A DNA stretch of 64,000 bases from Rhizobium leguminosarum. Its GTDB lineage: Bacteria; Pseudomonadota; Alphaproteobacteria; Rhizobiales; Rhizobiaceae. Location: positions 208,026 to 272,025 of the forward strand of contig NZ_LWBS01000327.1 of NCBI RefSeq assembly GCF_001652265.1, read 5' to 3'. The notes below the pieces were generated by a model. It was not told the DNA's origin. It ran no database searches and saw only the letters and a program-made list of their open reading frames with translations. This document shows positions 1-64,000 of this stretch, piece after piece. Both the position numbers and the translations under genes were made by a program. Within the stretch, counting starts at the first letter, position 1. Every line of letters begins with the position of its first letter.

Positions 1-294
1 ACCGCCATCATCGGCGCCAACAACATGACGGGCCTCGCAGCGCTGCAGGTGATGCAGGAGATGGGCTTCCGCTGCCCCAACGACGTATCGCTGGCGATGG
101 TCGACGATGTGCCCTGGAGCAATGTCATCACGCCTCGTATCACCATGGTGGTGCAGGATGCGCAGAAGCTCGGGGAATTGGCGGCACAGCGCCTCCTGGC
201 AAGAATAGCAAGCCCGGAGGCTGCCGCAGCACCGCCGCAGGATTTTATCCTGACGCCGAAGTTCGTGCGCGGGGAGTCGACCAGGCGGTTGTGA
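1..294 (+). CDS. LacI-family transcriptional regulator, C-terminal part only
   Basis: The reading frame is open from base 1, so the gene begins left of the window; about 97 residues are visible. They match the C-terminal half of the periplasmic-binding-protein-like sensor domain of LacI/GalR regulators: a GANN-type strand, then helix 'GLAALQVMQEMGFRCPNDV', strand 'LAMVDDVPW', and the usual Q-D-x-x-x-L-G-x-x-A-A helix before the end. The HTH is outside the window, so its target cannot be read. It ends 18 bp before the convergent antitoxin gene. The sugar locus from 3.2 kb on is a possible target, but the FadR-type gene between them is an equally good candidate. Confidence 0.85.
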   Translation, partial: TAIIGANNMTGLAALQVMQEMGFRCPNDVSLAMVDDVPWSNVITPRITMVVQDAQKLGELAAQRLLARIASPEAAAAPPQDFILTPKFVRGESTRRL

Positions 295-312
295 GTGCTT
301 GCCTGAACTTCA

Positions 313-489
313 TCACCGAGGCAACAAAACCGGCCTGTGGCCGTCGAGGCTATCGGCCCAAGCCTGGACCGACCGGTGATCGACGGCATTGCCCTCGTCC
401 ACATCGGCCAGAGCCTCGAGCGTCAAACGCCGAGGCTTCTCCCGCGTGAGCGGCAGCGGAATATTCGCGGAGGGCACTTTGGTTTCCAT
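313..489 (-). CDS. Orphan type II antitoxin-like protein (small, 58 aa)
   Basis: A 58-residue protein starting at ATG 489, with GGAG five bases upstream. The composition 'PLPLTREKPRRLTLEALADV' followed by 'DHRSVQAWADSLD' resembles the short rhizobial antitoxins normally encoded just before a RelE/ParE toxin (family recalled from memory, not searched). Such proteins neutralise a ribonuclease or gyrase toxin by binding it and usually repress their own operon. No toxin reading frame follows on the same strand: downstream is the end of the convergent LacI gene. It is therefore an orphan or a leftover of a TA pair. An in-frame upstream extension to 543 exists but has a weaker start context. Confidence 0.55.
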   Translation of the reverse strand: METKVPSANIPLPLTREKPRRLTLEALADVDEGNAVDHRSVQAWADSLDGHRPVLLPR

Positions 490-610
490 CGAAACTCCGT
501 CGTCTATCGCCCAATCATAGCGAATAATCTCCGTTATATCCAATCACCGCAGCTCTGCCGGCAAAACAGGCAGAGACAAGCGCCGCCCCTCCATTGAAAG
601 ATAGAGAAAT

Positions 611-630
611 TTGTCATACATGTGTGATGA
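611..630. promoter_or_regulatory. Possible GntR/FadR-type operator upstream of the FadR-like gene
   Basis: The stretch TCAT-N9-ATGA (614-630) is an imperfect inverted repeat and contains GTCATAC (613-619). The reverse complement, GTATGAC, recurs at 6039-6045 in the divergent promoter region of the sugar locus. Autoregulation by the FadR-type protein would place an operator here. This is pattern evidence only. Confidence 0.3.
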
Positions 631-699
631 ATCGTGAATTTCGGGTACCGCGCGTTTGAACGCATGCGGATCAAAGCCGATGCGGGGGCAGGCGTGGCT

Positions 700-1428
700 A
701 TGCAGGTGAAGGATCGCAGCAAAGGCTCAGGGTCGCTGGTATCACAGGTCGGCGAGAGCCTCCGGCAAGCCATATTGAGCGGCCAATATTCCGCCGGCGA
801 CAAGCTTCCAAGTGAACACGAGCTGACCGAAACGCACAGCGTCAGCCGCACCGTCGTGCGCGAGGCGGTGGCAGCACTTCGCTCCGACGGGCTTGTCGAG
901 GTGCGCCAGGGAGCGGGGATTTTCGTGCTCGGTGCCGATCCCGCGCTCTCCGCGCGGAAAGTCGACAAGGCCCGCGTCGCCTCCGATCTTGAGGTCCTCG
1001 AGATCAGAACACCTGTCGAAATCGAGGCGGCGGGCCTAGCGGCCCTGCGCCGCTCGCCGGCACAGGAGGAAGCGATTTTCGAATGTCACCGGAAAATCCT
1101 CCAATGCATCGAGAGCGATCAATCCATTCGCGATGCGGATCTCGAGCTCCATGCCGCGATCGCGGAGGCCACGAACAATCCGCTGTTCAGGCAGTTCCTG
1201 GAATCGCAGGGCTCTGCGATCATCCCGCAGTCGAGGCTCGTCCCGGAATCGAGAACAGCCGAACAGACCGCCTACCGAAAGCTGATCCACAGGGAGCACG
1301 AGGCAATCGTCGTCGCCATCTCGGACAGGGATGATCAAGCTGCCCGCAACGCCATGCGCGACCATCTGGTCGGCAGCCAGGCCAGGTACCGCAATCTGCT
1401 GAGAGATCTGCGAAGCTTTACGAGCTGA
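700..1428 (+). CDS. FadR-subfamily GntR transcriptional regulator
   Basis: A 242-residue regulator if started at ATG 700; an in-frame GTG at 634 would add 22 residues with no family-like sequence. The N-terminal winged HTH covers residues ~10-75, with the GntR signature 'GDKLPSEHEL', recognition region 'VSRTVVREAVAALRSDGLV' and wing 'VRQGAGIFV'. The C-terminal all-helical FCD effector domain (~90-225) shows 'EIRTPVEIEAAGLAALR', 'FHAAI'-type 'LELHAAIAEATNNP' and 'HREHEAIVVAI', including the Asp/His positions that bind metal in many FCD domains. Members usually repress catabolic operons and are released by an acid-sugar or carboxylate ligand. It stands alone, with the polysaccharide locus 2-3 kb away as the best candidate regulon. 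Confidence 0.85.
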   Translation: MQVKDRSKGSGSLVSQVGESLRQAILSGQYSAGDKLPSEHELTETHSVSRTVVREAVAALRSDGLVEVRQGAGIFVLGADPALSARKVDKARVASDLEVLEIRTPVEIEAAGLAALRRSPAQEEAIFECHRKILQCIESDQSIRDADLELHAAIAEATNNPLFRQFLESQGSAIIPQSRLVPESRTAEQTAYRKLIHREHEAIVVAISDRDDQAARNAMRDHLVGSQARYRNLLRDLRSFTS

Positions 1429-1633
1429 CATCCGATCCGGAATTGCGTGGAAGTCGGACTGATTATGTGAGCACGGCCGGCAGGCGACGGATGTGGCCCG
1501 AGGCTCTTGGCGCAAGGTCACCCCCGAGCGTGGCTATTGGCGCGAATTGTCCGTTATTTGTCCGGCGTGCGCATTTTCCCCTGTCTTCAAATCGCCGAGT
1601 ATGACTTCATGATCAACCTGCATGGAGCAAAAA

Positions 1634-2200
1634 ATGTCCGGCCATGATACTGTCCTTCTCGTTATAGACGCCCAGGAGTCTTTCAGACACCGCGATTACT
1701 GGGATGAAAACCTCGCTTCCGCCTATATCGATCGTCAGCAGGCTCTGATCGACGGCGCGGAAGCCGATGGAATACCCATCATCCAGATCTTCCATGTCGA
1801 TGAAAACGGGCCGTTTTCGGAAGCATCCGGGTTCGTCAGCACACTCGCCCCGCTCAGGATCGCTCCCAAGGCGACGTTCAGGAAGAACCGCCATAGCGCC
1901 CTGGTCGGTTCCGGTCTCGACGTGTGGCTGACCGAGAACGGCGTCGGTCGTATCCTCGTCTCCGGCATTCGCACCGAACAGTGCTGCGAGACCACGACCC
2001 GCCACGCCTCGGATCTCGGCTATCAAGTCGACTATGTCGGCGAAGCGACCCTGACCTTTCCGATGACCGACGCCGCAGGACGCACCTGGAGCGCCAAGGA
2101 AATCCGGGACCGGACCGAACTGGTCCTGTCGGGCCGTTTCGCTCGCATCACAACCGTCGAACAGGCCCTGGCTGGGTGCGGAAAGTCGCTCGCCGCATGA
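1634..2200 (+). CDS. Cysteine hydrolase of the isochorismatase family
   Basis: A 188-residue single-domain cysteine hydrolase. The family triad is visible: Asp12 in 'LLVIDAQ', Lys84 in 'FRKNRHSAL', and nucleophile Cys117 in 'GIRTEQCCETT', followed by a second Cys. Such enzymes hydrolyse amides or isochorismate-type substrates (nicotinamidase, ureidoacrylate and carbamoyl-sarcosine hydrolase relatives); the substrate cannot be told from sequence. The start at 1634 is preferred over ATG 1622 because GGAG (1624-1627) then sits six bases upstream. Its stop overlaps the start of the AraC/GlxA-type regulator by 4 bp (ATGA), so the two are translationally coupled. That suggests the regulator controls this hydrolase. 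Confidence 0.88.
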   Translation: MSGHDTVLLVIDAQESFRHRDYWDENLASAYIDRQQALIDGAEADGIPIIQIFHVDENGPFSEASGFVSTLAPLRIAPKATFRKNRHSALVGSGLDVWLTENGVGRILVSGIRTEQCCETTTRHASDLGYQVDYVGEATLTFPMTDAAGRTWSAKEIRDRTELVLSGRFARITTVEQALAGCGKSLAA

Positions 2201-3207
2201 CGGACGCCGCGCGGCCCTTCGATATTCCGGTCTTCGTCGTCGTGCCGCCGCGCGTGCTGCTGCTCGACGTCGCCGGCCCGATCGAAGTGCTGCGCAAGGC
2301 GAACCTCGAACAGCGCACAGTGCGCTTTACCGTCACCTATATCGGCCCCTCGGCGACGGTCGGCAGCTCGATCGGTCTTGCCGTTACGGGCGTTGCCGCA
2401 TTGCCGGAGCGCCTGCCCGATACCGCACTTGTCATCATTGCCGGCAGCGCCGATGCCCCAATGAAAAACAGCCGCCCGGGGAACGAACAGGAGCGCGCCG
2501 ACCAGGCTGCCATCGTCGCATGGCTGAGGCACGCCATTCGCCCGGGAGTTCGTCTGGTCTCGATCTGCTCGGGCGCATTGCTCGCTGCCGAGGCAGGGAT
2601 GCTCGATGGCCGCGATTGCACCACCCATCATGGCTGCATAGAGGATCTGGCGAGGCTCGCTCCCACCGCGCGCGTCCGGGACAACCGGCTCTATGTCGAG
2701 GATGGAGATCGCCTCACCAGTGCCGGCATCACCGCCGGCATAGACCTCATGCTGCATATCGTTGCCGAGGCAGCAGGACACGCGTGTGCGCTTGCGGTGG
2801 CGCGATATCTTGTCGTCTATCTCAGGCGCGGCGGCTCGGATCCGCAGCTTTCGCCCTGGCTCGAAGGTCGCAACCATATCCACCCGGTCATTCACCGCGC
2901 ACAGGATGCCGTGGCTGCCAACCCCACTCAGGACTGGTCGGTAGCATCGCTCGCTCGCCTCAGCGGCGCCAGCCCGCGCAACCTTTCACGGCTGTTCAAC
3001 GAGCAGACGGGCATGAGCGTGACGGATTTCGTCAACCGTATGCGCGTGGCTCTTGCCCGCGAGATGCTCGCCGGTTCACGGCTGGACATGGAGGCTGTCG
3101 CGATGCGCGCCGGCTTCGGCTCGGCGCGGCAGCTCCGCCGCGCCTGGAACCGTCTGAATGACGGCCCGCCGAGTGCGGCGCGGTCGAGGCTATCTACAGG
3201 CTCATAG
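2197..3207 (+). CDS. GlxA-type regulator: DJ-1/PfpI domain fused to AraC HTH
   Basis: A 336-residue protein. Residues ~10-190 form a DJ-1/PfpI-like domain ('VLLLDVAGPIEVLRKAN', and the nucleophile-elbow strand 'LVSICSGALLAAEAG' with its Cys). Residues ~235-330 form a double AraC HTH ('WSVASLARLSGASPRNLSRLF', 'MEAVAMRAGFGSARQLRRAW'). This architecture is that of GlxA/FtrA-type activators, which sense small nitrogenous or amide ligands and regulate linked catabolic genes. The frame is open far upstream, but ATG 2197 overlaps the TGA of the cysteine hydrolase and gives the family's normal N-terminus. The last 6 bp overlap the convergent gene ending at 3202. Confidence 0.88.
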   Translation: MTDAARPFDIPVFVVVPPRVLLLDVAGPIEVLRKANLEQRTVRFTVTYIGPSATVGSSIGLAVTGVAALPERLPDTALVIIAGSADAPMKNSRPGNEQERADQAAIVAWLRHAIRPGVRLVSICSGALLAAEAGMLDGRDCTTHHGCIEDLARLAPTARVRDNRLYVEDGDRLTSAGITAGIDLMLHIVAEAAGHACALAVARYLVVYLRRGGSDPQLSPWLEGRNHIHPVIHRAQDAVAANPTQDWSVASLARLSGASPRNLSRLFNEQTGMSVTDFVNRMRVALAREMLAGSRLDMEAVAMRAGFGSARQLRRAWNRLNDGPPSAARSRLSTGS

Positions 3208-4029
3208 CGCAAGAGCAAGGGCGGACGGCTTGAGGCCGGCTTCCTGTACCTCGGTTCCCCAGATTTCGATCTGGGTCAGCGCCGGATAGGGCGAGGCGTC
3301 TTCGGCCTTGATCAGACCGTGCAGTTCCACCCACTCGACGATGCAGGGTTCTATGGCAAAGCCCTGCGCGGCACCCGATTTTGCCAGCGGAAAACAGGAG
3401 GTCTTGCCGTTCGAGAAGGTGACGCTGGCCTGCTCCCACCAGGAATCATGCGGAAAGTCGGCCCGGAGATAGAAAACGATCTCGTCGATCCTGACCGGCC
3501 TGCCGAATTCCACCGTCAGTGCTGCTTGCGGATCGCGATTGATGCCCCAGCTCGTATAGGGCCAGAAGCCGTGATCATCGTTGGCCTTTTCGCCGTCGAT
3601 CGCGTTGCGCGCGGCGAAGACCGTTTCGCCGCGGGTCTCGACATTGGCGCGCGCATGCGGAAACAGAGCCCGATTGGCGTGATCGTCCCAGGGGTTGAGG
3701 GCGAGATTGCGCCGATGGACAATCTCGTCAGGGCGTATGCTTCGCGCTGAAAGCCGGTGGATATCGCCCCTGAAGGCATTCGGCGAATAGGGCTTGCGCT
3801 TATCGCCGAAGGGTACGGCGAGTGAATAGGCGCATTCCTTCATATAGACCAGGCCGGGTTGGATCGCGCCATCAAGGGAGAGGAAGACATGTCCGGGCTC
3901 GGAGACCTCCACGACCACGCGATCGCCTTCGCGATAGCTCTGGCGATAGACCAGGAACGTCTCGTCCCGGCCTATGGAACTCGCCAGCACCGCCCCAACG
4001 GCATCCACGATCTTCAGCGTCAATTCCAT
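3202..4029 (-). CDS. Protein with discoidin (F5/8 type C)-like carbohydrate-binding domain
   Basis: A 275-residue protein without a signal peptide. The second half (residues ~130-260) looks like a galactose-binding/discoidin jelly roll: 'NAIDGEKANDDHG', 'ALTVEFGRPVRIDEIVFYLRAD', and a closing strand 'LTQIEIWGTE'. The first ~110 residues form a beta-rich segment I do not recognise. It lies directly downstream of the heparinase-like lyase on the same strand, separated only by a RIME repeat and a strong ribosome site (GGGGAGGG just before the ATG). It probably binds or positions the same oligosaccharides in the cytoplasm. Function is inferred from fold and context. Confidence 0.7.
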   Translation of the reverse strand: MELTLKIVDAVGAVLASSIGRDETFLVYRQSYREGDRVVVEVSEPGHVFLSLDGAIQPGLVYMKECAYSLAVPFGDKRKPYSPNAFRGDIHRLSARSIRPDEIVHRRNLALNPWDDHANRALFPHARANVETRGETVFAARNAIDGEKANDDHGFWPYTSWGINRDPQAALTVEFGRPVRIDEIVFYLRADFPHDSWWEQASVTFSNGKTSCFPLAKSGAAQGFAIEPCIVEWVELHGLIKAEDASPYPALTQIEIWGTEVQEAGLKPSALALAL

Positions 4030-4042
4030 GCTCGCCCTCCCC

Positions 4043-4158
4043 AGAGCATGATGCCGAAAAGCGTGAGCGATTTTCGGACGACGTCATGCTCTAACTCTTT
4101 AATTTTAGAACAGGATTCAGATTTTTAGGCCGACCCGGCCTGAAATCATCCTGTTCTA
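4043..4158. repeat. RIME-type palindromic intergenic repeat, copy 1 (family A)
   Basis: Two long palindromes joined by an AT-rich linker. The first pairs AGAGCATGA (4043-4051) with TCATGCTCT (4084-4092), with inner CCGAAAA/TTTTCGG. The second pairs TAGAACAGGAT with ATCCTGTTCTA, ending at 4158. The same 115-bp unit, in opposite orientation and with a modest number of differences, lies at 17578-17691. The layout and size match the Rhizobium-specific intergenic mosaic elements (RIME). Here it lies inside a probable operon and its outer arm supplies the stop codon of the lyase gene. Confidence 0.85.
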
Positions 4159-5952
4159 GACGATCCGCAATCTCAGCAGCCTGCCGGCAAACGGCAGGCG
4201 CAACCGGTAGATTTTCTCGGGCCAGGCCGATCTCAGCCGGGCGTCCTCCACGACGATCTCGTCGATTTCGATCTCGCCGGCGCCCTCGACGAAAATGCTG
4301 CCGAGATCGGCGAGATCGATCCTGTCCGGGCCGACGGTCGGCGCCAGGCATGTCATCAGCGACAGGACCGCCGGCTTGCCGCCGTCATAGGTGTCGACGA
4401 TCTCGACATGGCGGCCGCGCAGCAGGGAAACGACGCGCCGATAGCTGTGCAACTGCGCTTCGGGGGGATAGGCGTCTGAAATATCGAGCGCTATGCGCGC
4501 GCTCCCTTCGTCAAACCCGACCTCGACATCGCGCGCGCCAAAAGCTTCGCCGGCCGACTGCATGACGCCTGCAAATGTCGGCAGGTTGTGGAACGCCGAC
4601 TGCATCGTCCATATCTCGTAGCGCCGCGCCGAAAAGGTTTTTGCGGTATAGGTCTCGACGCCGACATCGATCAGGAACGGACGTCCGTTCTTGTAGAGCG
4701 TCACGCTCCCGACATCGTTGTGATTGTGGCCCTCGCCATTGTTGCCGCCCTTGACGGCAAGCGAAAACTGCTCGTCGCGGGCGATGAACAGGCCGATGCC
4801 GGGATAGAAGATATCGCGCTGGGATGCAGGATGCGGCGGGGCGGCAGCGGGAAGCGTCGGGCCGGCCAGCAGTTCCTGCACGCGATACCAGAGGTTCCAT
4901 TCCCCGGGCATATGCGAATTGTTGGAAGCGGCTCTGTCGGCTGCGGCGAACTCAGCCAGCATCTCAGAGCCGACCGCCTGTCCGAACAGGTATTCCCGCG
5001 CGGTGCAGGGTTCGACCACCGCGGAGGAATCTGCGAAATTGAAATAGTAGCGGCCGGCCACATGCATATGGGCAATATATTCGGCCATGTTGCGGATCTT
5101 CGGCTGCTGCCAGACCCTGGCGAACAGGCCGGGCGCCACGGCGTCCAGGATGGTCAACGCACCATGCAGGCAGAGCGCGGCGTGGCGGTAATAGAGCACG
5201 CCCTCCTCGCAGGCGCCGTCCTCGGCATAGTCCTTCAGGAAGGCGTCGAGGCTGCCGAGCGCCTTTTTGACGACGGCGTGACGCGTGGGCTGATCCGTGT
5301 TCAGGGAGAAGACCGTCAACAGGACGTTCTGGCTTATCCATGCCGTCCAGTTGTTCATCCGCTCTTCGCCGCGTCCCATCCACCAGAAATGCCGGCCGAG
5401 ATAGGGCGAAAGGATGCGGGTTTCGATCTCGCGCTCGACGCGTGCCGTAATCTCGGGGCTGATGGCGTCGAGCTCGTCGCGAAACAATGCGACGATGGTG
5501 GCAAGCAGGGCGGCTGTTTCGGCGGCGAAGAGATCGACGACAGGCTGCGAATTGTCGGGAAGCGGCAAGCGCGCGCCGCTTCGTTCATAGGCGTTATGCG
5601 CCGGCAGCTGCCACCCGCTCTCCTCCGCGATCAGGAAGATGCCGTCGACGATATTCGGCAGGAACCGCGCCCCGCTTTCGACGAGCTCGCCGAGCACCAG
5701 ATTGTTGAGCATCCGGCGGCGCGTGAAATATAGGTCCTCGAAACGCGCGCGGTTGCCGGTTTCGGTGAACTCCCGGTAGTCCGACGCCGTAATCAGCGGC
5801 CAGGCGCGCGCAAGCGTCTCTTCCGCCTCGCCAACGACCACATCCCGTACCGCCTGCGACACGGAGTTCCATCTGGGGCGATCAGAGCCCACCGCCCCGG
5901 GCGTAAAATCGCCCAGCACATCCGGCAGCTCCTCTGAAATCTCGCTGAACAT
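4156..5952 (-). CDS. Heparinase II/III-like polysaccharide lyase, cytoplasmic
   Basis: A 598-residue protein with an N-terminal helical (alpha/alpha toroid) half and a C-terminal beta-sandwich. The diagnostic heparinase II/III segment is 'GGNNGEGHNHNDVGSVTLYK', followed by 'FLIDVGVETYT' and 'SAFHNLPTFAG', with the His/Tyr residues used for metal binding and beta-elimination in the family. There is no signal peptide, so it probably acts inside the cell on imported uronate-containing oligosaccharides, giving 4,5-unsaturated ends. The GH88 enzyme encoded divergently would remove those ends. GGGAGGG precedes ATG 5952. The TAG stop at 4156-4158 falls in the terminal arm of the RIME repeat. Confidence 0.85.
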   Translation of the reverse strand: MFSEISEELPDVLGDFTPGAVGSDRPRWNSVSQAVRDVVVGEAEETLARAWPLITASDYREFTETGNRARFEDLYFTRRRMLNNLVLGELVESGARFLPNIVDGIFLIAEESGWQLPAHNAYERSGARLPLPDNSQPVVDLFAAETAALLATIVALFRDELDAISPEITARVEREIETRILSPYLGRHFWWMGRGEERMNNWTAWISQNVLLTVFSLNTDQPTRHAVVKKALGSLDAFLKDYAEDGACEEGVLYYRHAALCLHGALTILDAVAPGLFARVWQQPKIRNMAEYIAHMHVAGRYYFNFADSSAVVEPCTAREYLFGQAVGSEMLAEFAAADRAASNNSHMPGEWNLWYRVQELLAGPTLPAAAPPHPASQRDIFYPGIGLFIARDEQFSLAVKGGNNGEGHNHNDVGSVTLYKNGRPFLIDVGVETYTAKTFSARRYEIWTMQSAFHNLPTFAGVMQSAGEAFGARDVEVGFDEGSARIALDISDAYPPEAQLHSYRRVVSLLRGRHVEIVDTYDGGKPAVLSLMTCLAPTVGPDRIDLADLGSIFVEGAGEIEIDEIVVEDARLRSAWPEKIYRLRLPFAGRLLRLRIV

Positions 5953-6113
5953 GTCCCTCCCCGCCTTGGAAAAGCATCGATGAGCGCTTGGTCTTCATGC
6001 TCACCTATCATATGTATTTTGCGCTTTCCATGAAATTCGTATGACCTATTCAGAACTTGTTTGACCAATACCCGATATGTGCTATGTGGTTGCAGGAGGA
6101 AGAGGAGGCATCG
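5953..6113. promoter_or_regulatory. Divergent promoter region of the oligosaccharide locus
   Basis: This AT-richer 160-bp stretch separates the leftward lyase operon from the rightward ABC operon. A plausible rightward sigma-70-type promoter is TTGACC (6061-6066), a 16-bp spacer, then TATGTG (6083-6088), giving a transcript start just before the AGGAGG ribosome site at 6103-6108. GTATGAC (6039-6045) is the reverse complement of a motif in front of the FadR-type gene (613-619), and an ATATCAT-like palindrome CATATG lies near 6010. The operator assignment is speculative. Confidence 0.45.
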
Positions 6114-7070
6114 GTGTCCATATCGAATTCGGTCATCGCGACGGATGGCGCTCCGGCAATCCCAAGCCGAAAAGTCGCGGTCCTGTCCAAGCGGCAGCGC
6201 AAGATACGTAGCGCGCTCGTCGCCTATTCTTTCATTGCGCCGAATTTCATCGGCTTTGCCGTCTTCACGCTCGGCCCGATCCTGTTTGCCTTCGTGCTCG
6301 CCTTCATGCATTGGGACGGCTCGAATGCGATCACATTCGCCGGGCTGGATAATTTCTGGCGGCTCTTCGAGGACAAGGCCTTTATCGCGGCGTTCTGGAA
6401 CACGGTGATCTACACGGTCGCCTCCGTGCCGGCGACGCTCATCTGCGCGCTCGGCCTCGCCGTTCTCCTCAATCAGAAGATCGCAGGGCGCGACTTCTTC
6501 CGCACGGCGATGTTCTTCCCCTATGTCGCCTCGCTGGTGGCCGTCGCAGTCGTCTGGAACATGATCTTCAATCCCGAGATGGGACCGGTGAACATGATCC
6601 TTTACACGCTCGGCCTCGACCCGAAGAACATGCCGGGATGGGCGGCCGATCGCCACTGGGCGATGGTGACAGTGATCCTCTTCGGCATCTGGAAGAACAT
6701 GGGCTATTACATGGTCATCTATCTGGCCGGCCTGCAGGGCATCAATTCAGAACTCTATGAGGCCGCCGATCTCGATGGCGCCAATGCCTGGCAGAAATTC
6801 ATTCATGTCACCGTGCCACAGCTCGGGCCGACGACCTTCTTCGTCACCGTCATGCTGACGATCCAGTCCTTCAAGGTCTTCGACCAGATCTACATGATCA
6901 CTCAGGGCGGGCCTGGCACCTCGACGCTCGTCCTCGTCTACCATATTTACAACGAGGCCTTCATTTCCTGGGATCTCGGCTATTCCAGCATGGTTGCGCT
7001 CGTGCTGTTCTTCCTCGTGCTTGCGGTCACCGTCTTCCAGTTCCGGCGCCAGAGGGAGGACGAGGCATGA
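6114..7070 (+). CDS. CUT1-family ABC transporter permease (MalF-like)
   Basis: An inner-membrane permease of 318 residues with about six transmembrane helices: first helix around 'SFIAPNFIGFAVFTLGPIL', then 'VIYTVASVPATLICALGLAV', and more to the C-terminus. The EAA loop 'ELYEAADLDGANAWQKFIHV' contacts the ATPase. It imports mono- or oligosaccharides together with the permease at 7067, the ATPase at 9096 and the binding protein at 10992. I chose GTG 6114 because AGGAGG ends five bases before it and because the likely promoter lies inside the longer reading frame that begins at 6057. The stop overlaps the next gene (ATGA). Confidence 0.9.
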   Translation: MSISNSVIATDGAPAIPSRKVAVLSKRQRKIRSALVAYSFIAPNFIGFAVFTLGPILFAFVLAFMHWDGSNAITFAGLDNFWRLFEDKAFIAAFWNTVIYTVASVPATLICALGLAVLLNQKIAGRDFFRTAMFFPYVASLVAVAVVWNMIFNPEMGPVNMILYTLGLDPKNMPGWAADRHWAMVTVILFGIWKNMGYYMVIYLAGLQGINSELYEAADLDGANAWQKFIHVTVPQLGPTTFFVTVMLTIQSFKVFDQIYMITQGGPGTSTLVLVYHIYNEAFISWDLGYSSMVALVLFFLVLAVTVFQFRRQREDEA

Positions 7071-7903
7071 GGATCGCAGGACGCAAGGTGACCGTCAGAT
7101 CGGTCGCGATCTACGCCATCGTCATCGCCGTCACGCTCGTCATGCTGATGCCCTTCGCCTGGATGCTCTCGGCATCCCTGAAGCTCAGCCGCGACGTCTT
7201 CGCTTTCCCGATCGAGTGGATACCCGCCGAGCCGCAATGGCAGAACTACGTCGATATCTGGACGAAGATCCCGCTTGCGCTGTTCATCTACAACACGTCG
7301 AAGCTGACGATCATCGTCACGTTGCTGCAGCTTTTGACCTCCAGCTTTGCGGCCTACGCCTTCGCCAAGCTGAATTTCCCCTACAAGAATACCCTGTTCC
7401 TCGGTTACATCGCCACCATCGCCATGCCCTGGCAGGTCTATATGGTGCCGCAATTCCTGCTGATGCGCGAATTCGGCCTCAACAACACTCATCTGGCGCT
7501 GATCTGCCTGCAGGCCTTCACCGCCTTCGGCGTCTTCCTGATGCGGCAGTTCTACATGTCGATCCCGACCGAGCTCTGCGAGGCGGCCCGCATCGACGGC
7601 ATGAACGAGTACCAGATCTGGGCGCGCATCATGCTGCCGCTGTCGAAGCCCGCGCTCTCGACGCTGACGATCTTCACCTTCGTCACCACCTGGAATGATT
7701 TTCTCGGGCCGATGATCTATCTGACCAAGACCGAGCTGAAGACCGTCCAGATCGGCCTGCGCATGTTCATCTCGCAATATTCGGCCGAATACGGGCTGAT
7801 CATGGCGGCCTCCGTCGTCGCCCTCATTCCGGTTCTCGTCGTCTTCCTCTCTCTCCAGCGTTTCTTCGTCGAAGGCATCGCCTCGACGGGACTGAAGGGT
7901 TAA
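7067..7903 (+). CDS. CUT1-family ABC transporter permease (MalG-like)
   Basis: A second permease subunit, 278 residues, with about six membrane helices starting with 'AIYAIVIAVTLVMLMPFAWM'. The EAA motif is 'ELCEAARIDGMNEYQIWARI', a typical MalG-type loop. It begins within the stop codon of the preceding permease gene, so the two subunits are translationally coupled and should form the heterodimeric channel. The GH88 gene begins four bases after its stop. Confidence 0.92.
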   Translation: MRIAGRKVTVRSVAIYAIVIAVTLVMLMPFAWMLSASLKLSRDVFAFPIEWIPAEPQWQNYVDIWTKIPLALFIYNTSKLTIIVTLLQLLTSSFAAYAFAKLNFPYKNTLFLGYIATIAMPWQVYMVPQFLLMREFGLNNTHLALICLQAFTAFGVFLMRQFYMSIPTELCEAARIDGMNEYQIWARIMLPLSKPALSTLTIFTFVTTWNDFLGPMIYLTKTELKTVQIGLRMFISQYSAEYGLIMAASVVALIPVLVVFLSLQRFFVEGIASTGLKG

Positions 7904-7907
7904 ATCC

Positions 7908-9080
7908 ATGAATGCCGTCTCGTCCGTCGCCCCGCAGCCGATCGCCGACCAGGAGGTCAAAGCCGCGCTCGATCTTGCTGTCGAGCAGATCAGGCGCAAC
8001 CTCCCCCAGTTCACCCATGCCTCGCAGAACCATTCGAGCGTCGGAAATTTCTATCCCGCGGTGGCGAACGACCAATGGACCGCGGGTTTCTGGCCCGGCG
8101 AGCTGTGGCTCGCTTTCGAGCACAGCGGCGAGGCGGTTTTCCGCGATGCCGCTCAGATCCAGGTCCAGTCGTTCCTGCATCGGATCGTGAACCGCATCGA
8201 GACCGATCATCACGACATGGGCTTTCTCTATTCGCCCTCCTGCATCGCCGCCTGGAAGCTCGTTGGAGATGAGGATGGCCGCAGGGCCGCCATCCTGGCC
8301 GCCGACCAGTTGATCGAGCGTTTCCAGCCCGTCGGCCAGTTCATCCAGGCCTGGGGCCGCAAGGGGGTGGCGGAAGAATATCGCTACATCATCGACTGCC
8401 TGCTGAACCTACCGCTTCTCTACTGGGCAAGCCGCGAGACCGGCGATCCGAAATACCGCGAGATCGCGCTCATTCACGCCCGCACCACGCTTGCCAATTC
8501 GGTTCGGCCGGATGATTCCACCTATCATACCTTCTATATGGACCCGGTCACCGGAGCGCCGGTGCGCGGCGCCACCAAACAGGGTTACAAAGACGATAGC
8601 GCCTGGGCGCGCGGACAGGCCTGGGCAATCGCTGGAATGGCCTTGTCCTATCGCTATGAACGGCTCGAGGAATATCGCCAAACCTTCGACCGGCTGCTCG
8701 CCTTCTATCTCAACCGGCTGCCGGCCGACATGGTGCCTTATTGGGACCTCGTCTTTTCGGACGGCGACGGCGAGCCGCGCGACAGTTCGTCGGCATCGAT
8801 CACCGCCTGCGGCCTTCTGGAAATGGCCGATCTCGTCGAGCCGGAACCAGCAGCACATTATCGCACGCTGGCGCGGCGCATGATGAAGAGCCTTGCGGAT
8901 CATTATGCGGTCAAGGATCCCACGATCTCCAACGGCCTGGTGCTGCACGCCACCTATTCGAAGAAATCGCCGTTCAACACCTGCCGCGGCGAGGGTGTCG
9001 ATGAATGCGTCTCCTGGGGAGATTATTATTTCATGGAAGCTTTGACGCGCATTTCGCGCAGCTGGTCTTCCTATTGGTGA
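7908..9080 (+). CDS. Glycoside hydrolase family 88, unsaturated glycuronyl hydrolase
   Basis: A 390-residue alpha6/alpha6-barrel enzyme. Conserved family positions are visible: Asp103 in 'DHHDMGFLYSP' and Asp163 in 'RYIIDCLLNLPLLYWA', spaced like the two catalytic aspartates of characterised Bacillus UGL. 'GYKDDSAWARGQAWAIAGM' and 'WDLVFSDGDGEPRDSSSAS' also match. It removes the 4-deoxy-4,5-unsaturated uronic acid from the non-reducing end of lyase products by hydration. No signal peptide is present, so it works in the cytoplasm after ABC import. It sits inside the transporter operon and pairs functionally with the heparinase-like lyase encoded divergently. Confidence 0.9.
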   Translation: MNAVSSVAPQPIADQEVKAALDLAVEQIRRNLPQFTHASQNHSSVGNFYPAVANDQWTAGFWPGELWLAFEHSGEAVFRDAAQIQVQSFLHRIVNRIETDHHDMGFLYSPSCIAAWKLVGDEDGRRAAILAADQLIERFQPVGQFIQAWGRKGVAEEYRYIIDCLLNLPLLYWASRETGDPKYREIALIHARTTLANSVRPDDSTYHTFYMDPVTGAPVRGATKQGYKDDSAWARGQAWAIAGMALSYRYERLEEYRQTFDRLLAFYLNRLPADMVPYWDLVFSDGDGEPRDSSSASITACGLLEMADLVEPEPAAHYRTLARRMMKSLADHYAVKDPTISNGLVLHATYSKKSPFNTCRGEGVDECVSWGDYYFMEALTRISRSWSSYW

Positions 9081-9095
9081 ATTCAGGAGAATCCG

Positions 9096-10205
9096 ATGGC
9101 CAGCATTTCGCTTAAAGAGCTGAACAAGAGCTACGGTGCGCTCACCGTCGTCCACGACATCGACCTCGAGATCGCAGACAAGGAATTCATCATTCTGGTC
9201 GGCCCGTCGGGCTGCGGCAAATCGACGACGCTGCGGATGATCGCCGGCCTCGAGGAAATATCGGGAGGAGAGCTCAAGATTGGCGGCGACGTCATGAACG
9301 ACGTCCCTTCGAAGGATCGGGATATCGCCATGGTCTTCCAGAATTATGCGCTCTATCCGCATATGACCGTCTACAAGAACATGGCTTTCGGGTTGCAGCT
9401 CAGGAAGGTGTCGCGCGACTTCATCGATGCCCAGGTGCAGGATGCCGCCAGGATCCTCGACATCTCTCATCTCCTGAACCGCAAGCCGAAGGCGCTTTCG
9501 GGCGGGCAGCGCCAGCGCGTCGCGCTTGGCCGCGCCATGGTGCGCAATCCGGCGGTCTTCCTACTCGACGAGCCGCTTTCCAATCTCGACGCCAAGCTGC
9601 GCGGCACGATGCGTTCGGAAATCACCAAGCTGCACAAGCGCCTCAACGCCACCTTCATCTACGTCACCCATGACCAAGTCGAGGCCATGACCATGGCGGA
9701 CCGGATCGTCGTCATGAAGGACGGGCACATCCAGCAGGTCGATACGCCGCAGAACCTCTATGACCGCCCCGTCAACATGTTCGTCGCCGGCTTCATCGGC
9801 GCACCGCAGATGAACATGCTGCCCTCAACCATTCTGCGCCGGAGCGATGGTTACGTCGCCGTCTTCGACGGCCGGGAACTGCCGCTGCCTGCCCATTTCG
9901 ATAAGAGCAGGATCGCCCCCTACGAGGGCCGCGAACTAGTGCTCGGCATCCGTCCCGAGAATTTCCACGAGCTGCCGCCGGCTGACATCGCACCGGAGAA
10001 CCTGGCGCCCCTCAAGGCGATCGTCGAACTTGCCGAACCCATGGGCTCGGAAGTGCACCTGAACATGATGGCAGGCGGTCGCAATCTTATCGCCCGCGTC
10101 TCGCCACGCTTCCGGCCCGATATAGGCGAAGAGGCGGCGCTGGTTGCCGATATGACCAATGCGCAGCTGTTCGACAAGGAAACGGAACGCTCGATTCTAT
10201 ACTGA
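9096..10205 (+). CDS. Sugar ABC transporter ATPase (MalK/UgpC type)
   Basis: A 369-residue ATPase with all the expected motifs: Walker A 'GPSGCGKST', Q-loop 'MVFQNYALYPHMTVY', signature 'LSGGQRQRVALGRAM', Walker B 'VFLLDEPLSNLDAKLR' and H-loop 'YVTHDQVEAMT'. A C-terminal MOP/OB-type domain (residues ~240-365) is usual for CUT1 ATPases. It should energise the permease pair 6114-7903. AGGAGA lies upstream of the start. It is downstream of the GH88 gene in the same operon, showing that hydrolysis and transport are co-expressed. Confidence 0.93.
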   Translation: MASISLKELNKSYGALTVVHDIDLEIADKEFIILVGPSGCGKSTTLRMIAGLEEISGGELKIGGDVMNDVPSKDRDIAMVFQNYALYPHMTVYKNMAFGLQLRKVSRDFIDAQVQDAARILDISHLLNRKPKALSGGQRQRVALGRAMVRNPAVFLLDEPLSNLDAKLRGTMRSEITKLHKRLNATFIYVTHDQVEAMTMADRIVVMKDGHIQQVDTPQNLYDRPVNMFVAGFIGAPQMNMLPSTILRRSDGYVAVFDGRELPLPAHFDKSRIAPYEGRELVLGIRPENFHELPPADIAPENLAPLKAIVELAEPMGSEVHLNMMAGGRNLIARVSPRFRPDIGEEAALVADMTNAQLFDKETERSILY

Positions 10206-10225
10206 GGCGCCTGCGGGAGACGGCT

Positions 10226-10951
10226 ATGCAGTGGTTGCGGGACATGTGGACGAGGGAGGGGCCGGGCATCCCGAAGGATGCGCCGAAGAGGACCGGCCTT
10301 GCTCTGTTCGTCGAGATCCTCGTCCGCGAATGGTGGGAGATGGTCAAGCTGAACATCCTCTTCATCCTGTCCGCCCTCTTCGTCGTGACGCTGCCGGCAG
10401 CGCTCGCCGCCATGGCCCGGGTCTCGGTGGCCCTCGTGGAAGACCGCAACTCCTATCTGCTACGGGACTTCACGGAAGCCTTTCTGCGCTACTTCTGGCG
10501 CGCCACGGCCTGGGGCCTGGCGCTGGCGGGTGCTCTCGCAGTCTGCCTCTATGCGATCGCAACCTATGGCGCCGGCGCGCGGGACAATCTGTTGCTGAGC
10601 GCTCCGCTGACGATTGCGCTCGTCGCCACCGCCTTCGTCGCGGTCCTCGCCTGCCATCTGTTCGTTCTGATGGTGATGCGCGATCTGCCGGCTCTTAGGC
10701 TGCTGCGCCTGGCCGCGCTCGCCTCCGTCATCCGTCCGCTCCCGGCGCTCGCCGCGCTCGCCTTTACCGCCAGCCTCTGGCTGGCGCACGTCCTCTTCTA
10801 TCCGGTTTCGGTGTTCATGCCGGCAACCTTCAATTTTTCACTCGGAATGTTCGCCGTCGCATTCGGCGTCCATCGGGCGGCGGTGACGGTTCTAGACCTG
10901 CTAAACGCACCACAGCCGCACCGCGAACCGCATAGACGAGACGCTTCATAA
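10226..10951 (+). CDS. YesL-like (DUF624) membrane protein
   Basis: A 241-residue protein with about five hydrophobic segments ('LNILFILSALFVVTLPAALA', 'ATAWGLALAGALAVCLYAIA', 'LTIALVATAFVAVLACHLFV', 'LPALAALAFTASLWLAHVLF', then a last one). The WWEMVKLN-type opening and P-A-A-L-A-A-M turn match YesL/DUF624 proteins. These are commonly encoded in operons for pectin- or glycosaminoglycan-like saccharide uptake, but their biochemical role is not established. Its place between the ATPase and the binding-protein gene fits that pattern. Confidence 0.8.
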   Translation: MQWLRDMWTREGPGIPKDAPKRTGLALFVEILVREWWEMVKLNILFILSALFVVTLPAALAAMARVSVALVEDRNSYLLRDFTEAFLRYFWRATAWGLALAGALAVCLYAIATYGAGARDNLLLSAPLTIALVATAFVAVLACHLFVLMVMRDLPALRLLRLAALASVIRPLPALAALAFTASLWLAHVLFYPVSVFMPATFNFSLGMFAVAFGVHRAAVTVLDLLNAPQPHREPHRRDAS

Positions 10952-10991
10952 AATAACTGATCCAGAGATGATCCAGGGAAGGAGAACGGGA

Positions 10992-12266
10992 ATGTATTTG
11001 GATAAATTCGGGGGGACGGTGAAACTTGCCGTGGCGGGTTTCACCTTGGCGGCGATGACGGCCGGGGCAGCGCTTGCCCAGGACGCCGTGACGCTCAAAT
11101 GGGCTTTGTGGGACTGGGACAAGACCGCCTATTACAAGCCTCTGATCGAGGCCTATCAGGCCAAACACCCCAACGTGAAGTTCGAGCCGATGGACCTCGG
11201 CTCGCAGGACTACCAGCAGATGATCTCGACGCAGCTGACCGGCGGCTCCAAGGACATCGACATCGTCACCGTCAAGGATGTGCCGGGCTACACCAATCTG
11301 GTGCGCGCCGGTAACATCGCCGATCTCAGCGGCTTCGTGAAGGATCAGAAGATCGACCCGGCTCCCTTTGGCGGCCTGATCGAGGAACTGACCATCGATG
11401 GCAAAATCTACTCCCTGCCGTTCCGCTCCGACTTCTGGGTTGTCTATTACAACAAGGATATATTCGACAAAGCAGGTGTCCCCTACCCCACCAATGACAT
11501 GACCTGGGCGCAGTTCGACGAGACCGCCGAGAAGCTTTCGGGCGGCATGGGCACCAACAAGACCTATGGCGCGCTTCTGCACACCTGGCGGTCGACCGTT
11601 CAGCTGCCCGGCATCCTCGACGGAAAACACACGCTGGTCGACGGCGACTATGGCTTCCTGAAGCCCTGGTACGAGAGGGCGCTGGCCCTGCAGAAGGATG
11701 GCGCGATTCCCTCCTATGCCTTCCTGAAGACGTCGAACACACATTATTCGGCACTCTTCTTCAACGGCACGATCGGCATGCTGCCGATGGGAACCTGGTT
11801 CGTCGGCACCCAGATCACCAAGGTGAAATCGGGTGAATCGAAGAGCAAGAACTGGGGCATCGTCAAGTTCCCGCATCCCGACGGTGTGGCAACCGGCACG
11901 ACCGCTGCGCAGATTTCCGGCCTGGCGGTCAACGCCAATTCCGACCACAAGGATGCCGCGCTCGATTTCATCAAGTTCGTCACCGGTCCTGAGGGCGCAG
12001 CAGTTATCGCGTCGACGGGCACCTTCCCTGCGCTCAAGACGGATGATGTCAGCGCCAAGATCGCGGCAACACCCGGATTTCCTGAGGATGCGGCCAGCAA
12101 GGAGGCGCTGAAGCCGTCGAAAACCTACCTGGAGATGGCGGTCAACCCGAACGCCGCCAAGATCGAGGTCGTGCTCAACCGGGTGCATGACGCGATCATG
12201 ACCGACAGCACCTCCGTCGATGACGGGCTGAAGGAAATGACCGAAGGCGTGAAGGCCATCAAGTAG
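10992..12266 (+). CDS. Extracellular solute-binding protein, family 1 (sugar)
   Basis: A 424-residue periplasmic receptor. Starting at ATG 10992 (ribosome site GGGAAGGAG just upstream) gives a clean Sec signal peptide: a short charged start, hydrophobic 'LAVAGFTLAAMTAGAALA' and AxA cleavage before Gln-Asp. The mature part begins 'VTLKWALWDWDKTAYY', typical of family 1 binding proteins. It delivers the oligosaccharide to the permeases at 6114-7903. An alternative start at 10968 would spoil the signal peptide. A strong hairpin follows the stop, as is common after binding-protein genes that need extra transcript. Confidence 0.92.
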   Translation: MYLDKFGGTVKLAVAGFTLAAMTAGAALAQDAVTLKWALWDWDKTAYYKPLIEAYQAKHPNVKFEPMDLGSQDYQQMISTQLTGGSKDIDIVTVKDVPGYTNLVRAGNIADLSGFVKDQKIDPAPFGGLIEELTIDGKIYSLPFRSDFWVVYYNKDIFDKAGVPYPTNDMTWAQFDETAEKLSGGMGTNKTYGALLHTWRSTVQLPGILDGKHTLVDGDYGFLKPWYERALALQKDGAIPSYAFLKTSNTHYSALFFNGTIGMLPMGTWFVGTQITKVKSGESKSKNWGIVKFPHPDGVATGTTAAQISGLAVNANSDHKDAALDFIKFVTGPEGAAVIASTGTFPALKTDDVSAKIAATPGFPEDAASKEALKPSKTYLEMAVNPNAAKIEVVLNRVHDAIMTDSTSVDDGLKEMTEGVKAIK

Positions 12267-12283
12267 GCGTCCAGAAATGTCGA

Positions 12284-12312
12284 CGGCCGCGGGCAATATC
12301 TGCCCGCGGCCG
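12284..12312 (+). terminator. Strong hairpin between binding-protein gene and DUF2264 gene
   Basis: A perfect 12-bp GC stem, CGGCCGCGGGCA paired with TGCCCGCGGCCG, with a 5-base loop (ATATC). Only a weak T-rich stretch follows. It may act as a leaky terminator or as a 3'-end stabiliser that keeps the binding-protein mRNA more abundant than the downstream DUF2264 message. Confidence 0.7.
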
Positions 12313-12343
12313 ATCCTGCTTTTCATGAATTTCGAGCTTGACA

Positions 12344-14194
12344 ATGATTTATGATCCCGCCCGGACCAATCCGCTTTTCGGCAATCCCCTGAAGACACGC
12401 GACGACATCGCCAAGGCCGTCATCGATCTCTTCGAGCCGCTGCTGCCGTATTTTTCCGAAGGCGGCGCCCGTGTGCGCCTCGGTGCGGCCGGTGCGATCT
12501 TCGATCGGGCGGCGGCGGATCTGGAGGGGTTTGCGCGGCCGCTCTGGGGGATCGTTCCGCTCGCTGCCGGCGGCGGCGTGTTTCCGCATTGGGATCTCTC
12601 TCGCCGCGGGCTGGCAAACGGGACCAATCCGGCTCATCCCGAATATTGGGGCGATCTTGCCGACCGCAATCAGCGGCTGGTCGAACTCGCCGCGGTCGGC
12701 TTCGCCCTGGCGCTCGTGCCCGAGCACATCTGGGAACCGCTCGACGACAGCGAAAAGAAGACGGTCGCTGCCTATCTTCTCAGAGCACGCGAGCTGGAAT
12801 TCATCGACAATAACTGGAAATTCTTCCGTGTGCTCATCGATCTCGGGCTGGAACGCGTGAGCGTGGCGTTCGATCACCGGAAAACCCTCGCCTATCTCGA
12901 CGAAGCGGAGGCTTTCGACCTCGGGGAAGGCTGGTATCGCGACGGGCCGGTCCGGCGGGTCGATCATTACATTCCCTTCGCCATGCATTTCTACGGCCTG
13001 ATCTATGCGGTGCTGGCCAAGGGCGACGAGGCGCGCAAGGATCGTTTCCGCGATCGCGCCGAGATCTTCGCCAGCGATATCCGCCACTGGTTCGGCCCCG
13101 ATGGGGCAGCCCTTGCCTTCGGCCGCAGCCAGACCTACCGCTTTGCGGCGGGAGGTTTCTGGGGCGCGCTTGCCTTTGCCGGTGTCGAAGCCCTGCCCTG
13201 GGCTGAGATCAAGGGCTATTACATGCGCCATATCCGCTGGTGGTCGGCGATGCCGATTGCCGATCGCGACGGCATTCTTTCCGTCGGCTACGGCTATCCG
13301 AACCTCTTCATGAGCGAGAGTTACAACTCTCCCGGCTCGCCCTACTGGGCGCTGAAATTCTTCCTGCCGCTCGCTCTTCCGGGGGATCATCCGTTCTGGG
13401 CCGCCGAGGAGGCGCCGCAGCCGGAATTCCCGGAGCCGGTTGCGCTGAAGCCGGCAGGAATGGTCGCCATGCACACGCCGGGAAACGTGGTCGTGCTCTC
13501 CTCAGGGCAGCAACACGACAAGATGCTCGGCGCAAACGAGAAATATTCGAAATTCGTCTACTCCACCCGCTACGCCTTCAACGTTGAAGCCGACGACCGG
13601 AATTTCTCCGCCGCAAGCTTCGACGGCATGCTCGGCCTCTCCGACGACGGCGTCCATTTCCGCATGCGGGAAACGCTCGAAGAGGCGTTGATCGCTGGCG
13701 ACCTGCTCTATTCGCGCTGGCGCCCCTGGAGCGATGTCACGATCGAAACCTGGCTGCTTCCTGAAAATCCGTGGCACATCCGCATGCACCGCATCACTAC
13801 GCCGCGCGCCCTCAGCACCATCGAGGGCGGCTTTGCGATCGAACGCGCGGATTTCAATGCCGATCGCTCCGATGCAAGGGATGGCCGGGCTGTCTGGTAC
13901 GGGCAGACCGACGTCAGTGCCATCGTGGATCTATCGCCCAATCCGAGGGCCGGCCATGCGATGAGCCCGATCCCAAACACCAATCTCATCCACGCCAAGA
14001 CCCTGCTGCCGCAACTGCGCGGTGAAATCGGCCCAGGCACCATCGTGCTGACGACCGCCGCAATGGCCCTGCCCACTCGCGAGAATTGGGCAAAAGCGCT
14101 CGATAACCCGCCCGCCAACCCCCGCCTCGACGAGGTGGAGCGGCTCTTTCGCGAGAAAGGCGCGCGGGTGCCGGCATTCGCTCTCGGGACGTAG
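12344..14194 (+). CDS. DUF2264 protein, probable glycan-processing enzyme
   Basis: A 616-residue protein matching DUF2264, a family found next to polysaccharide lyases and uronyl hydrolases. The N-terminal ~340 residues look like an alpha/alpha barrel ('RDDIAKAVIDLFEPLLPYFS', 'WGDLADRNQRLVELAAVGFA', 'NNWKFFRVLIDLGLE'). The C-terminal part looks beta-sandwich-like ('NEKYSKFVYSTRYAFNVEAD'). There is no signal peptide. The overall shape resembles heparinase/GH88-type toroids, so hydrolase or lyase activity on imported saccharides is likely but unproven. ATG 12344 is chosen; TTG 12338 is in frame. Confidence 0.75.
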   Translation: MIYDPARTNPLFGNPLKTRDDIAKAVIDLFEPLLPYFSEGGARVRLGAAGAIFDRAAADLEGFARPLWGIVPLAAGGGVFPHWDLSRRGLANGTNPAHPEYWGDLADRNQRLVELAAVGFALALVPEHIWEPLDDSEKKTVAAYLLRARELEFIDNNWKFFRVLIDLGLERVSVAFDHRKTLAYLDEAEAFDLGEGWYRDGPVRRVDHYIPFAMHFYGLIYAVLAKGDEARKDRFRDRAEIFASDIRHWFGPDGAALAFGRSQTYRFAAGGFWGALAFAGVEALPWAEIKGYYMRHIRWWSAMPIADRDGILSVGYGYPNLFMSESYNSPGSPYWALKFFLPLALPGDHPFWAAEEAPQPEFPEPVALKPAGMVAMHTPGNVVVLSSGQQHDKMLGANEKYSKFVYSTRYAFNVEADDRNFSAASFDGMLGLSDDGVHFRMRETLEEALIAGDLLYSRWRPWSDVTIETWLLPENPWHIRMHRITTPRALSTIEGGFAIERADFNADRSDARDGRAVWYGQTDVSAIVDLSPNPRAGHAMSPIPNTNLIHAKTLLPQLRGEIGPGTIVLTTAAMALPTRENWAKALDNPPANPRLDEVERLFREKGARVPAFALGT

Positions 14195-14240
14195 CCTGGA
14201 GCCCTGGCTTTCGGGTTTCGACCGCGAGCCGGACGGTTGA

Positions 14241-14747
14241 TTATCGTGCGGTCAGCTCAGAACGGTATGCTTCAGCAATGCGCTGCGCCAACTGTGCCAT
14301 TTGATCGTCAGGTATCTGCAGAACCCCGTACTCCGCCATCAACGCGTGGTATTGCTGCTCGTCAAGAGGCACACCTGAGGGCAAAGGAACGACATGAAAA
14401 TGCAGGTGGCTATTGGCTTGCTGGCTGCCGAGCGAGAGCACATAAATTCGCTCGGCGTCGAACACGCTTTTGAGGGCGCGAGACAAAATATGCACCTTCT
14501 CCTGTAGTCGAAGATATTCATCGGTCGACATGTCTCCTGCCAGATCCTCGAGGTGCTCCCTCGGACAGACCAGGCAATAGCCGGGCAGAGTGGGATACTT
14601 GCTCAGGAAGATGATCGTCTCGTCGTCTTCAAAAACGCGATGGTGAAAGAAGTCGGGGGCATTCCTGACCAAGCCGCAGATAAAGCATGGCCTTGTTCCG
14701 ATGTCGTGCACATAGGCCTCGAGATCAAATGGTTGGCGTTCGTTCAT
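14241..14747 (-). CDS. HIT-family hydrolase
   Basis: A 168-residue protein with the histidine-triad motif 'SHLHFHVVPLP' (H-x-H-x-H-x-x) in its second half and a CxxC pair 'CFICG' near the N-terminus, as in many HIT proteins that bind zinc. Members hydrolyse dinucleoside polyphosphates or nucleotide phosphoramidates. ATG 14747 is selected because GGAGG (14754-14758 on the complement) lies six bases upstream; an in-frame start at 14768 has none. It converges on the DUF2264 gene and diverges from the AT-rich region before 14997. Confidence 0.88.
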   Translation of the reverse strand: MNERQPFDLEAYVHDIGTRPCFICGLVRNAPDFFHHRVFEDDETIIFLSKYPTLPGYCLVCPREHLEDLAGDMSTDEYLRLQEKVHILSRALKSVFDAERIYVLSLGSQQANSHLHFHVVPLPSGVPLDEQQYHALMAEYGVLQIPDDQMAQLAQRIAEAYRSELTAR

Positions 14748-14960
14748 CCTGAACCTCCGTCGTCTCACGCGCGGCGGTCGCGGATGCCGGACCTATTGCA
14801 AAAGCCATTGCCGGAAAAATAACACGCGCCAAAACCGACTGCCAACCATAATATTTTCGGATTACTCCAAATAACTATATTTATATCTTCGGTAAAAATA
14901 GCAAAACATCCCCTCATCGTAATATTGTTGAACTAACGTTGAGCAAAGCGTAGTGATGTA

Positions 14961-14985
14961 CTGGCCTTTCATTTTTCAAGGCCAG
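14961..14985 (+). promoter_or_regulatory. Hairpin touching the ribosome site of the 14997 gene
   Basis: A perfect 8-bp stem, CTGGCCTT/AAGGCCAG, with a 9-base U-rich loop. The 3' arm runs straight into the ribosome site AGAGGAGG (14984-14991), sharing two bases. Upstream is an unusually AT-rich stretch (about 14815-14950), likely the promoter. The hairpin could influence translation or mark the end of a processed leader. Confidence 0.5.
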
Positions 14986-14996
14986 AGGAGGATGCA

Positions 14997-15260
14997 ATGC
15001 CTACCATAATGGTCCATCACAATGTCAAGGACACGAAACACTGGCTCGCTTCACCGATGCGTAAACAGATATTCGAACCGATTGGCGTCACGAACATTCG
15101 AACGTTTACAGACCCTCAGACGTCCAACCGCGTCGGCCTGGTCATGGACGTTGCTGATATGGATAAGTTGATGGCCCTCATGCAGACCAAGGCAGCGGCC
15201 GATGCGATGGCGCATGACGGCGTCATGCCCGAGAGCCTGGTGTTCCTCGTGCAATCGTAA
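14997..15260 (+). CDS. Small alpha/beta-barrel-like protein (87 aa), function unknown
   Basis: An 87-residue protein with a strong ribosome site. It has a beta-alpha-beta layout, 'TIMVHHNVKDTKHWL ... IRTFTDPQTSNRVGLVMDV ... DKLMALMQTKAAADAMAHDG', recalling dimeric ferredoxin-like (ABM/cyclase-type) folds. The next gene has the same opening ('HEVSDYAAWR' versus 'HNVKDTKHWL'), so the two may be diverged tandem copies. I can name no substrate. Confidence 0.75.
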   Translation: MPTIMVHHNVKDTKHWLASPMRKQIFEPIGVTNIRTFTDPQTSNRVGLVMDVADMDKLMALMQTKAAADAMAHDGVMPESLVFLVQS

Positions 15261-15305
15261 CAGGCGTCTCCAACCAAACCTGGAAATACAACGCGGGAGG
15301 ATGAT

Positions 15306-15575
15306 ATGACGACATTATTTGTAAGGCACGAGGTCTCCGATTATGCCGCCTGGCGCAAGATATATGATGGCTTTTCGCCGGTGCAGAAGGCTAATGGGGT
15401 GACTGCGGAAGCCGTTTATCGAGCCATCGACAATCCGAACGATATTACCGTTACCCACGAGTTTGCTACGCTTGAAGCGGCCCAGGCATTCAGCAAGCTG
15501 GACGAGCTGAAGACGGCGATGCGCACGGGAGGCGTGCTCGGCGCGCCGACGGTGTGGTTTACCAACAAAGCATGA
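15306..15575 (+). CDS. Small ABM/cyclase-like protein (89 aa)
   Basis: An 89-residue protein with the pattern 'LFVRHEVSDYAAWRKIYDGF', '...ITVTHEFATLEAAQAF', of dimeric alpha/beta-barrel proteins related to antibiotic-biosynthesis monooxygenases and small cyclases. GGGAGGATGAT precedes the start. It is likely co-transcribed with the similar small gene at 14997 (45-bp gap). A hairpin follows at 15588-15613. No catalytic residues can be assigned. Confidence 0.78.
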   Translation: MTTLFVRHEVSDYAAWRKIYDGFSPVQKANGVTAEAVYRAIDNPNDITVTHEFATLEAAQAFSKLDELKTAMRTGGVLGAPTVWFTNKA

Positions 15576-15587
15576 AATAGGCGAAAC

Positions 15588-15613
15588 GGCCTCCGCCGCT
15601 GCAAGCGGAGGCC
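15588..15613 (+). terminator. Terminator-like hairpin after the small-protein pair
   Basis: GGCCTCCGC pairs perfectly with GCGGAGGCC around an 8-base loop, just after the stop of the 15306 gene. No T-run follows, so it may be a Rho-assisted or mRNA-stabilising hairpin. Confidence 0.5.
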
Positions 15614-15710
15614 ATGTTGCGGTCTCGCTCGGCACGTGACATGAAAGCCAGTAGTGCCCCCTTGCGCCGATTGCCGGCCTTGGTGGCCGTTGCCGCCGCA
15701 CGGCGCAAAA

Positions 15711-16139
15711 TTATGACCCGCTCTTTATGTCGCGCAGCAGATCCAGGCCGCGTTGGTATTTTTCCGTTTTCTTGCCGGCCTGTTCGGCCTGCCGGAGATT
15801 GTCTTCGAGATCGGCCTGTTTGACGGGCAAGGCCAGCGGGTTTGATGCCGCACGTCTGACGAAGTCGTCATCCGGCTCGTCCGGCCGCCGCGTCAGAGCA
15901 TTTACCGCGGAGATGATCGCCGGCGGAAAGCCTTCTTCCCTCAGCCTGTCGAGCGTCCAGCCGCTGCCTTTCTCGACGACGTCATGAAGGTAGGCAACCG
16001 TTCGTGGATCATCGCCGGAAACCAGAAGGGCTACCCGCTGGCAGTGCTCGAAGAACGGCTGGCCGGTCTTGTCTGACTGACCTTCATGGGCCGTAAGAGC
16101 GATCTGGATGGCATGGTCGAGATGCTGCATGGCGATCAC
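15711..16139 (-). CDS. HD-domain phosphohydrolase-like protein
   Basis: A 142-residue HD-fold protein: 'HLDHAIQIALTAHEGQ', 'PFFEHCQRVAL', the HD dyad in 'AYLHDVVEKGSGW', and a final Asp region 'VKQADLEDNLRQ'. This is the short stand-alone form of the RelA/SpoT-like HD domain and may hydrolyse a phosphorylated nucleotide. GTG 16139 overlaps the TGA of the DUF2934 gene (GTGA), which indicates translational coupling; an ATG at 16130 is the alternative start. Confidence 0.78.
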   Translation of the reverse strand: MIAMQHLDHAIQIALTAHEGQSDKTGQPFFEHCQRVALLVSGDDPRTVAYLHDVVEKGSGWTLDRLREEGFPPAIISAVNALTRRPDEPDDDFVRRAASNPLALPVKQADLEDNLRQAEQAGKKTEKYQRGLDLLRDIKSGS

Positions 16140-16462
16140 GGCCCTTCGGTCTTCCTGATCTTCCGCGTGGAAGGCTTTTCGCCCGCCGCCATCTCGATGT
16201 CAGGCACCGGAGCCTTGGCGGCCTGGCCAGCCTTCGCCGGTGGGCGATCGAGATCACCGCTCTCGCCGGCGCCTTGAAGCAGCGCCGCGTCATCCCTGTC
16301 GTCTTCATCGAGCAGGTCCTGCAGCGTCTCATGCTCATCCTCGCCGGCCAGTTCGTCACAGGCTTGTAGCCAATGGCGTTTGTCGGCGCCATCCGGGCGG
16401 CCCTCCGCCTCCCAGATTTCGTAGGCACGGCGACGGATCTGCTCGTGCTTGTCTATAGCCAT
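16136..16462 (-). CDS. DUF2934 protein
   Basis: A 108-residue protein with the DUF2934 signature near its N-terminus, 'IRRRAYEIWEAEGRPDG', followed by 'HWLQA'. The rest is acidic and low-complexity ('DLLDEDDRDDAALLQG'). Such proteins are common near heat-shock and stress genes of rhizobia, and their role is unknown. ATG 16462 has GGAGG six bases upstream. It is the upstream partner of the HD gene. Confidence 0.8.
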   Translation of the reverse strand: MAIDKHEQIRRRAYEIWEAEGRPDGADKRHWLQACDELAGEDEHETLQDLLDEDDRDDAALLQGAGESGDLDRPPAKAGQAAKAPVPDIEMAAGEKPSTRKIRKTEGP

Positions 16463-16516
16463 GATCGCCTCCAAGCGCATTGGGATGAGCCGTCCGAAGA
16501 GCGGCCCGGCCGCCTT

Positions 16517-16873
16517 TCAGGGCGTGTTGATGGTTGGAAGAAAATCCTCCACCTGTTTGCGTTGATCCTTTGGAAGCGTCTCCACCCGTTCCTTCCAGAA
16601 CCGTTCGGCCTCCGGCGCATCCTCATCCCATTGGCGAACATCGGTGATATTATCGTCGATCATCGATCGGCGGTGGCCGCCGAGGCTAAGATATTCCTTT
16701 GCAAGCTTCAGGCTTGGGGTTGCGGTGCCGCTATCGCGCTGTGATGCCGACCTCGCGTTGCGCCGGGCATTTGCCAATGCTCTTTGGCGAGCGATCTCGG
16801 CCCGTTCGGTATCGGCGGACCGCGCGTCGTCCGTGCCGCTCTCTGGCGGCATGCTGGATTTAAAAGTCGTCAT
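16517..16873 (-). CDS. Conserved hypothetical protein (118 aa), highly charged
   Basis: A 118-residue hydrophilic protein. The first half is Arg/Ala-rich and helical ('RAEIARQRALANARRNARSA'). The second half contains 'VRQWDEDAPEAERFWKERVE', which may be a small domain. AAGGTG lies six bases before the start. It probably belongs to the same leftward operon as DUF2934 and HD. I do not recognise a function; context suggests a stress-related role. Confidence 0.65.
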   Translation of the reverse strand: MTTFKSSMPPESGTDDARSADTERAEIARQRALANARRNARSASQRDSGTATPSLKLAKEYLSLGGHRRSMIDDNITDVRQWDEDAPEAERFWKERVETLPKDQRKQVEDFLPTINTP

Positions 16874-16981
16874 GGATCACCTTTCGATGTTGTGATCCAA
16901 TAACCTTCGCAAGCAGTGAGAGTTCCGCGTGGGTGGCGATTGATTTGAGCGGGCTTCGAGGCGGGGCCACGCATCCGGCCA

Positions 16982-17272
16982 TCAATGCACGGCCATGCTC
17001 ACCATCCGATAAGGGTGCACGGCTTCGAATTGCGAGATCATCGCCGTTGCCTGCTGCAATACCAGCTCGGCATTTTCCGGATCGTCACGGGCGAGCTCAT
17101 CGGCGTTGACGCGGATCGCTTCAGCCATGTTGTTGGAGAGTGCCGCAAAATGCGTATTGCCTTCGACAAAGGCCTCACGCGCCGTGTCCTCCAGCGTACG
17201 AGCGATATCGACGAAGATTTCCTCGCGTTCCTCGATGCTGAGGTCTTTGATTAAATTGGTCTTCTCTTCCAT
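16982..17272 (-). CDS. Conserved hypothetical helical protein (96 aa)
   Basis: A 96-residue acidic, all-helical protein ('SIEEREEIFVDIARTLEDTA', 'NMAEAIRVNADELARDDPEN'). ATG 17272 is preferred over an in-frame GTG at 17281 because GGAG is then eight bases upstream. It is first in a leftward run with 16517, 16136 and 15711, divergent from groES. Function unknown. Confidence 0.65.
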   Translation of the reverse strand: MEEKTNLIKDLSIEEREEIFVDIARTLEDTAREAFVEGNTHFAALSNNMAEAIRVNADELARDDPENAELVLQQATAMISQFEAVHPYRMVSMAVH

Positions 17273-17445
17273 GTCACTCACTCCAAAAGACGTGGGACTG
17301 TGATCGAGCTCATCAAGCCTCGATCACCACAGAACTGGGAATGCCGAAATCCGGATTCAAGCCTCAATGCAGCTCGAACTCGCTTCGACACCGCGCCATC
17401 GCCATTGATCGAACGCAGGAGCCGATTGTCTGTTCCCTGCCGGCG

Positions 17446-17472
17446 TTAGCACTCACCGGCAGGGAGTGCCAA
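17446..17472. promoter_or_regulatory. CIRCE operator (HrcA site) of groESL
   Basis: TTAGCACTC, a 9-base spacer, then GAGTGCCAA: the CIRCE consensus with one mismatch in the second arm (C for T). HrcA binds this inverted repeat to repress chaperonin genes. It lies 260 bp upstream of the groES start, an unusually long distance explained by a RIME repeat in the leader. A possible downstream promoter has CTTGAAT at 17490-17496, but I cannot fix the transcript start. Confidence 0.9.
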
Positions 17473-17577
17473 TTTTTCTTCCATCCCCTCTTGAATTGCA
17501 AAACCGTCGAACCAAATCATTCTCGCAAGGCTCGCGCGCGAGCCTATGCACCTGCCCGGATTGGTCATCCGGTCCGG

Positions 17578-17691
17578 CTAGAACAGGATGATTTTGGCCG
17601 GGCCGGCCAAAATCTGAATCCTGTTTCTAATTTAAATAGTTAGAGCATGATGTCGCCCGAAAACCGATCACACTTTTCGGCATCATGCTCT
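17578..17691. repeat. RIME-type repeat, copy 2 (family A, inverted relative to copy 1)
   Basis: The reverse complement of this stretch aligns along its whole length with 4043-4158. Both ends agree: CTAGAACAGGAT at the left and TCATGCTCT at the right. The two palindromes are conserved, with compensating changes in the inner stems (GGCCGG/CCGGCC). It fills most of the space between the CIRCE site and the groES ribosome site, so it would be transcribed as part of the groES 5' leader. Confidence 0.88.
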
Positions 17692-17731
17692 CGGGGAATA
17701 ACGTCATCACTGTTTGTCGATGGAGGAAGAT

Positions 17732-18046
17732 ATGTCGTTCCGACCGCTTCATGACCGGATCCTTGTCCGCCGAGTTGAATCCGAAGAAAAGAGCAAGGGC
17801 GGCATCATCATTCCCGATACCGCCAAGGAAAAGCCGCAGGAAGGCGAGGTCATCTCCGTCGGCCCCGGCGCACGCAACGAGGCCGGCCAGATCCAGACGC
17901 TCGACGTCAAGCCCGGCGACCGCATCCTGTTCGGCAAGTGGTCCGGCACCGAGATCAAGATCAATGGCGAAGACCTGCTGATCATGAAGGAAAGCGACGT
18001 GATGGGCATCATCGAAACCCAGGGCGAAAAAAAGCAGGCCGCTTAA
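17732..18046 (+). CDS. groES: Co-chaperonin GroES
   Basis: A 104-residue GroES, with the N-terminal '[19 protein letters not shown]', mobile loop '[20 protein letters not shown]', and beta-barrel strands 'VISVGPGAR' and '[20 protein letters not shown]'. It caps the GroEL ring during ATP-driven folding in the cytoplasm. GGAGGAAG (17722-17729) supports ATG 17732. It is regulated by the CIRCE site upstream and followed by groEL after a spacer holding another RIME repeat. Rhizobia usually carry several groESL copies, so this is one paralogue. Confidence 0.97.
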
Positions 18047-18072
18047 GGTCCCTGCTGACATCCGTCTACGCT

Positions 18073-18175
18073 GGAGCGCATCAGCTTTTCATGGAAACGC
18101 AGAACCGCTCCTAACTTTTATTTCTGACGCAATTCCGAACGGAAACCCGCGTCGCACTTTTCCTGGAATTGCTCT
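18073..18175. repeat. RIME-type repeat (family B) in the groES-groEL spacer
   Basis: Two palindromes: GGAGCG (18073-18078) with CGCTCC (18106-18111), and GCAATTCC (18129-18136) with GGAATTGC (18165-18172), the latter with inner GGAAA/TTTTCC. The second arm matches the common rhizobial repeat ending in AATTCCAGGAAAAGTG. It occupies nearly all of the 153-bp spacer between groES and groEL and could form a processing or attenuation structure. Confidence 0.75.
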
Positions 18176-18187
18176 GGCTGCCTATGA

Positions 18188-19828
<1,641 letters not shown>

Positions 19829-19838
19829 GTCGGCTACC

Positions 19839-19867
19839 GGTCCGCCGGCTTCGCCGGTGGGCCTTTT
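19839..19867 (+). terminator. Rho-independent terminator after groEL
   Basis: GGTCCGCCGGC and GCCGGTGGGCC form an 11-bp stem (two wobble pairs) with loop TTC, followed by TTTT. It starts 11 bases after the groEL stop and ends just before the ribosome site of the next small gene, so read-through could still feed that gene. Confidence 0.8.
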
Positions 19868-19881
19868 CGGAGGGAATAGAG

Positions 19882-20118
19882 ATGGTTCAAACGATCAAAA
19901 ACCGATCGCAGGTACCGCTGGACTCCCGCGATCTTGAAACCTGCCAGCGCGTCTTCGACAGGCTCAGCGCCGATTACGGGATAGCAAAGGACGGCGACGA
20001 AGCCGAACGAATGGCGAGCATCATCATCGAGCTTTACCGACAGGGCGTACGTGACCCCAATCACCTGCAGTCGATGGTCGAGGCGGCCCGCGGCCTATTC
20101 GAAACGAGCGAGCGGTAG
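19882..20118 (+). CDS. Conserved small protein downstream of groEL (78 aa)
   Basis: A 78-residue helical protein ('TCQRVFDRLSADYGIAKDG', 'ERMASIIIELYRQGVRDPNH') with ribosome site GGAGGGA. Small proteins of this type occur elsewhere in rhizobia, and I know no function for them. The groEL terminator ends 14 bases before it, so expression may depend on read-through. Confidence 0.72.
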   Translation: MVQTIKNRSQVPLDSRDLETCQRVFDRLSADYGIAKDGDEAERMASIIIELYRQGVRDPNHLQSMVEAARGLFETSER

Positions 20119-20173
20119 GGAATGCCGTGCCTGCGCGTCATAAGCACCGCGCGGACCACACATAGCGATGGTG

Positions 20174-20440
20174 TCAGCGCGGGTGCCGTCCGCGGAGAAC
20201 GGTCATCTGCTCCTGCTGCACTTCATTTTCATCGTTCAAAACGGCTTGCCAAAGCCTGTTGCCGAGGCGAAGCGACACCCGCTTCGTCCCCTCATGTTCA
20301 GCCCTGCCGATTTCCACGGAGCTGACGACGGAGCCATGGCGCATGTGGCGGCGAAGATCGGCCAGCGACAAGCCGAACCGTTTCGCGAGTTCCGTTGATT
20401 CCAGGATAAAATCGCCATTTGAATCGCACTCGATCAGCAC
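20174..20440 (-). CDS. DUF6522-like small protein (88 aa)
   Basis: An 88-residue protein beginning at GTG 20440: 'IECDSNGDFILESTELAKRF', 'LADLRRHMRHGSVVSSVEIG', 'EHEGTKRVSLRLGNRLWQAV'. The order of an acidic strand, a helix and an Arg-rich strand resembles the small DUF6522 group of rhizobia. No catalytic residues are evident. It follows the HPP-CBS gene on the same strand after 35 bp and may be co-transcribed. Confidence 0.62.
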   Translation of the reverse strand: MLIECDSNGDFILESTELAKRFGLSLADLRRHMRHGSVVSSVEIGRAEHEGTKRVSLRLGNRLWQAVLNDENEVQQEQMTVLRGRHPR

Positions 20441-20475
20441 CGACTTTTTCTCCAGCTACGCTCCACGTCCACCCC

Positions 20476-21606
20476 TCAGGCCACCGCCGCAATAGCATTG
20501 TCCTCCTTTGGCAGCAGCCGCGCCACTGCGCTCAGGAGATCCGTCTGCGATATCAGGCCAATTATGCGGTAATCGTCATCGACAATGATGACGGCATGCG
20601 TGCGCCCGTCCGTCAGAACGGGCAATAGCGACAGAGCAGGATCCAACGGTCTGGCCACCGCCGGCCTCGAGATCGCATGGGCGATGGTCTCGGTGCTCAT
20701 CGACAACTCCCGCAAACCGACAGCGCCGACGAGACGGCCCTCTGGGTCCTTCACCGGCAGTGTACGAATATTATGCTTGAGCAGAAGGTGCCGAGCGGCA
20801 TCCGGTTCTGAAGCCTCCCCAATGGCGATCACGTCGCGCGACATGATATCGGCACAGCTGATCTTGCCGTTTGAGCGGATGGCCGCTTGCAACTCCACCT
20901 GTTGCAGCAGCCGGCCGAGGTCTGCCCGGTCGATATCGAAGGTTTCGTCGAGCGCTTCGAGGGCCGCATCGACATCTTCCTCGCGGAAACCAACCCGCAT
21001 CGCAGACGGCAGATCGATCGTCTGGTGGGTGTTCTCCGCCGGTTTTGGAACGACGTGCGGATAATTCCGCTTGGACAGCCTGTGGAAAAGCAGGCCAAGA
21101 CCGACGAGAATGCAGGAGTTCAAAGCGACGGGCACGAAGGGAAAGAGGAATCCCCAGCCGGCAACGACAGGGCCGCCGAGCACGGCGGTCAGGGCGGCGG
21201 CTCCTCCTGGTGGATGAAGGCAGCGCGTGAAGGACATCGCGCCGATGGCAAGCGAAACGCCGACACCGGTCGCGATGATCGGATCGCGAATGAAATAGGC
21301 GGCAATGATTCCCATCAGTGCGGAAATCGTGTTGCCGCCGATGATCGACCACGGCTGCGCAAGCGGGCTTGCCGGCACGGCGAAAAGAAGCACCGCGGAA
21401 GCCCCCATCGGCGCGACGATCAAGGGAAGATGCGGTCCCTGCCCGAACAGATAGCCGCTGATAACGCCGGTAAGACCAATGCCCAGCAAAGCGCCGAAGC
21501 ATGCGATCAATCGCTCTCGTAAGGTCGCACCAGCCAGAATCGGTGAAAACAACCGGAAGCGGCGGAAGCGGCTCGGTCCCTCTTTCGGGGAAACGGGATA
21601 CTGCAT
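20476..21606 (-). CDS. HPP-family membrane protein with C-terminal CBS pair
   Basis: A 376-residue protein. The N-terminal HPP domain (residues ~30-180) has about four membrane helices and the motif 'FTRCLHPPGGAAALTAVLGG'. The C-terminal part (~240-370) holds two CBS repeats ('CADIMSRDVIAIGEASEPDA', 'GRTHAVIIVDDDYRIIGLIS') that usually bind adenine nucleotides. HPP proteins are proposed nitrite or anion transporters in plastids and cyanobacteria; the bacterial substrate is unsettled. ATG 21606 gives the family N-terminus, although the frame is open to 21990. The LysR gene lies just upstream. Confidence 0.85.
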   Translation of the reverse strand: MQYPVSPKEGPSRFRRFRLFSPILAGATLRERLIACFGALLGIGLTGVISGYLFGQGPHLPLIVAPMGASAVLLFAVPASPLAQPWSIIGGNTISALMGIIAAYFIRDPIIATGVGVSLAIGAMSFTRCLHPPGGAAALTAVLGGPVVAGWGFLFPFVPVALNSCILVGLGLLFHRLSKRNYPHVVPKPAENTHQTIDLPSAMRVGFREEDVDAALEALDETFDIDRADLGRLLQQVELQAAIRSNGKISCADIMSRDVIAIGEASEPDAARHLLLKHNIRTLPVKDPEGRLVGAVGLRELSMSTETIAHAISRPAVARPLDPALSLLPVLTDGRTHAVIIVDDDYRIIGLISQTDLLSAVARLLPKEDNAIAAVA

Positions 21607-21661
21607 GACAAGACCAATTTGAACGTGGATTATCTGGATAGCGAAAGGGGAGAGGTGCGGG

Positions 21662-22567
21662 CTAGTGTGTTGCCAGCCGGAGATCTCTGCCTTTGGTCGC
21701 ACTGAGGACTTCGTGGAAGGCGTTGAACGCGCTGGGTCGATCATTCCTGCGGTAGACGAGCAGCGTCTCGATGGGTCCCAGCTGGTAGGTCTGGACAGGC
21801 GTCGGCCAGTGCATGAGATCAAGGACGGATCGCGGCATGACACCGGCCGTATTCCCGGTCGCAACGCTCGCCAGGATCGCGTGGTAGGAACCGAGCTCGC
21901 TCGTCGGCAGCGCGCTCGATTTGCGCGCCCAGTTTTCGGCGATCCTGCGATAGGTGCAGCCGGGTTCCAAAGCTGCGAGTGATCCGACACGCAGGTCGGC
22001 GGCGGATTTGATGGAGGGATGCCCGGATGGCAACACGATCAGCAGCTCTTCGACGAAGATCGGCTCCATTTCGAGCGCCTTGAGTTCGGCATCGAAGCTC
22101 GAGTCTTGCTCGCGCATCGTCTTGGGTGGACGGGCAATCAGCGCACAATCCAGTGCATCAGAGAGAACGTCGCGGGTCAGATCGCGGGACGCCCCCATCG
22201 TCAGATGAAGCGACACATCAGGCCACATCTGGTTGAACTGCGTCAGCGCCGCCGGCAGCCTGCTTGCTGCCGTGCTCTCCATGGTGCCGACCCGCAATGT
22301 CCCCGATGGGGCGATAGGCCGCACGGCCTGGCGCGCTTCGAGCGCAAGCATCATAAGCCGGTTGGCATAGGCGAGAAACGTCTCGCCCTCGCGTGTCAGC
22401 GTCATCTTCTTGCCGTCACGGCTGAAGAGGGAAACACCGAGGTCCTCCTCCAATTGCTGGACGCGCGTCGTCACATTCGACGGCGCCCGCCCTACGGCCT
22501 TAGCCGCCTTCGTAACGCTGCGATCGCTGGCAACGGCGAGAAATATCTCGATCGATGAAAGGTCCAA
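21662..22567 (-). CDS. LysR-family transcriptional regulator
   Basis: A 301-residue LysR protein: N-terminal winged HTH ('SSIEIFLAVASDRSVTKAAK', 'APSNVTTRVQQLEEDLGVSL', 'LTREGETFLAYANRLM') and a periplasmic-binding-like effector domain from ~88 ('GTLRVGTMESTAASRLPAAL'). Cys at 'ALEPGCTYRRIAENW' is the position typical of NodD/AmpR-like sulfur or antibiotic responders, but no ligand can be assigned. It is on the same strand and upstream of the HPP-CBS gene, rather than divergent as most LysR genes are. Confidence 0.9.
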   Translation of the reverse strand: MDLSSIEIFLAVASDRSVTKAAKAVGRAPSNVTTRVQQLEEDLGVSLFSRDGKKMTLTREGETFLAYANRLMMLALEARQAVRPIAPSGTLRVGTMESTAASRLPAALTQFNQMWPDVSLHLTMGASRDLTRDVLSDALDCALIARPPKTMREQDSSFDAELKALEMEPIFVEELLIVLPSGHPSIKSAADLRVGSLAALEPGCTYRRIAENWARKSSALPTSELGSYHAILASVATGNTAGVMPRSVLDLMHWPTPVQTYQLGPIETLLVYRRNDRPSAFNAFHEVLSATKGRDLRLATH

Positions 22568-22827
22568 TGAAAGGATCTCGTTTGCGGAATTAAGACGATA
22601 GATAATTCTCTATATAAAAATCATCGCCCCAGCTCAAGCCGGTTTCGGCATCGGACGAAAAACATGAGCCCAAGCAGAGGAGCGATTGCCGAAAAAAAGA
22701 TCGCGACGCCGAGGAAATAGCCATGCAGGCGGTGACATTGCCTCCGTCGGACGACGTATTGAGGGTTTGAGGCTGGCATGAGGTTTGCGTGCGCAGAGCT
22801 ATCTGCAGATCGATCGGCGACGAACAT
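22568..22827. other. Gene-poor stretch with a possible membrane-protein fragment
   Basis: No intact gene. On the complement, roughly 22621-22730 encodes a hydrophobic end, 'HGYFLGVAIFFSAIAPLLGL', like the last helix of a transporter, but without a start or body. The rest shows no recognisable signal beyond the LysR promoter area. Confidence 0.4.
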
Positions 22828-23140
22828 ATGTTGCAACTTGTCTTGACCTGTCTTCTTCTGAGCGTCGCTTCAGGCTTGAGCATGCGCCGTTTTCTTCTGC
22901 CGTATTTGCCAGGCGGCGATCTCGCGGAGAAATCTGCTCCTGTGACCATCGTCGCAAAGCGCCGTCTTTCTGGCGGCAATCGCTTTTACCGTCTCCGATC
23001 AGAATCTCTGGGCAAAATCCGTCATCCTGATGATCGGCCTTTCGCTGGCGGCCATGTTCGACGATGCGAGACCCAGGCTGACGATTGCCCTCTCCGCCGT
23101 CAGTTTGGCGGCCTATCTCGGGTTGCGTTCAATTGCCTGA
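22828..23140 (+). pseudogene. Frameshifted small membrane protein
   Basis: The frame beginning at ATG 22828 reads 'LQLVLTCLLLSVASGLSMRR' and continues sensibly to about 22959. The next frame then continues as 'AVFLAAIAFTVSDQNLWAKS' and 'LMIGLSLAAMFDDARPRLTI', with a proper end 'AAYLGLRSIA' and TGA at 23138. Skipping one base near 22960 (in AAGCGCC) joins the two halves into a plausible ~103-residue protein with three or four membrane segments. A sequencing error or a real +1 frameshift would both explain it. Confidence 0.5.
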
Positions 23141-23293
23141 GCCATTCGGCTTCTACCCCCGGAAGGCTTTTGGCAACACCGTTCGTTCCGGCCAGAATTC
23201 GAACGCCGACAGGCCCCGGCCGGCATACCCGTCTGTCCCGGCGTTTAAACCACGGCGAATGCCGGGTTGTGTCGAGCGCCCATCCGGTCTGCG

Positions 23294-24196
23294 TCAACCG
23301 AGTGCCTGGCTGACGAGCGCATAGGTCCTCGGCTCGTGCGCCGCCTGATGTCCCGGAACCGGGAGCCAAGGGCCGCCGAGCGACATGGTCGTCACGATGT
23401 CGTAGACAGGAAGACCGCAGCGGGAAAGGAAATCGGAAAACGCCCCGCCTTGCTCGCGGGTGTCGAGGCGCAGGAACGCCCCCGCATGCTCGGCTGCATG
23501 CGGGCGGACGACGGCAATCGCGTCCCCATCGCTGCGCGCCACAACAGGGCCGATGACATGGCCACGCCCGAACCGCCGGCAAAGCGAGAAAGCCTCGATC
23601 CGGCCGGCGCGGGTCAACACGATGCCTTTGGAATTTGCCACCAGTCGGGCCAGGAGCAGCTTGCGATCGGTGCCGAAGGCCACGCAGTCCAATTCGGCGA
23701 TCGCTTCCAGATCGCCGGCCTCCACTGCCCGTATTGCGGCACCGGACGGTAGCTCCACACCCGGCGGCGATATCGCTTCGCCCTGGCATTGAAAGACGAG
23801 CGCCTCGCGAACAAAGTTCAGGGAACGATAGAGACGTCGCGCTGCGCGCGTCGCATTCAGCCCGAGGTTCCGCCCGGCGACCTGCTCCAGCGCGTGGCCC
23901 ATGAGCCATTGCCCGGCGCCATTGGTTTGAAGACGCGGCGAGGTGATGACCATACCGATCGTCGCAAATTGGGCATCGTAGGGAAACCACATCGCAGAGC
24001 CCAGGATGCGGTCGATTTCATCGATCGCCACGATGCCCTGGCCGAATTCCCGCAAGAACTGCCAGTCTTCGCCACGATGCGGCCAGGCGACGGTCATCGA
24101 CAGCGCATGCAACTTGTCGAGGGCAACGCTGTCGATCCCGGCAATGTGCGTCTCGAAACTATCGACGAACCTGGACTCGGATGTCAGTTCACTCAC
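23294..24196 (-). CDS. GNAT acetyltransferase-like protein with two halves (paralogue of 48122)
   Basis: A 300-residue protein. The N-terminal half is a GNAT fold ('LHALSMTVAWPHRGEDWQFL', 'IGMVITSPRLQTNGAGQWLM' with a degenerate acetyl-CoA loop, 'ARRLYRSLNF'). The C-terminal half resembles a second GNAT/sterol-carrier-like domain. It aligns along its length with the protein at 48122-48958, down to the last residues (ALVSQALG against ALASQALG). GTG 24196 is chosen since the family-like sequence begins there. Unlike the 48122 copy, the R/Q-x-x-G-x-G/A acetyl-CoA loop is poorly kept (LQTNGAGQ). It diverges from the ArgE-like gene and may act on an amine or amino acid linked to that operon. Confidence 0.78.
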   Translation of the reverse strand: MSELTSESRFVDSFETHIAGIDSVALDKLHALSMTVAWPHRGEDWQFLREFGQGIVAIDEIDRILGSAMWFPYDAQFATIGMVITSPRLQTNGAGQWLMGHALEQVAGRNLGLNATRAARRLYRSLNFVREALVFQCQGEAISPPGVELPSGAAIRAVEAGDLEAIAELDCVAFGTDRKLLLARLVANSKGIVLTRAGRIEAFSLCRRFGRGHVIGPVVARSDGDAIAVVRPHAAEHAGAFLRLDTREQGGAFSDFLSRCGLPVYDIVTTMSLGGPWLPVPGHQAAHEPRTYALVSQALG

Positions 24197-24475
24197 TCCC
24201 ACCCCCTGCCGCTTTTTTCTGGCCACGCCTGCGTCCGGAAACTTCTCTGCCCAGACTAGAACAGATAGCTCGATACAATTCACTGGTGAGGCTGGCGCAA
24301 ACACAACAATCGACCAAATCCGCTGCGCTTTCGGCAAGTAACGCCTGCGCCTCCCTCTACAGTCATTGATAGATCCATCCGCCGGAGTCGGCGTTTACAG
24401 TGAGAGCCCAGAAATGTCGCCTCCCCTCAGCCCAGTTGCAAGCACCTCGAAGATCCCCGCACTGTGAGGAATCCC

Positions 24476-25597
24476 ATGCAGGTAATTGAAATTCTCGAAA
24501 GGCTCGTTGGTTTCCCCTCCGTCGTCGGCACGCCGAACGGCGAGATCGTGGCGTGGATCCGGCACTACCTGCAAAGCCACGGCGCTGTCGTCACGGAGCT
24601 TCCCGGCCCGGAGGGCGATCGGTCGAACCTCTTTGCCACGATCGGCCCGATGGAGGCGCCGGGCTATATCCTCTCGGGCCATATGGACGTGGTCCCCGCC
24701 ATGGAAGGTGGCTGGACCAGCGACCCTTTCCGCCTGCGGCCCGAAGCGGATCGCCTTTACGGTCGCGGCGCCTCCGATATGAAGGGCTTCCTCGCCGCGG
24801 CTCTTGCGGCCGTTCCGGCGCTGGCGGAAACACCGCTTCGCCAGCCCGTCCACCTTGCCTTTTCCTATGACGAGGAGGCCGGCTGCCGCGGCGTGCCGCA
24901 CATGATCGCCCGCCTGCCCGAGCTCTGTGCAACTCCGCTTGGCGCTATCATCGGCGAACCGAGCGGCATGCGGGCGATCCGCGCCCACAAGGGCAAGGCC
25001 GCTGCCCGGCTGACGGTCAGGGGGCGGTCCGGCCACTCCTCGCGCCCGGACCAGGGACTGAACGCAATCCATGCCATCACCGACGTCCTGACTTGCGCTC
25101 GCGCCGAAGCCGAACGGCTCACGCGCGGCCCGTATGAGCCTGTCTTCGAACCGCCCTACTCCTCGCTTCAGGTCGGTACGCTGAAGGGCGGCCAGGCGGT
25201 CAACATCATTCCCGACAGTTGCGAGGCCGAGTTCGAGGCGCGGGCCATCTCAGGCGTCAATCCAGTCACGCTGCTGGCGCCGCTCCGCGCGGCGGCCGAG
25301 GGGCTATCGCAGCTCGGCTTTCAGGTGGAATGGCGCGAACTCAGCGCCTATCCGGCGCTTTCGCTTGCCGCCGATGCGCCGCTTGCGGCGCTGCTTGGCG
25401 AACTGACCGGCGCCGAGCCGCTCGCTGCCGTCAGCTACGGCACGGAGGCCGGCCTTTTCCAGCGCGCCGGCATCGATGCGATCATCTGCGGACCCGGCGA
25501 CATCGGCCGCGCCCACAAGCCGGACGAATTCATCCTCACCGGCGAACTCCTCGCCTGCCAGGCGATGGTCGAGGCGCTTGGCCGCCGCTGCGCCTGA
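24476..25597 (+). CDS. argE: Acetylornithine deacetylase-like M20 deacylase
   Basis: A 373-residue M20 metallopeptidase-family enzyme. Metal ligands are visible: 'LSGHMDVVP' (His, Asp), '[10 protein letters not shown]' (Asp), '[11 protein letters not shown]' (catalytic Glu pair), 'IGEPSGM', and the C-terminal '[15 protein letters not shown]' (His). The dimerisation domain starts at '[20 protein letters not shown]'. It resembles ArgE, but its place among aldehyde and hydroxyacid dehydrogenases suggests deacylation of an N-acyl amino compound in catabolism rather than arginine synthesis. ATG 24476 has GAGGAA just upstream; its stop sits next to the following gene. Confidence 0.85.
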
Positions 25598-25623
25598 TGA
25601 CATCGGATCAAGGAGCCGACGCA

Positions 25624-26547
25624 ATGACCTTTCTCTTCAATTCCGATCCGAAGCGCGGCGCCATCTTCGCCGAAGCCTTCGCGCGCGAACTGCCGGGCAT
25701 TGCCTTCTCCATGGATCCCCAGTCAGTCGAACCGGACGCCGTACGCTACCTGATCACCTGGACCGTGCCGGAGGATCTCGCGCGCTATCGCAATCTCGAA
25801 ATCCTGTTTTCGATCGGTGCCGGCATCGACCAGTTCCGTATCGATGCGGTGCCGGCATCGGTCAAGGTCGTGCGCATGGTCGAGGACGGCATCATCAGGA
25901 TGATGCAGGAATATGTGACGCTGGCCGTCCTTGCGCTCCATCGCGACCTGCCGACCTATCTCGACCAGCAGCGGCGCCGGACCTGGCAGACCATCGCTCC
26001 TAGGCAAGCCTCGGACCGCCGCATCGGCGTGCTCGGGCTCGGCATGCTTGGAACCGCAGGGCTCGAACGTTTGCAGCCCTTCGGCTTTCCGCTTTCGGGC
26101 TGGAGCCGCAGCCCGCGCGAGGTCGACGGCATCCGATGCCTGAGCGGCCGGGACGGTCTCGATACTCTGCTTGCAACCACCGATATTCTCGTCTGCCTCC
26201 TGCCGCTGACAGATGAGACGCGCGGCTTCCTGAATGCCAAGCTCTTCGCCGGACTGCCGGCCGGCGCAGCACTCGTCCATGTCGGCCGCGGCGCTCAGCT
26301 CGACCATCAGGCGCTCGTCGACGCGCTCGACGCCGGACATCTCTCCGGCGCCGTCGTCGACGTCACCGAGCCGGAACCGCTGCCTGCGGACCACGCCTTC
26401 TGGAACCATCCGAAGATCCTGCTGACGCCGCACATTGCGAGCGTTACCCAAGCTGAAACCGCCGCGGCAGCCGTGATCGGCAACATCAAGCGGCACCAGG
26501 CGGGCCTCGATCCGATCGGCCTGATCGATCGCAGCCGCGGCTATTGA
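25624..26547 (+). CDS. D-2-hydroxyacid dehydrogenase (GhrA-like glyoxylate/hydroxypyruvate reductase)
   Basis: A 307-residue enzyme with the NAD(P) loop '[17 protein letters not shown]' and the catalytic set Arg in 'HVGRGAQLD', Glu in 'DVTEPEPLP' and His in 'LTPHIASVT'. It matches the GhrA type, which reduces glyoxylate or hydroxypyruvate. ATG 25624 is supported by AAGGAG (25610-25615); an earlier ATG at 25597 overlaps the argE stop but has a weaker site. It is probably co-transcribed with the deacylase and the cupin. Confidence 0.88.
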
Positions 26548-26571
26548 GTTCTCAACCTAGGAAGCAAAATC

Positions 26572-26925
26572 ATGTCCCTCCTCAAGACGATCGACACCAA
26601 CCCGACCTTCTCACCTCGCGAGTCCGGGCCACTCCCAGAACGGCTGATCTCGGGCAATCCGGCCTTCAAGACCTGGGCGCAGGATGTCGCCCGCGGCGAG
26701 ACGGTTCATAGCGGCGTGTGGGAAGCGACGCCCGGCGAGACGCGCTCGATCAAGGGCGAGACGTTCGAGTTCTGCCATATCCTTTCCGGCCTGATCGAAC
26801 TCACGCCGGAAGGTGGCGAACCGGTGGACTACAAGGCCGGTGACAGCTTCGTGATGAAGCCGGGCTTCGTTGGCGTCTGGAAGACGATCGAGACGGTACG
26901 CAAGATCTACGTCACCGTGACGTGA
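26572..26925 (+). CDS. Cupin-domain protein (117 aa)
   Basis: A single small cupin: 'GVWEATPGETRSIKGETFEF' for the first motif and 'GDSFVMKPGFVGVWKTIETV' for the second. This looks like the cupin_3 (DUF861) type found in ureidoglycolate- and amine-catabolic operons. The metal-ligand histidines are partly replaced (only one His, in 'FCHILSG'), so it may bind a ligand without catalysis. It is the third gene of the deacylase operon. Confidence 0.82.
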   Translation: MSLLKTIDTNPTFSPRESGPLPERLISGNPAFKTWAQDVARGETVHSGVWEATPGETRSIKGETFEFCHILSGLIELTPEGGEPVDYKAGDSFVMKPGFVGVWKTIETVRKIYVTVT

Positions 26926-27047
26926 CGCCGTAGATTTGACTGCGGCGGCGGCGAAAACGCAATTTTTCGCCGCTGCGGCACAGTCGGTCGATGTATGCTG
27001 CTCGCCTTCACCAGTTAGGCTTGCCTCAGCCCATCCGAGGACATGCG

Positions 27048-28511
27048 ATGACACTCAGCTTCGATCCGAACACGATATCCCTGCCCGTCGGACATTTCAT
27101 CGGCGGCCGGCTGGTTCCGGCCGAAGCCGTCATCGACATGCATCGCCCATCCGACGGCAAGGCCTATGCCGGCTGCCCGCTGGCCGACGAGGCCCTTGTC
27201 GATCACGCCGTCGAAACCGCCAGGGAAGCGTTGAAGACGAGCAATTGGGGCGGCATGCGGCCGCGCGAGCGCACCGTGGCGCTGCAGCGCTGGGCGGACC
27301 TGATCGAAGCCGAGGCGGAAGCCCTCGCCAAGCTCGAAGCGCTCTCCTCGACACGGCCCGTCGGCCATCTCGTCACCGGCGACATCGCCGTCACCGCCGA
27401 GCAAATCCGCTTCTTTGCCGAATTCGCCGACAAGGAGGGCGGCGACCTCGTCCCGACAGACGATGCGAACTTCGGCATGATCATGACGGAACCCTATGGC
27501 GTCGTCGGCGCCATCACGCCCTGGAATTTTCCCTTGTCCATGGCCGGCTGGAAGCTCGGCCCGGCGCTGGCGGCAGGCAATGCGGTGGTGTTGAAGCCAT
27601 CGGAAATGACACCGTTTTCCACACTCTATCTCGCCGAACTTTCGGTGCGAGCCGGCCTGCCGGCCGGTCTCGTCAACATCGTGCTCGGCGACGGCCCGAC
27701 CACCGGAAATGCGATCACCGGACATGCCGGCATCTCCAAGGTCAGCTTCACCGGCTCGACTGCGGCCGGCTCGGCAATCATGACCAATATCGCCCGCACC
27801 GGCGTCAAGCCGATGACGTTGGAACTCGGCGGCAAAAGCCCGCAACTGGTCTTCGCCGATGCCGATCTCGAGCTTGCGGCGGGCGCAATCGCCGGCAGCA
27901 TTCTCTCAAACGCCGGCCAGGCCTGCGTTTGCGGATCCCGCCTGATCGTCGAGGCGAAGGTGGCAGACGCGCTCGCAGCCGCACTCGTCGAGAGGCTGGC
28001 GGCGATCCGCCCCGGCCCCACCTGGGATGAGGCGACCGATTATTCGCCCGTCATCTCCGAACGCCAGATCGCCCGCATGGACGGTATCATCCGCGCCGCC
28101 ATCGACGGCGGCGCCGAGTGCCTCACCGGTGGCCGCCGCCTCGACCGCGAAGGCTATTTCTACGCACCGACCCTGATTTCCGGCGTGACGGCAACGTCGC
28201 CGGCGGTTCTGGAAGAAATCTTCGGACCGGTGCTGACCATTCAGACCTTCGAGGACGAGGAGGAAGCGCTGAGGCTCGCCGACCATCCGGCCTATGGGCT
28301 CGCCGCCGGCCTCTTTACCCGCGACCTCTCGCGTGCCATCCGCGTGACCCGCCGCCTTCAGGCCGGCACCGTCTGGGTCAACCGCTACGGCCGCTCACGC
28401 GACCACATCCTGCCGACCGGCGGCTACAAGCAGTCCGGCATCGGCAAGGATCTCGGCCGCGAAGCCTATCTCGCCAACCGCAAGAGCAAGAGTGTGCTCA
28501 TCAGCCTGTGA
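27048..28511 (+). CDS. NAD(P)-dependent aldehyde dehydrogenase
   Basis: A 487-residue ALDH with the NAD-binding/active-site pattern complete: 'TPWNFPLSMAGWKLGPALAA', 'FTGSTAAGSAI', catalytic Glu in 'LELGGKSPQLVF' and nucleophile Cys in 'NAGQACVCGSR'. The C-terminal oligomerisation motif is 'GGYKQSGIGKDLGREAY'. It oxidises an aldehyde to an acid; the specificity (aminoaldehyde or aromatic) is unclear. ATG 27048 is backed by GAGGA six bases upstream. The following dehydrogenase starts 9 bp later. Confidence 0.92.
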   Translation: MTLSFDPNTISLPVGHFIGGRLVPAEAVIDMHRPSDGKAYAGCPLADEALVDHAVETAREALKTSNWGGMRPRERTVALQRWADLIEAEAEALAKLEALSSTRPVGHLVTGDIAVTAEQIRFFAEFADKEGGDLVPTDDANFGMIMTEPYGVVGAITPWNFPLSMAGWKLGPALAAGNAVVLKPSEMTPFSTLYLAELSVRAGLPAGLVNIVLGDGPTTGNAITGHAGISKVSFTGSTAAGSAIMTNIARTGVKPMTLELGGKSPQLVFADADLELAAGAIAGSILSNAGQACVCGSRLIVEAKVADALAAALVERLAAIRPGPTWDEATDYSPVISERQIARMDGIIRAAIDGGAECLTGGRRLDREGYFYAPTLISGVTATSPAVLEEIFGPVLTIQTFEDEEEALRLADHPAYGLAAGLFTRDLSRAIRVTRRLQAGTVWVNRYGRSRDHILPTGGYKQSGIGKDLGREAYLANRKSKSVLISL

Positions 28512-28520
28512 GGACCTGCG

Positions 28521-29564
28521 ATGAAAACCTACAAGATCGCCCTTCTGCCCGGAGACGGCATCGGCCGCGACGTGACGGCAGCTGCCTGGGCCGTGCTCGA
28601 AAAGGCAGCTAGCCTGAACGGATTTTCTCTTGATGCAACCAGCTATCCCTGGTCCTGCGACTATTATCTGGAGAACGGCAGCATGATGCCCGCAAATGGC
28701 ATCGAAACGCTCAGGTCTTTCGATGCCATCCTGCTCGGTGCCGTCGGCTGGCCTCGCAAAGTGCCGGATTCCGTATCGCTGCACGGACTTCTGCTGCCGA
28801 TCCGCAAGGCTTTCGTGCAATATGCCAATATCCGCCCGCACCGGCTGCTGCCGGGTGTGCAGGGACCGTTGCGGTCTGACGGCTTCGACATCCTCTGCAT
28901 CCGTGAAAACACCGAGGGCGAATATTCCGGTGCCGGTGGCCGCGTCCACCAGGGGACCGATAATGAGGTAGCTGTGGAGACCTCGATTTTCACCCGCAAG
29001 GGGGTCGAGCGCATCCTGCGCTTCGGCTTTGAGCAAGCGCGTGCGCGCAGCGGCAAGCTTGCCTCGGTGACGAAGTCCAACGCGCAGAAATATTCGATGG
29101 TCTTCTGGGACGAGATCACCCAGAGGCTTTCTGAGGAACATCTCGATGTCGAGGTGACCAGCTACCATATCGATGCCATGGCCGCCCGCATGGTCATGGC
29201 GCCTGATAGTCTCGACGTCGTGGTCGCTTCCAACCTGTTCGGCGATATCCTGACCGACCTCGGCGCCGCCATCCAGGGCGGGCTCGGCTTTGCCGCCTCC
29301 GCCAATATCAATCCCGATCGCTCGGCGCCATCGATGTTCGAACCGGTCCACGGCTCCGCGCCCGATATCGCTCATCTTGGCATCGCCAATCCGATCGCCG
29401 CGATCTGGTCGGGCGCGATGATGCTGGAGCATTTGGGAGAAACGGCTGCCGCCTCAAGGGTGATGGCATCAATCGAGGCGACGACGGCACGCGGCATCGG
29501 CGCAATTCCCGGCAAGGACAAGACCGACGCGATCACGGCATCGGTGCTTTCGGCACTTGGCTGA
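28521..29564 (+). CDS. Isocitrate/isopropylmalate-family dehydrogenase, tartrate dehydrogenase-like
   Basis: A 347-residue beta-decarboxylating dehydrogenase, starting 'KIALLPGDGIGRDVTAAAW' and carrying the family signature 'NLFGDILTDLGAAIQGGLGF'. The substrate region 'IRENTEGEYSGAGGRVHQGT' and 'SIFTRKGVERILRFGFEQAR' looks like tartrate/D-malate dehydrogenases (TtuC/DmlA) rather than LeuB. It would oxidise and decarboxylate a hydroxydicarboxylate with NAD and a divalent metal. It lies between two ALDH genes with short gaps, within one operon. Confidence 0.85.
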   Translation: MKTYKIALLPGDGIGRDVTAAAWAVLEKAASLNGFSLDATSYPWSCDYYLENGSMMPANGIETLRSFDAILLGAVGWPRKVPDSVSLHGLLLPIRKAFVQYANIRPHRLLPGVQGPLRSDGFDILCIRENTEGEYSGAGGRVHQGTDNEVAVETSIFTRKGVERILRFGFEQARARSGKLASVTKSNAQKYSMVFWDEITQRLSEEHLDVEVTSYHIDAMAARMVMAPDSLDVVVASNLFGDILTDLGAAIQGGLGFAASANINPDRSAPSMFEPVHGSAPDIAHLGIANPIAAIWSGAMMLEHLGETAAASRVMASIEATTARGIGAIPGKDKTDAITASVLSALG

Positions 29565-29579
29565 TCAATGGAGAACAGA

Positions 29580-31037
29580 ATGAACGGATTGAAGGACAGC
29601 GGCCTGTTTCGCCAGCACGGGCTGATCGACGGAGAATGGCGCGGGGCTGCAGCTGGGCGCACGATCGAGGTGATCGACCCGGCGACCCAGCATGTGCTGG
29701 GCACGGTGCCCGACATGGACGGAGCCGATACGAGGGCGGCGATCGTCGCGGCGGAAAAGGCCTTTGGTCCATGGCGCGCAAAGACCAATGCCGAGCGCGG
29801 CGCATTGCTGGAAGCCTGGCACGATCTGATGCTCGACAATATCGAGGATCTGGCACTGATCCTCACCCGTGAGCAGGGCAAGCCGCTGACGGAAGCGCGT
29901 GGTGAAATCCGCTACGGCGCCTCATTCATCAAATGGTTTTCCGAGGAGGCGCGCCGCATCGGCGGAACGACCATTCCCTCGCCGACGGCGGATCGGCGGA
30001 TCGTTGTTCTGAAGGAGCCGGTCGGCGTGTCGGCGATCATCACGCCGTGGAATTTTCCGAATGCGATGATCACCCGCAAGGTCGGGCCGGCGCTCGCCGC
30101 AGGCTGCACCGTCGTCGTCAAACCATCGGACCTGACCCCCTTTTCGGCGCTGGCGCTCGGCCTATTGGCGGAGCGCGCCGGCATCCCCAAAGGCGTGATC
30201 AATATCGTCACCGGCATGCCGGCCGGCATCGGCGACGAACTGATGGCGAACCAGACCGTCCGCAAGATCTCTTTCACCGGCTCCACCCGCGTCGGCTCGC
30301 TGCTGATGCGCGGCGCGGCCGACAGTGTCAAGCGGCTCAGCCTCGAACTCGGCGGCAACGCGCCCTTCATCGTCTTCGATGATGCCGATCTCGATCTTGC
30401 CGTGGAAGGCGCGATCGCCTCGAAATTCCGCAATGGAGGGCAGACCTGCGTCTGCGCCAACAGACTTCTCGTCCAGTCCGGCGTCTACGATGCCTTTGCC
30501 GCCAAACTTTCCGCGCGCGTATCGGCCATGAAGGTCGGGGCAGGCACGGATGCCGGCACGGATATCGGGCCGATGATCAACAGGGCGGCAATCGAGAAGA
30601 TCAAGCGTCACATAGACGATGCGGTGGAAAAGGGAGCGCGGATCCTCGCCACCGCAGGTTCCGTGCCTGAAGGCGATCAATATGCGGTGCCGATGGTGCT
30701 CGGCGGTGCGACGACCGAGATGCAGCTTGCCAGCGAAGAGACCTTCGGACCCGTTGCCCCGCTTTTCCGTTTCGACAACGAAGAAGAGGCGATCCGCATC
30801 GCCAATGCCACGCCCTTCGGACTTGCGGCCTATTTCTACACCGAGAGCCTGAAGCGCTCCTGGCGTGTCGCCGAAGCGCTCGAATTTGGGATGCTCGGCC
30901 TGAACACAGGGGCGATCTCGACCGAGGTCGCTCCCTTCGGCGGCGTCAAACAATCCGGTCTTGGCCGGGAGGGCGCGCAATGCGGCATCGAGGAATATCT
31001 CGAAATGAAGAGCTTCCACATCGGCGGACTCGCCTGA
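29580..31037 (+). CDS. Succinate-semialdehyde dehydrogenase-like ALDH
   Basis: A 485-residue ALDH of the GabD type: 'TREQGKPLTEARGEIRYGAS', 'TPWNFPNAMITRKVGPALAA', catalytic Glu in 'LELGGNAPFIVFDDADLD' and Cys in 'NGGQTCVCANR'. It oxidises succinic or glutaric semialdehyde to the diacid. ATG 29580 is preferred because GGAGA (29570-29574) is six bases upstream; ATG 29568 is in frame. It is the last gene of the 24.5-31.0 kb operon and is followed by a hairpin. Confidence 0.9.
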   Translation: MNGLKDSGLFRQHGLIDGEWRGAAAGRTIEVIDPATQHVLGTVPDMDGADTRAAIVAAEKAFGPWRAKTNAERGALLEAWHDLMLDNIEDLALILTREQGKPLTEARGEIRYGASFIKWFSEEARRIGGTTIPSPTADRRIVVLKEPVGVSAIITPWNFPNAMITRKVGPALAAGCTVVVKPSDLTPFSALALGLLAERAGIPKGVINIVTGMPAGIGDELMANQTVRKISFTGSTRVGSLLMRGAADSVKRLSLELGGNAPFIVFDDADLDLAVEGAIASKFRNGGQTCVCANRLLVQSGVYDAFAAKLSARVSAMKVGAGTDAGTDIGPMINRAAIEKIKRHIDDAVEKGARILATAGSVPEGDQYAVPMVLGGATTEMQLASEETFGPVAPLFRFDNEEEAIRIANATPFGLAAYFYTESLKRSWRVAEALEFGMLGLNTGAISTEVAPFGGVKQSGLGREGAQCGIEEYLEMKSFHIGGLA

Positions 31038-31054
31038 CCACAGGAGAACAAAAG

Positions 31055-31079
31055 AGCGCCGGGAAATCATCCCGGCGCT
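31055..31079 (+). terminator. Terminator-like hairpin after the ALDH operon
   Basis: A perfect 9-bp stem AGCGCCGGG/CCCGGCGCT with loop AAATCAT, 18 bases after the ALDH stop. No T-run follows. A smaller hairpin, TGCTCC/GGAGCA, follows at 31102-31117. Together they separate the catabolic operon from the SARP-regulator locus. Confidence 0.6.
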
Positions 31080-31192
31080 GGATGATCGGAGCGACTGTCG
31101 GTGCTCCTGCTGGAGCAACTCCGACACGTCGTTTTAAGTACTCCGCAGCCTTTGGCGGATGCCTGCAAAATTACGGTGCCCAAACAACATTT

Positions 31193-31211
31193 CTTTGACG
31201 CTGCTTTGACG
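31193..31211 (+). promoter_or_regulatory. Direct repeat CTTTGACG x2 with 11-bp period, upstream of the SARP-like gene
   Basis: CTTTGACG occurs at 31193-31200 and again at 31204-31211: identical 8-mers exactly one helical turn (11 bp) apart. SARP-family regulators are known to bind direct heptamer repeats with an 11-bp period near the -35 region. TTGACG could also serve as a -35 box. The same core with the same period appears three times at 36077-36104. Confidence 0.55.
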
Positions 31212-31434
31212 GCAGGATGCTACGGCCGGTTTGCGAAGTTACGCAGAGGGATTTCAACCGGTTATGCTTCAGTTCGATCATCGCCATAGCATAGATTTAC
31301 ATTTCGCAATCCCGGTTTCCCTTCCCGGTTGCTTGCCTGACGCCGCAGTTGTGGCAGACTGGTCCCCGGATGGTAGGTTTTCCGGCCGCCAAACGAGCGT
31401 ATCGGAGGCAACGGGGGCGGGGCCGGTGGATCGC

Positions 31435-33219
31435 ATGAACAAGGAGCACGATCCGTTTCGGATGTTCCTGCTCGGGCCTTTTGCCCTTGTGGACGCTGGG
31501 GGGCGGTCGGTTACTCCGAAATCCAAAAAGGCACAGGCTCTTCTGGCGATGCTTGCATTGTCCGCCCGGGGCTCGCGCTCGAGAATCTGGCTTAGAGACA
31601 AGCTGTGGAGCGATCGCTCCGACGATCAGGCGGCAGCCAGTCTACGCCAGGCGCTTTTGGACATTCATAAGAGTCTGGGGCCGGCACGAGATCTCCTGAT
31701 TGCGGATAAGAATACCGTTTGGCTGGATACGGAACGACTCGTGCTCGATACCGACCTGGTGGCTCGGACGGAGCGGTCTCCGGATCAAGTCACCGACGAA
31801 TTGCTCGAAGGTATCGACATCCGCGACCCCGAATTCGAGGACTGGTTGGCGCTGGAACGGCAAAACTGGTATCGCCGCCTCGATGAAGGACAAGTCCACG
31901 ATGTCTTCGAGCCGCGACAGCAGCCGAGCCGCGATATCGCCAAACATTCCGCCCTGCTGCCTTTAACAGGCGCCCCGGATACGCCGAGAACAGGCAAACC
32001 CGTGGACATCGCCAGCAGCGACCCATATCGACAGCGGGTCGGCGGTGGCTGGCAATGGATGATGGCTCTTCTGTCCCCCATCGTGGTGGGTGCCGGCGAG
32101 GGCGGACAAATTGCTGCGACACGGTTCCAGAATCTCATTGCAAAAGCCATCATCGATGGGCTGGGCTTTGGCGTCACCGACCTCTCCTTCACCTTGCCGA
32201 ATATTGAGGAGAGCGAACAGCAGATCAGCCTTCCGCTATGCCTACAGCTTCGCCTGACGTTTGATGGTGACATGGTGCTGATCGAACTGGTGATGAAGCA
32301 CCTGATCAACAACCGTATTCATTGGCTGGGCAGTCAGGCAATCAACCGCACGCAGTTCGAGAGGGGCGAGTTCGGCATCGCCGCTGCGCTGATCAGCCAG
32401 GCCGTCGATCAGCTGGCCTATTTCCAGGAGATCCAGGCAACCGACAGCCGATTGTCGCAGGACGGCCTCCTGATCGACGCCGTCAATGCGATTTTTCGGC
32501 TGTCGCGCGACGACCTCGATAACGCGGAGCGGCGCCTGGAAGAACAGATCCAGTATCAGCCGCGGTCATCGACTTTTGCCTGGCTGTCATTCATTCGGAC
32601 TTTCCAGGTCGGCCAACGGTTCAACGCGCTGGACGCGCACCTGATCGAGGAAGCCCAGGCCTATGCACGCAAGGCGCTCGAACTCGATCCGCAGAATTCC
32701 GTGTCGCTCGCGCTCGTCGGCCACGTCCATTCGTTCCTGTTCGGCGAATACGACTATGCGGCCAACCTGTTCGAAAAATCGATCCGCCTGAATCCGGCCC
32801 TGCCGCTCAGTTGGGACCTCTACGCGATGCTGCACTGCTATGCAGGCCAGCCCGACAAGGCGGTGGCCATGGCGCGTTGGGTACAAGAGCTCGGCGTCTA
32901 CAGCCCGCATAAATATTACTTCGATACGACCAAATGCATTGCGGCAGCGCTTGCGGGCGATCATGCCGCAGCCATAGCTGCAGGCGAAGAAGCCCTGCGC
33001 GCCCGGCCGAACTTCAACAGTCTGCTGCGCTATCTTACCTCCAGTCACGCCCATTCCAACAATCTCGGCGGCGCGCGGCATTACCTGCAGCGTCTTGAGG
33101 CGGTCGAGGGCGGCTTCTCCATCAACGCCTTCCGCGGCAGCGGCTATCCGCTGCTCGACACAGGCGGCGGCCAGATCTTGATCGACGGCCTGCTCAAGGC
33201 CGGCGCCAAGCTGCGCTGA
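31435..33219 (+). CDS. SARP-like regulator: OmpR-type winged HTH with TPR repeats
   Basis: A 594-residue protein if started at ATG 31435 (the frame is open from 31231). Residues ~8-100 form an OmpR/PhoB-like winged HTH of the SARP type: 'FLLGPFALVDAGGRSVTPKS', 'AQALLAMLALSARGSRSRIW', 'DDQAAASLRQALLDIHKSLG'. A short BTAD-like piece follows ('DPEFEDWLALERQNWYRRLD'). A middle domain of unknown type is followed by TPR-like helices from ~430 ('EAQAYARKALELDPQNSVSL', 'ANLFEKSIRLNPALPLSWDL'). It resembles CadC/SARP-type activators without a membrane segment. It is the first gene of a probable operon with the PAP2-like and protease genes (41-bp gap) and likely activates this cluster. Confidence 0.82.
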   Translation: MNKEHDPFRMFLLGPFALVDAGGRSVTPKSKKAQALLAMLALSARGSRSRIWLRDKLWSDRSDDQAAASLRQALLDIHKSLGPARDLLIADKNTVWLDTERLVLDTDLVARTERSPDQVTDELLEGIDIRDPEFEDWLALERQNWYRRLDEGQVHDVFEPRQQPSRDIAKHSALLPLTGAPDTPRTGKPVDIASSDPYRQRVGGGWQWMMALLSPIVVGAGEGGQIAATRFQNLIAKAIIDGLGFGVTDLSFTLPNIEESEQQISLPLCLQLRLTFDGDMVLIELVMKHLINNRIHWLGSQAINRTQFERGEFGIAAALISQAVDQLAYFQEIQATDSRLSQDGLLIDAVNAIFRLSRDDLDNAERRLEEQIQYQPRSSTFAWLSFIRTFQVGQRFNALDAHLIEEAQAYARKALELDPQNSVSLALVGHVHSFLFGEYDYAANLFEKSIRLNPALPLSWDLYAMLHCYAGQPDKAVAMARWVQELGVYSPHKYYFDTTKCIAAALAGDHAAAIAAGEEALRARPNFNSLLRYLTSSHAHSNNLGGARHYLQRLEAVEGGFSINAFRGSGYPLLDTGGGQILIDGLLKAGAKLR

Positions 33220-33260
33220 ACTCCGGACAAATCTTCACATCATCGCGCAAGGAGGCTGCA

Positions 33261-34289
33261 ATGGAAGCGGACACTACCGAGGAATCGCAATCGAAAATTG
33301 TTTTATTTCTAAACAGTTATAAATTCAGGATAGAGCCGGATTCGGTCCGTCCATGCGAACCCAGGGACGATGCCGGTGCTGATCCTCTCGCCGGTGCATC
33401 ACCGGCTGCACCCGATGCGGCCTCCGAAGCTGTGCTTTTCTTCGGCACGGATGACGATGGATCGCCCCTGCCCGGGCCCATGATGGCGACGACGGCCGTA
33501 GCCTCGGTCCTCAACAAGAGCGTTGCAAACAAGTCGGTGCTCAACAAGGCGTCGCTGAACAAAAACAAGAACAAAAATAAGAATAAGAACAAGAACAAGT
33601 CGACGATGGACGGCGGCAGCCTCGGCGTGTCGCAGCTTATCCCCTCCTTCGAGCTGCGCAGGCTGCACCAGCAGCCGTCACGCAACGCATATACCGCGGC
33701 GCGGCGCTTCACCTGGGAAAAGCTGGATATACTTCCGCCCCCCGGCCCGGATTATACCCGCCTCGAAACGACGGTACTGCTCTCCATGCAACGCCGCGAC
33801 CGCGAACGTGTGCGCCGCCTGCCCGACATTCAAATCGAGTCGACGATCTCCGTGGGGGAATTCACCCGCGCATTGCATATCGAGGACCTCGGCGGTTTCG
33901 AGCAGACGGAAGGTCTTTTCCAGGCAATCCTGACGGCCTGCGAATATGTCGGGCTGATTTACAAAAGCCAGTTCAACCGGCTGCGGCCAAATCAGTTCGA
34001 GCCCATGCTGCGGCCATTGCTGGCCGTGCCGGTCCACGAGTCCTATCCCAGCAACCACTCGTTCCAGTGCTTTTCGATCGCCTTCGCGTTCTCGACGATC
34101 CTGCCGGAACACCCGGCCACCGACGAGCTTGCCCGTATCGCCCAGAACGTCGCCGAAAACCGCGAATGGGCCGGCCTGCACTATCCGAGCGACACGCAGG
34201 CGGGGCGAGATCTCGCCCGACGCTTCGCTCCCTATCTCCACGACGCGTTCGGTCCTCTGTTCCAGGCCGTACACGACGAATGGGTCTGA
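33261..34289 (+). CDS. PAP2/vanadium-haloperoxidase-fold protein with Asn-Lys repeat N-terminus
   Basis: A 342-residue protein. Its C-terminal half holds the three PAP2-superfamily motifs in order: K235-x6-R242-P243 ('KSQFNRLRP'), P263-S-N-H266 ('YPSNHSFQ') and R301-x5-H307-x3-D311 ('REWAGLHYPSD'). These bind phosphate or vanadate in acid phosphatases and haloperoxidases. The N-terminal ~130 residues are disordered and acidic, then a 'VLNKS/VANKS/VLNKA' array running into seven Asn-Lys pairs (residues 100-113). No signal peptide or membrane helix is visible, unlike lipid phosphatases. It may be a phosphatase or halogenating peroxidase acting on the product of the cluster. The ribosome site AAGGAGG is strong. 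Confidence 0.8.
   Translation: MEADTTEESQSKIVLFLNSYKFRIEPDSVRPCEPRDDAGADPLAGASPAAPDAASEAVLFFGTDDDGSPLPGPMMATTAVASVLNKSVANKSVLNKASLNKNKNKNKNKNKNKSTMDGGSLGVSQLIPSFELRRLHQQPSRNAYTAARRFTWEKLDILPPPGPDYTRLETTVLLSMQRRDRERVRRLPDIQIESTISVGEFTRALHIEDLGGFEQTEGLFQAILTACEYVGLIYKSQFNRLRPNQFEPMLRPLLAVPVHESYPSNHSFQCFSIAFAFSTILPEHPATDELARIAQNVAENREWAGLHYPSDTQAGRDLARRFAPYLHDAFGPLFQAVHDEWV
33513..33599 (+). repeat. Asn-Lys coding repeat tract
   Basis: Degenerate AACAAR/AATAAG hexamers: three interrupted NK units spaced about five codons apart (33513-33555), then seven uninterrupted units (33558-33599) encoding (Asn-Lys)7. Codons alternate AAC/AAT and AAA/AAG, so it is not a pure microsatellite. The tract is strikingly A-rich in a high-GC setting. 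Confidence 0.85.
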
Positions 34290-34322
34290 ATTCGCCAGCT
34301 GCTGCTCAACAGGATCATAACC

Positions 34323-36017
34323 ATGACGGATCAAACACAAATGCCTGAGCCCGCACCGATCAACTACTATTATCTCTGGCACCTGACTGCCCTTGGCGTG
34401 GTCGACGCAGAATACGGAGCGGTTCCGCCGGCACCTCCAGCGCTCGATGTGAGCGCCGCACGCGCGCTCCCCGATCCCCTCATCACCGGCACGGTCTGGG
34501 ATGCTATCACTTCCGCCGGCCCGTTGCGACCCGCACGGGTCGCGTTGATCGATGTCGGCGTATCTCCGGATCATCCCAATCTGGCAACCCGGATTGACCG
34601 GGAGGCGTCAATCGATTTGACGACCCATCGTTACGGTGCGCGCGTGCTCGAAATTCTTGATACGACCACGTCCTTCGACCGCGAGGAAAGGCATGCCTTC
34701 TTTGCCGGGCTCGACATCGCTCCGCTCGGCAATATCGCCCTTTCGAATGACGACCGGGACTATCTCAGTGATCTGGTTGCCGACTACGCCGCGTCGGAAG
34801 GGGTACTCCGGCGGCTCTACAATCCGGAATCGCTTTTTGCATCGCATGGTACCTGCTGTGCAGGGCTGATCGTCGGCGAACCCGCCGTTGTTGCGGAAGA
34901 AGGCTCGCCAAGCCTTCCGCCGGAAGGAGCCTTCTATGGGAATGGCGACGAGCTGCGCACGAGCGGCAATCGCAATGTCATCCCCTATTTCGGCGTTGAT
35001 CCTTTCTCGAGGCTCATCTCGATCAGAACGTCCTTCGAAGACGATGTCAGGCAGTTCATTGCGGCCTTTCTTTATGCCTATCATCAGAAAGCAGACGTGA
35101 TCGTCTTGCCGCGCGGTCTGCCCGACCCGAAACGCAGCATCGTTGATCCGAAGAACGAGCTGAAGGCCGACCTGGAATTATGGAAAAACCAGGATGCCGC
35201 CAATCTGTTCACGCGCATTGCCGTTGCTGATCAGGGTGGGCCTGAACTGGAGCCGAAGGCTGCGCAGAAAGGTTCCAATCCGGATCGCCCGTGGCATGTC
35301 CTCAAACAACTCGTCCTCGCCATCAGCCGGCACATCCCGATCGTCTGCGCCGCAGGAAACAGTGGCGAGAGCCAGCTGATCTATCCGGCAAGCCTTGCCG
35401 CCGACGACAACGGCATCATTGCAGTTGGGGCCGTTACCGTCGAAGGTTTCCGTTCGGGCTACAGCAATTACGGCGAAGGATTGACGGTAGTCTCCCCCTC
35501 TGACGACGGGGAGGTCTTCAACAGGCATCAGTTGCGCCTCGACCGGCTTACTCCATTTGCCGCGCAGCATGACTACAGCGCCTTTCGAACGCGGGAATAC
35601 TACTATTCGCACTTCTCGCTGCTGACGACGGACCTCTCGGGGATTTTCGGCTATAATCAGGGCGCCGATCCGTGGTCGGCAATCGTGCCCTTCGGAACCA
35701 ATCCGGGCATCGGGGGCGGATACTACACCGCCTTCGGGGGCACATCAGGCGCGTCGGCGCAGGTGGGCGGGCTATGCGCCCTGATACAGCGGGCCTACAA
35801 AAGCCGCCACAATCCCGGTGACCGCCTCTCGGGGCCTCAAGTGAAATCAATTCTGAAGACCGCATCCCGCCTGGACGCCATTGTCGCGCCCGGAACGAGG
35901 AAATTGACGGCGGATTGCATGAACGCCGAGAGCGAGGACGCCGTCGAGATGGCCTATTTCTTTGGAGCGGGCCTGCCAAATGCGCGTGCGGCGGTACAGG
36001 CAGCTCTGGCCATCTGA
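34323..36017 (+). CDS. Subtilisin-like serine protease (S8)
   Basis: A 564-residue S8 protease with the whole catalytic set: Asp77 in 'RVALIDVGVSPDHPN', His175 in 'ASHGTCCAGLI', oxyanion Asn346 in 'VCAAGNSGES' and Ser475 in 'AFGGTSGASAQVGG'. A long insert lies between Asp and His (~95 residues) and another after the Asn. No signal peptide is visible, so it is either cytoplasmic or exported unusually. It lies 33 bp after the PAP2-like gene. In a modification cluster it could remove a leader peptide, which is inference. A terminator follows. Confidence 0.9.
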   Translation: MTDQTQMPEPAPINYYYLWHLTALGVVDAEYGAVPPAPPALDVSAARALPDPLITGTVWDAITSAGPLRPARVALIDVGVSPDHPNLATRIDREASIDLTTHRYGARVLEILDTTTSFDREERHAFFAGLDIAPLGNIALSNDDRDYLSDLVADYAASEGVLRRLYNPESLFASHGTCCAGLIVGEPAVVAEEGSPSLPPEGAFYGNGDELRTSGNRNVIPYFGVDPFSRLISIRTSFEDDVRQFIAAFLYAYHQKADVIVLPRGLPDPKRSIVDPKNELKADLELWKNQDAANLFTRIAVADQGGPELEPKAAQKGSNPDRPWHVLKQLVLAISRHIPIVCAAGNSGESQLIYPASLAADDNGIIAVGAVTVEGFRSGYSNYGEGLTVVSPSDDGEVFNRHQLRLDRLTPFAAQHDYSAFRTREYYYSHFSLLTTDLSGIFGYNQGADPWSAIVPFGTNPGIGGGYYTAFGGTSGASAQVGGLCALIQRAYKSRHNPGDRLSGPQVKSILKTASRLDAIVAPGTRKLTADCMNAESEDAVEMAYFFGAGLPNARAAVQAALAI

Positions 36018-36046
36018 GCCCCGGGGATGCTTTTCCCAGATTCCAA

Positions 36047-36071
36047 GCCTCCTCCATCGAGGGGGCTTTTT
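36047..36071 (+). terminator. Rho-independent terminator after the S8 protease gene
   Basis: GCCTCCTC and GAGGGGGC form an 8-bp stem (one wobble) with loop CATC, followed by TTTTT. It lies 29 bases after the protease stop and closes the regulator-PAP2-protease operon, so the next genes need their own promoter. Confidence 0.85.
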
Positions 36072-36076
36072 CTTTG

Positions 36077-36104
36077 TTTACGCCCTTTTTACGGATTTTT
36101 GACG
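36077..36104 (+). promoter_or_regulatory. Three direct repeats TTTACG/TTTACG/TTGACG with 11-bp period
   Basis: TTTACG at 36077-36082 and 36088-36093 and TTGACG at 36099-36104 start exactly 11 bp apart. They sit right after the terminator and about 155 bp before the HQxxH gene. They share the TTGACG core and 11-bp phasing with the repeat in front of the SARP-like gene (31193-31211). This fits a SARP operator that controls the second operon. Confidence 0.55.
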
Positions 36105-36258
36105 CGGTACTGGCGGGCGAATGACGCCCTTGGGCAATAGTGCCTCTCAACGGACGGCACCTACCGTTCCGATGCCAGACGAAGCCGGCCCGAACCGGGG
36201 CATCTTCGCCCGACATGCAACCTTGTTTCACCAGAAGACAAACCCACGGAGGCTGTCG

Positions 36259-37704
36259 ATGTCCGCGTCTCGCACTCAACAATTGGCAGATGAGGCACGC
36301 CACCTGCTCAGGGGCAATCCCCTGATGGCAAGCACCGTCTCCCTGCAGCGCGTCGCAACTCGCAACCTTTTAAAGCGACGCTTCCAATATGGGTGCACGC
36401 TCGCAGCGGGTTCGAAGCTTACCAATTGTTCGGCCGGGGTAGAGGCGCTGTCACGACATTTCCCCGGCCTTGCAGATGGCGGATACACTCGCCTGCTGGA
36501 ACTTCCCCCAGCGGCTGCCGAACCGGTCAGTGCCGACCCATATCGTTCGTCCGTGCTTGCAGCCTGGATGGGTGGGCTCGCGTGGAGCCTTGAATGGCAG
36601 GCGGGAGGCCCCGATGCGCAGATCGTCAGCGGCTATCTGCAGTCGGATCTGATCGCATCGGATCTTGAACTCGAACGTCAACCGGCGCGCCGGCTCTCTT
36701 GCGGCATCGGCCTCGCCCTCATTGAAAGTCCGGCACGGAGCCGTGTCATGCAAGCCCTCCTCAGCCAATGCATGCCGAGCTATCGCGGTTCCGACTATCC
36801 CATCACTGACGGCGCGGAATTGGATCGCATCGCCGACCATCTGGAGAGCGCCTTCGCGCTAATCGCGAAATTGGACGTGTACGGCTATCAGCGCCTGATC
36901 GCCGGCCTGCACACGCTTCACGTTGGCGTGCGGCGCGAACCGCCGTGTTCGTTATCGAGTTCGAACGAATTGCCGGGCAGCGCGATCATCGTCCTTTCCA
37001 GAGAAAGATTGCGCGACGGCGATCATGCCGCGACCGCGGCCCAACTGCTTCACCAAGCGGGGCATGTCCTGCTGGGGTTTTATACGACCTCGGCGGCGGC
37101 ATCCCTGCCTGGCGAGTTCCAATATGTTTCCCCATACAAGGAGGATCTACAGACGCTCGAGAGCATCCTGCATGTGACGTACACCATTCCCTGGGAGTGC
37201 GCCTTCCGCATGGCATGCCTATCCACCGAGACGGATCCTGAGCGCCGCACCTGGAAGATGGCATTCATAATTGCCTATGCCGCGCGGCAAGTTCCGCTCA
37301 TCGATATCGCCCGGAAAGGAATCGAACGTCTCGGCGGCGATGTTCTCCTCGATCTCCCAGACATCGCCGCCATTCCTTCCTGGAGTAGCCGGATTCTGTT
37401 CCTCGTGGGCCAGTTGCTTGCCGAAGAGCCTATTGCGCACCGCCAGGCCCACCTTGCCGAGCGCCAGCGAGTTCTCGATCGCCAAGCCTGGGATATTGGA
37501 CAGATGCTGCTACGCGGCAAGGAGCCGATCGATCCTCGGATGGGCCGGCGAGAGATCGATGACACCGGCGACAATGTCAGCCTCTGGTATGACGGCAAAT
37601 TCCACGTGATCGCGAAGGCGGCCGACCATGCGATGGGCAAGGATTACGCTTGCTACGCCGAGACGATCTGCGGAACTGCGCCCAGCGAGATGGAGGCGAT
37701 GTGA
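36259..37704 (+). CDS. HQxxH-motif protein, HEXXH-type peptide-modification-like
   Basis: A 481-residue cytoplasmic, mostly helical protein. Residues 265-269 read His-Gln-Ala-Gly-His in 'QLLHQAGHVLLGFY', an HExxH motif whose glutamate is replaced by glutamine (CAA for GAA). The layout, with the motif mid-protein and a C-terminal helical half ('LAEEPIAHRQAHLAERQRVL'), recalls the HEXXH-domain proteins (TIGR04267-like, some being 2-oxoglutarate-dependent peptide hydroxylases) of RiPP clusters; this likeness is from memory and weak. ATG 36259 has GGAGG six bases upstream (36248-36252); the frame is open from 36121. Its stop overlaps the ThiF-like start (TGATG). Confidence 0.6.
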   Translation: MSASRTQQLADEARHLLRGNPLMASTVSLQRVATRNLLKRRFQYGCTLAAGSKLTNCSAGVEALSRHFPGLADGGYTRLLELPPAAAEPVSADPYRSSVLAAWMGGLAWSLEWQAGGPDAQIVSGYLQSDLIASDLELERQPARRLSCGIGLALIESPARSRVMQALLSQCMPSYRGSDYPITDGAELDRIADHLESAFALIAKLDVYGYQRLIAGLHTLHVGVRREPPCSLSSSNELPGSAIIVLSRERLRDGDHAATAAQLLHQAGHVLLGFYTTSAAASLPGEFQYVSPYKEDLQTLESILHVTYTIPWECAFRMACLSTETDPERRTWKMAFIIAYAARQVPLIDIARKGIERLGGDVLLDLPDIAAIPSWSSRILFLVGQLLAEEPIAHRQAHLAERQRVLDRQAWDIGQMLLRGKEPIDPRMGRREIDDTGDNVSLWYDGKFHVIAKAADHAMGKDYACYAETICGTAPSEMEAM

Positions 37705-38660
37705 TGGTCAATGATCGGTCCAAACGATTGTCAGCGACCGCCACCGCGTCCGTCGACTTCCCGAACCTCGTCACCCACAGCCTCGGGCGGGGCGGCCGGG
37801 GGGCTCTGTTCACCGGCAATAGTGCCGATTCTGTCGAGGAACAGAGCCCTCATGTTACCAGGTCTGCATTCGTCGTCTCGTTGAAGGCTTCCGATATGCC
37901 GGCGGAGGACGAATATGACTCCGCCGCAATCGATCACCACGACGCCATCCTGGCGCCTCTTTGCCATCGGCAACGCGACATCGAACGGTTTGGCGACATC
38001 GACTTCGTCATCATCGGATGCGGCTGCTTGGGCTCACAGATCGCCATCCAGCTCGCGGCCCTCGGCGCGCGCCATTTTCTTCTCGTGGATGCGGATCGTA
38101 TCGATGAGAACGACTTGAACCATCTCCCATGGGCAAACGAGGCTGATCTCGGCTGGCTGAAGACGGACAGGCTGGCGACCCATCTGGCCGCGGGTTTCTC
38201 GGCCACTGTCTTCGCGCTGCCGGAATTTGCGGAAGGCGCCTCGGCGCTACGGTTAATCGCAAACTACGCCAATAACCCGTTCTTCATCCTCGCCGGCGGC
38301 GATTCTCGTCCAGCCCAAGATCTCCTGTCGGCCTGCCGAGCCTTGGAAGCCGGCCTGCCGCCTCATCTGCATGTGGGCCGCTCTGCAAACTATTGCATGG
38401 CAGGTCCTTTGGCCTTGCTGCATGAGGACGCATGTTCCGTCTGCCATTGCGCCATCCAAGTCGCAACCGACGACGGCTTACGCGCGCCGCCGGCCACCGT
38501 CGACAGCCAATTGGTAGCCAGCCTTGCCGTGTCGCAGATCGCCCAAAAATGCCTTTCGAGGCACTCGGTCGCCCGGGGACGCCAATGGACATTGGACCTC
38601 AAGGCGATCAGCCCGAGCTGCGCTCTCTCCAAACACCCCGAATGTAAGGTATGCCCATGA
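37704..38660 (+). CDS. ThiF/MoeB-type E1-like adenylyltransferase
   Basis: A 318-residue protein. After ~95 unassigned residues comes the ThiF Rossmann domain with the nucleotide loop 'IIGCGCLGSQIAIQLAALGA' (G105 on), then 'LVDADRIDENDLNHLPW', where the usual Arg of the N-L-N-R motif is His, and 'DLGWLKTDRLATHL'. Two CxxC pairs, 'CSVC' and a C-terminal 'CKVC', should bind zinc as in MoeB. E1-like enzymes adenylate the C-terminus of a ubiquitin-like or peptide substrate. ATG 37704 is coupled to the preceding gene with GGAGG seven bases upstream. No ubiquitin-like partner, E2 or deubiquitinase is seen nearby. Confidence 0.82.
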   Translation: MVNDRSKRLSATATASVDFPNLVTHSLGRGGRGALFTGNSADSVEEQSPHVTRSAFVVSLKASDMPAEDEYDSAAIDHHDAILAPLCHRQRDIERFGDIDFVIIGCGCLGSQIAIQLAALGARHFLLVDADRIDENDLNHLPWANEADLGWLKTDRLATHLAAGFSATVFALPEFAEGASALRLIANYANNPFFILAGGDSRPAQDLLSACRALEAGLPPHLHVGRSANYCMAGPLALLHEDACSVCHCAIQVATDDGLRAPPATVDSQLVASLAVSQIAQKCLSRHSVARGRQWTLDLKAISPSCALSKHPECKVCP

Positions 38661-38911
38661 TCGCGCTATTTTCCTCGGGATATTGTTGCTCCGTTGGCGC
38701 AACTGCCGGAACGAACGATGAGCTGACAATAACCGAAGCTCTTTGTGATCCACTGATCGCCATGGTGATGCGCGCGGATGGCGTGACTTCCGAAGAGTTC
38801 AAGCGACTCCTTGAGGCGGCAGCCCATGAGCTAAAAACCAAATTGGCTAACTCCATCAACGGAGGATCGAAGGAGCAGGCAACGAGGACGCCCGCTTCTT
38901 CCCACCGATAG
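38657..38911 (+). CDS. Small protein at the end of the ThiF operon (84 aa), candidate substrate
   Basis: An 84-residue protein starting at ATG 38657, overlapping the ThiF-like stop by 4 bp (ATGA); ATG 38651 adds two residues. The N-terminal 'IALFSSGYCCSVGATAG' has a Cys pair. The middle, 'LTITEALCDPLIAMVMRADG', resembles short rhizobial proteins of unknown role with an 'xxDPLIxxVMxADG' core. The tail is Ser/Thr-rich. Its small size and coupling make it the best candidate for a modified peptide or carrier, but a regulatory role is equally possible. Confidence 0.55.
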   Translation: MIALFSSGYCCSVGATAGTNDELTITEALCDPLIAMVMRADGVTSEEFKRLLEAAAHELKTKLANSINGGSKEQATRTPASSHR

Positions 38912-38936
38912 GAGGATACGCGACATCTTTGTCGAG

Positions 38937-39341
38937 ATGACGCGGAAGATGGTTGACGAGTATGTGTGGCCAATCCCGGTCCGAAACCATGGCCCGGCAT
39001 TGGCAGCACTGGCCGTCCCGCGGAATTCAGGCGCAATGAGATTCGATATGTTGAGAAAGTTCCCAACGATAATTCTGGTTTTTGCGGACGGGAAAGATCG
39101 CAAGGTGATCCGTACCGCTCACGAGGCTGCCCAACTGTTGCTGAAGGAGTGGCCCACCGACGATGGTGAGGAATTCCTCACGGCGGTGAGAATCTGTCTG
39201 GAGGTCCTTACCGGAGAGAGCGAGCCCGAGAAATTGCATGAGGCAATCGTCCGCGCCGCATATGAGGCGGGTATTGCAGCGATCACGACTGATAACCGCC
39301 TTGGGATTCTCAGGATCTATCCGGTCAGCGAGGCCAGATAG
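38937..39341 (+). CDS. DUF982 protein
   Basis: The region 'RTAHEAAQLLLKEWPTDDG' followed by 'AAYEAGIAAI' is the core of DUF982, a family widespread in rhizobia and without a known function. The start is uncertain: ATG 38937 gives 134 residues and includes a DUF982-like 'VWPIPV' opening followed by a stretch that does not fit, while ATG 39036 gives 101 residues. The extra segment may be a remnant of a duplicated N-terminus. It is not obviously part of the ThiF operon. Confidence 0.65.
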   Translation: MTRKMVDEYVWPIPVRNHGPALAALAVPRNSGAMRFDMLRKFPTIILVFADGKDRKVIRTAHEAAQLLLKEWPTDDGEEFLTAVRICLEVLTGESEPEKLHEAIVRAAYEAGIAAITTDNRLGILRIYPVSEAR

Positions 39342-39407
39342 TTGACGGCCGCGCAGGTGCTCATCGCAATCCTAGAACAGTGGCTGCAATACGACTGATC
39401 CGACCCG

Positions 39408-40682
39408 CTACTGGAAGCGATCGAGCGTCTTGTAATAGAGCCCAACGAGCGGCAGAAACCAAGGCTTTCCGAAATGGCCGGGGACGGCGGGCCAGTCGAG
39501 CCCCTTGATCGGGTTACGATCGGCCTTGCCGAGGATGGCGTCGGCCATGATCATGCCGAGATGGGTGGAGAGCTGGGCGCCGTGGCCGGAATAACCCATG
39601 GCATACCAGACACCATCGACATAGCCGGCGCGCGGATAGCGGTCCTTGGTCATATCGACGAGCCCGCCCCAGCAATAGTCGATTTCGACGCCGGCAAGCT
39701 GCGGAAAGATTTCAGCCAGGCTGGCGCACAGAATGTCGCCGCTCCTTGCGTCCGAGCGATGATCCGATGTGGCGGAAAACCGGGCGCGGCCGCCGAAGAT
39801 CAGCCGCTTGTCGGGCGACAGCCGGAAATAATTGCCGATGTTCATCGACGTGACACAGGTGCGGTTGCCCGGCATCGTAGCCGCGATTTCGGCATCGGTC
39901 AGCGGGCGGGTGGCGATGAGGAAGCTGCCGACGGAAATGATCCGGCGGCGGAAATAGCTGAAGAGCGACGGCGTATAGGCGCCGGTCGCGACCAGGACGT
40001 GGTCCGCGGTGACGGTGCCGCGTGCGGTCTCAAGGCTGTGGCGGCTATTGCCCTGCCGGTGCGCGGTTACCGCCGCCTTTTCGAAGATGACGGCGCCGTG
40101 GCGGGCGGCCGCGGCGGCGAGCCCGGCGACATAACGGCCCATATGCATCATCGCGCTCTTCTTCGAGAGCATGGCGCCATGGAAGGGCGAGCCGATCTCG
40201 CTTTTCAGCTCATTCGCCGAAAGAAGTGCTGTGTCCGGATCGACTTCTCTGTGGACAGCCTCGAAATTGCGGGCAATGGCATCGAAATGCTGCGGCTTGG
40301 AGGCAAGCTTCAGCTTGCCGGCGCGGCGGAAATTGCAGTCGATTCCCTCTTCGGCAATGATCGCCTCGATCGTGTCGATGGAATCGTCGAACGCCTTATA
40401 GAGGGCGACGGCCCGCTCCACGCCCAGTGCGGACTTGGCGGAGAGGAAACTGTGGGCGAGCCCATTGTTAAGGTGGCCGCCATTGCGTCCGGATGCCCCC
40501 CAGCCAACCCGTTCGCCTTCCAGCACCACGACCTTGACGCCGGCCTTTGCGAGCTGGCGCGCTGCGGCAAGCCCGGTGAAGCCGGCGCCGATGACGGCGA
40601 CGTCGTAATGTCCTTCGACGGGGCCTTGGGCGCCGCCGGCAAAGGGCTGGGCTGTGTCGTGCCAGTAGGATTCGAACTGCAT
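39408..40682 (-). CDS. FAD-dependent amine/amino-acid oxidase (DadA/PuuB-like)
   Basis: A 424-residue flavoprotein of the DAO family. The FAD loop is 'DVAVIGAGFTGLAAARQLA', followed by 'VVVLEGERVGWGASGRNGGH' and a C-terminal FAD strand 'YAMGYSGHGAQLSTHLG'. The GASGRNGG signature is typical of gamma-glutamylputrescine oxidase/glycine oxidase relatives. It oxidises an amine or N-methyl amino acid to an imine with release of peroxide. ATG 40682 has GGAG upstream. It is 13 bp downstream of the HAD gene and likely co-transcribed. Confidence 0.88.
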   Translation of the reverse strand: MQFESYWHDTAQPFAGGAQGPVEGHYDVAVIGAGFTGLAAARQLAKAGVKVVVLEGERVGWGASGRNGGHLNNGLAHSFLSAKSALGVERAVALYKAFDDSIDTIEAIIAEEGIDCNFRRAGKLKLASKPQHFDAIARNFEAVHREVDPDTALLSANELKSEIGSPFHGAMLSKKSAMMHMGRYVAGLAAAAARHGAVIFEKAAVTAHRQGNSRHSLETARGTVTADHVLVATGAYTPSLFSYFRRRIISVGSFLIATRPLTDAEIAATMPGNRTCVTSMNIGNYFRLSPDKRLIFGGRARFSATSDHRSDARSGDILCASLAEIFPQLAGVEIDYCWGGLVDMTKDRYPRAGYVDGVWYAMGYSGHGAQLSTHLGMIMADAILGKADRNPIKGLDWPAVPGHFGKPWFLPLVGLYYKTLDRFQ

Positions 40683-40695
40683 CCGCGTGTCTCCG

Positions 40696-41364
40696 TCAGA
40701 GCCCGACGACGCCAGGCAGGCCCGAGATGTCAGGAATTTCGACATAACCGTAATAGGGGTTGGCAGGCTCATGGCCGCGATTGACCCAAACCTTGTTCTT
40801 GATGCCGAGATCATGGGCCGACATCAGGTCATAGCGGAAAGAGGACGAGCAATGCAGCACGTCCTCCGGCCCGCAGCCCAGCATGTCGAACATGTATTCG
40901 AAAGCCTGGAAACGTGGCTTGTAGGCATTGGCCTGCTCTGCGGTGTAGACCGCATGGAAGGGCGCGCCGAGTTTTTCGACGTTCGACATGATCTGCGAAT
41001 TCATGGCGTTGGAGAGGATCACCAAAGGGATTTCCTTGGCGACTTTGGCGAGACCGGCCGGGACATCCGAATGCGGCCCCCAGGTCGGAACCCGCTCATA
41101 GATCATCCGGGCGGCTTCATCGCGAAATGTCACGCCGTTTCGCTTGCATGTCCGCTCGAGCGAATTGTGCACGACCTCGGCATAGGGTTTCCAGTCGCCC
41201 AGGATCTCGTCGAGCCGATAGGCGGCGAAATTCTTGATGAACTCCGCCATGCGCCGCTCGTCGAGCTCTTCGCCGTAGAGATCGCGCGCCGCTTCAGCCA
41301 TCTGAAAGTTGGTCAGCGTGCCGTAGCAGTCGAAGGTGATGTATTTCGGACGGAAGGTCGTCAT
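40696..41364 (-). CDS. Haloacid dehalogenase type II-like HAD hydrolase
   Basis: A 222-residue HAD protein: motif I 'ITFDCYGTLTNF' (nucleophile Asp), motif II 'LVILSNAMNSQIM' (Ser-Asn) and motif III around 'QANAYKPRFQAF' (Lys). It follows the L-2-haloacid dehalogenase layout, but the substrate may be a phosphorylated compound instead. ATG 41364 gives the family start. It is paired with the FAD oxidase. A second HAD of the same class lies at 50571. Confidence 0.85.
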   Translation of the reverse strand: MTTFRPKYITFDCYGTLTNFQMAEAARDLYGEELDERRMAEFIKNFAAYRLDEILGDWKPYAEVVHNSLERTCKRNGVTFRDEAARMIYERVPTWGPHSDVPAGLAKVAKEIPLVILSNAMNSQIMSNVEKLGAPFHAVYTAEQANAYKPRFQAFEYMFDMLGCGPEDVLHCSSSFRYDLMSAHDLGIKNKVWVNRGHEPANPYYGYVEIPDISGLPGVVGL

Positions 41365-41534
41365 CTGCGTATCCTTGAACGATTGGAACCGGGACTTTTC
41401 ACAATCATAGGCACCGCTTCGCCCGCAACTCGCCTGAATTGGCGGCATCGGAAGCAGAATCTATCGTATCGAAAGCGGGGTTTGGCAGAAGGTTGTGCGC
41501 TTGCCCGCCGTCAACGGCCGGCGGAGTGATGCCT

Positions 41535-42203
41535 TCAATCGCCGTCGTGATCGTGATGCGACGGAAGGTCGAGGCCGAAGGTTTTGACGAGATCGGCCAC
41601 CTGCGCCGGGCTGAGGAAACGGGGATTGAGGTTGCGCAACAGCAGATAGAGCTTCGCCGTTTCCTCCAGTTCCTCGGTCGCAAAGACCGCCGCCTCCAGG
41701 CTGTCGCCGGCAACAACAGGTCCGTGATTGGCCAGCAGCACCGACGAATACTTGCCCGCCAGTCCGCGGATCGCGTCGGCCACCGCCGGATCGCCGGGAC
41801 GATAATAGGGCACCAGCGCGGTTTCGCCGGCGCGCATCAGATAATATGGCGTCATCGGCGGCAGGGCGGCGCGCGGATCGATCTCCGGCAGCATGGTCAA
41901 CGCCACTGCGTGAGTGGAGTGAAGATGAACGATCGCGCGGGCGCTGCCGCGCGTATCGTAAAGGGCAGTGTGCAGCGGGATCTCCTTGGTCGGCTTGTCG
42001 CCGGACAGGAGCCGGCCTTCGGCATCCAGCCTGGAGATCCGTGCCGGGTCGAGAAAGCCGAGCGAGGCGTTGGTCGGCGTAACCAGCCAGCCGCCATCCT
42101 CCAGCCGCAACGATATGTTGCCCGACGAACCGGGCGTCAGCCCGCGCTCGAACAGCGAGCGGCCGTATCGGCAGATTTCCTCACGCAGGCGGGCGTCGGA
42201 CAT
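41535..42203 (-). CDS. otnC: 3-oxo-tetronate 4-phosphate decarboxylase-like (class II aldolase family)
   Basis: A 222-residue class II aldolase/adducin-type enzyme: 'GLTPGSSGNISLRLEDGGWL' (phosphate-binding), zinc His pair in 'IVHLHSTHAVALTM' and a third His in 'VLLANHGPVVAG'. With LtnD, OtnI and OtnK in the divergent unit it matches OtnC, which decarboxylates 3-oxo-tetronate 4-phosphate to dihydroxyacetone phosphate in the characterised DUF1537 acid-sugar pathway. It lies 16 bp downstream of the LacI gene and should be co-transcribed with it. Confidence 0.85.
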   Translation of the reverse strand: MSDARLREEICRYGRSLFERGLTPGSSGNISLRLEDGGWLVTPTNASLGFLDPARISRLDAEGRLLSGDKPTKEIPLHTALYDTRGSARAIVHLHSTHAVALTMLPEIDPRAALPPMTPYYLMRAGETALVPYYRPGDPAVADAIRGLAGKYSSVLLANHGPVVAGDSLEAAVFATEELEETAKLYLLLRNLNPRFLSPAQVADLVKTFGLDLPSHHDHDGD

Positions 42204-42219
42204 GACAGTTCCTCCAATA

Positions 42220-43218
42220 TTACGCGGTTGCCCCTTCGATCAGTTCAAAGCCGAGATCGACGGACTGCGGCGGCGCGTTGGCGACGACCAATTGCGCGGC
42301 TATCTCCCCCGTCGCCACGCGCGGCGTTCGGATGGTCGACAACGGTTGCGGTGTTGCCCGGCCGATATCGAGGCCGTTATAGCCGAAAATGGCGAGCTTC
42401 GACGGGATCGCGATCCCTTGAGCCAGACAGTGAAAATAACCGCCAAGCGCCATGTCGTCGTTGGAGAAATACACCGCATCGAGATCGGTCGTCCGGGCAA
42501 GCAGCCGCTCCAGCCCCAACCTGCCGTTTTCCACGGACGAAGCGCCGGCGAGAATTTCGCGGGCGACGAGCGGAGCCTCATGCGCATCGAGCGTTTCGCA
42601 AAAGCTGGAAAACCGTTTGCCGGCGCGGGTATCGCGGTTCAGGTCGTGACCGACATAGCCGATCCGGCGATAACCCCGCTTGAGCAGGAAGGCAGCGCTC
42701 TCCCGCCCGGCCGAGCGGTTCGAGAAGCCGACCGCGATGTCGAGAGCATCGCCGTCGAGATCGAGCAGTTCGACGACCCGGCACCCGCTGGCGCGCAGCA
42801 TCTTCACCGTGCCTTTGGTATGCTCGCATCCCGCCAGCATGACCGCCGCCGGCCGCCAGGCAAGCATCGCGGCGGCGAGCGCTTCCTCCTTGCCCGGATC
42901 ATAATCGGTCACGGAGAAGACCGCCTGGTACCGATTTTCCTCCAGAACAGCACTGGCGCCGCGCAGCACATCGGGAAAGACGATGTTGGACAGCGAGGGA
43001 ATGACGAAGGCGACAAGACGCGAACCGGTGGAGGCCAGCGTTCCCGCGATCCGGTTCGGCACATAGCCCAGCCGCTCGACGGCGGCCATCACCCGCTCGC
43101 GCGTCTTGCCGGAAAACGAACCGTGGTTGCGCAGCACACGCGACACCGTGCTCTCGCCGACACCGGCCGCTTCCGCGACCTCGGCAAGCGTCACCGTCGC
43201 CTGATGTTTGAATTCCAT
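42220..43218 (-). CDS. LacI-family regulator of the acid-sugar locus
   Basis: A 332-residue LacI/GntR-like repressor: HTH 'VTLAEVAEAAGVGESTVSRV', hinge 'VERLGYVPNRIAGTLASTGS', and the sensor domain to the end ('VYFSNDDMALGGYFHCLAQG'). It is divergent from the MFS transporter, with three palindromic sites in between, and is the best candidate for their ligand. Control of both the otnC unit and the transporter-ltnD-otnI-otnK unit follows from position. ATG 43218 gives the normal length. Confidence 0.92.
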   Translation of the reverse strand: MEFKHQATVTLAEVAEAAGVGESTVSRVLRNHGSFSGKTRERVMAAVERLGYVPNRIAGTLASTGSRLVAFVIPSLSNIVFPDVLRGASAVLEENRYQAVFSVTDYDPGKEEALAAAMLAWRPAAVMLAGCEHTKGTVKMLRASGCRVVELLDLDGDALDIAVGFSNRSAGRESAAFLLKRGYRRIGYVGHDLNRDTRAGKRFSSFCETLDAHEAPLVAREILAGASSVENGRLGLERLLARTTDLDAVYFSNDDMALGGYFHCLAQGIAIPSKLAIFGYNGLDIGRATPQPLSTIRTPRVATGEIAAQLVVANAPPQSVDLGFELIEGATA

Positions 43219-43323
43219 CGTTACGTTTGAACCCGACTGTTGAGGTGGTTGCCCGGCCCGCCCGCCCGATGACCACCGCGTTGTCACCATTTTTCACTGC
43301 TCCCGCCAAGAAGCAAGGTTTTT

Positions 43324-43393
43324 TTGGCAGCGCTACCAATTTGCTGTTGGCAGCGCTGCCAAAATGGATTAATGAAAATGGCAGCGCTGCCAA
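43324..43393. promoter_or_regulatory. Three palindromic LacI-type operators
   Basis: The 16-bp palindrome TTGGCAGCGCTGCCAA is perfect at 43347-43362 and has one mismatch each at 43324-43339 (TTGGCAGCGCTACCAA) and 43378-43393 (ATGGCAGCGCTGCCAA). Centre spacings are 23 and 31 bp. The central CpG and the size match LacI-family operators. They lie between the divergent LacI and MFS genes, about 67 bp before the transporter start. Confidence 0.88.
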
Positions 43394-43459
43394 AAAATTG
43401 GCTCGGCGTGCCGCGGGAGGATCGACAGAAGACCGCGGCAACAATCGGAGGAGAAAATC

Positions 43460-44776
43460 ATGACGCTGCAGACGCAAGCGCCCGTCGTTGGTGCACATCC
43501 CGCCCAGACGCTCGAAGACCGTGCCTATGGCAAGGTATTCTGGCGCATCGTACCCTTTTTGATGCTGTGCTACGTGGTCGCCTATCTCAACCGCGTCAAT
43601 GTCGGTTTCGCCAAGCTGCAGATGTCGAGCGAGCTCGGCCTCTCGGAAGCCGCCTATGGCATCGGCGCCGGCATTTTCTTCATCGGCTATTTTCTGTTTG
43701 AAGTGCCGAGCAACATCATCATGAACAAGGTTGGCGCACGGGTGTGGATCGCCCGCATCATGCTCACCTGGGGCATCATTTCCGCCGCCTTCATGTTCAC
43801 CTCGTCGGAAACCGTCTTCTATGTCCTGCGTTTCCTGCTGGGCGTTGCCGAAGCCGGATTTTTCCCCGGCATTATTCTCTATCTGACCGCGTGGTATCCG
43901 GCCCATCGCCGCGCCAGGATCATCACCACCTTCATGTCGGCGATCCCGATATCCGCCATTTTCGGCAATCCGCTTTCGGGTCTCCTTATGGACAGTTTTC
44001 ACGGCACGCACGGACTTTCCGGCTGGCAGTGGATGTTCCTGATCGAAGCCATTCCGGCCATTCTTTTCGGCGTTGCGACGTTCTTCTACCTTGATGATAC
44101 GATCCGGGGCGCGAAATGGCTGAACGATGAGGAAAAACGCATGCTGACGGCCAATATCGAGGCGGAGAACCGGGCCAAGACGGCAAGCCCGCACAGCATC
44201 GGCACAACGCTGACCGACCGTCGCGTCTGGCTGATGTGCCTGATCTATTTCTGCTTCGTGCTCGGGCAATATGGCCTGAATTTCTGGATGCCGACGATCG
44301 TCAAGGCCTCGGGCGTCAACGGAAACCTCAATATCGGTCTGATTTCCGCGATCCCTTATATCTGCACATTCGTCGTGATGCTGGCGCTCGGCCGCTCCGC
44401 CGACAGGCTGCGTGAACGCCGCTGGCACCTCATCGTCCCAGCGCTCATCGCCGCCGGTGGCTTTGTTGCGGCGACGATGGCGACGAGCACGACGGTCTCA
44501 ATTGTCTGCCTCTCGCTGGCTGCTGCCGGCGCCATCAGTTGCGCGCCGCTGTTCTGGTCGCTTCCGACGGCATTTCTCGCTGGTACCGGCGCTGCGGCCG
44601 GCATTGCCTGGATCAATTCGGTCGGCAATCTCGCCGGGTTTCTCGGGCCGTTTCTGGTAGGCTATCTCAAAGACTTCACCGGCACCAACAGCGCCGGCAT
44701 GTATCTGCTGGCGGCTGCGTTGATCGTTGGTTCGCTGGCCGTGTTGACGGTTCCTGCGAAAACCGTCAATCGCTGA
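43460..44776 (+). CDS. MFS transporter, anion:cation symporter (ACS) type
   Basis: A 438-residue protein with 12 predicted membrane helices and the MFS loop 'FAKLQMSSELGLSEAAYGIG', 'LFEVPSNIIMNKVGARVWIA', typical of the ACS/tartrate-phthalate group. A central cytoplasmic loop contains 'NIEAENRAKTASPHSIGTTL'. It should take up the acid sugar (threonate or erythronate). The ribosome site GGAGGAG is just upstream and the LacI operators lie beyond it. Unlike many rhizobial acid-sugar loci, no ABC system is linked to it. Confidence 0.9.
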   Translation: MTLQTQAPVVGAHPAQTLEDRAYGKVFWRIVPFLMLCYVVAYLNRVNVGFAKLQMSSELGLSEAAYGIGAGIFFIGYFLFEVPSNIIMNKVGARVWIARIMLTWGIISAAFMFTSSETVFYVLRFLLGVAEAGFFPGIILYLTAWYPAHRRARIITTFMSAIPISAIFGNPLSGLLMDSFHGTHGLSGWQWMFLIEAIPAILFGVATFFYLDDTIRGAKWLNDEEKRMLTANIEAENRAKTASPHSIGTTLTDRRVWLMCLIYFCFVLGQYGLNFWMPTIVKASGVNGNLNIGLISAIPYICTFVVMLALGRSADRLRERRWHLIVPALIAAGGFVAATMATSTTVSIVCLSLAAAGAISCAPLFWSLPTAFLAGTGAAAGIAWINSVGNLAGFLGPFLVGYLKDFTGTNSAGMYLLAAALIVGSLAVLTVPAKTVNR

Positions 44777-44780
44777 GCTC

Positions 44781-44883
44781 GCGCATAACCCCGAAAATCG
44801 GAATCGATTTTCGGAAAGGATTATGCGCAAATTCAAAATGTTAGAGCGTCCTTAGCGCGTCTTGTAGATGCGCGGCGCTCTAA
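44781..44883. repeat. RIME-type repeat (family B) between the MFS and ltnD genes
   Basis: GCGCATAA (44781-44788) pairs with TTATGCGC (44821-44828), with an inner CCGAAAATCG/CGATTTTCGG stem. A second palindrome follows, TTAGAGCG (44841-44848) with CGCTCTAA (44876-44883). Two palindromes in about 100 bp is the RIME layout. It lies directly after the MFS stop, inside the acid-sugar operon. Confidence 0.75.
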
Positions 44884-44884
44884 A

Positions 44885-44912
44885 GCCCCTCCGGGATGAT
44901 ACCCGGAGGGGC
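44885..44912 (+). terminator. Hairpin just after the RIME, before ltnD
   Basis: A perfect 11-bp stem GCCCCTCCGGG/CCCGGAGGGGC with loop ATGATA and no T-run. It may limit read-through from the MFS gene into ltnD, or stabilise the processed MFS transcript. Confidence 0.55.
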
Positions 44913-44946
44913 GCAGACCTCTCTCACAAGACTGGAGAACCTCCTC

Positions 44947-45891
44947 ATGCCACCGCTTGCTGAAAACTCGGGCTCGGCCGTTGTCGCGGCCGTCATCGGT
45001 CTTGGTTCCATGGGGCTTGGAATGGCCCTGTCGATGAAGCGCGCAGGTCTCGACGTCGTTGGATATGACGTCACGCCGGCGGCAGTTGACCGCTTCGTCG
45101 ACGAGGGTGGACGTGGCGCGTCAACCCCCGCCGCTGCGGCAAAGGACGCCGACATCGTCGTCTCCGTGGTCGTTAACGGCGCGCAGACCGAGGCCGTGCT
45201 GTTAGGGCCTCAAGGCGTCGCTCATGCGATGAAGCCCGGCGCCGTCTTCATCTCGTCGGCAACCATGGATCCCGCCGTCGCGCGCGATCTGGCACAGCGG
45301 GTGGAAGTTCTCGGCCTGCATTATCTCGACGCGCCGATTTCGGGCGGCGCGGCCAAGGCGGCGCGTGGCGAACTGACAATCATGGCATCCGGTTCCAGAC
45401 AGGCCTTTGATACGGCGCGCCCGGGTCTCGACGCCATGGCCGCCAAGGTCTACGAGCTTGGCGACGAGGCCGGAAAAGGCGCGGCCTTCAAGATGATCAA
45501 CCAGCTTCTCGCCGGCGTGCACATCGCGGCCGCCTGCGAGGCGATAACCTTTGCCGCCAAGCAGGGCCTCGACCTCGACAAGGTCTATGAGGTGATCACC
45601 GCGTCGGCCGGCAATTCCTGGATGTTCGAAAATCGCGTGCCGCACGTGCTGGCCGGAGACTATACTCCGCTCAGCAGCATCGAGATTTTCGTCAAGGATC
45701 TCGGTATCGTCCAAGACATGGCCCGCTCCGAGCGTTATCCCGTACCGCTCGCGGCAGCGGCTCTGCAGATGTATCTGGCCGCCTCCGGGGCGGGCATGGG
45801 CCGTGACGACGATTCCTCGCTCGCGCGGCTCTATGCCAAGCTTTCCGGCGCTGAATTGCCCAGCTCCACCAAAGAGCCGCAGAGCCTGTAA
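44947..45891 (+). CDS. ltnD: L-threonate dehydrogenase-like (beta-hydroxyacid dehydrogenase)
   Basis: A 314-residue enzyme of the 3-hydroxyisobutyrate dehydrogenase superfamily: NAD loop 'VIGLGSMGLGMALSMKRAGL', 'YLDAPISGGAAKAARGEL' and catalytic Lys in 'GAAFKMINQLLAGVH'. With OtnI and OtnK next to it the assignment is LtnD, oxidising L-threonate (or D-erythronate) at C2 with NAD. ATG 44947 is chosen; an in-frame ATG at 44896 lies inside the upstream hairpin. OtnI follows after 14 bp. Confidence 0.88.
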   Translation: MPPLAENSGSAVVAAVIGLGSMGLGMALSMKRAGLDVVGYDVTPAAVDRFVDEGGRGASTPAAAAKDADIVVSVVVNGAQTEAVLLGPQGVAHAMKPGAVFISSATMDPAVARDLAQRVEVLGLHYLDAPISGGAAKAARGELTIMASGSRQAFDTARPGLDAMAAKVYELGDEAGKGAAFKMINQLLAGVHIAAACEAITFAAKQGLDLDKVYEVITASAGNSWMFENRVPHVLAGDYTPLSSIEIFVKDLGIVQDMARSERYPVPLAAAALQMYLAASGAGMGRDDDSSLARLYAKLSGAELPSSTKEPQSL

Positions 45892-45905
45892 AAGGAACGC
45901 TAGAC

Positions 45906-46682
45906 ATGCCGGTTTTCGCCGCCAACCTGACGATGATGTTCAACGAATGGGCGTTCCTCGACCGTTTCGACGCCGCAGCCGAGGCCGGGTTCGCCGCCGT
46001 CGAATACCTCTTTCCCTACGAAGCCACGCCGGAGGCAATCGCCGAACGGCTTGCCCGCAACAATCTGCAGCAGGCCTTGTTCAACCTGCCGCCGGGCGAC
46101 TGGGCAGCGGGCGAGCGGGGCATCGCGGCCCTTCCCGGACGCTTCGATGCGCTGAAAGCGGATGTCGAGCGGGCATTGGACTATGCAGAGGCGACCGGGG
46201 TCAGACGGTTGCACCTGATGGCAGGCATCGCCGACCGTCATGACGAAGACGCCTCCTCCTGTTATCGGCGCTCCGTCACCTATGCTGCCGGACGGCTTGC
46301 GGAAAAGGGCATCGACCTGCTGCTCGAGCCGATCAACGGGCGAAACATGCCTGGATATTTCCTCAACGAATTCGGCGCCGCCGAACGGCTGATTGCCGAA
46401 TCCGGCCTGCCGAACCTGAAGCTGCAGTTCGACATCTATCACCGCCAGATCATCCATGGCGACGTCACCATGGCATTGCGACGCCTGCTACCGATCACCG
46501 GCCATATCCAGATCGCCAGTGTGCCGTCACGCAATGAGCCGGATGGGGAGGAGTTGAACTATCCCTATCTGTTCGGCGAAATCGACCGCCTGGCTTATGA
46601 CGGTTTCGTCGGCTGCGAATACATTCCGCGCGACCACACTCTCGACGGTCTTGGCTGGTTCAAACCTTTTGCACGGAGCTAG
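45906..46682 (+). CDS. otnI: 2-oxo-tetronate isomerase-like (hydroxypyruvate isomerase family)
   Basis: A 258-residue xylose-isomerase-like TIM barrel: 'AANLTMMFNEWAFLDRFDAA', 'FAAVEYLFPYEATPEAIAER', catalytic Glu in 'LLLEPINGRNMPGYFLN', 'QFDIYHRQIIHGD' and 'GCEYIPRDHTLDGLGW'. This is the Hyi/OtnI group; beside OtnK it is best read as OtnI, moving the keto group from C2 to C3 of the oxidised tetronate. It starts shortly after ltnD and ends 3 bp before otnK. Confidence 0.9.
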   Translation: MPVFAANLTMMFNEWAFLDRFDAAAEAGFAAVEYLFPYEATPEAIAERLARNNLQQALFNLPPGDWAAGERGIAALPGRFDALKADVERALDYAEATGVRRLHLMAGIADRHDEDASSCYRRSVTYAAGRLAEKGIDLLLEPINGRNMPGYFLNEFGAAERLIAESGLPNLKLQFDIYHRQIIHGDVTMALRRLLPITGHIQIASVPSRNEPDGEELNYPYLFGEIDRLAYDGFVGCEYIPRDHTLDGLGWFKPFARS

Positions 46683-46685
46683 ACG

Positions 46686-47966
46686 ATGGCTATTTTCCTC
46701 GGATCAATCGCTGACGACTATACGGGCGCATCCGACCTCGCCAACACCCTGACGAAGAACGGTCTGCGCACGGTGCAGACGGTCGGCATCCCCGACCCGT
46801 CGCTGGCACTACCGGATGTCGACGCCGTGGTCGTTTCCCTGAAGATCCGCTCCGTCCCGGCCTCGGACGCCGTGACGGCTGCCACCAGCGCTGAGCGATG
46901 GCTGCGCCAGCGGGGTGCCGGCCATGTGCTCTACAAGATCTGCTCGACATTCGATTCCACCAATGCCGGCAATATCGGTCCGGTCACAGAGGCCTTGAGC
47001 GAGGCGGGAGGTGGCGGCGTCGTGCTGGTGACGCCCGCCTTTCCGGAAACGGGACGCACCGTCTATCTTGGCCATCTCTTCGTCGGCGGACAGCCACTGA
47101 ATGAAAGCCCGCTCAAGGATCACCCCCTCAATCCGATGCATGACGCCAATCTCGTGCGGGTTCTCACCCGACAATCGCGCAATGCTGTCGGACTGGTCGA
47201 TCTCACGACCATCGGGGCCGGACCCGGTGCCGTCAAGGTGAGGCTCGATTCCTTTCGCACCGCAGGCGTCACCGCTGTCATCGCCGATGCGATTTTCGAG
47301 CGGGATCTGGAAACGCTCGGCGAGATTGCGTTGGAAATGCCGGTGTCCACCGGTGCGTCCGGCCTCGGCCTCGGCCTTGCCCGCGCGCTCGTCCGCTCCG
47401 GCCGGATATCGTCCGGCGGTGCAACGACGGAGGACGCCATTCGCCCGGTGGGCGGGCTTTCCGCGATCGTTGCCGGCAGTTGCTCCAAGGCGACACTCCG
47501 CCAGCTCAACATCGCCGAACGGTCGATGCCCGTCCTGCGGCTCGACCCTGAGCGGCTGCTTGCCGGTCCGGATGAGATCGCCGCGGCGATTACCTGGGCC
47601 GGAGAGCGCATCTCGGCCGGCCCCGTCGTCATCGCCGCGAGTGCTGCGCCTGAAACCGTGTCCCGGCTGCAATCGCTCTATGGACGAGAGGCTTCCGGCC
47701 ACGCGATCGAGACCGCGACATCGATCATCACAGCCGAACTGGTGGAGAGAGGCGTCCGGCGCCTTGTGGTCGCAGGCGGCGAAACCTCGGGCGCGGCCGT
47801 CGACCGGCTCGCCATTCCGGCTTTTCTGATCGGCCCGGAGATTGCGCCCGGCGTGCCGGTGCTGCGCACAGTCGGCAATGCGCAGGGCGACATGCTACTG
47901 GCGTTGAAATCAGGAAACTTCGGAGGCGAGGATTTCTTTACGGCAGCGCTGGCGATGATGCACTGA
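46686..47966 (+). CDS. otnK: 3-oxo-tetronate 4-kinase (DUF1537 family)
   Basis: A 426-residue acid-sugar kinase. The N-terminal DUF1537 domain shows 'GSIADDYTGASDLANTLTKN' and 'YKICSTFDSTNAGNIGPVTE'; the C-terminal nucleotide-binding domain holds 'RRLVVAGGETSGAAVDRL' near the end. It phosphorylates 3-oxo-tetronate at O4 with ATP, making the substrate for OtnC. It is the last gene of the rightward unit. OtnC being on the opposite side of the regulator means the pathway needs both divergent transcripts. Confidence 0.92.
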   Translation: MAIFLGSIADDYTGASDLANTLTKNGLRTVQTVGIPDPSLALPDVDAVVVSLKIRSVPASDAVTAATSAERWLRQRGAGHVLYKICSTFDSTNAGNIGPVTEALSEAGGGGVVLVTPAFPETGRTVYLGHLFVGGQPLNESPLKDHPLNPMHDANLVRVLTRQSRNAVGLVDLTTIGAGPGAVKVRLDSFRTAGVTAVIADAIFERDLETLGEIALEMPVSTGASGLGLGLARALVRSGRISSGGATTEDAIRPVGGLSAIVAGSCSKATLRQLNIAERSMPVLRLDPERLLAGPDEIAAAITWAGERISAGPVVIAASAAPETVSRLQSLYGREASGHAIETATSIITAELVERGVRRLVVAGGETSGAAVDRLAIPAFLIGPEIAPGVPVLRTVGNAQGDMLLALKSGNFGGEDFFTAALAMMH

Positions 47967-48121
47967 CAGACCCGGGATCCGATGAATATCGGTCGGTTCT
48001 AGCATAAGATGCGGCCGCCGATGATAGCAAAGCCATAAGATACTGCTTGAACCACGGCCTTCAGACGATCTGCCCGCCGGCGCTCCGGCAGACTGGTGGG
48101 CACGACATGAAGGACGCCCCC

Positions 48122-48958
48122 ATGCAAACAAGTCAGATCGAAATCGTCCCGTTCGGCCCCGACCATCTGGAAGCCGCCGTCGCGCTCTCAAGGCAGGCGG
48201 GCTGGCCGCATCGGACGGAGGACTGGCAGTTGGCGCTCGCCTTGAGCGACGGGATGGTTGCGGTCGAGGACGGCAAGGTCGTCGGCACCGTACTCGTCAC
48301 GCCTTACAAGAGAGATTGTGCGACGATCAACATGGTCATCGTCGACGAGACGATGCGTGGCAGGGGCCTCGGCCGCAAACTCATGGACGCAGCATTGCTG
48401 ACCGCCGGAGACCGGCCGCTGAGGCTGGTGGCGACGACGGCAGGCCTGCCGCTCTACCAGAAGCTTGGTTTCCACGAGACGGGAACCGTGGCGCAACATC
48501 AGGGCCTTGCCGGAGACATCGCCGTGCCGGCGGAAACGGAAGCCGCCACCGACGCCGACCTCGCTGGTATCGCCAGACTCGACCGACTTGCCTTCGGCGC
48601 CGACCGCGAAGGGCTGCTCTCTTATTTCGCCGGGATCGGCGAATTCGCCGTCATTCGCCGCGACGGCCACGTTTCGGGGTTCGCTTGCCTGCGTCCCTTC
48701 GGCCGCGGCGAGGTGATCGGACCCGTCGTGGCCGCCGACCTCGGGCAGGCCAGGATGCTCATCGAACATTTCATCGCCAGACGGCCCGGACGGTTCCTCA
48801 GGGTCGATACTACCGCCGAGACCGGGCTTTCGTCATGGCTCGCCGAACACGGTCTCGCCCATGTCGGCGGTGGGATCACGATGAAAAAGCCGTTCGTCCA
48901 CCACGCCGCCGACCCGGCCGTCACCACCTTTGCCCTCGCCAGCCAGGCACTCGGCTGA
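48122..48958 (+). CDS. GNAT acetyltransferase-like protein with two halves (paralogue of 23294)
   Basis: A 278-residue protein. The N-terminal GNAT domain keeps the acetyl-CoA loop 'RGRGLGRKLMD' and 'LPLYQKLGFHETG'. The C-terminal half ('GIARLDRLAFGADREGLLSY', 'GFACLRPFGRGEVIGPVVAA') is a second, weaker GNAT-like part. It aligns along its whole length with the 23294-24196 protein. ATG 48122 has AAGGA seven bases upstream; ATG 48107 is in frame. The aminotransferase gene follows after 13 bp, so it probably acts on a related amino compound. Confidence 0.85.
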   Translation: MQTSQIEIVPFGPDHLEAAVALSRQAGWPHRTEDWQLALALSDGMVAVEDGKVVGTVLVTPYKRDCATINMVIVDETMRGRGLGRKLMDAALLTAGDRPLRLVATTAGLPLYQKLGFHETGTVAQHQGLAGDIAVPAETEAATDADLAGIARLDRLAFGADREGLLSYFAGIGEFAVIRRDGHVSGFACLRPFGRGEVIGPVVAADLGQARMLIEHFIARRPGRFLRVDTTAETGLSSWLAEHGLAHVGGGITMKKPFVHHAADPAVTTFALASQALG

Positions 48959-48971
48959 TCCGGAGATCTCC

Positions 48972-50348
48972 ATGTACAGCAATTCCCTCATCGAACTCGA
49001 TCGCGCCCACCTCATCCATCCGGTCGCCTCCTACCGCGGCCATGAAAAGCTTGGCGTGCGCGTGCTCGCCTCGGCCAAGGGTGCGACGGTCACCGACGCC
49101 TCCGGCAAGCAGCTGATCGACGGCTTCGCCGGCCTCTGGTGCGTCAATGCCGGCTACGGCCACGAGAGCATCGTCGAGGCAGCGGCCCGGCAGATGCGCG
49201 AGCTTCCCTATGCGACGGCCTATTTCGGCCTCGGCTCCGAGCCCGCGATCCGGCTTGCCAGCGAACTCGCCGACCGCGCACCGGGCGATCTCAACCACGT
49301 CTATTTCACGCTCGGCGGCTCCGATGCAGTAGACAGCACGATCCGCTTCATCCGCTACTACTGGCATGCCCGCGGGCAGCCTCAGCGCGATCAGTTCATC
49401 TCGGTTGAACAAGGCTATCACGGTTCCTCGACGGTCGGTGCGGGTTTGACCGCGCTGCCTGCCTTCCATGCCGGCTTCGGCGTTCCCTTCGACTGGCAGC
49501 ATAAAATTCCGTCTCACTACGCCTATCGCAACCCGGTGGGCGACAATTCGCAGGCGATCATCGAAGCCTCGCTAGCGGCGCTGAAAAGCAAGGTCGAGGC
49601 GATTGGGCCGGAACGCGTTGCCGCTTTCTACGTCGAGCCGATCCAGGGCTCGGGCGGCGTTCTGGTGCCGCCGAAAGGCTGGATGAAAGCCATGCGCGAA
49701 TTCTGCCGCGCGCACGACATCCTTTTCGTCGCGGACGAGGTGATCACCGGCTTTGGCCGCACCGGCCCGCTTTTTGCCTGCACCGAGGAAGAAGTCGTGC
49801 CCGACTTCATGACGACCGCCAAGGGTCTCACCTCGGGCTACGTCCCCATGGGCGCCGTCTTGATGGCCGATCACGTCTATCAAACGATTGCCGAGGGCGC
49901 GGGTGCTGCCGCCGTCGGCCATGGCTACACTTATTCGGCCCATCCGGTCAGCGCCGCGGTCGGCCTCGAAGTCCTGAAGCTCTACGAAAACGGCCTTCTC
50001 GAAAACGGCGTCAGGGCTGGTGCACGGTTGATGCGGGGCCTGGAGTCGCTGAGGGATCATCCGCTCGTCGGCGATGTCCGCGGCCGCGGCATGCTGGCCG
50101 CCGTCGAACTGGTGGTCGACAAGGTGAACAAGACGCCGTTGCCTACATCCGCCGAACCCGCCCGCCGCATCTTTGATCGCGCCTGGGAGAACGGCCTCAT
50201 CATCCGCGCCTTCGGCAATGGTGCAATTGGCTATGCTCCGCCGCTTTGCTGCACAGAAACGGAGATTGACGCGATCGTCGAGCGCACCCGCATCACGCTG
50301 GACGAGACGCTGGAGGACCCGGACGTGCGGCGGGCGTTACAGGCCTGA
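48972..50348 (+). CDS. Class III PLP-dependent aminotransferase (omega-amino acid type)
   Basis: A 458-residue aminotransferase with the class III signature: 'YFTLGGSDAVDSTIRFIRYY', 'HDILFVADEVITGFGRTGPL' and Schiff-base Lys in 'TTAKGLTSGYVPMGAVLM'. The substrate side ('GFAGLWCVNAGYGHESI') is typical of omega-amino acid/pyruvate and putrescine-type transaminases. It moves the amino group of an imported or internal amine to a keto acid. Ribosome site CGGAGA precedes ATG 48972. It is linked to the GNAT gene upstream and to the peptide-type ABC system downstream. Confidence 0.92.
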   Translation: MYSNSLIELDRAHLIHPVASYRGHEKLGVRVLASAKGATVTDASGKQLIDGFAGLWCVNAGYGHESIVEAAARQMRELPYATAYFGLGSEPAIRLASELADRAPGDLNHVYFTLGGSDAVDSTIRFIRYYWHARGQPQRDQFISVEQGYHGSSTVGAGLTALPAFHAGFGVPFDWQHKIPSHYAYRNPVGDNSQAIIEASLAALKSKVEAIGPERVAAFYVEPIQGSGGVLVPPKGWMKAMREFCRAHDILFVADEVITGFGRTGPLFACTEEEVVPDFMTTAKGLTSGYVPMGAVLMADHVYQTIAEGAGAAAVGHGYTYSAHPVSAAVGLEVLKLYENGLLENGVRAGARLMRGLESLRDHPLVGDVRGRGMLAAVELVVDKVNKTPLPTSAEPARRIFDRAWENGLIIRAFGNGAIGYAPPLCCTETEIDAIVERTRITLDETLEDPDVRRALQA

Positions 50349-50570
50349 GAATATCGCGAAACAGTCAGATTCGGTATTTTGTGCCGCCTCATGATGCCTA
50401 TTCGGCGAATCCGGCGCAGTGCAGGTGACAAACTGAAGTCAACGAAAAGGCCTGGATCCCGGCAATGCGGGCCTTCCATACAAGAGCGGGGCAATGACCC
50501 CGCCAGCGGAACAGTATTTTCTTCTTCGAGAAGCCGCGCTCCCATCGGAGCCGAACACTGGGGAATTCAC

Positions 50571-51284
50571 GTGAGCAAAAGCCTTTCGGAATTCAAATAC
50601 ATGACCTTCGACGTGGTCGGCACACTCATCGACTTCGAAGGCGGCCTCAAGACCTGCCTCGCCGAGATGGCGACCGAGGCGGGAACTGAAATCGACGGCG
50701 AGCAGGCCCTTAGCCTCTACCGCGCAGCCCGCTACTCCAAGGATGCCGACCTCTTTCCCGACGACCTCGTGCGCGTCTATCTGGCGATCGCGCCGAAGCT
50801 CGGCCTGCCCACTGACCAAAAATATGGCGAACGGTTGCGGGACTCGGCGAAGAGCTGGAAGGGTTTTGCAGATAGCGCCGCAGCGCTGGCACGTCTTGCC
50901 AAAGATTACCGCCTCGTGGCGATGACCAACGCCCGCCGCTGGGCCTTCGAATTCTTCGAGACGGAACTCGGAAATCCCTTTTATGCCGCCTTCACCGCGG
51001 ACGATACCGGGACCGAGAAACCCAATCCCGCCTTCTTCGAGACGGTGTTCGACTACGTCGTCTCGCAAGGACATTCGAAGGACGACATCCTGCATGTCGC
51101 CCAGAGCCAGTACCACGATATCGGGATTTCCAGGAAACTCGGGCTGACTAGTTGCTGGATCGAGCGGCGACATGCCGAGAAGGGTTATGGCGGTACGATC
51201 GAGCCGGCCGAGTTCACCAAACCCGATTACCATTTCACCTCCATGGCCGGGCTTGCCGATGCCGTGGCTGCCGCGCGCACCTGA
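50571..51284 (+). CDS. HAD-family hydrolase, dehalogenase type II-like, atypical motif I
   Basis: A 237-residue HAD protein: motif I 'MTFDVVGTLIDFEGG', where the usual D-x-Y-G-T is D-V-V-G-T, motif II 'LVAMTNARRWAFEF' (Thr-Asn), motif III Lys in 'TGTEKPNPAFFETV' and motif IV around 'HVAQSQYHDI'. It is the same class as the 40696 gene but clearly diverged. GTG 50571 with GGGGAA upstream gives the family N-terminus; the frame is open from 50379. It sits between the aminotransferase and the ABC operon. Confidence 0.8.
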   Translation: MSKSLSEFKYMTFDVVGTLIDFEGGLKTCLAEMATEAGTEIDGEQALSLYRAARYSKDADLFPDDLVRVYLAIAPKLGLPTDQKYGERLRDSAKSWKGFADSAAALARLAKDYRLVAMTNARRWAFEFFETELGNPFYAAFTADDTGTEKPNPAFFETVFDYVVSQGHSKDDILHVAQSQYHDIGISRKLGLTSCWIERRHAEKGYGGTIEPAEFTKPDYHFTSMAGLADAVAAART

Positions 51285-51347
51285 CTTTGAAAGCAGATCG
51301 GGTCCGCCCGCAACGGGCAGCCCGCCACACAAAAAAAGGGGAATGAG

Positions 51348-52958
51348 ATGAACGACAAGATCACCAATTGGACCAGCTCCGACGATGCCAGGATCGAAAG
51401 CGCCATCCGCCGTGGCGCCACCCGTCGCGAATTGCTGCATATGATGCTCGCGGGCGGCGTGGCCCTGTCTGCCGGCGGGCTCGTGCTTGGCCGCGCCGGC
51501 AAGGCGCTCGCCGCTACGCCCGTTTCCGGCGGCTCCCTCAAGGCGGCCGGCTGGTCGTCTTCCACAGCCGATACGCTCGACCCCGCCAAGGCGTCGCTCT
51601 CCACCGACTATGTCCGGTGCTGCTCCTTCTATAACCGCCTCACCTTCCTCGACAAGAGCGGCACGCCGCAGATGGAGCTTGCCGACGCGATCGAGTCCAA
51701 GGATGCGAAGACCTGGACGGTCAAGCTGAAGAACGGCGTTACCTTCCATGACGGCAAGCCGCTGACCGCCGAAGACGTGGTCTTCTCGCTGAAGCGCCAT
51801 CTCGATCCGTCCGTCGGCTCGAAGGTCGCCAAGATCGCCGCCCAGATGACCGGCTTCAAGGCGGTCGACAATCAAACCGTCGAGATCACGCTGGCCAGCC
51901 CGAATGCCGACCTGCCGACCATCCTGTCGATGCATCACTTCATGATCGTCGCCGACGGCACGACCGATTTCACCAAAGCCAACGGCACCGGCGCTTTCGT
52001 CAAGGAAGTCTTCGAGCCGGGCGTTCGGTCCGTCGGGATCAAAAACAAGAATTACTGGAAATCCGGCCCAAACGTCGATTCCTTCGAATATTTCGCCATC
52101 AGCGACGACAATGCCCGCGTAAACGCACTGCTTGCGGGCGACATCCATCTCGCAGCCACGATCAATCCGCGCTCTATGCGCCTCGTCGAGGCCCAGGGCG
52201 ACGGCTTCACCTTGTCTAAGACGACGTCCGGCAACTATACCAATCTCAACATGCGACTGGATATGGAGCCCGGCAATAAGCGGGACTTCATCGAGGGCAT
52301 GAAGTATCTCGTCAACCGCGAACAGATCGTCAAATCGGCGCTGCGCGGTCTCGGCGAAGTCGGCAACGATCAACCCGTTTCGCCGGCGAACTTCTATCAT
52401 GACGCAGAGCTGAAAGCGCGAGCCTTTGATCCTGAGAAGGCGAAGTTCCACTTCGAAAAGGCCGGCGTGCTTGGCCAATCCATTCCGATCATCGCTTCCG
52501 ATGCGGCGAGCTCGTCGATCGACATGGCCATGATCATCCAGGCGGCCGGCGCCGAAATCGGCATGAAGCTCGATGTGCAGCGAGTGCCATCCGATGGTTA
52601 TTGGGACAATTACTGGCTCAAGGCGCCGATCCATTTCGGCAATATCAACCCGCGGCCGACCCCGGATATCCTCTTCTCCCTGCTCTACACCTCGGACGCT
52701 CCGTGGAACGAAAGCCATTACAAGTCGGAGAAGTTCGACAAGATGCTGATCGAGGCGCGCGGCTCTCTCGATCAAGACAAGCGCAAGACGATCTACACCG
52801 AGATGCAGGGCATGGTCGCCCAGGAAGCTGGTACAATCATTCCGGCCTATATCTCGAACGTCGATGCCACGACCGCCAAGCTTAAGGGCCTGGAAGCCAA
52901 CCCGCTCGGCGGCCAGATGGGATACGCTTTCGCGGAATATGTCTGGCTTGAAGCCTGA
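51348..52958 (+). CDS. Peptide/amine ABC transporter binding protein (family 5)
   Basis: A 536-residue periplasmic receptor. The N-terminus has twin Arg pairs before a hydrophobic stretch ('RRELLHMMLAGGVALSAGGL', ending AxA near residue 56), suggesting Tat or Sec export after a long n-region. The mature protein shows the family 5 pattern 'LDPAKASLSTDYVRCCSFYN' and 'TWTVKLKNGVTFHDGKPLTA'. It binds a peptide, opine or amine-like ligand for the Dpp-type permeases that follow. GGGG before ATG supports the start. Confidence 0.9.
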   Translation: MNDKITNWTSSDDARIESAIRRGATRRELLHMMLAGGVALSAGGLVLGRAGKALAATPVSGGSLKAAGWSSSTADTLDPAKASLSTDYVRCCSFYNRLTFLDKSGTPQMELADAIESKDAKTWTVKLKNGVTFHDGKPLTAEDVVFSLKRHLDPSVGSKVAKIAAQMTGFKAVDNQTVEITLASPNADLPTILSMHHFMIVADGTTDFTKANGTGAFVKEVFEPGVRSVGIKNKNYWKSGPNVDSFEYFAISDDNARVNALLAGDIHLAATINPRSMRLVEAQGDGFTLSKTTSGNYTNLNMRLDMEPGNKRDFIEGMKYLVNREQIVKSALRGLGEVGNDQPVSPANFYHDAELKARAFDPEKAKFHFEKAGVLGQSIPIIASDAASSSIDMAMIIQAAGAEIGMKLDVQRVPSDGYWDNYWLKAPIHFGNINPRPTPDILFSLLYTSDAPWNESHYKSEKFDKMLIEARGSLDQDKRKTIYTEMQGMVAQEAGTIIPAYISNVDATTAKLKGLEANPLGGQMGYAFAEYVWLEA

Positions 52959-53047
52959 TACAGCAAAGGAGACTGGGGCTGCAGCCGCGCCCCAGTTCCT
53001 CCATCTGCATTGATGGAACTTAACTCGAACGCAAAGGGAAGACGCCC

Positions 53048-53998
53048 GTGAACCGCCAGGTCTTATCCCTTGTACTGAGCAGATTGTTCGTCGCCGTGAT
53101 CACCCTGGTGATCGTCTCCTTCGCCGTCTTCTTCGCGACAACGCTGTTGCCTGGAGATACGGCGACGATCCTGCTCGGCCAAGCCGCCACGCCGGAAGCC
53201 GTCGAAGGCCTGCGCAAGGCCATGCATCTCGACGAACCGGCGCTCTTTCGTTTCCTGCGCTGGATCGTCGGATTGCTGCAGGGCGATCTCGGCACGTCCT
53301 ATGCCAACGAAATGCCGATCGCCGCTCTCATCGCCGGCCGCTTCGTCAATACGTTGAAACTTGCCGGCGTCACCGCGCTTTTCTCCGTGCCGATTGCGCT
53401 GACGCTCGGGATCACCGCGGCGATGCTGCGCGGCACCCTTTACGACCGGATCGTCACCGTGATCACCATCGGCGTCATCTCCGTGCCGGAGTTCATGGTC
53501 GCCACCTCCGCCGCGCTCATCTTCGCCGTCTATCTGAAATGGCTGCCGGCGCTGTCTTTCGCCAATGAGGTCCACAGTCTGACCGACCTGTTACGCGTCT
53601 ATGCCATGCCGGTGATCACCCTCACCTTCGTCGTCTCGGCCCAGATGATCCGCATGACGCGCGCGGCTGTCATCGAGACGCTCAACACACCCTATGTCGA
53701 GATGGCGCTACTCAAGGGCGCCTCCCGGCCGCGCATCGTCTTTCGCCATGCACTGCCGAATGCGCTCGGCCCGATCGTCAATGCCGTTGCGCTTTCGCTG
53801 TCCTATCTGCTCGGAGGCGTCATCATCGTCGAGACCATTTTCAACTATCCCGGTATCGCCAAGCTGATGCTGGATGCCGTCGCCACCCGCGATCTGCCGC
53901 TGATCCAGAGCTGCGCGATGATCTTCTGCCTGGGCTACCTGCTCCTGATCACCATCGCGGATATCATCGCCATCCTTTCCAATCCGAGGCTCCGATGA
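53048..53998 (+). CDS. Dipeptide-type ABC permease (DppB-like)
   Basis: A 316-residue inner-membrane protein with about six helices: first 'LFVAVITLVIVSFAVFFATT', then the loop 'LLGQAATPEAVEGLRKAMHL' common to DppB proteins, and the EAA loop 'VEMALLKGASRPRIVFRHAL'. It forms the channel with the next permease. GTG or ATG starts were considered; GTG 53048 keeps a proper N-terminus. Its stop overlaps the DppC-like start (ATGA). Confidence 0.92.
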   Translation: MNRQVLSLVLSRLFVAVITLVIVSFAVFFATTLLPGDTATILLGQAATPEAVEGLRKAMHLDEPALFRFLRWIVGLLQGDLGTSYANEMPIAALIAGRFVNTLKLAGVTALFSVPIALTLGITAAMLRGTLYDRIVTVITIGVISVPEFMVATSAALIFAVYLKWLPALSFANEVHSLTDLLRVYAMPVITLTFVVSAQMIRMTRAAVIETLNTPYVEMALLKGASRPRIVFRHALPNALGPIVNAVALSLSYLLGGVIIVETIFNYPGIAKLMLDAVATRDLPLIQSCAMIFCLGYLLLITIADIIAILSNPRLR

Positions 53999-54861
53999 CC
54001 ATGACCAGTTCCGAAATCACCTCTGGCCGACTTTCCGGAACCCGGTTTGGCTATCGCTTCAACATCGTCGGCGCGATCGGCTTCACCGTCATCTTCTTAT
54101 GGGCGCTCGTCGCGATCTTCGCGCCATGGGTCATTCCCTACCCCGTCGGCGAGATCATCGATCTCGACTATTTCGGCCCAATGAGCCGGGAACTCTGGCT
54201 CGGCTCCGATTATCTCGGCCGAGACATGCTCTCGCGGATTCTAATGGGCGCGCGCTACACGGTCGGCATCTCGCTCGCCGCGGTCACGATCGCATGCTTC
54301 AGCGGCGTTGTGCTCGGCATGATCGCAGCGGCAGTCGGCGGCTGGCTGGACACGATCCTCAGCCGCTTCCTCGACGCCCTCAACTCCATCCCGAGCAAGC
54401 TGTTCGGACTGGTGGTCGTGGCCGCCGTCGGCTCCTCGGTCCCGGTTCTGATCATGACGCTGTCGGTGATCTACATCCCCGGCGCTTACCGTTTCGCTCG
54501 GGCGCTCGCGGTCAACATCAATGCGATGGATTTCATCACGGTCGCGCGCATCCGCGGGGAAAGCACCCTCTATCTTATTCGCTCGGAAATCCTGCCCAAT
54601 ATCGTCGGGCCGGTGCTTGCCGATCTCGGCATCCGCTTCGTCTTCATCGTTCTGCTGCTCTCCGGGCTTTCCTTCCTCGGCCTTGGCGTCCAGCCGCCCT
54701 ATGCCGATTGGGGTGCGCTCGTGCGCGAGAATATCGGCGGCCTGCCGTTTGGTGCGCCGGCGGTGATGTTTCCCTCGCTGGCCATCGCCAGCCTGACGAT
54801 CAGCGTCAACCTGCTGATCGACAACCTGCCGCAGAAAATCCGCGACCGGAGTGTGTCATGA
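53995..54861 (+). CDS. Dipeptide-type ABC permease (DppC-like)
   Basis: A 288-residue permease of the DppC type, with an N-terminal helix 'IVGAIGFTVIFLWALVAIFA', a periplasmic loop containing 'LWLGSDYLGRDMLSRILMGA' (a strong DppC hallmark), and the EAA loop 'FITVARIRGESTLYLIRSEI'. It pairs with the DppB-like subunit. Both its ends overlap neighbours by 4 bp, so the three genes are translationally coupled. Confidence 0.93.
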   Translation: MTMTSSEITSGRLSGTRFGYRFNIVGAIGFTVIFLWALVAIFAPWVIPYPVGEIIDLDYFGPMSRELWLGSDYLGRDMLSRILMGARYTVGISLAAVTIACFSGVVLGMIAAAVGGWLDTILSRFLDALNSIPSKLFGLVVVAAVGSSVPVLIMTLSVIYIPGAYRFARALAVNINAMDFITVARIRGESTLYLIRSEILPNIVGPVLADLGIRFVFIVLLLSGLSFLGLGVQPPYADWGALVRENIGGLPFGAPAVMFPSLAIASLTISVNLLIDNLPQKIRDRSVS

Positions 54862-56513
54862 GCAATTTCATCGAAATCCGTGACCTGAAGGTCGAGGCCA
54901 CGACCGATTCCGGCCGACGTGTCGAAATCATCAAGGGTGTCAGCCTCGATGTTGCCGAGGGCGAGATTGTCGCGCTGATCGGCGAGAGCGGCTCAGGCAA
55001 AACTACCATCGCCCTGACCCTGATGGGCCACACCCGTGCGGGCTGTCGCATCTCCGGCGGCAGCGTTTCGGTCGGCGGCAAGGACATGGTCAGGCTCAGC
55101 GAGAAGCAGCGCGCCAAGGTTCGTGGCACCGAAGTCGCCTATGTCCCGCAATCGGCGGCTGCCGCCTTCAATCCCGCCACATCGATCATGGACCAAGTGA
55201 TCGAAATAACGCGTATTCACCAGCTGATGTCGCCGGACGAAGCGCGTGTCCGGGCAGTCGAGCTCTTCCGGGCGCTGTCCCTGCCGGAGCCCGAGACGAT
55301 CGGCAGCCGTTATCCGCACCAGGTTTCCGGCGGCCAGTTGCAGCGTCTTGCCGCCGCCATGGCGCTGATCGGCGACCCGACCCTCGTCATCTTCGACGAA
55401 CCGACGACGGCGCTCGACGTCACGACCCAGATCGAAGTGCTGCGGGCCTTCAAGTCGGTCATGAAGAAGGGCGGCATATCAGGCGTTTATGTCTCGCACG
55501 ACCTTGCCGTCGTCGCGCAGATCGCCGACCGCATCGTGGTGTTGAAAGGCGGAGAGACCCAGGAAACCGGCACCACCGAAGAGATCCTCAACAATGCCAA
55601 GCACCCCTATACCAGGGAGCTGCTCGCAGCCTTCGAACCGAAACCGCGGGGCGCGGCAGGCCCGGCCGAACCCGCGACCACTCCCCTGCTGAGCATCGAA
55701 GATCTCGTCGCGGGCTATGGACAGCGCCAGGCTGATGGCCTGCCGCTCGTTCGCGCGGTCGAGCACGTCAGCCTGAAGGTGGAAAAAGGCCGCAATCTCG
55801 GCATCATCGGCGAATCCGGTTGCGGCAAGTCGACGCTCGCCCGCACAATCGCCGGCATCCTGCCGGCCGCGGTCGGCAAGATCGTCTTCGACGGCACGGA
55901 ATTGCATCGCAACGCGCGCGAGCGCTCGCGTGATGAGTTGCGCGAGATGCAGATCGTCTTCCAATATGCCGATACCGCACTCAACCCGGCAAAATCGGTC
56001 GAGGACATCCTCGACAGGCCTCTGGTCTTTTACCACCGCATGGATCGAAAGGCACGGAACGCCCGGATCGATCAACTGCTCGACATGGTGCGCCTGCCCC
56101 GCAACCTTCGCCATCGCCGGCCGGGCGAACTCTCGGGCGGGCAGAAGCAGCGTGTCAACTTCGCGCGCGCACTCGCCGCCGATCCAAAGCTGATCCTCTG
56201 CGACGAGATTACCTCGGCACTCGACACGGTGGTCGCCGCCGCGGTCATCGACCTGCTCAAGGAATTGCAGCGCGAACTCGGCCTCTCCTACATCTTCATC
56301 AGCCACGACCTCTCGGTGGTGGAGGCAATCTGTGATGAGATCGTCGTGATGTATGGAGGCCGGAAGGTCGAGGAAATCACCTCCTCGACGGTGAAGGCGC
56401 CGCAACACCCCTATTCGCAACTGCTCTTCTCATCGGTGCCGACGCTCGATCCGGCCTGGCTCGACGGGCTCCAGCAGGATCCGGAACTGGTGCGGACCTA
56501 TTGCCGGCACTGA
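54858..56513 (+). CDS. Fused double ABC ATPase (DppD-DppF type)
   Basis: A 551-residue protein with two complete ATPase halves. First: Walker A 'GESGSGKTT', signature 'QVSGGQLQRLAAAMAL', Walker B 'LVIFDEPTTALDVTTQ'. Second (from ~275): Walker A 'GESGCGKST', signature 'LSGGQKQRVNFARALA', Walker B 'LILCDEITSALDTVVA'. They would energise the DppBC-like channel as one chain. The frame is open back to 54099 over the permease gene, but ATG 54858 overlaps its stop and starts the family sequence. Confidence 0.93.
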   Translation: MSNFIEIRDLKVEATTDSGRRVEIIKGVSLDVAEGEIVALIGESGSGKTTIALTLMGHTRAGCRISGGSVSVGGKDMVRLSEKQRAKVRGTEVAYVPQSAAAAFNPATSIMDQVIEITRIHQLMSPDEARVRAVELFRALSLPEPETIGSRYPHQVSGGQLQRLAAAMALIGDPTLVIFDEPTTALDVTTQIEVLRAFKSVMKKGGISGVYVSHDLAVVAQIADRIVVLKGGETQETGTTEEILNNAKHPYTRELLAAFEPKPRGAAGPAEPATTPLLSIEDLVAGYGQRQADGLPLVRAVEHVSLKVEKGRNLGIIGESGCGKSTLARTIAGILPAAVGKIVFDGTELHRNARERSRDELREMQIVFQYADTALNPAKSVEDILDRPLVFYHRMDRKARNARIDQLLDMVRLPRNLRHRRPGELSGGQKQRVNFARALAADPKLILCDEITSALDTVVAAAVIDLLKELQRELGLSYIFISHDLSVVEAICDEIVVMYGGRKVEEITSSTVKAPQHPYSQLLFSSVPTLDPAWLDGLQQDPELVRTYCRH

Positions 56514-56846
56514 GTGCCGGTCTCCTGCAGCTTGCCAGACACGGCGCGCACCCGGGCAGGTCATGTTGAAAAGCCTGGGCTTTACGGCAAGAGATCTGCA
56601 AGTGGCGGCGAACATGGCTTTGGAAAGCAAGCCCGAATTCCTGTCGCAAGTCCTTCCAACCAGTATGAAACTTACAATTATAGGGAGAACAACCTGCGAC
56701 AGAGAGAATCGGCATCTGCGCAGGACCGATTAGATCGGGGAGATACAGCTGGGTGAGGTCGGCCTGGAACCCTGAGAGATTGCGTTGCGGCCAAGGGGGA
56801 TGAAAGCACATGCAGTCGTGATACCGGCTGCGGTCCTTCTCGCCGG
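56514..56846. other. Non-coding gap between convergent genes, with a wide inverted repeat
   Basis: No gene is supported. CTGTCGCA (56641-56648) and TGCGACAG (56695-56702) form a perfect 8-bp inverted repeat with a 46-base interior that is AT-rich (AAACTTACAATTATAGG). It may be the shared terminator region of the ABC operon and the Lrp gene, or a remnant of an inserted element. Confidence 0.5.
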
Positions 56847-57323
56847 CTAATGCGGAAACAAGGTGGTCAGCGGCATGTGGGCCTTGATGATGGGCGACTT
56901 CAGGACGACGAAGCTGAAATATTTGTCGATGCCGACGTCCAGGTCGGTCAGCCGCTCCATGATCGTCTGGTATTCGTCTATCCCGGCGGTGACGAATTTC
57001 AGCATATAATCGTAGCCGCCCGAAACCAGATGGCATTCGATCACCTGGTCGACTTTCTCGATCGCCGCCAGGAAGCGGGCGAAGTCGATCTGCCGGTGGT
57101 TTTTTAGGGTGATCTCGGTGAACACCGTCAGCGTCTGCCCCAGTTTGCTGACGTTGATCTGGGCCGAATAGCCTTCGATATAGCCCTCCGACTGCAGCTT
57201 CTTCACCCGCATCAGGCAGGGGCTTGGCGAGAGATTGACCAGTTCGGCGAGTTCCACATTCGTGACGCGGCCATTCTTCTGCAGTTCGTAAAGGATTTTT
57301 ACGTCGATCCGGTCGAGTTTCAT
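56847..57323 (-). CDS. Lrp/AsnC-family transcriptional regulator
   Basis: A 158-residue Lrp-type protein: N-terminal HTH ('LDRIDVKILYELQKNGRVTN', 'LSPSPCLMRVKKLQSEGYIE') and a C-terminal RAM (ligand-binding) domain ('VIECHLVSGGYDYMLKFVTA'). It is divergent from the FAD-oxidase gene with a 216-bp promoter region between, and probably activates or represses it in response to an amino acid, as with DadR-like regulators. ATG 57323 is chosen; a GTG at 57338 would add five residues. Confidence 0.92.
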   Translation of the reverse strand: MKLDRIDVKILYELQKNGRVTNVELAELVNLSPSPCLMRVKKLQSEGYIEGYSAQINVSKLGQTLTVFTEITLKNHRQIDFARFLAAIEKVDQVIECHLVSGGYDYMLKFVTAGIDEYQTIMERLTDLDVGIDKYFSFVVLKSPIIKAHMPLTTLFPH

Positions 57324-57539
57324 CTCACACGCCCTCAATGACGCAGCAGATTATGCTGCTTGTTTCCCAGACCAACCTTAGCACATGACGTCGGCCTGTC
57401 GATCGCGTTGCGAGACAGGCCGAAGCACAAACCGCTGCTGGCATCCTCCCAACGCGGAATCTTCTGCTGCCACCAACCGATCTCCGGCAAAGCCGTGGCG
57501 TCGGATCCGCTACACTACGGTTAAAACGGAGACTCTCCC

Positions 57540-58865
57540 ATGCCCGCACCACTCAATCGCGTCGACACCACGCCGGAACTGCCTTCCACCGCTGATGTCG
57601 TGGTCATCGGCGGCGGCATCGTCGGCGTTTTTGCGGCCTATTATCTCACCCGGCGCGGATTGAAGGTGGCCCTCGTCGAGAAGGGGCTTATCGGCGCCGA
57701 ACAATCGAGCCGCAACTGGGGCTGGTGCCGGCAGCAGAACCGCGACGCCCGCGAATTGCCGATGTCGACGAAGAGCCTCGATCTGTGGGAGCGCTTCGCC
57801 GCTGAGACCGGTGAGGACACCGGCTTCCGTCGCTGCGGCCTCTTCTATCTCAGCAATAGCGACGCGGAACTGTCCGGTTGGGCGCGCTGGCGCGATTTCG
57901 CCCGCTCGGTCGGCGTCACGACACATATGCTGAGCAGCGCCGAGGCAACCGAACGCGGGCATGCCACCGGCACCTCGTGGAAAGGCGGGGTGTTTTCGCC
58001 GACCGACGGCACCGCCGACCCGGCGAGCGCTGCGCCGGCCGTCGCGCGTGCGATCCTGAAACTCGGCGGCACGGTGCATCAGTCCTGTGCTGCCCGCGGC
58101 CTCGACATCGAAGGCGGCAGGCTCTCGGGCGTCGTCACCGAGCATGGCACCATCCGCACGAAAATCGCGATCCTCGCCGGTGGCGCCTGGGCCTCCTCCT
58201 TCTGCCGCCAGCTCGGCATTCGATTTCCGCAAGCCTCGATCCGCTCCTCGATCCTCTCCGTATCTCCAGGCGCAAGCAGCCTGCCGGATGCGCTGCATAC
58301 ATCCGCCGTGTCGGTAACGCGACGCCGCGATGGTGGCCACACGCTGGCAATCAGCGGCCGCGCCCGTGTCGATCTGACCCCGCAGCAGTTCCGCTTCGCG
58401 CGGCAGTTCCTGCCGATGTTCGCCCGGCGCTGGCGCAGTCTCGCACCCGGTGGGTTGGAGGGCTTTCGCTCCGGCCACGAGTCTCTGGCCCGCTGGCGGC
58501 TCGACAGGCCGACGCCGATGGAACGCATGCGCATCCTCGATCCGACCGTCAACAAGGCCACCATTGCCCTCACCCATGCGCGGGCGCTCGAGCTTCTGCC
58601 TGCTTTGAAGAAAACCGCCATCAGCGCGACCTGGGCAGGCTATATCGACAGCACGCCCGACGGCGTGCCGGGGATCGGCGAGATCGCCACCTTGCCGGGT
58701 TTCATCCTCGCTGCCGGCTTCAGCGGCCACGGCTTCGGCATCGGGCCAGGCGCCGGTCATCTGATCGCCGATATCATCACAGGCGATGAGCCGATCGTTG
58801 ATCCCAGGCCCTACCACCCCGAGCGCTTCGGGACATCCGCCTGGGGCAAAGTGGCTGATTTCTAG
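57540..58865 (+). CDS. FAD-dependent oxidoreductase (D-amino acid/glycine oxidase family)
   Basis: A 441-residue DAO-family flavoprotein: FAD loop 'VVVIGGGIVGVFAAYYLTRR', 'VALVEKGLIGAEQSSRNWGW' and C-terminal 'FILAAGFSGHGFGIGPGAGH'. The SSRNWGWCRQQ segment is characteristic of one DadA-like subgroup. It deaminates an amino acid or amine to a keto compound. The linked Lrp regulator and the peptide-type ABC system suggest use of an amino compound as carbon/nitrogen source. It is the second DAO-family enzyme of the window, clearly diverged from 39408. Confidence 0.9.
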   Translation: MPAPLNRVDTTPELPSTADVVVIGGGIVGVFAAYYLTRRGLKVALVEKGLIGAEQSSRNWGWCRQQNRDARELPMSTKSLDLWERFAAETGEDTGFRRCGLFYLSNSDAELSGWARWRDFARSVGVTTHMLSSAEATERGHATGTSWKGGVFSPTDGTADPASAAPAVARAILKLGGTVHQSCAARGLDIEGGRLSGVVTEHGTIRTKIAILAGGAWASSFCRQLGIRFPQASIRSSILSVSPGASSLPDALHTSAVSVTRRRDGGHTLAISGRARVDLTPQQFRFARQFLPMFARRWRSLAPGGLEGFRSGHESLARWRLDRPTPMERMRILDPTVNKATIALTHARALELLPALKKTAISATWAGYIDSTPDGVPGIGEIATLPGFILAAGFSGHGFGIGPGAGHLIADIITGDEPIVDPRPYHPERFGTSAWGKVADF

Positions 58866-58976
58866 GGAGCAGTCGGCCTTTGCGCAATGTCGGCAACGCG
58901 CATCGGCACGGCTTGGTACCAGCCACATGAGCTGATGCATCACGTTTCGATTGGCACGATCACGACAAATCGGCGA

Positions 58977-59828
58977 TCAGAGGAAGAGTGATCGCTTCGG
59001 TTCCTCACCGGCATCATTGGCAATCAAAGCGTGCAATGCTGCCGCCACAGGTGTGCCGAGGTCGGCGAGATCGCGTACTGTGCTCATGTGATTGCCCTCT
59101 GCGACCTGCGATGCCCGCACGTCAAGCCCTTGGGCGGCAAGGATGTCCCTGAAAGCATTCGCCTGGATTTTGAATGGACCGGTTTCCCGTTCGCCGGTCA
59201 TGATAGCGACACGCGTTACAGGATCGTGCTCGTGGCGCATGGGCGTAAACCGTCGCACCTCCTCGTCGCTCAAGGCAATCTCGTCCCGCAGGAAAGACGT
59301 CTGCAGGGGTTCGAGATCGTATAGCCCGCCAAGCAGGAAAGCAGCACCTACGCCCGAAGGCGCTGGCGAGCGATGGAAGAGAAAGGTTGCAAGATGTGCA
59401 CCGGCGGAGTGGCCGCTGACGGAGAACCGCTTTGACGTGGCGCCAAAACGATCGGCATGCGCCAGCAGGAATGCCTTGGCTTTCAGGACCTGATCAATCA
59501 GGACGTCCATTCTCGCCGTGGGCATCAAGGAGTAATCGACGATAGCTGCGACCGCGCCGGCGCCGGTAATGGTCTCAGCGATGCAGGAATAATCCTCCTT
59601 GGAAAACATCCGCCAATAGCCGCCATGGATGAACATGTGGATCGGCAAGTCCGAGCCGGCACTATTTGGCAGGAAGATATCGAGCGTCTCGCCCGGCCCA
59701 GTCCCGTAGGCGATGTTGGCCTCCATGGCGACAGTGCGCCGCGTCGCAAGGCTGCGGGCACGGATATCGCCAACGATCTCGTCGAAATCTGAGACGTGGT
59801 CACGAATGCGGAACGGGTCGGCGGCCAC
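58977..59828 (-). CDS. Alpha/beta hydrolase (kynurenine-formamidase/esterase-like)
   Basis: A 283-residue serine hydrolase: oxyanion strand 'IHMFIHGGYWRMFSKEDY' (HGGYW), nucleophile in 'FSVSGHSAGAHLATFLF' (GHSAG), and His in 'EGNHMSTVRDLADL'. The Asp of the triad is probably in the 'MTGERETGPF' area but is not certain. The HGGYW motif is common to bacterial BD-FAE-type esterases and formamidases. It is the last gene of a leftward run with the ALDH, Fe-ADH and Ldh2 genes, only 11 bp after the ALDH stop. Confidence 0.85.
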   Translation of the reverse strand: MAADPFRIRDHVSDFDEIVGDIRARSLATRRTVAMEANIAYGTGPGETLDIFLPNSAGSDLPIHMFIHGGYWRMFSKEDYSCIAETITGAGAVAAIVDYSLMPTARMDVLIDQVLKAKAFLLAHADRFGATSKRFSVSGHSAGAHLATFLFHRSPAPSGVGAAFLLGGLYDLEPLQTSFLRDEIALSDEEVRRFTPMRHEHDPVTRVAIMTGERETGPFKIQANAFRDILAAQGLDVRASQVAEGNHMSTVRDLADLGTPVAAALHALIANDAGEEPKRSLFL

Positions 59829-59839
59829 AGGTTCCTCCC

Positions 59840-61327
59840 TTAGAAACTTGTCGCAATGTACTTGGCTTCCATGAACTCCGCGATACCGTGATGCTGCCCT
59901 CCTTCACGTCCAAGGCCGCTCTGTTTCACACCGCCAAAGGGGGCAGCGGGATCGGAGACCAGTCCACGATTAAGCGCAATCATGCCCGCCTCGACCTTGG
60001 AGGCGACCCGCATGCCGCGGCCAATGTCGCGGGTATAAATGTAGGCGGCGAGGCCATATTCCGTCGCGTTGGCGGCAGCGATGACCTCGGCCTCGGTCTC
60101 GAAACGGTAGAGAGGCGCGACGGGACCGAAGATCTCCTCGCAGCCCATGTCGGAAGCCGGGGGAACATCGACAAGCACCGTCGGCGGATAAAAAAAGCCG
60201 CGCCCTGCCAATGTTCGTCCGCCGCAAAGGGCGCGCGCGCCGCGCGAAATGGCGTCCACGACCAGGCGCTCGATCTTCTCCACCGCCTTGCGCGTGATCA
60301 TCGGACCGCATTCCGTATCCAGACCCACACCCGGGCCAACCCTAAGGGCGGCCATGCGTCGGGTGAATTTTTCCGCGAAGGCATCATGGATGTCAGACTG
60401 GACATAAATGCGGTTTGCAGCCGTGCAGGCCTCACCCGCATTGCGCATTTTCGCGATCATCAGACCTTCGATCGCCGCGTCAATGTCCGCATCGTCGAAA
60501 ACGATGAATGGCGCGTTGCCGCCGAGTTCCATGGAACAGGAGATGACATTTTTCGCCGCTTCCGCCAGTAGCGTGCGGCCGACGCCCGTCGAACCTGTGA
60601 AGGAAAGTTTTCGCACGCGCGGGTCGCCCAGCATGGCGGCGATGACGGGGCCCGGCGTCGATGTTGTCATCACGTTGACGACGCCCGGCGGCACGCCAGC
60701 CTCCTCGTAGAGAGCCGCAAGCGCATAGGCCGTCAGCGGCGTCTCGCTCGCCGGCTTCAGGATGACGGTGCAGCCCGCGGCAAGGGCAGGCGCGATCTTG
60801 CGGGTCGCCATCGCGGCCGGGAAATTCCACGGGGTGATGAGAACGCAGATGCCGATAGGCTGGTAGTCGACGACGATGCGGTTTCCACCGGCCGGGGCAA
60901 TGCCGAACTCTCCGGAGATGCGCACCGCCTCCTCGGCATTCCACCGAAAGAACTCTGCCGCATAGGCGACCTCGCCGCGCGCGTCGCGCAACGCCTTCCC
61001 GTTCTCGAGCGAAATGAGCCCGGCAAGCATTTCGGAGCGCTCCACCATAAGTTCGAAGCAGCGGCGCAGGATCTCGGAGCGCTTTCTCGGCGGCATCTCG
61101 CGCCAGCCTTCCGCCGCGCTTGCGGCAGCCTCCACGGCCGCCGCCGCATCCGCGACAGTGGCATCGGGCACGACGGCAATGACCGCCTCGGTCGAGGGGT
61201 CGATCACCTCGATCCGGCCCTCGCCAGCCGCCGGCCTCCAGGTGCCGCCGATATAGAGGCCGCGGGAGAACGAGCTGAGCCCGAAGGTATCATGGTCTGG
61301 GTGCGAAGAATGCTGGTTGACGTTCAT
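59840..61327 (-). CDS. NAD-dependent aldehyde dehydrogenase (succinate-semialdehyde type)
   Basis: A 495-residue ALDH: 'ENGKALRDARGEVAYAAEFF', 'TPWNFPAAMATRKIAPALAA', catalytic Glu in 'MELGGNAPFIVFDDADID' and Cys in 'NAGEACTAANRIYV'. It closely resembles the GabD type and the 29580 copy in pattern. ATG 61327 is the family start. It is downstream of the iron-containing ADH, which could make its aldehyde substrate, so the two would form an alcohol-to-acid route. Confidence 0.92.
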   Translation of the reverse strand: MNVNQHSSHPDHDTFGLSSFSRGLYIGGTWRPAAGEGRIEVIDPSTEAVIAVVPDATVADAAAAVEAAASAAEGWREMPPRKRSEILRRCFELMVERSEMLAGLISLENGKALRDARGEVAYAAEFFRWNAEEAVRISGEFGIAPAGGNRIVVDYQPIGICVLITPWNFPAAMATRKIAPALAAGCTVILKPASETPLTAYALAALYEEAGVPPGVVNVMTTSTPGPVIAAMLGDPRVRKLSFTGSTGVGRTLLAEAAKNVISCSMELGGNAPFIVFDDADIDAAIEGLMIAKMRNAGEACTAANRIYVQSDIHDAFAEKFTRRMAALRVGPGVGLDTECGPMITRKAVEKIERLVVDAISRGARALCGGRTLAGRGFFYPPTVLVDVPPASDMGCEEIFGPVAPLYRFETEAEVIAAANATEYGLAAYIYTRDIGRGMRVASKVEAGMIALNRGLVSDPAAPFGGVKQSGLGREGGQHHGIAEFMEAKYIATSF

Positions 61328-61340
61328 GATGATTTCCAAG

Positions 61341-62570
61341 TCAGAGGGCGGAAGCGGCCAGATCGCCGTCAAAGGCGGCCCGCACCAGGCCACGCATGGC
61401 GGCTGCATCGAAGGAGCGGGGATTATTCTTGATCAGCCGGCCGATGCCGAGCGCCTGCTCTGCGGCCCAGTCGATCCGGTCTTCCGGCAGGCCGAGGCTG
61501 GCGAGCGTCGGAGCGATGCCAATCGCGGCAAAGAGGCGGCAGACCTCGCCGATCGCGGCATCGGCAACCGTTTCGTCGTCCTCCGCTCCGGTCGGATCGA
61601 GGCCGAGCGCCCTACCGACAATGGCGATGTCCGTGCCCGCGACGCGGCGATTATATGTCATCACATACGGCAGCATGGTCGCAACCCCGAGGCCGTGCGG
61701 CGTATGGGTCAAGGCACCGACCGGATATTGCACGGCATGGGCCGCAGCGGTGCCCGCCGTTCCGAAGGCGCAGCCGGCTGCGAGCGCACCCATCATCACA
61801 TCGGCGCGCGCATCGATGTCGGCGCCGTCGACGAAGGCCTTTTCCAAGCTCCGGCTGAGGAGCCGGATGGCATGCAATGCGAACTGGTCGGATAGATCGC
61901 TCTTGCCGATGAAGACATGCTGCTGCGCGAGTTCAGGATCGCCGGGGCGGCGCATGGCCGTGAAGGCTTCGATGGCATGCGTCAACGCATCCGCACCGGC
62001 AATCGCCGTGAGCCCAGGCGGGCAGGATAAGGTCAGTTCCGGGTCGCAGATCGCCGCTGCGGCGATGAGATATGGGCTGGAAATGCCAACCTTCACGATA
62101 CGATCGGGATCGGAAACAACCGCAACCGGCGTCACCTCGGAGCCTGTCCCTGCCGTCGTCGGCACTGCGATGACCGGCAGGACGGGCGCCGGCACCTTGA
62201 ACTCACCGTAATAATCGGCGAGCGCGCCGCCGTGAGCGAGCAGGAGCGAAGCGCATTTGGCCATGTCGAGACAGCTGCCTCCACCGATGCCGATCACCAT
62301 ATCGGGCTCAAAGCCGCGCGAGGCTTCAACGCAAACCGCGACCGTATCTTGCGGCACGTCCGGCAGCGTCTGGTCATACACCAGGACGACGATGCCGGCC
62401 GCTTCAAGCGCGGCGATCATTTCCGCGAAGACGGGTGTTGCGGCAAAACGCGCATCCGTGCAGACGAGTGCGCGCCGGCCGGTCCTTTTGGCAACGCTCG
62501 CGAGCGCGTGGCGCTGGCCGACGCCAAACAAGATTTCCCGCGGCAACCTCAAGGCGGCAAACAGGCTCAT
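61341..62570 (-). CDS. Iron-containing alcohol dehydrogenase
   Basis: A 409-residue group III ADH: NAD-binding 'VIGIGGGSCLDMAK', 'VPTTAGTGSEVTPVAV', metal ligands in 'GADALTHAIEAFTAMRRPG' (Asp, His) and 'GALTHTPHGLGVATML' (His pair). It oxidises an alcohol such as a hydroxyacid or diol to an aldehyde. Its ATG overlaps the stop of the Ldh2 gene (ATGA), so translation is coupled. The ALDH gene follows 13 bp downstream. Confidence 0.92.
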   Translation of the reverse strand: MSLFAALRLPREILFGVGQRHALASVAKRTGRRALVCTDARFAATPVFAEMIAALEAAGIVVLVYDQTLPDVPQDTVAVCVEASRGFEPDMVIGIGGGSCLDMAKCASLLLAHGGALADYYGEFKVPAPVLPVIAVPTTAGTGSEVTPVAVVSDPDRIVKVGISSPYLIAAAAICDPELTLSCPPGLTAIAGADALTHAIEAFTAMRRPGDPELAQQHVFIGKSDLSDQFALHAIRLLSRSLEKAFVDGADIDARADVMMGALAAGCAFGTAGTAAAHAVQYPVGALTHTPHGLGVATMLPYVMTYNRRVAGTDIAIVGRALGLDPTGAEDDETVADAAIGEVCRLFAAIGIAPTLASLGLPEDRIDWAAEQALGIGRLIKNNPRSFDAAAMRGLVRAAFDGDLAASAL

Positions 62571-63601
62571 GATCTTTGTCCCTCGAAGGCCAGAATGCGC
62601 GGGCGCGAAAGCCCGTTGAGGTCTTCCCAGAGGCGCTGGTCGATCTCGAACCCGTTGCGGCTTGCCGCCGCTCGCCGCCCACGGGCACGATCGCCCGGGA
62701 TGAGAACCGGTTCGCCGGCGCTGGCGGGTGGTGAAGCGCGCACGGCATCGAGATAGGTCGACAGCCGCTCCGGCAGTCCCGGCGCCAAACTGGGCTCGAT
62801 CAAGATGAAGACGTCGCCCTTGTTGCACGGCGACTGGCTGTCGAGCGTGCCGCGCGCATCCGGCGCGAGCGCCGAGCCGGCAAGAGCTGCCACCAGCAGC
62901 TCCAAAGCGATGCCGAGGCCGTAGCCCTTCGCGTCGCCGAAGGGCGCAATCGCGCCGGCCTTCGCACGCCCCGGATCGGTCGTCGGGTTACCGGCCGCAT
63001 CGCGCGCCCATCCCTCGGGAATGGGCCTGCCGGTCGCCGCGTGATGATGGATCCTGCCCATCGGCACAAGGCTGGTGGCGAGGTCGAGCACGAGCGGTTC
63101 CTCGGCCGTTGGCACGGCGATGGCGATGGGGTTGGTGCCGAGCATGGCCCGGGTGCCGCCGAAGGGATGAACCAGCGCCTCGCTCGACGAGAGCGCGATG
63201 CCGACGAAACCCATTGCGGCGATGGCCTCCACATAATGCGCGAGCATGCCGAGATGGTTGGCATTGCGCACGGCGACAAGACCGATACCAAGATCCGGAA
63301 TGTGAGGCGCCAGCCGCTCGATCGCGGCCATTGCGACGACGGGCCCAAACCCCGACGAACCCTCCACCTCCAGCACCGCATCCGCGCGCCAGCGCTGCGT
63401 GCCCTTCGTCTGCGGGTCAATGACACCGCGATCGATCCGCTCGACCAGCCGCGGAAGCCGGTACAGGCCATGCGAGGGGTGCCCCTTCATCTCGGCCGTC
63501 ACCAGGACGCGAGCTTGCAGAGCCGCATGGTCGCGCGGTGCGCCATGCTCTTCCAGCAGGCGGGTGGCAAGTGCAAGCGCTGAGGCTTCAGATATGCGCA
63601 T
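62567..63601 (-). CDS. Malate/L-lactate dehydrogenase (Ldh2 family)
   Basis: A 344-residue Ldh2-type NAD(P)-dependent oxidoreductase: 'EMKGHPSHGLYRLPRLVERI' (catalytic His), 'NANHLGMLAHYVEAIAAMGF' and 'KGYGLGIALELLVAALAGSA'. Members reduce or oxidise 2-ketoacids such as sulfolactate, ureidoglycolate or delta-1-piperideine-2-carboxylate. GGGAGG lies before the start. It is the first gene of the leftward operon and its promoter region abuts the IS1380-type element end. Confidence 0.88.
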   Translation of the reverse strand: MRISEASALALATRLLEEHGAPRDHAALQARVLVTAEMKGHPSHGLYRLPRLVERIDRGVIDPQTKGTQRWRADAVLEVEGSSGFGPVVAMAAIERLAPHIPDLGIGLVAVRNANHLGMLAHYVEAIAAMGFVGIALSSSEALVHPFGGTRAMLGTNPIAIAVPTAEEPLVLDLATSLVPMGRIHHHAATGRPIPEGWARDAAGNPTTDPGRAKAGAIAPFGDAKGYGLGIALELLVAALAGSALAPDARGTLDSQSPCNKGDVFILIEPSLAPGLPERLSTYLDAVRASPPASAGEPVLIPGDRARGRRAAASRNGFEIDQRLWEDLNGLSRPRILAFEGQRS

Positions 63602-63622
63602 GATTTTTCCTCCCTATATTAA

Positions 63623-63640
63623 ATCGTATAGGATATAGGA
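63623..63640 (-). promoter_or_regulatory. Promoter/operator-like repeats before the Ldh2 operon
   Basis: An imperfect palindrome ATCGTATAGGAT (63623-63634) overlaps a tandem TATAGGA TATAGGA (63627-63640). On the complement it gives TATA-rich -10-like sequences ahead of the GGGAGG ribosome site. It could be a GntR-type operator for the Ldh2 operon, but no regulator is linked. Confidence 0.35.
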
Positions 63641-63662
63641 TTGTCTTGGCCGCAGCATCGTG

Positions 63663-64000
63663 CTAGCCCGCATCTCTCACAGCGCCCGTGGCTTTGGTTG
63701 ACGTTGGGCTGTTGGCGGCGGTCGGGGCCGGGCTCGCCGGCGAAGACGAGCGCGGCCGTCGCCGCGATGTGGGGCGTTTTGTCTGGGCCGGTGATGTATC
63801 CTTTTTCGTTGGTGGGTGGGTTCAGGTCCGGCGGCATCATCGGGCCGCAGCGCATATTCGGGCGTGAGCCAGCGCAAATTCCTCGGCATAGGGACAGGCC
63901 GAAGCCATCGCCACCTTGATGCGGCGGACTGAGACGCGGACCTGCGCGCCGATCTTCAACAGCTTCAATCGGATCGTGCCGCAGGTGGCATCGGCAAGCC
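63663..64000 (-). mobile_element. 3' end of an IS1380-family insertion sequence (continues past the window)
   Basis: From 63663 on, the complement reads as a transposase C-terminus followed by a non-coding end finishing in CTGTGAGAGATGCGGGCTAG, like the terminal region of IS1380-type elements. The exact end and target duplication cannot be fixed without the left end. The element stops about 60 bp upstream of the Ldh2 start and is transcribed toward it. Confidence 0.6.
63837..64000 (-). CDS. IS1380-family transposase, C-terminal 53 residues only
   Basis: Reading the complement in the frame that ends at TGA 63837-63839 gives 'TIRLKLLKIGAQVRVSVRRI', 'KVAMASACPYAEEFALAHAR' and then ICAAAR. The phrase 'L-K-x-G-A-x-V-x-x-S-V-R-R-x' with 'MASACPY' is the characteristic tail of IS1380 DDE transposases. 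The rest of the gene is right of the window, so intactness is unknown. Confidence 0.82.
   Translation of the reverse strand, partial: LADATCGTIRLKLLKIGAQVRVSVRRIKVAMASACPYAEEFALAHARICAAAR

Follow-up and report, generated by a model that had tools for sequence, protein, structure and literature searches.

The window, a stretch of 64,000 nucleotides from Rhizobium leguminosarum, holds at the locus six co-directional open reading frames, as read from its ORF list. They encode a regulator, a PAP2-superfamily protein, an S8 subtilase, an HExxH-type hydroxylase homologue, a ThiF-like protein and a small protein (Table 1). Gene starts were preferred from upstream sequence and homologue lengths, and a longer frame of the HExxH gene opens at 36121. 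The gene order given in a preliminary description of this DNA was confirmed, as were the overlaps reported there: the ATG of ThiF and the stop codon of HExxH have one base in common, and the small ORF overlaps the 3' end of the ThiF gene. An (NK)7 array inside the PAP2 protein had been missed. The five main genes were found together in 15 of the 17 compared loci (L012, L013 and L016-L028), which argues that the arrangement is not due to chance; the other two (L014 and L015) have a distant ThiF only. A DUF982 gene and a match to the small ORF are present in 12 of the 15 five-gene loci. The locus very probably consists of two units placed end to end, a conserved regulator-PAP2-protease module and then a RiPP-type arm that looks partly decayed here.

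Table 1. Features of the locus, with positions in the window
Feature	Position	Strand	Evidence
Regulator, N-terminal SARP/BTAD-like region and C-terminal TPR domain	31435..33219	+	PF13431, 31.5 bits (cut-off 24.4)
PAP2-superfamily acid-phosphatase-fold protein, disordered N-terminal tail	33261..34289	+	PF01569, 32.0 bits (cut-off 27.2)
NK-rich degenerate lead-in to array (LNKSVANKSVLNKASL)	33510..33557	+	Read directly
(Asn-Lys)7 tandem peptide array	33558..33599	+	3 different hexanucleotides among 7 units
PAP2 active-site motifs KxxxxxxRP, PSNH, NRxxxxxHxxSD	33963..34193	+	Read from sequence
S8 subtilase, third gene of the module	34323..36017	+	PF00082, 65 bits (cut-off 21.8)
aKG-HExxH-type peptide beta-hydroxylase homologue, 481 aa	36259..37704	+	TIGR04267 mod_HExxH, 62.4 bits (cut-off 40)
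Altered motif HQAGH (for HExxH)	37051-37065	+	Motif survey
ThiF/E1-like adenylyltransferase homologue	37704..38660	+	PF00899, 57.8 bits (cut-off 28.1)
Small protein, Rhizobium-wide family	38651/38657..38911	+	No profile match above cut-off

The regulator matched AfsR/SARP weakly (15.3 bits, far under the cut-off). Among its homologues, that of L066 has a BTAD domain (PF03704, 45 bits), and that of L080 has a cyclase domain in place of BTAD (PF00211, 42.9 bits). Judging from Pfam and record annotations, the TPR domain is constant across these regulators and the output domain is variable.

The PAP2 protein displayed the fold, sequence profile and motifs of class A acid phosphatases (7f17, PhoN 2akc), from which it differs by the peptide array, by its TPR regulator and protease neighbours, and by PSNH for PSGH; NR also stands for SR. 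The motifs KxxxxxxRP, PSGH and SRxxxxxHxxxD are those that we take to mark the active site, and the residues RP, P, H, R, H and D were invariant in a 19-row alignment (A1). In the predicted model, residues 1-150 were mostly below pLDDT 50 and the domain mostly above 85, and the closest solved fold was the acid phosphatase 7f17 (TM 0.74 by target length). On this model, vanadium haloperoxidase identity was rejected, the best haloperoxidase fold match having an E value of 3.6e-3 against 2.3e-8 for acid phosphatase. The S8 protein contains the subtilase domain, and the D, H and S motifs of what is presumably its catalytic triad lie near 34548, 34842 and 35739.

The array is present as (NK)5 to (NK)8 in 15 related loci, and its lead-in is mostly kept among 16 aligned rhizobial PAP2 proteins. 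Other homologues spell it with GGA, GGF, GGH, GSL, TGN, NR, GGE or DAR, among others, amounting to 37 distinct words when rotations are merged; one array holds two words, (NAH)3(TAQ)4. Copy number varies from 3 to 17, with 8 and 17 copies in near-identical PAP2 proteins. When 29 words were placed on a tree of 40 proteins, at least 28 changes were needed. Neighbouring units had identical DNA in 24 of 314 cases, with 22.1 expected from codon usage; synonymous codons are therefore randomised inside the arrays, so it is the peptide that is selected. A start-site artefact was rejected, as the DNA units inside an array differ only synonymously. Of 416 mechanically called neighbouring ORFs of at least 150 aa, 3 had comparable repeats. 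The array is predicted to be disordered and has no structure in two models, which are monomer models in which stacking would not show. At the level of sequence, these comparisons together with the loci described below show an array that is coding, conserved as amino acids and linked to the module, its word differing between lineages.

Of 72 PAP2 loci, 37 have a regulator no more than 1.5 kb away, and 36 of these carry an array of at least four perfect units; of the 35 others, 1 does, and in this exceptional locus the regulator lies slightly farther, just past the S8 gene. The count omits six loci (four duplicates, the window and G295), all of which have both array and regulator. In the wide loci, array and related TPR regulator were present in 39 of 39, which is not an independent test since these loci were mostly picked for their arrays; L169 and L170 were chosen on PAP2 score alone, and six duplicates and one 3-kb locus were left out of the set. 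A protease was found in 38 of them, S8 in 33 and the unrelated G1/A4 type, standing in for S8, in five, where Pfam assigned two of the proteins and the other three were grouped by similarity. The remaining locus (L066) has array and regulator, and its 16 kb gave neither an S8 nor a G1/A4 match. All five G1/A4 loci carry AGN, TGN, NTG or TSN arrays; since their PAP2 proteins are related to one another, this association may reflect shared ancestry.

Sixteen named plasmid loci were taken from PAP2 match lists, before their N-termini were read, with near-copies skipped and 2 of 21 Phaeobacter records used. Regulator and S8 protease were found in all 16, and the array in 15 according to the ORF list and in the sixteenth when read in frame; the Aliiroseovarius PAP2 is 91.7% identical to that of L167 and the Phaeobacter arrays are those of L155, so that not all of these are new lineages. 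The two control loci, few as they are, had none of the three. In the 72-locus, wide and named-locus surveys alike, regulator and protease queries were partly derived from module loci. Once PAP2 relatedness was allowed for, the array word covaried only weakly with TPR similarity, short of significance (partial r 0.13; permutation test, p 0.07). The trio of regulator, PAP2 protein and protease is apparently widespread in bacteria and undescribed. To our knowledge there is no analogue of near-perfect, codon-randomised arrays that occur in nearly every regulator-linked member and are spelled differently between lineages. No description of the module was found in titles and abstract openings returned by searches of an open-licence library, and a term search of PMC7159879 returned one subtilisin passage and no occurrence of PAP2, BTAD, SARP or haloperoxidase.

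The arrays point to a function that needs uniformity but no fixed chemistry. One possible reading, which we hold with considerable doubt, is that the array would serve as a multi-copy peptide ligand. It would be cut by the protease (S8, or G1/A4 in some lineages), and the TPR domain of the regulator would bind the array or its fragments. Binding would switch the output domain, either DNA-binding or nucleotide cyclase. Under this proposal the copies must be uniform because each would fit the same groove, and the word may drift along with its receptor and protease. A specific ligand would be expected to be longer than units of two or three residues, which counts against it, as do the weak covariation of word and TPR similarity, the array with two words and the lack of a protease match in L066. 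Inspection by eye showed no secretion signal, and the conserved gene set contains no exporter, so cell-to-cell signalling is unsupported. A broader generalisation would see here a signalling module widespread among proteobacteria, whose phosphatase-fold protein carries a repeated, lineage-specific word; a dedicated protease that can be exchanged would cut this word, a TPR receptor whose outputs can be exchanged too would read it, and the word would drift between lineages as the copies in any one protein stay uniform. This is rather unlikely as it stands. The function of the arrays is open to testing in tractable bacteria such as Rhizobium johnstonii 3841 and Phaeobacter inhibens.

Alternatively, the intact array could be a multivalent tether by which the regulator, or else the protease, stays attached to the PAP2 protein until the protease cuts the array, with no peptide signal involved. 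The same genetic facts, namely the near-constant company of TPR regulator and protease in the wide loci, and the predicted disorder fit this, but by itself a tether leaves unexplained why the word changes while the copies stay uniform; we regard it as unlikely, if far from negligible. A further step down in probability is a self-assembly or condensation element, in which stacked repeats would concentrate the phosphatase and the protease would dissolve the assemblies. Uniform copies lacking a conserved chemistry, in flexible number, suit homotypic stacking, but the words, among them GGE, DAR, GGF and NK, differ widely in charge and hydrophobicity, and the array is structureless in both models, though monomer models would miss stacking. 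A neutral low-complexity linker arising by replication slippage is extremely improbable, for although short repeats are slippage-prone and near-identical proteins differ in copy number, the residues are perfect while the codons are scrambled, the tie to the module is almost without exception, and comparable repeats are rare in neighbouring ORFs.

RRNPP systems of Firmicutes combine a TPR sensor, a short peptide and protease processing. The ligand reading resembles them in having TPR sensor, short peptide and protease in common, and the regulator does possess a TPR domain, as RRNPP receptors do. In contrast to RRNPP systems, the present module occurs in Pseudomonadota, its output is SARP-like, winged-helix or cyclase, and the candidate peptide is an array within a phosphatase-fold protein, with no secretion or uptake parts seen. 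Staphylococcal serine-aspartate repeat proteins are surface adhesins with one fixed word and are not known to belong to a TPR regulator-protease module. Long runs of a dipeptide whose copy number varies are what they share with the present arrays (PMC3324548). Anti-phage defence was considered and rejected: PADLOC gave weak matches only, to bacterial E1-E2 defence, Pycsar cyclase and IetS systems (ThiF, 37 bits; L080 cyclase, 23 bits; L087 S8, 17 bits), and no match for the regulator, PAP2, S8 or HExxH proteins of the window.

The second unit belongs by profile to RiPP-type families. The HExxH protein scored above the cut-off of the aKG-HExxH peptide beta-hydroxylases (TIGR04267; PflC, PosC, BpmH), from which it differs by its HQAGH motif and by a genome in which no precursor was found of the type present in Rhizobium sp. 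BK602 (L028), where a fuller RiPP-type cluster occupies the same spot. A search of the window's genome with that precursor gave no match at E 0.01, in an assembly about 93% complete and with unrelated precursors possible. Among 31 homologues the HExxH motif was intact in 17 and altered in 13, with one giving no pattern match. The ThiF protein shares the PF00899 domain with ThiF/MoeB-type and RiPP E1-like adenylyltransferases and differs from them in the nucleotide-binding loop: in a 42-row alignment it reads GCGCLG and NHLPW against GCGGLG and NRLTW in L028, at what we take to be the loop and conserved Arg positions, so that neither is intact in the window. Median dN/dS was 0.30 for HExxH and 0.52 for ThiF, higher than the 0.11-0.14 of the regulator, PAP2 and S8 genes (the accompanying motif readout lacks L019 and L021). 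No radical-SAM gene was seen among the ORFs adjoining the HExxH gene, and the six genes encode neither ThiS nor a ubiquitin-like protein. Judged by motif and loop changes, raised dN/dS and the missing BK602-type precursor, the arm looks degenerate in the window; some function may remain, since dN/dS is below 1. The assignment of the two genes to peptide-modification families that travel with the same neighbours was upheld.

The preliminary description had inferred a shared pathway for the genes and proposed to check whether the same neighbours recur. They did so in the 15 five-gene loci, and neither the 39 wide nor the 16 named core loci gave a relative of HExxH or ThiF. Of 397 genomes sampled from the order, 3 have a ThiF homologue next to the module, compared with at least 26 having a regulator-linked, array-bearing PAP2 protein; the core is therefore a separate, wider module. 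A single active modification pathway made up of all six genes is very unlikely in the present strain: the overlap and co-travel of HExxH and ThiF, the RiPP-type roles of both families and the dN/dS below 1 speak for it, but against it stand the changed motif and loop, the dN/dS of 0.30-0.52, the lack of a BK602-type precursor, the core loci without either gene, and the genus-wide distribution of the small peptide. A module with an array mechanism beside a decaying RiPP arm is, taken as a whole, the best explanation, held at somewhat less than even confidence. The locus would offer an example of a RiPP-type arm joined to an array module and apparently decaying next to it.

A role of the small ORF as a dedicated precursor was considered and rejected. 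Its family is not confined to the cluster: it was detected in 25 of 41 genomes searched, which are all 25 of the same genus; the window's genome carries it twice, and it gave no match in 3 of the 15 cluster loci (L012, L013, L028). From this distribution, the small protein probably lies outside the system. Relatives of the HExxH gene were also found on plasmids of Rhizobium, Neorhizobium and Sinorhizobium.

All six ORFs of the preliminary description were borne out in position, and in the window they are co-directional and tightly spaced. Profile searches identified gene 1 as a TPR regulator that also matches SARP/AfsR weakly, genes 2 and 3 as a PAP2 protein and an S8 subtilase, and genes 4 and 5 as a TIGR04267 aKG-HExxH peptide hydroxylase and a ThiF protein; the small ORF gave no profile match above the cut-off. 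The grouping of the first five genes also recurs, as they were found together in 15 of 17 compared loci (L012, L013 and L016-L028). These loci come from relatives of R. leguminosarum, from further members of Rhizobium and from two genomes that belong to a different genus of that family. The set is present on pRL12 of R. johnstonii 3841 (RL_RS36050-RL_RS36030). In the pRL12 record the PAP2 start is placed at an internal Met, which shortens the N-terminal tail.

The small peptide had been proposed as part of a candidate six-gene modification system. A dedicated precursor role was ruled out: all 25 same-genus genomes (41 genomes searched) have a match, genomes G023 and G396 have one without any ThiF or S8 match, and loci L012, L013 and L028 gave none. 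Those of its relatives that measure about 69 residues and end in CxxC have a LTITEALRDPLIAMVMRADGV block in common. This is a Rhizobium-wide small-protein family, often with the C-terminal CxxC, and two copies are found in the window's genome.

The N-terminal tail of PAP2 carries a tandem array, which ranges from (NK)5 to (NK)8 in 15 related loci. In a sample of the order, 47 of 397 genomes gave a PAP2 match. A related TPR regulator was located within 1.5 kb in 23 of the 27 further order-level loci returned (L037-L063), and in 22 of these 23 the PAP2 protein had four or more perfect units in tandem; the remaining one had (GGNWF)3 and one near copy. No such array was seen in the four loci that lacked the regulator. 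When the loci returned from a class sample of 367 genomes and a phylum sample of 299 were added, giving 72 different loci, the array was present in 36/37 PAP2 loci with the regulator versus 1/35 without (Fisher p 4.6e-18, a descriptive value, as the loci are related). In that one locus (word QTQ) the regulator sits past the S8 gene.

Sixteen named plasmid loci were chosen from two PAP2 match lists before the N-termini were inspected, together with two weak-match controls. They belong to Rhizobium NXC24, Paraburkholderia phymatum, Caballeronia, Parasedimentitalea, two Phaeobacter, Roseibium, Terrarubrum, Bosea, three Paracoccus, Pontibrevibacter, Microvirga, Aliiroseovarius and Palleronia. Regulator and S8 were found in 16/16, and the array was visible in the ORF list of 15; in Parasedimentitalea, (NSF)7 lies in the PAP2 frame with no start codon listed. 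Array, regulator and protease were all absent from both controls. The newly met words GSF, SGH, GNGQ, NGK, GGL and a mixed (NAH)3(TAQ)4 brought the total to 38 (37 up to rotation).

No HExxH or ThiF relative was found in the 39 wide module loci or the 16 named loci, so the regulator-PAP2-protease module is a wider unit than the six-gene set. No description of it was found in the part of the open-licence literature consulted. In the wide loci a TPR regulator was within reach in 39/39; its N-terminal part varies, being SARP/BTAD-like at some loci and a class III nucleotide cyclase at others, and is annotated as a winged helix in Phaeobacter and Parasedimentitalea. In 38/39 a protease gene is located no further than 3.5 kb from PAP2, of type S8 in 33 and of the unrelated Peptidase_A4 (G1) type in five (arrays AGN, TGN, TGN, NTG and TSN); neither was found in L066. 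This replacement argues that cutting matters, with the array as an obvious candidate for a shared substrate; a caveat is that the PAP2s of the G1/A4 loci are also related to each other. Apparent oxidative-stress or peroxidase genes adjoin some modules (L064, L065, L066 and L190); by eye they are OxyR/KatG-like, OxyR/AhpCF-like and DyP-like, with an annotated heme peroxidase in Palleronia.

Thirty-nine arrays, comprising 353 units, were analysed; these are encoded by 263 different DNA units. Neighbouring units were DNA-identical in 24 of 314 cases, versus 22.1 expected from random synonymous choice under each gene's own codon usage. The DNA thus holds little repeat trace beyond the peptide, from which it is deduced that the peptide is under selection and that the majority of arrays are not recent products of slippage; L150 and L158 are among the few with runs of identical DNA units. 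Of 416 neighbouring ORFs, 3 have comparable repeats. Mapping the 29 words onto a tree of 40 PAP2 domains, in which 18 of 37 inner branches had good support, requires at least 28 changes. All four PAP2 pairs above 65.5% identity have a common word, and the next pair, at 65.0%, differs (GGF versus NSF). Related words often retain one residue (GGF/NSF; AGN/TGN/TSN), and the mixed Paracoccus array is possibly a snapshot of word change.

The PAP2 fold corresponds to a class A acid phosphatase (7f17, TM 0.74 by target length, predicted model), and the array is disordered in both predicted models. Our favoured reading, a tentative one, is that the array would be a multi-copy ligand which the protease processes and the regulator's TPR domain binds. 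Covariation between TPR and word was weak and not significant (partial r 0.13, p 0.07). Serious alternatives, somewhat less probable, are that it serves as a tether or, a little less probable still, that it is a self-assembly element. No secretion parts were seen, and cell-to-cell signalling is therefore not claimed.

Locations of features in the window and in compared loci
Feature	Location	Remark
Window PAP2 array	window:33558-33599	(NK)7
Small-ORF family, window copy	window:38657-38911	
Small-ORF family, second copy in the window's genome	G000:C109:66629-66799	
PAP2 of pRL12	L174:4218-5030	
PAP2 of Paracoccus sp. AK26	L188:3665-4732	mixed array
Rhizobium sp. BK602 cluster	L028:7638-15627	
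BK602 radical-SAM/SPASM protein	between S8 and ThiF	148 bits to RiPP-maturase model, below cut-off 400
BK602 two paralogous precursor-like proteins	between S8 and ThiF	107-110 residues
BK602 S-adenosylmethionine-decarboxylase-like (SpeD-like) protein	between S8 and ThiF	
BK602 aKG-HExxH hydroxylase	between S8 and ThiF	
BK602 methyltransferase and two small ORFs	between S8 and ThiF	
BK602 double methyltransferase	after ThiF (E1-like protein)	

The BK602 locus (L028) looks like a new RiPP-type cluster. Its precursor-like pair has a leader-like part in common and a C-terminal region DGNCGCAL-GPGG, and one member matched the NHLP clan weakly (18.8 bits against a cut-off of 40). No relative of this precursor was found in the window's genome at E 0.01, where genome-wide absences are tentative because the assembly (8.18 Mb, 472 contigs) is 93.4% complete with 5.44% estimated contamination.

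Among 31 homologues the HExxH motif is intact in 17, altered in 13 (six HQAGH, two HEAGN/HEAAN, five REAGH/REVGH) and without a pattern match in one. Median dN/dS between the window and 14 loci was 0.14, 0.11 and 0.13 for regulator, PAP2 and S8, and 0.30 and 0.52 for HExxH and ThiF (one saturated ThiF pair excluded); against L028 alone, HExxH and ThiF gave 0.23 and 0.20, at a much larger dS. In the alignment, ThiF has GCGCLG and NHLPW in the window versus GCGGLG and NRLTW in L028, and its C-terminal CxxC, lost in many relatives, is kept in the window. To judge from these sequences, the window's HExxH/ThiF arm reads as relaxed and partly decayed; loss is not proven, since all ratios are below 1. 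Since hydroxylation of consecutive Gln residues is within the reach of aKG-HExxH enzymes (PMC12636437), the arm might once have modified the NK array; against this idea, NK arrays occur without HExxH in L167 and L189.
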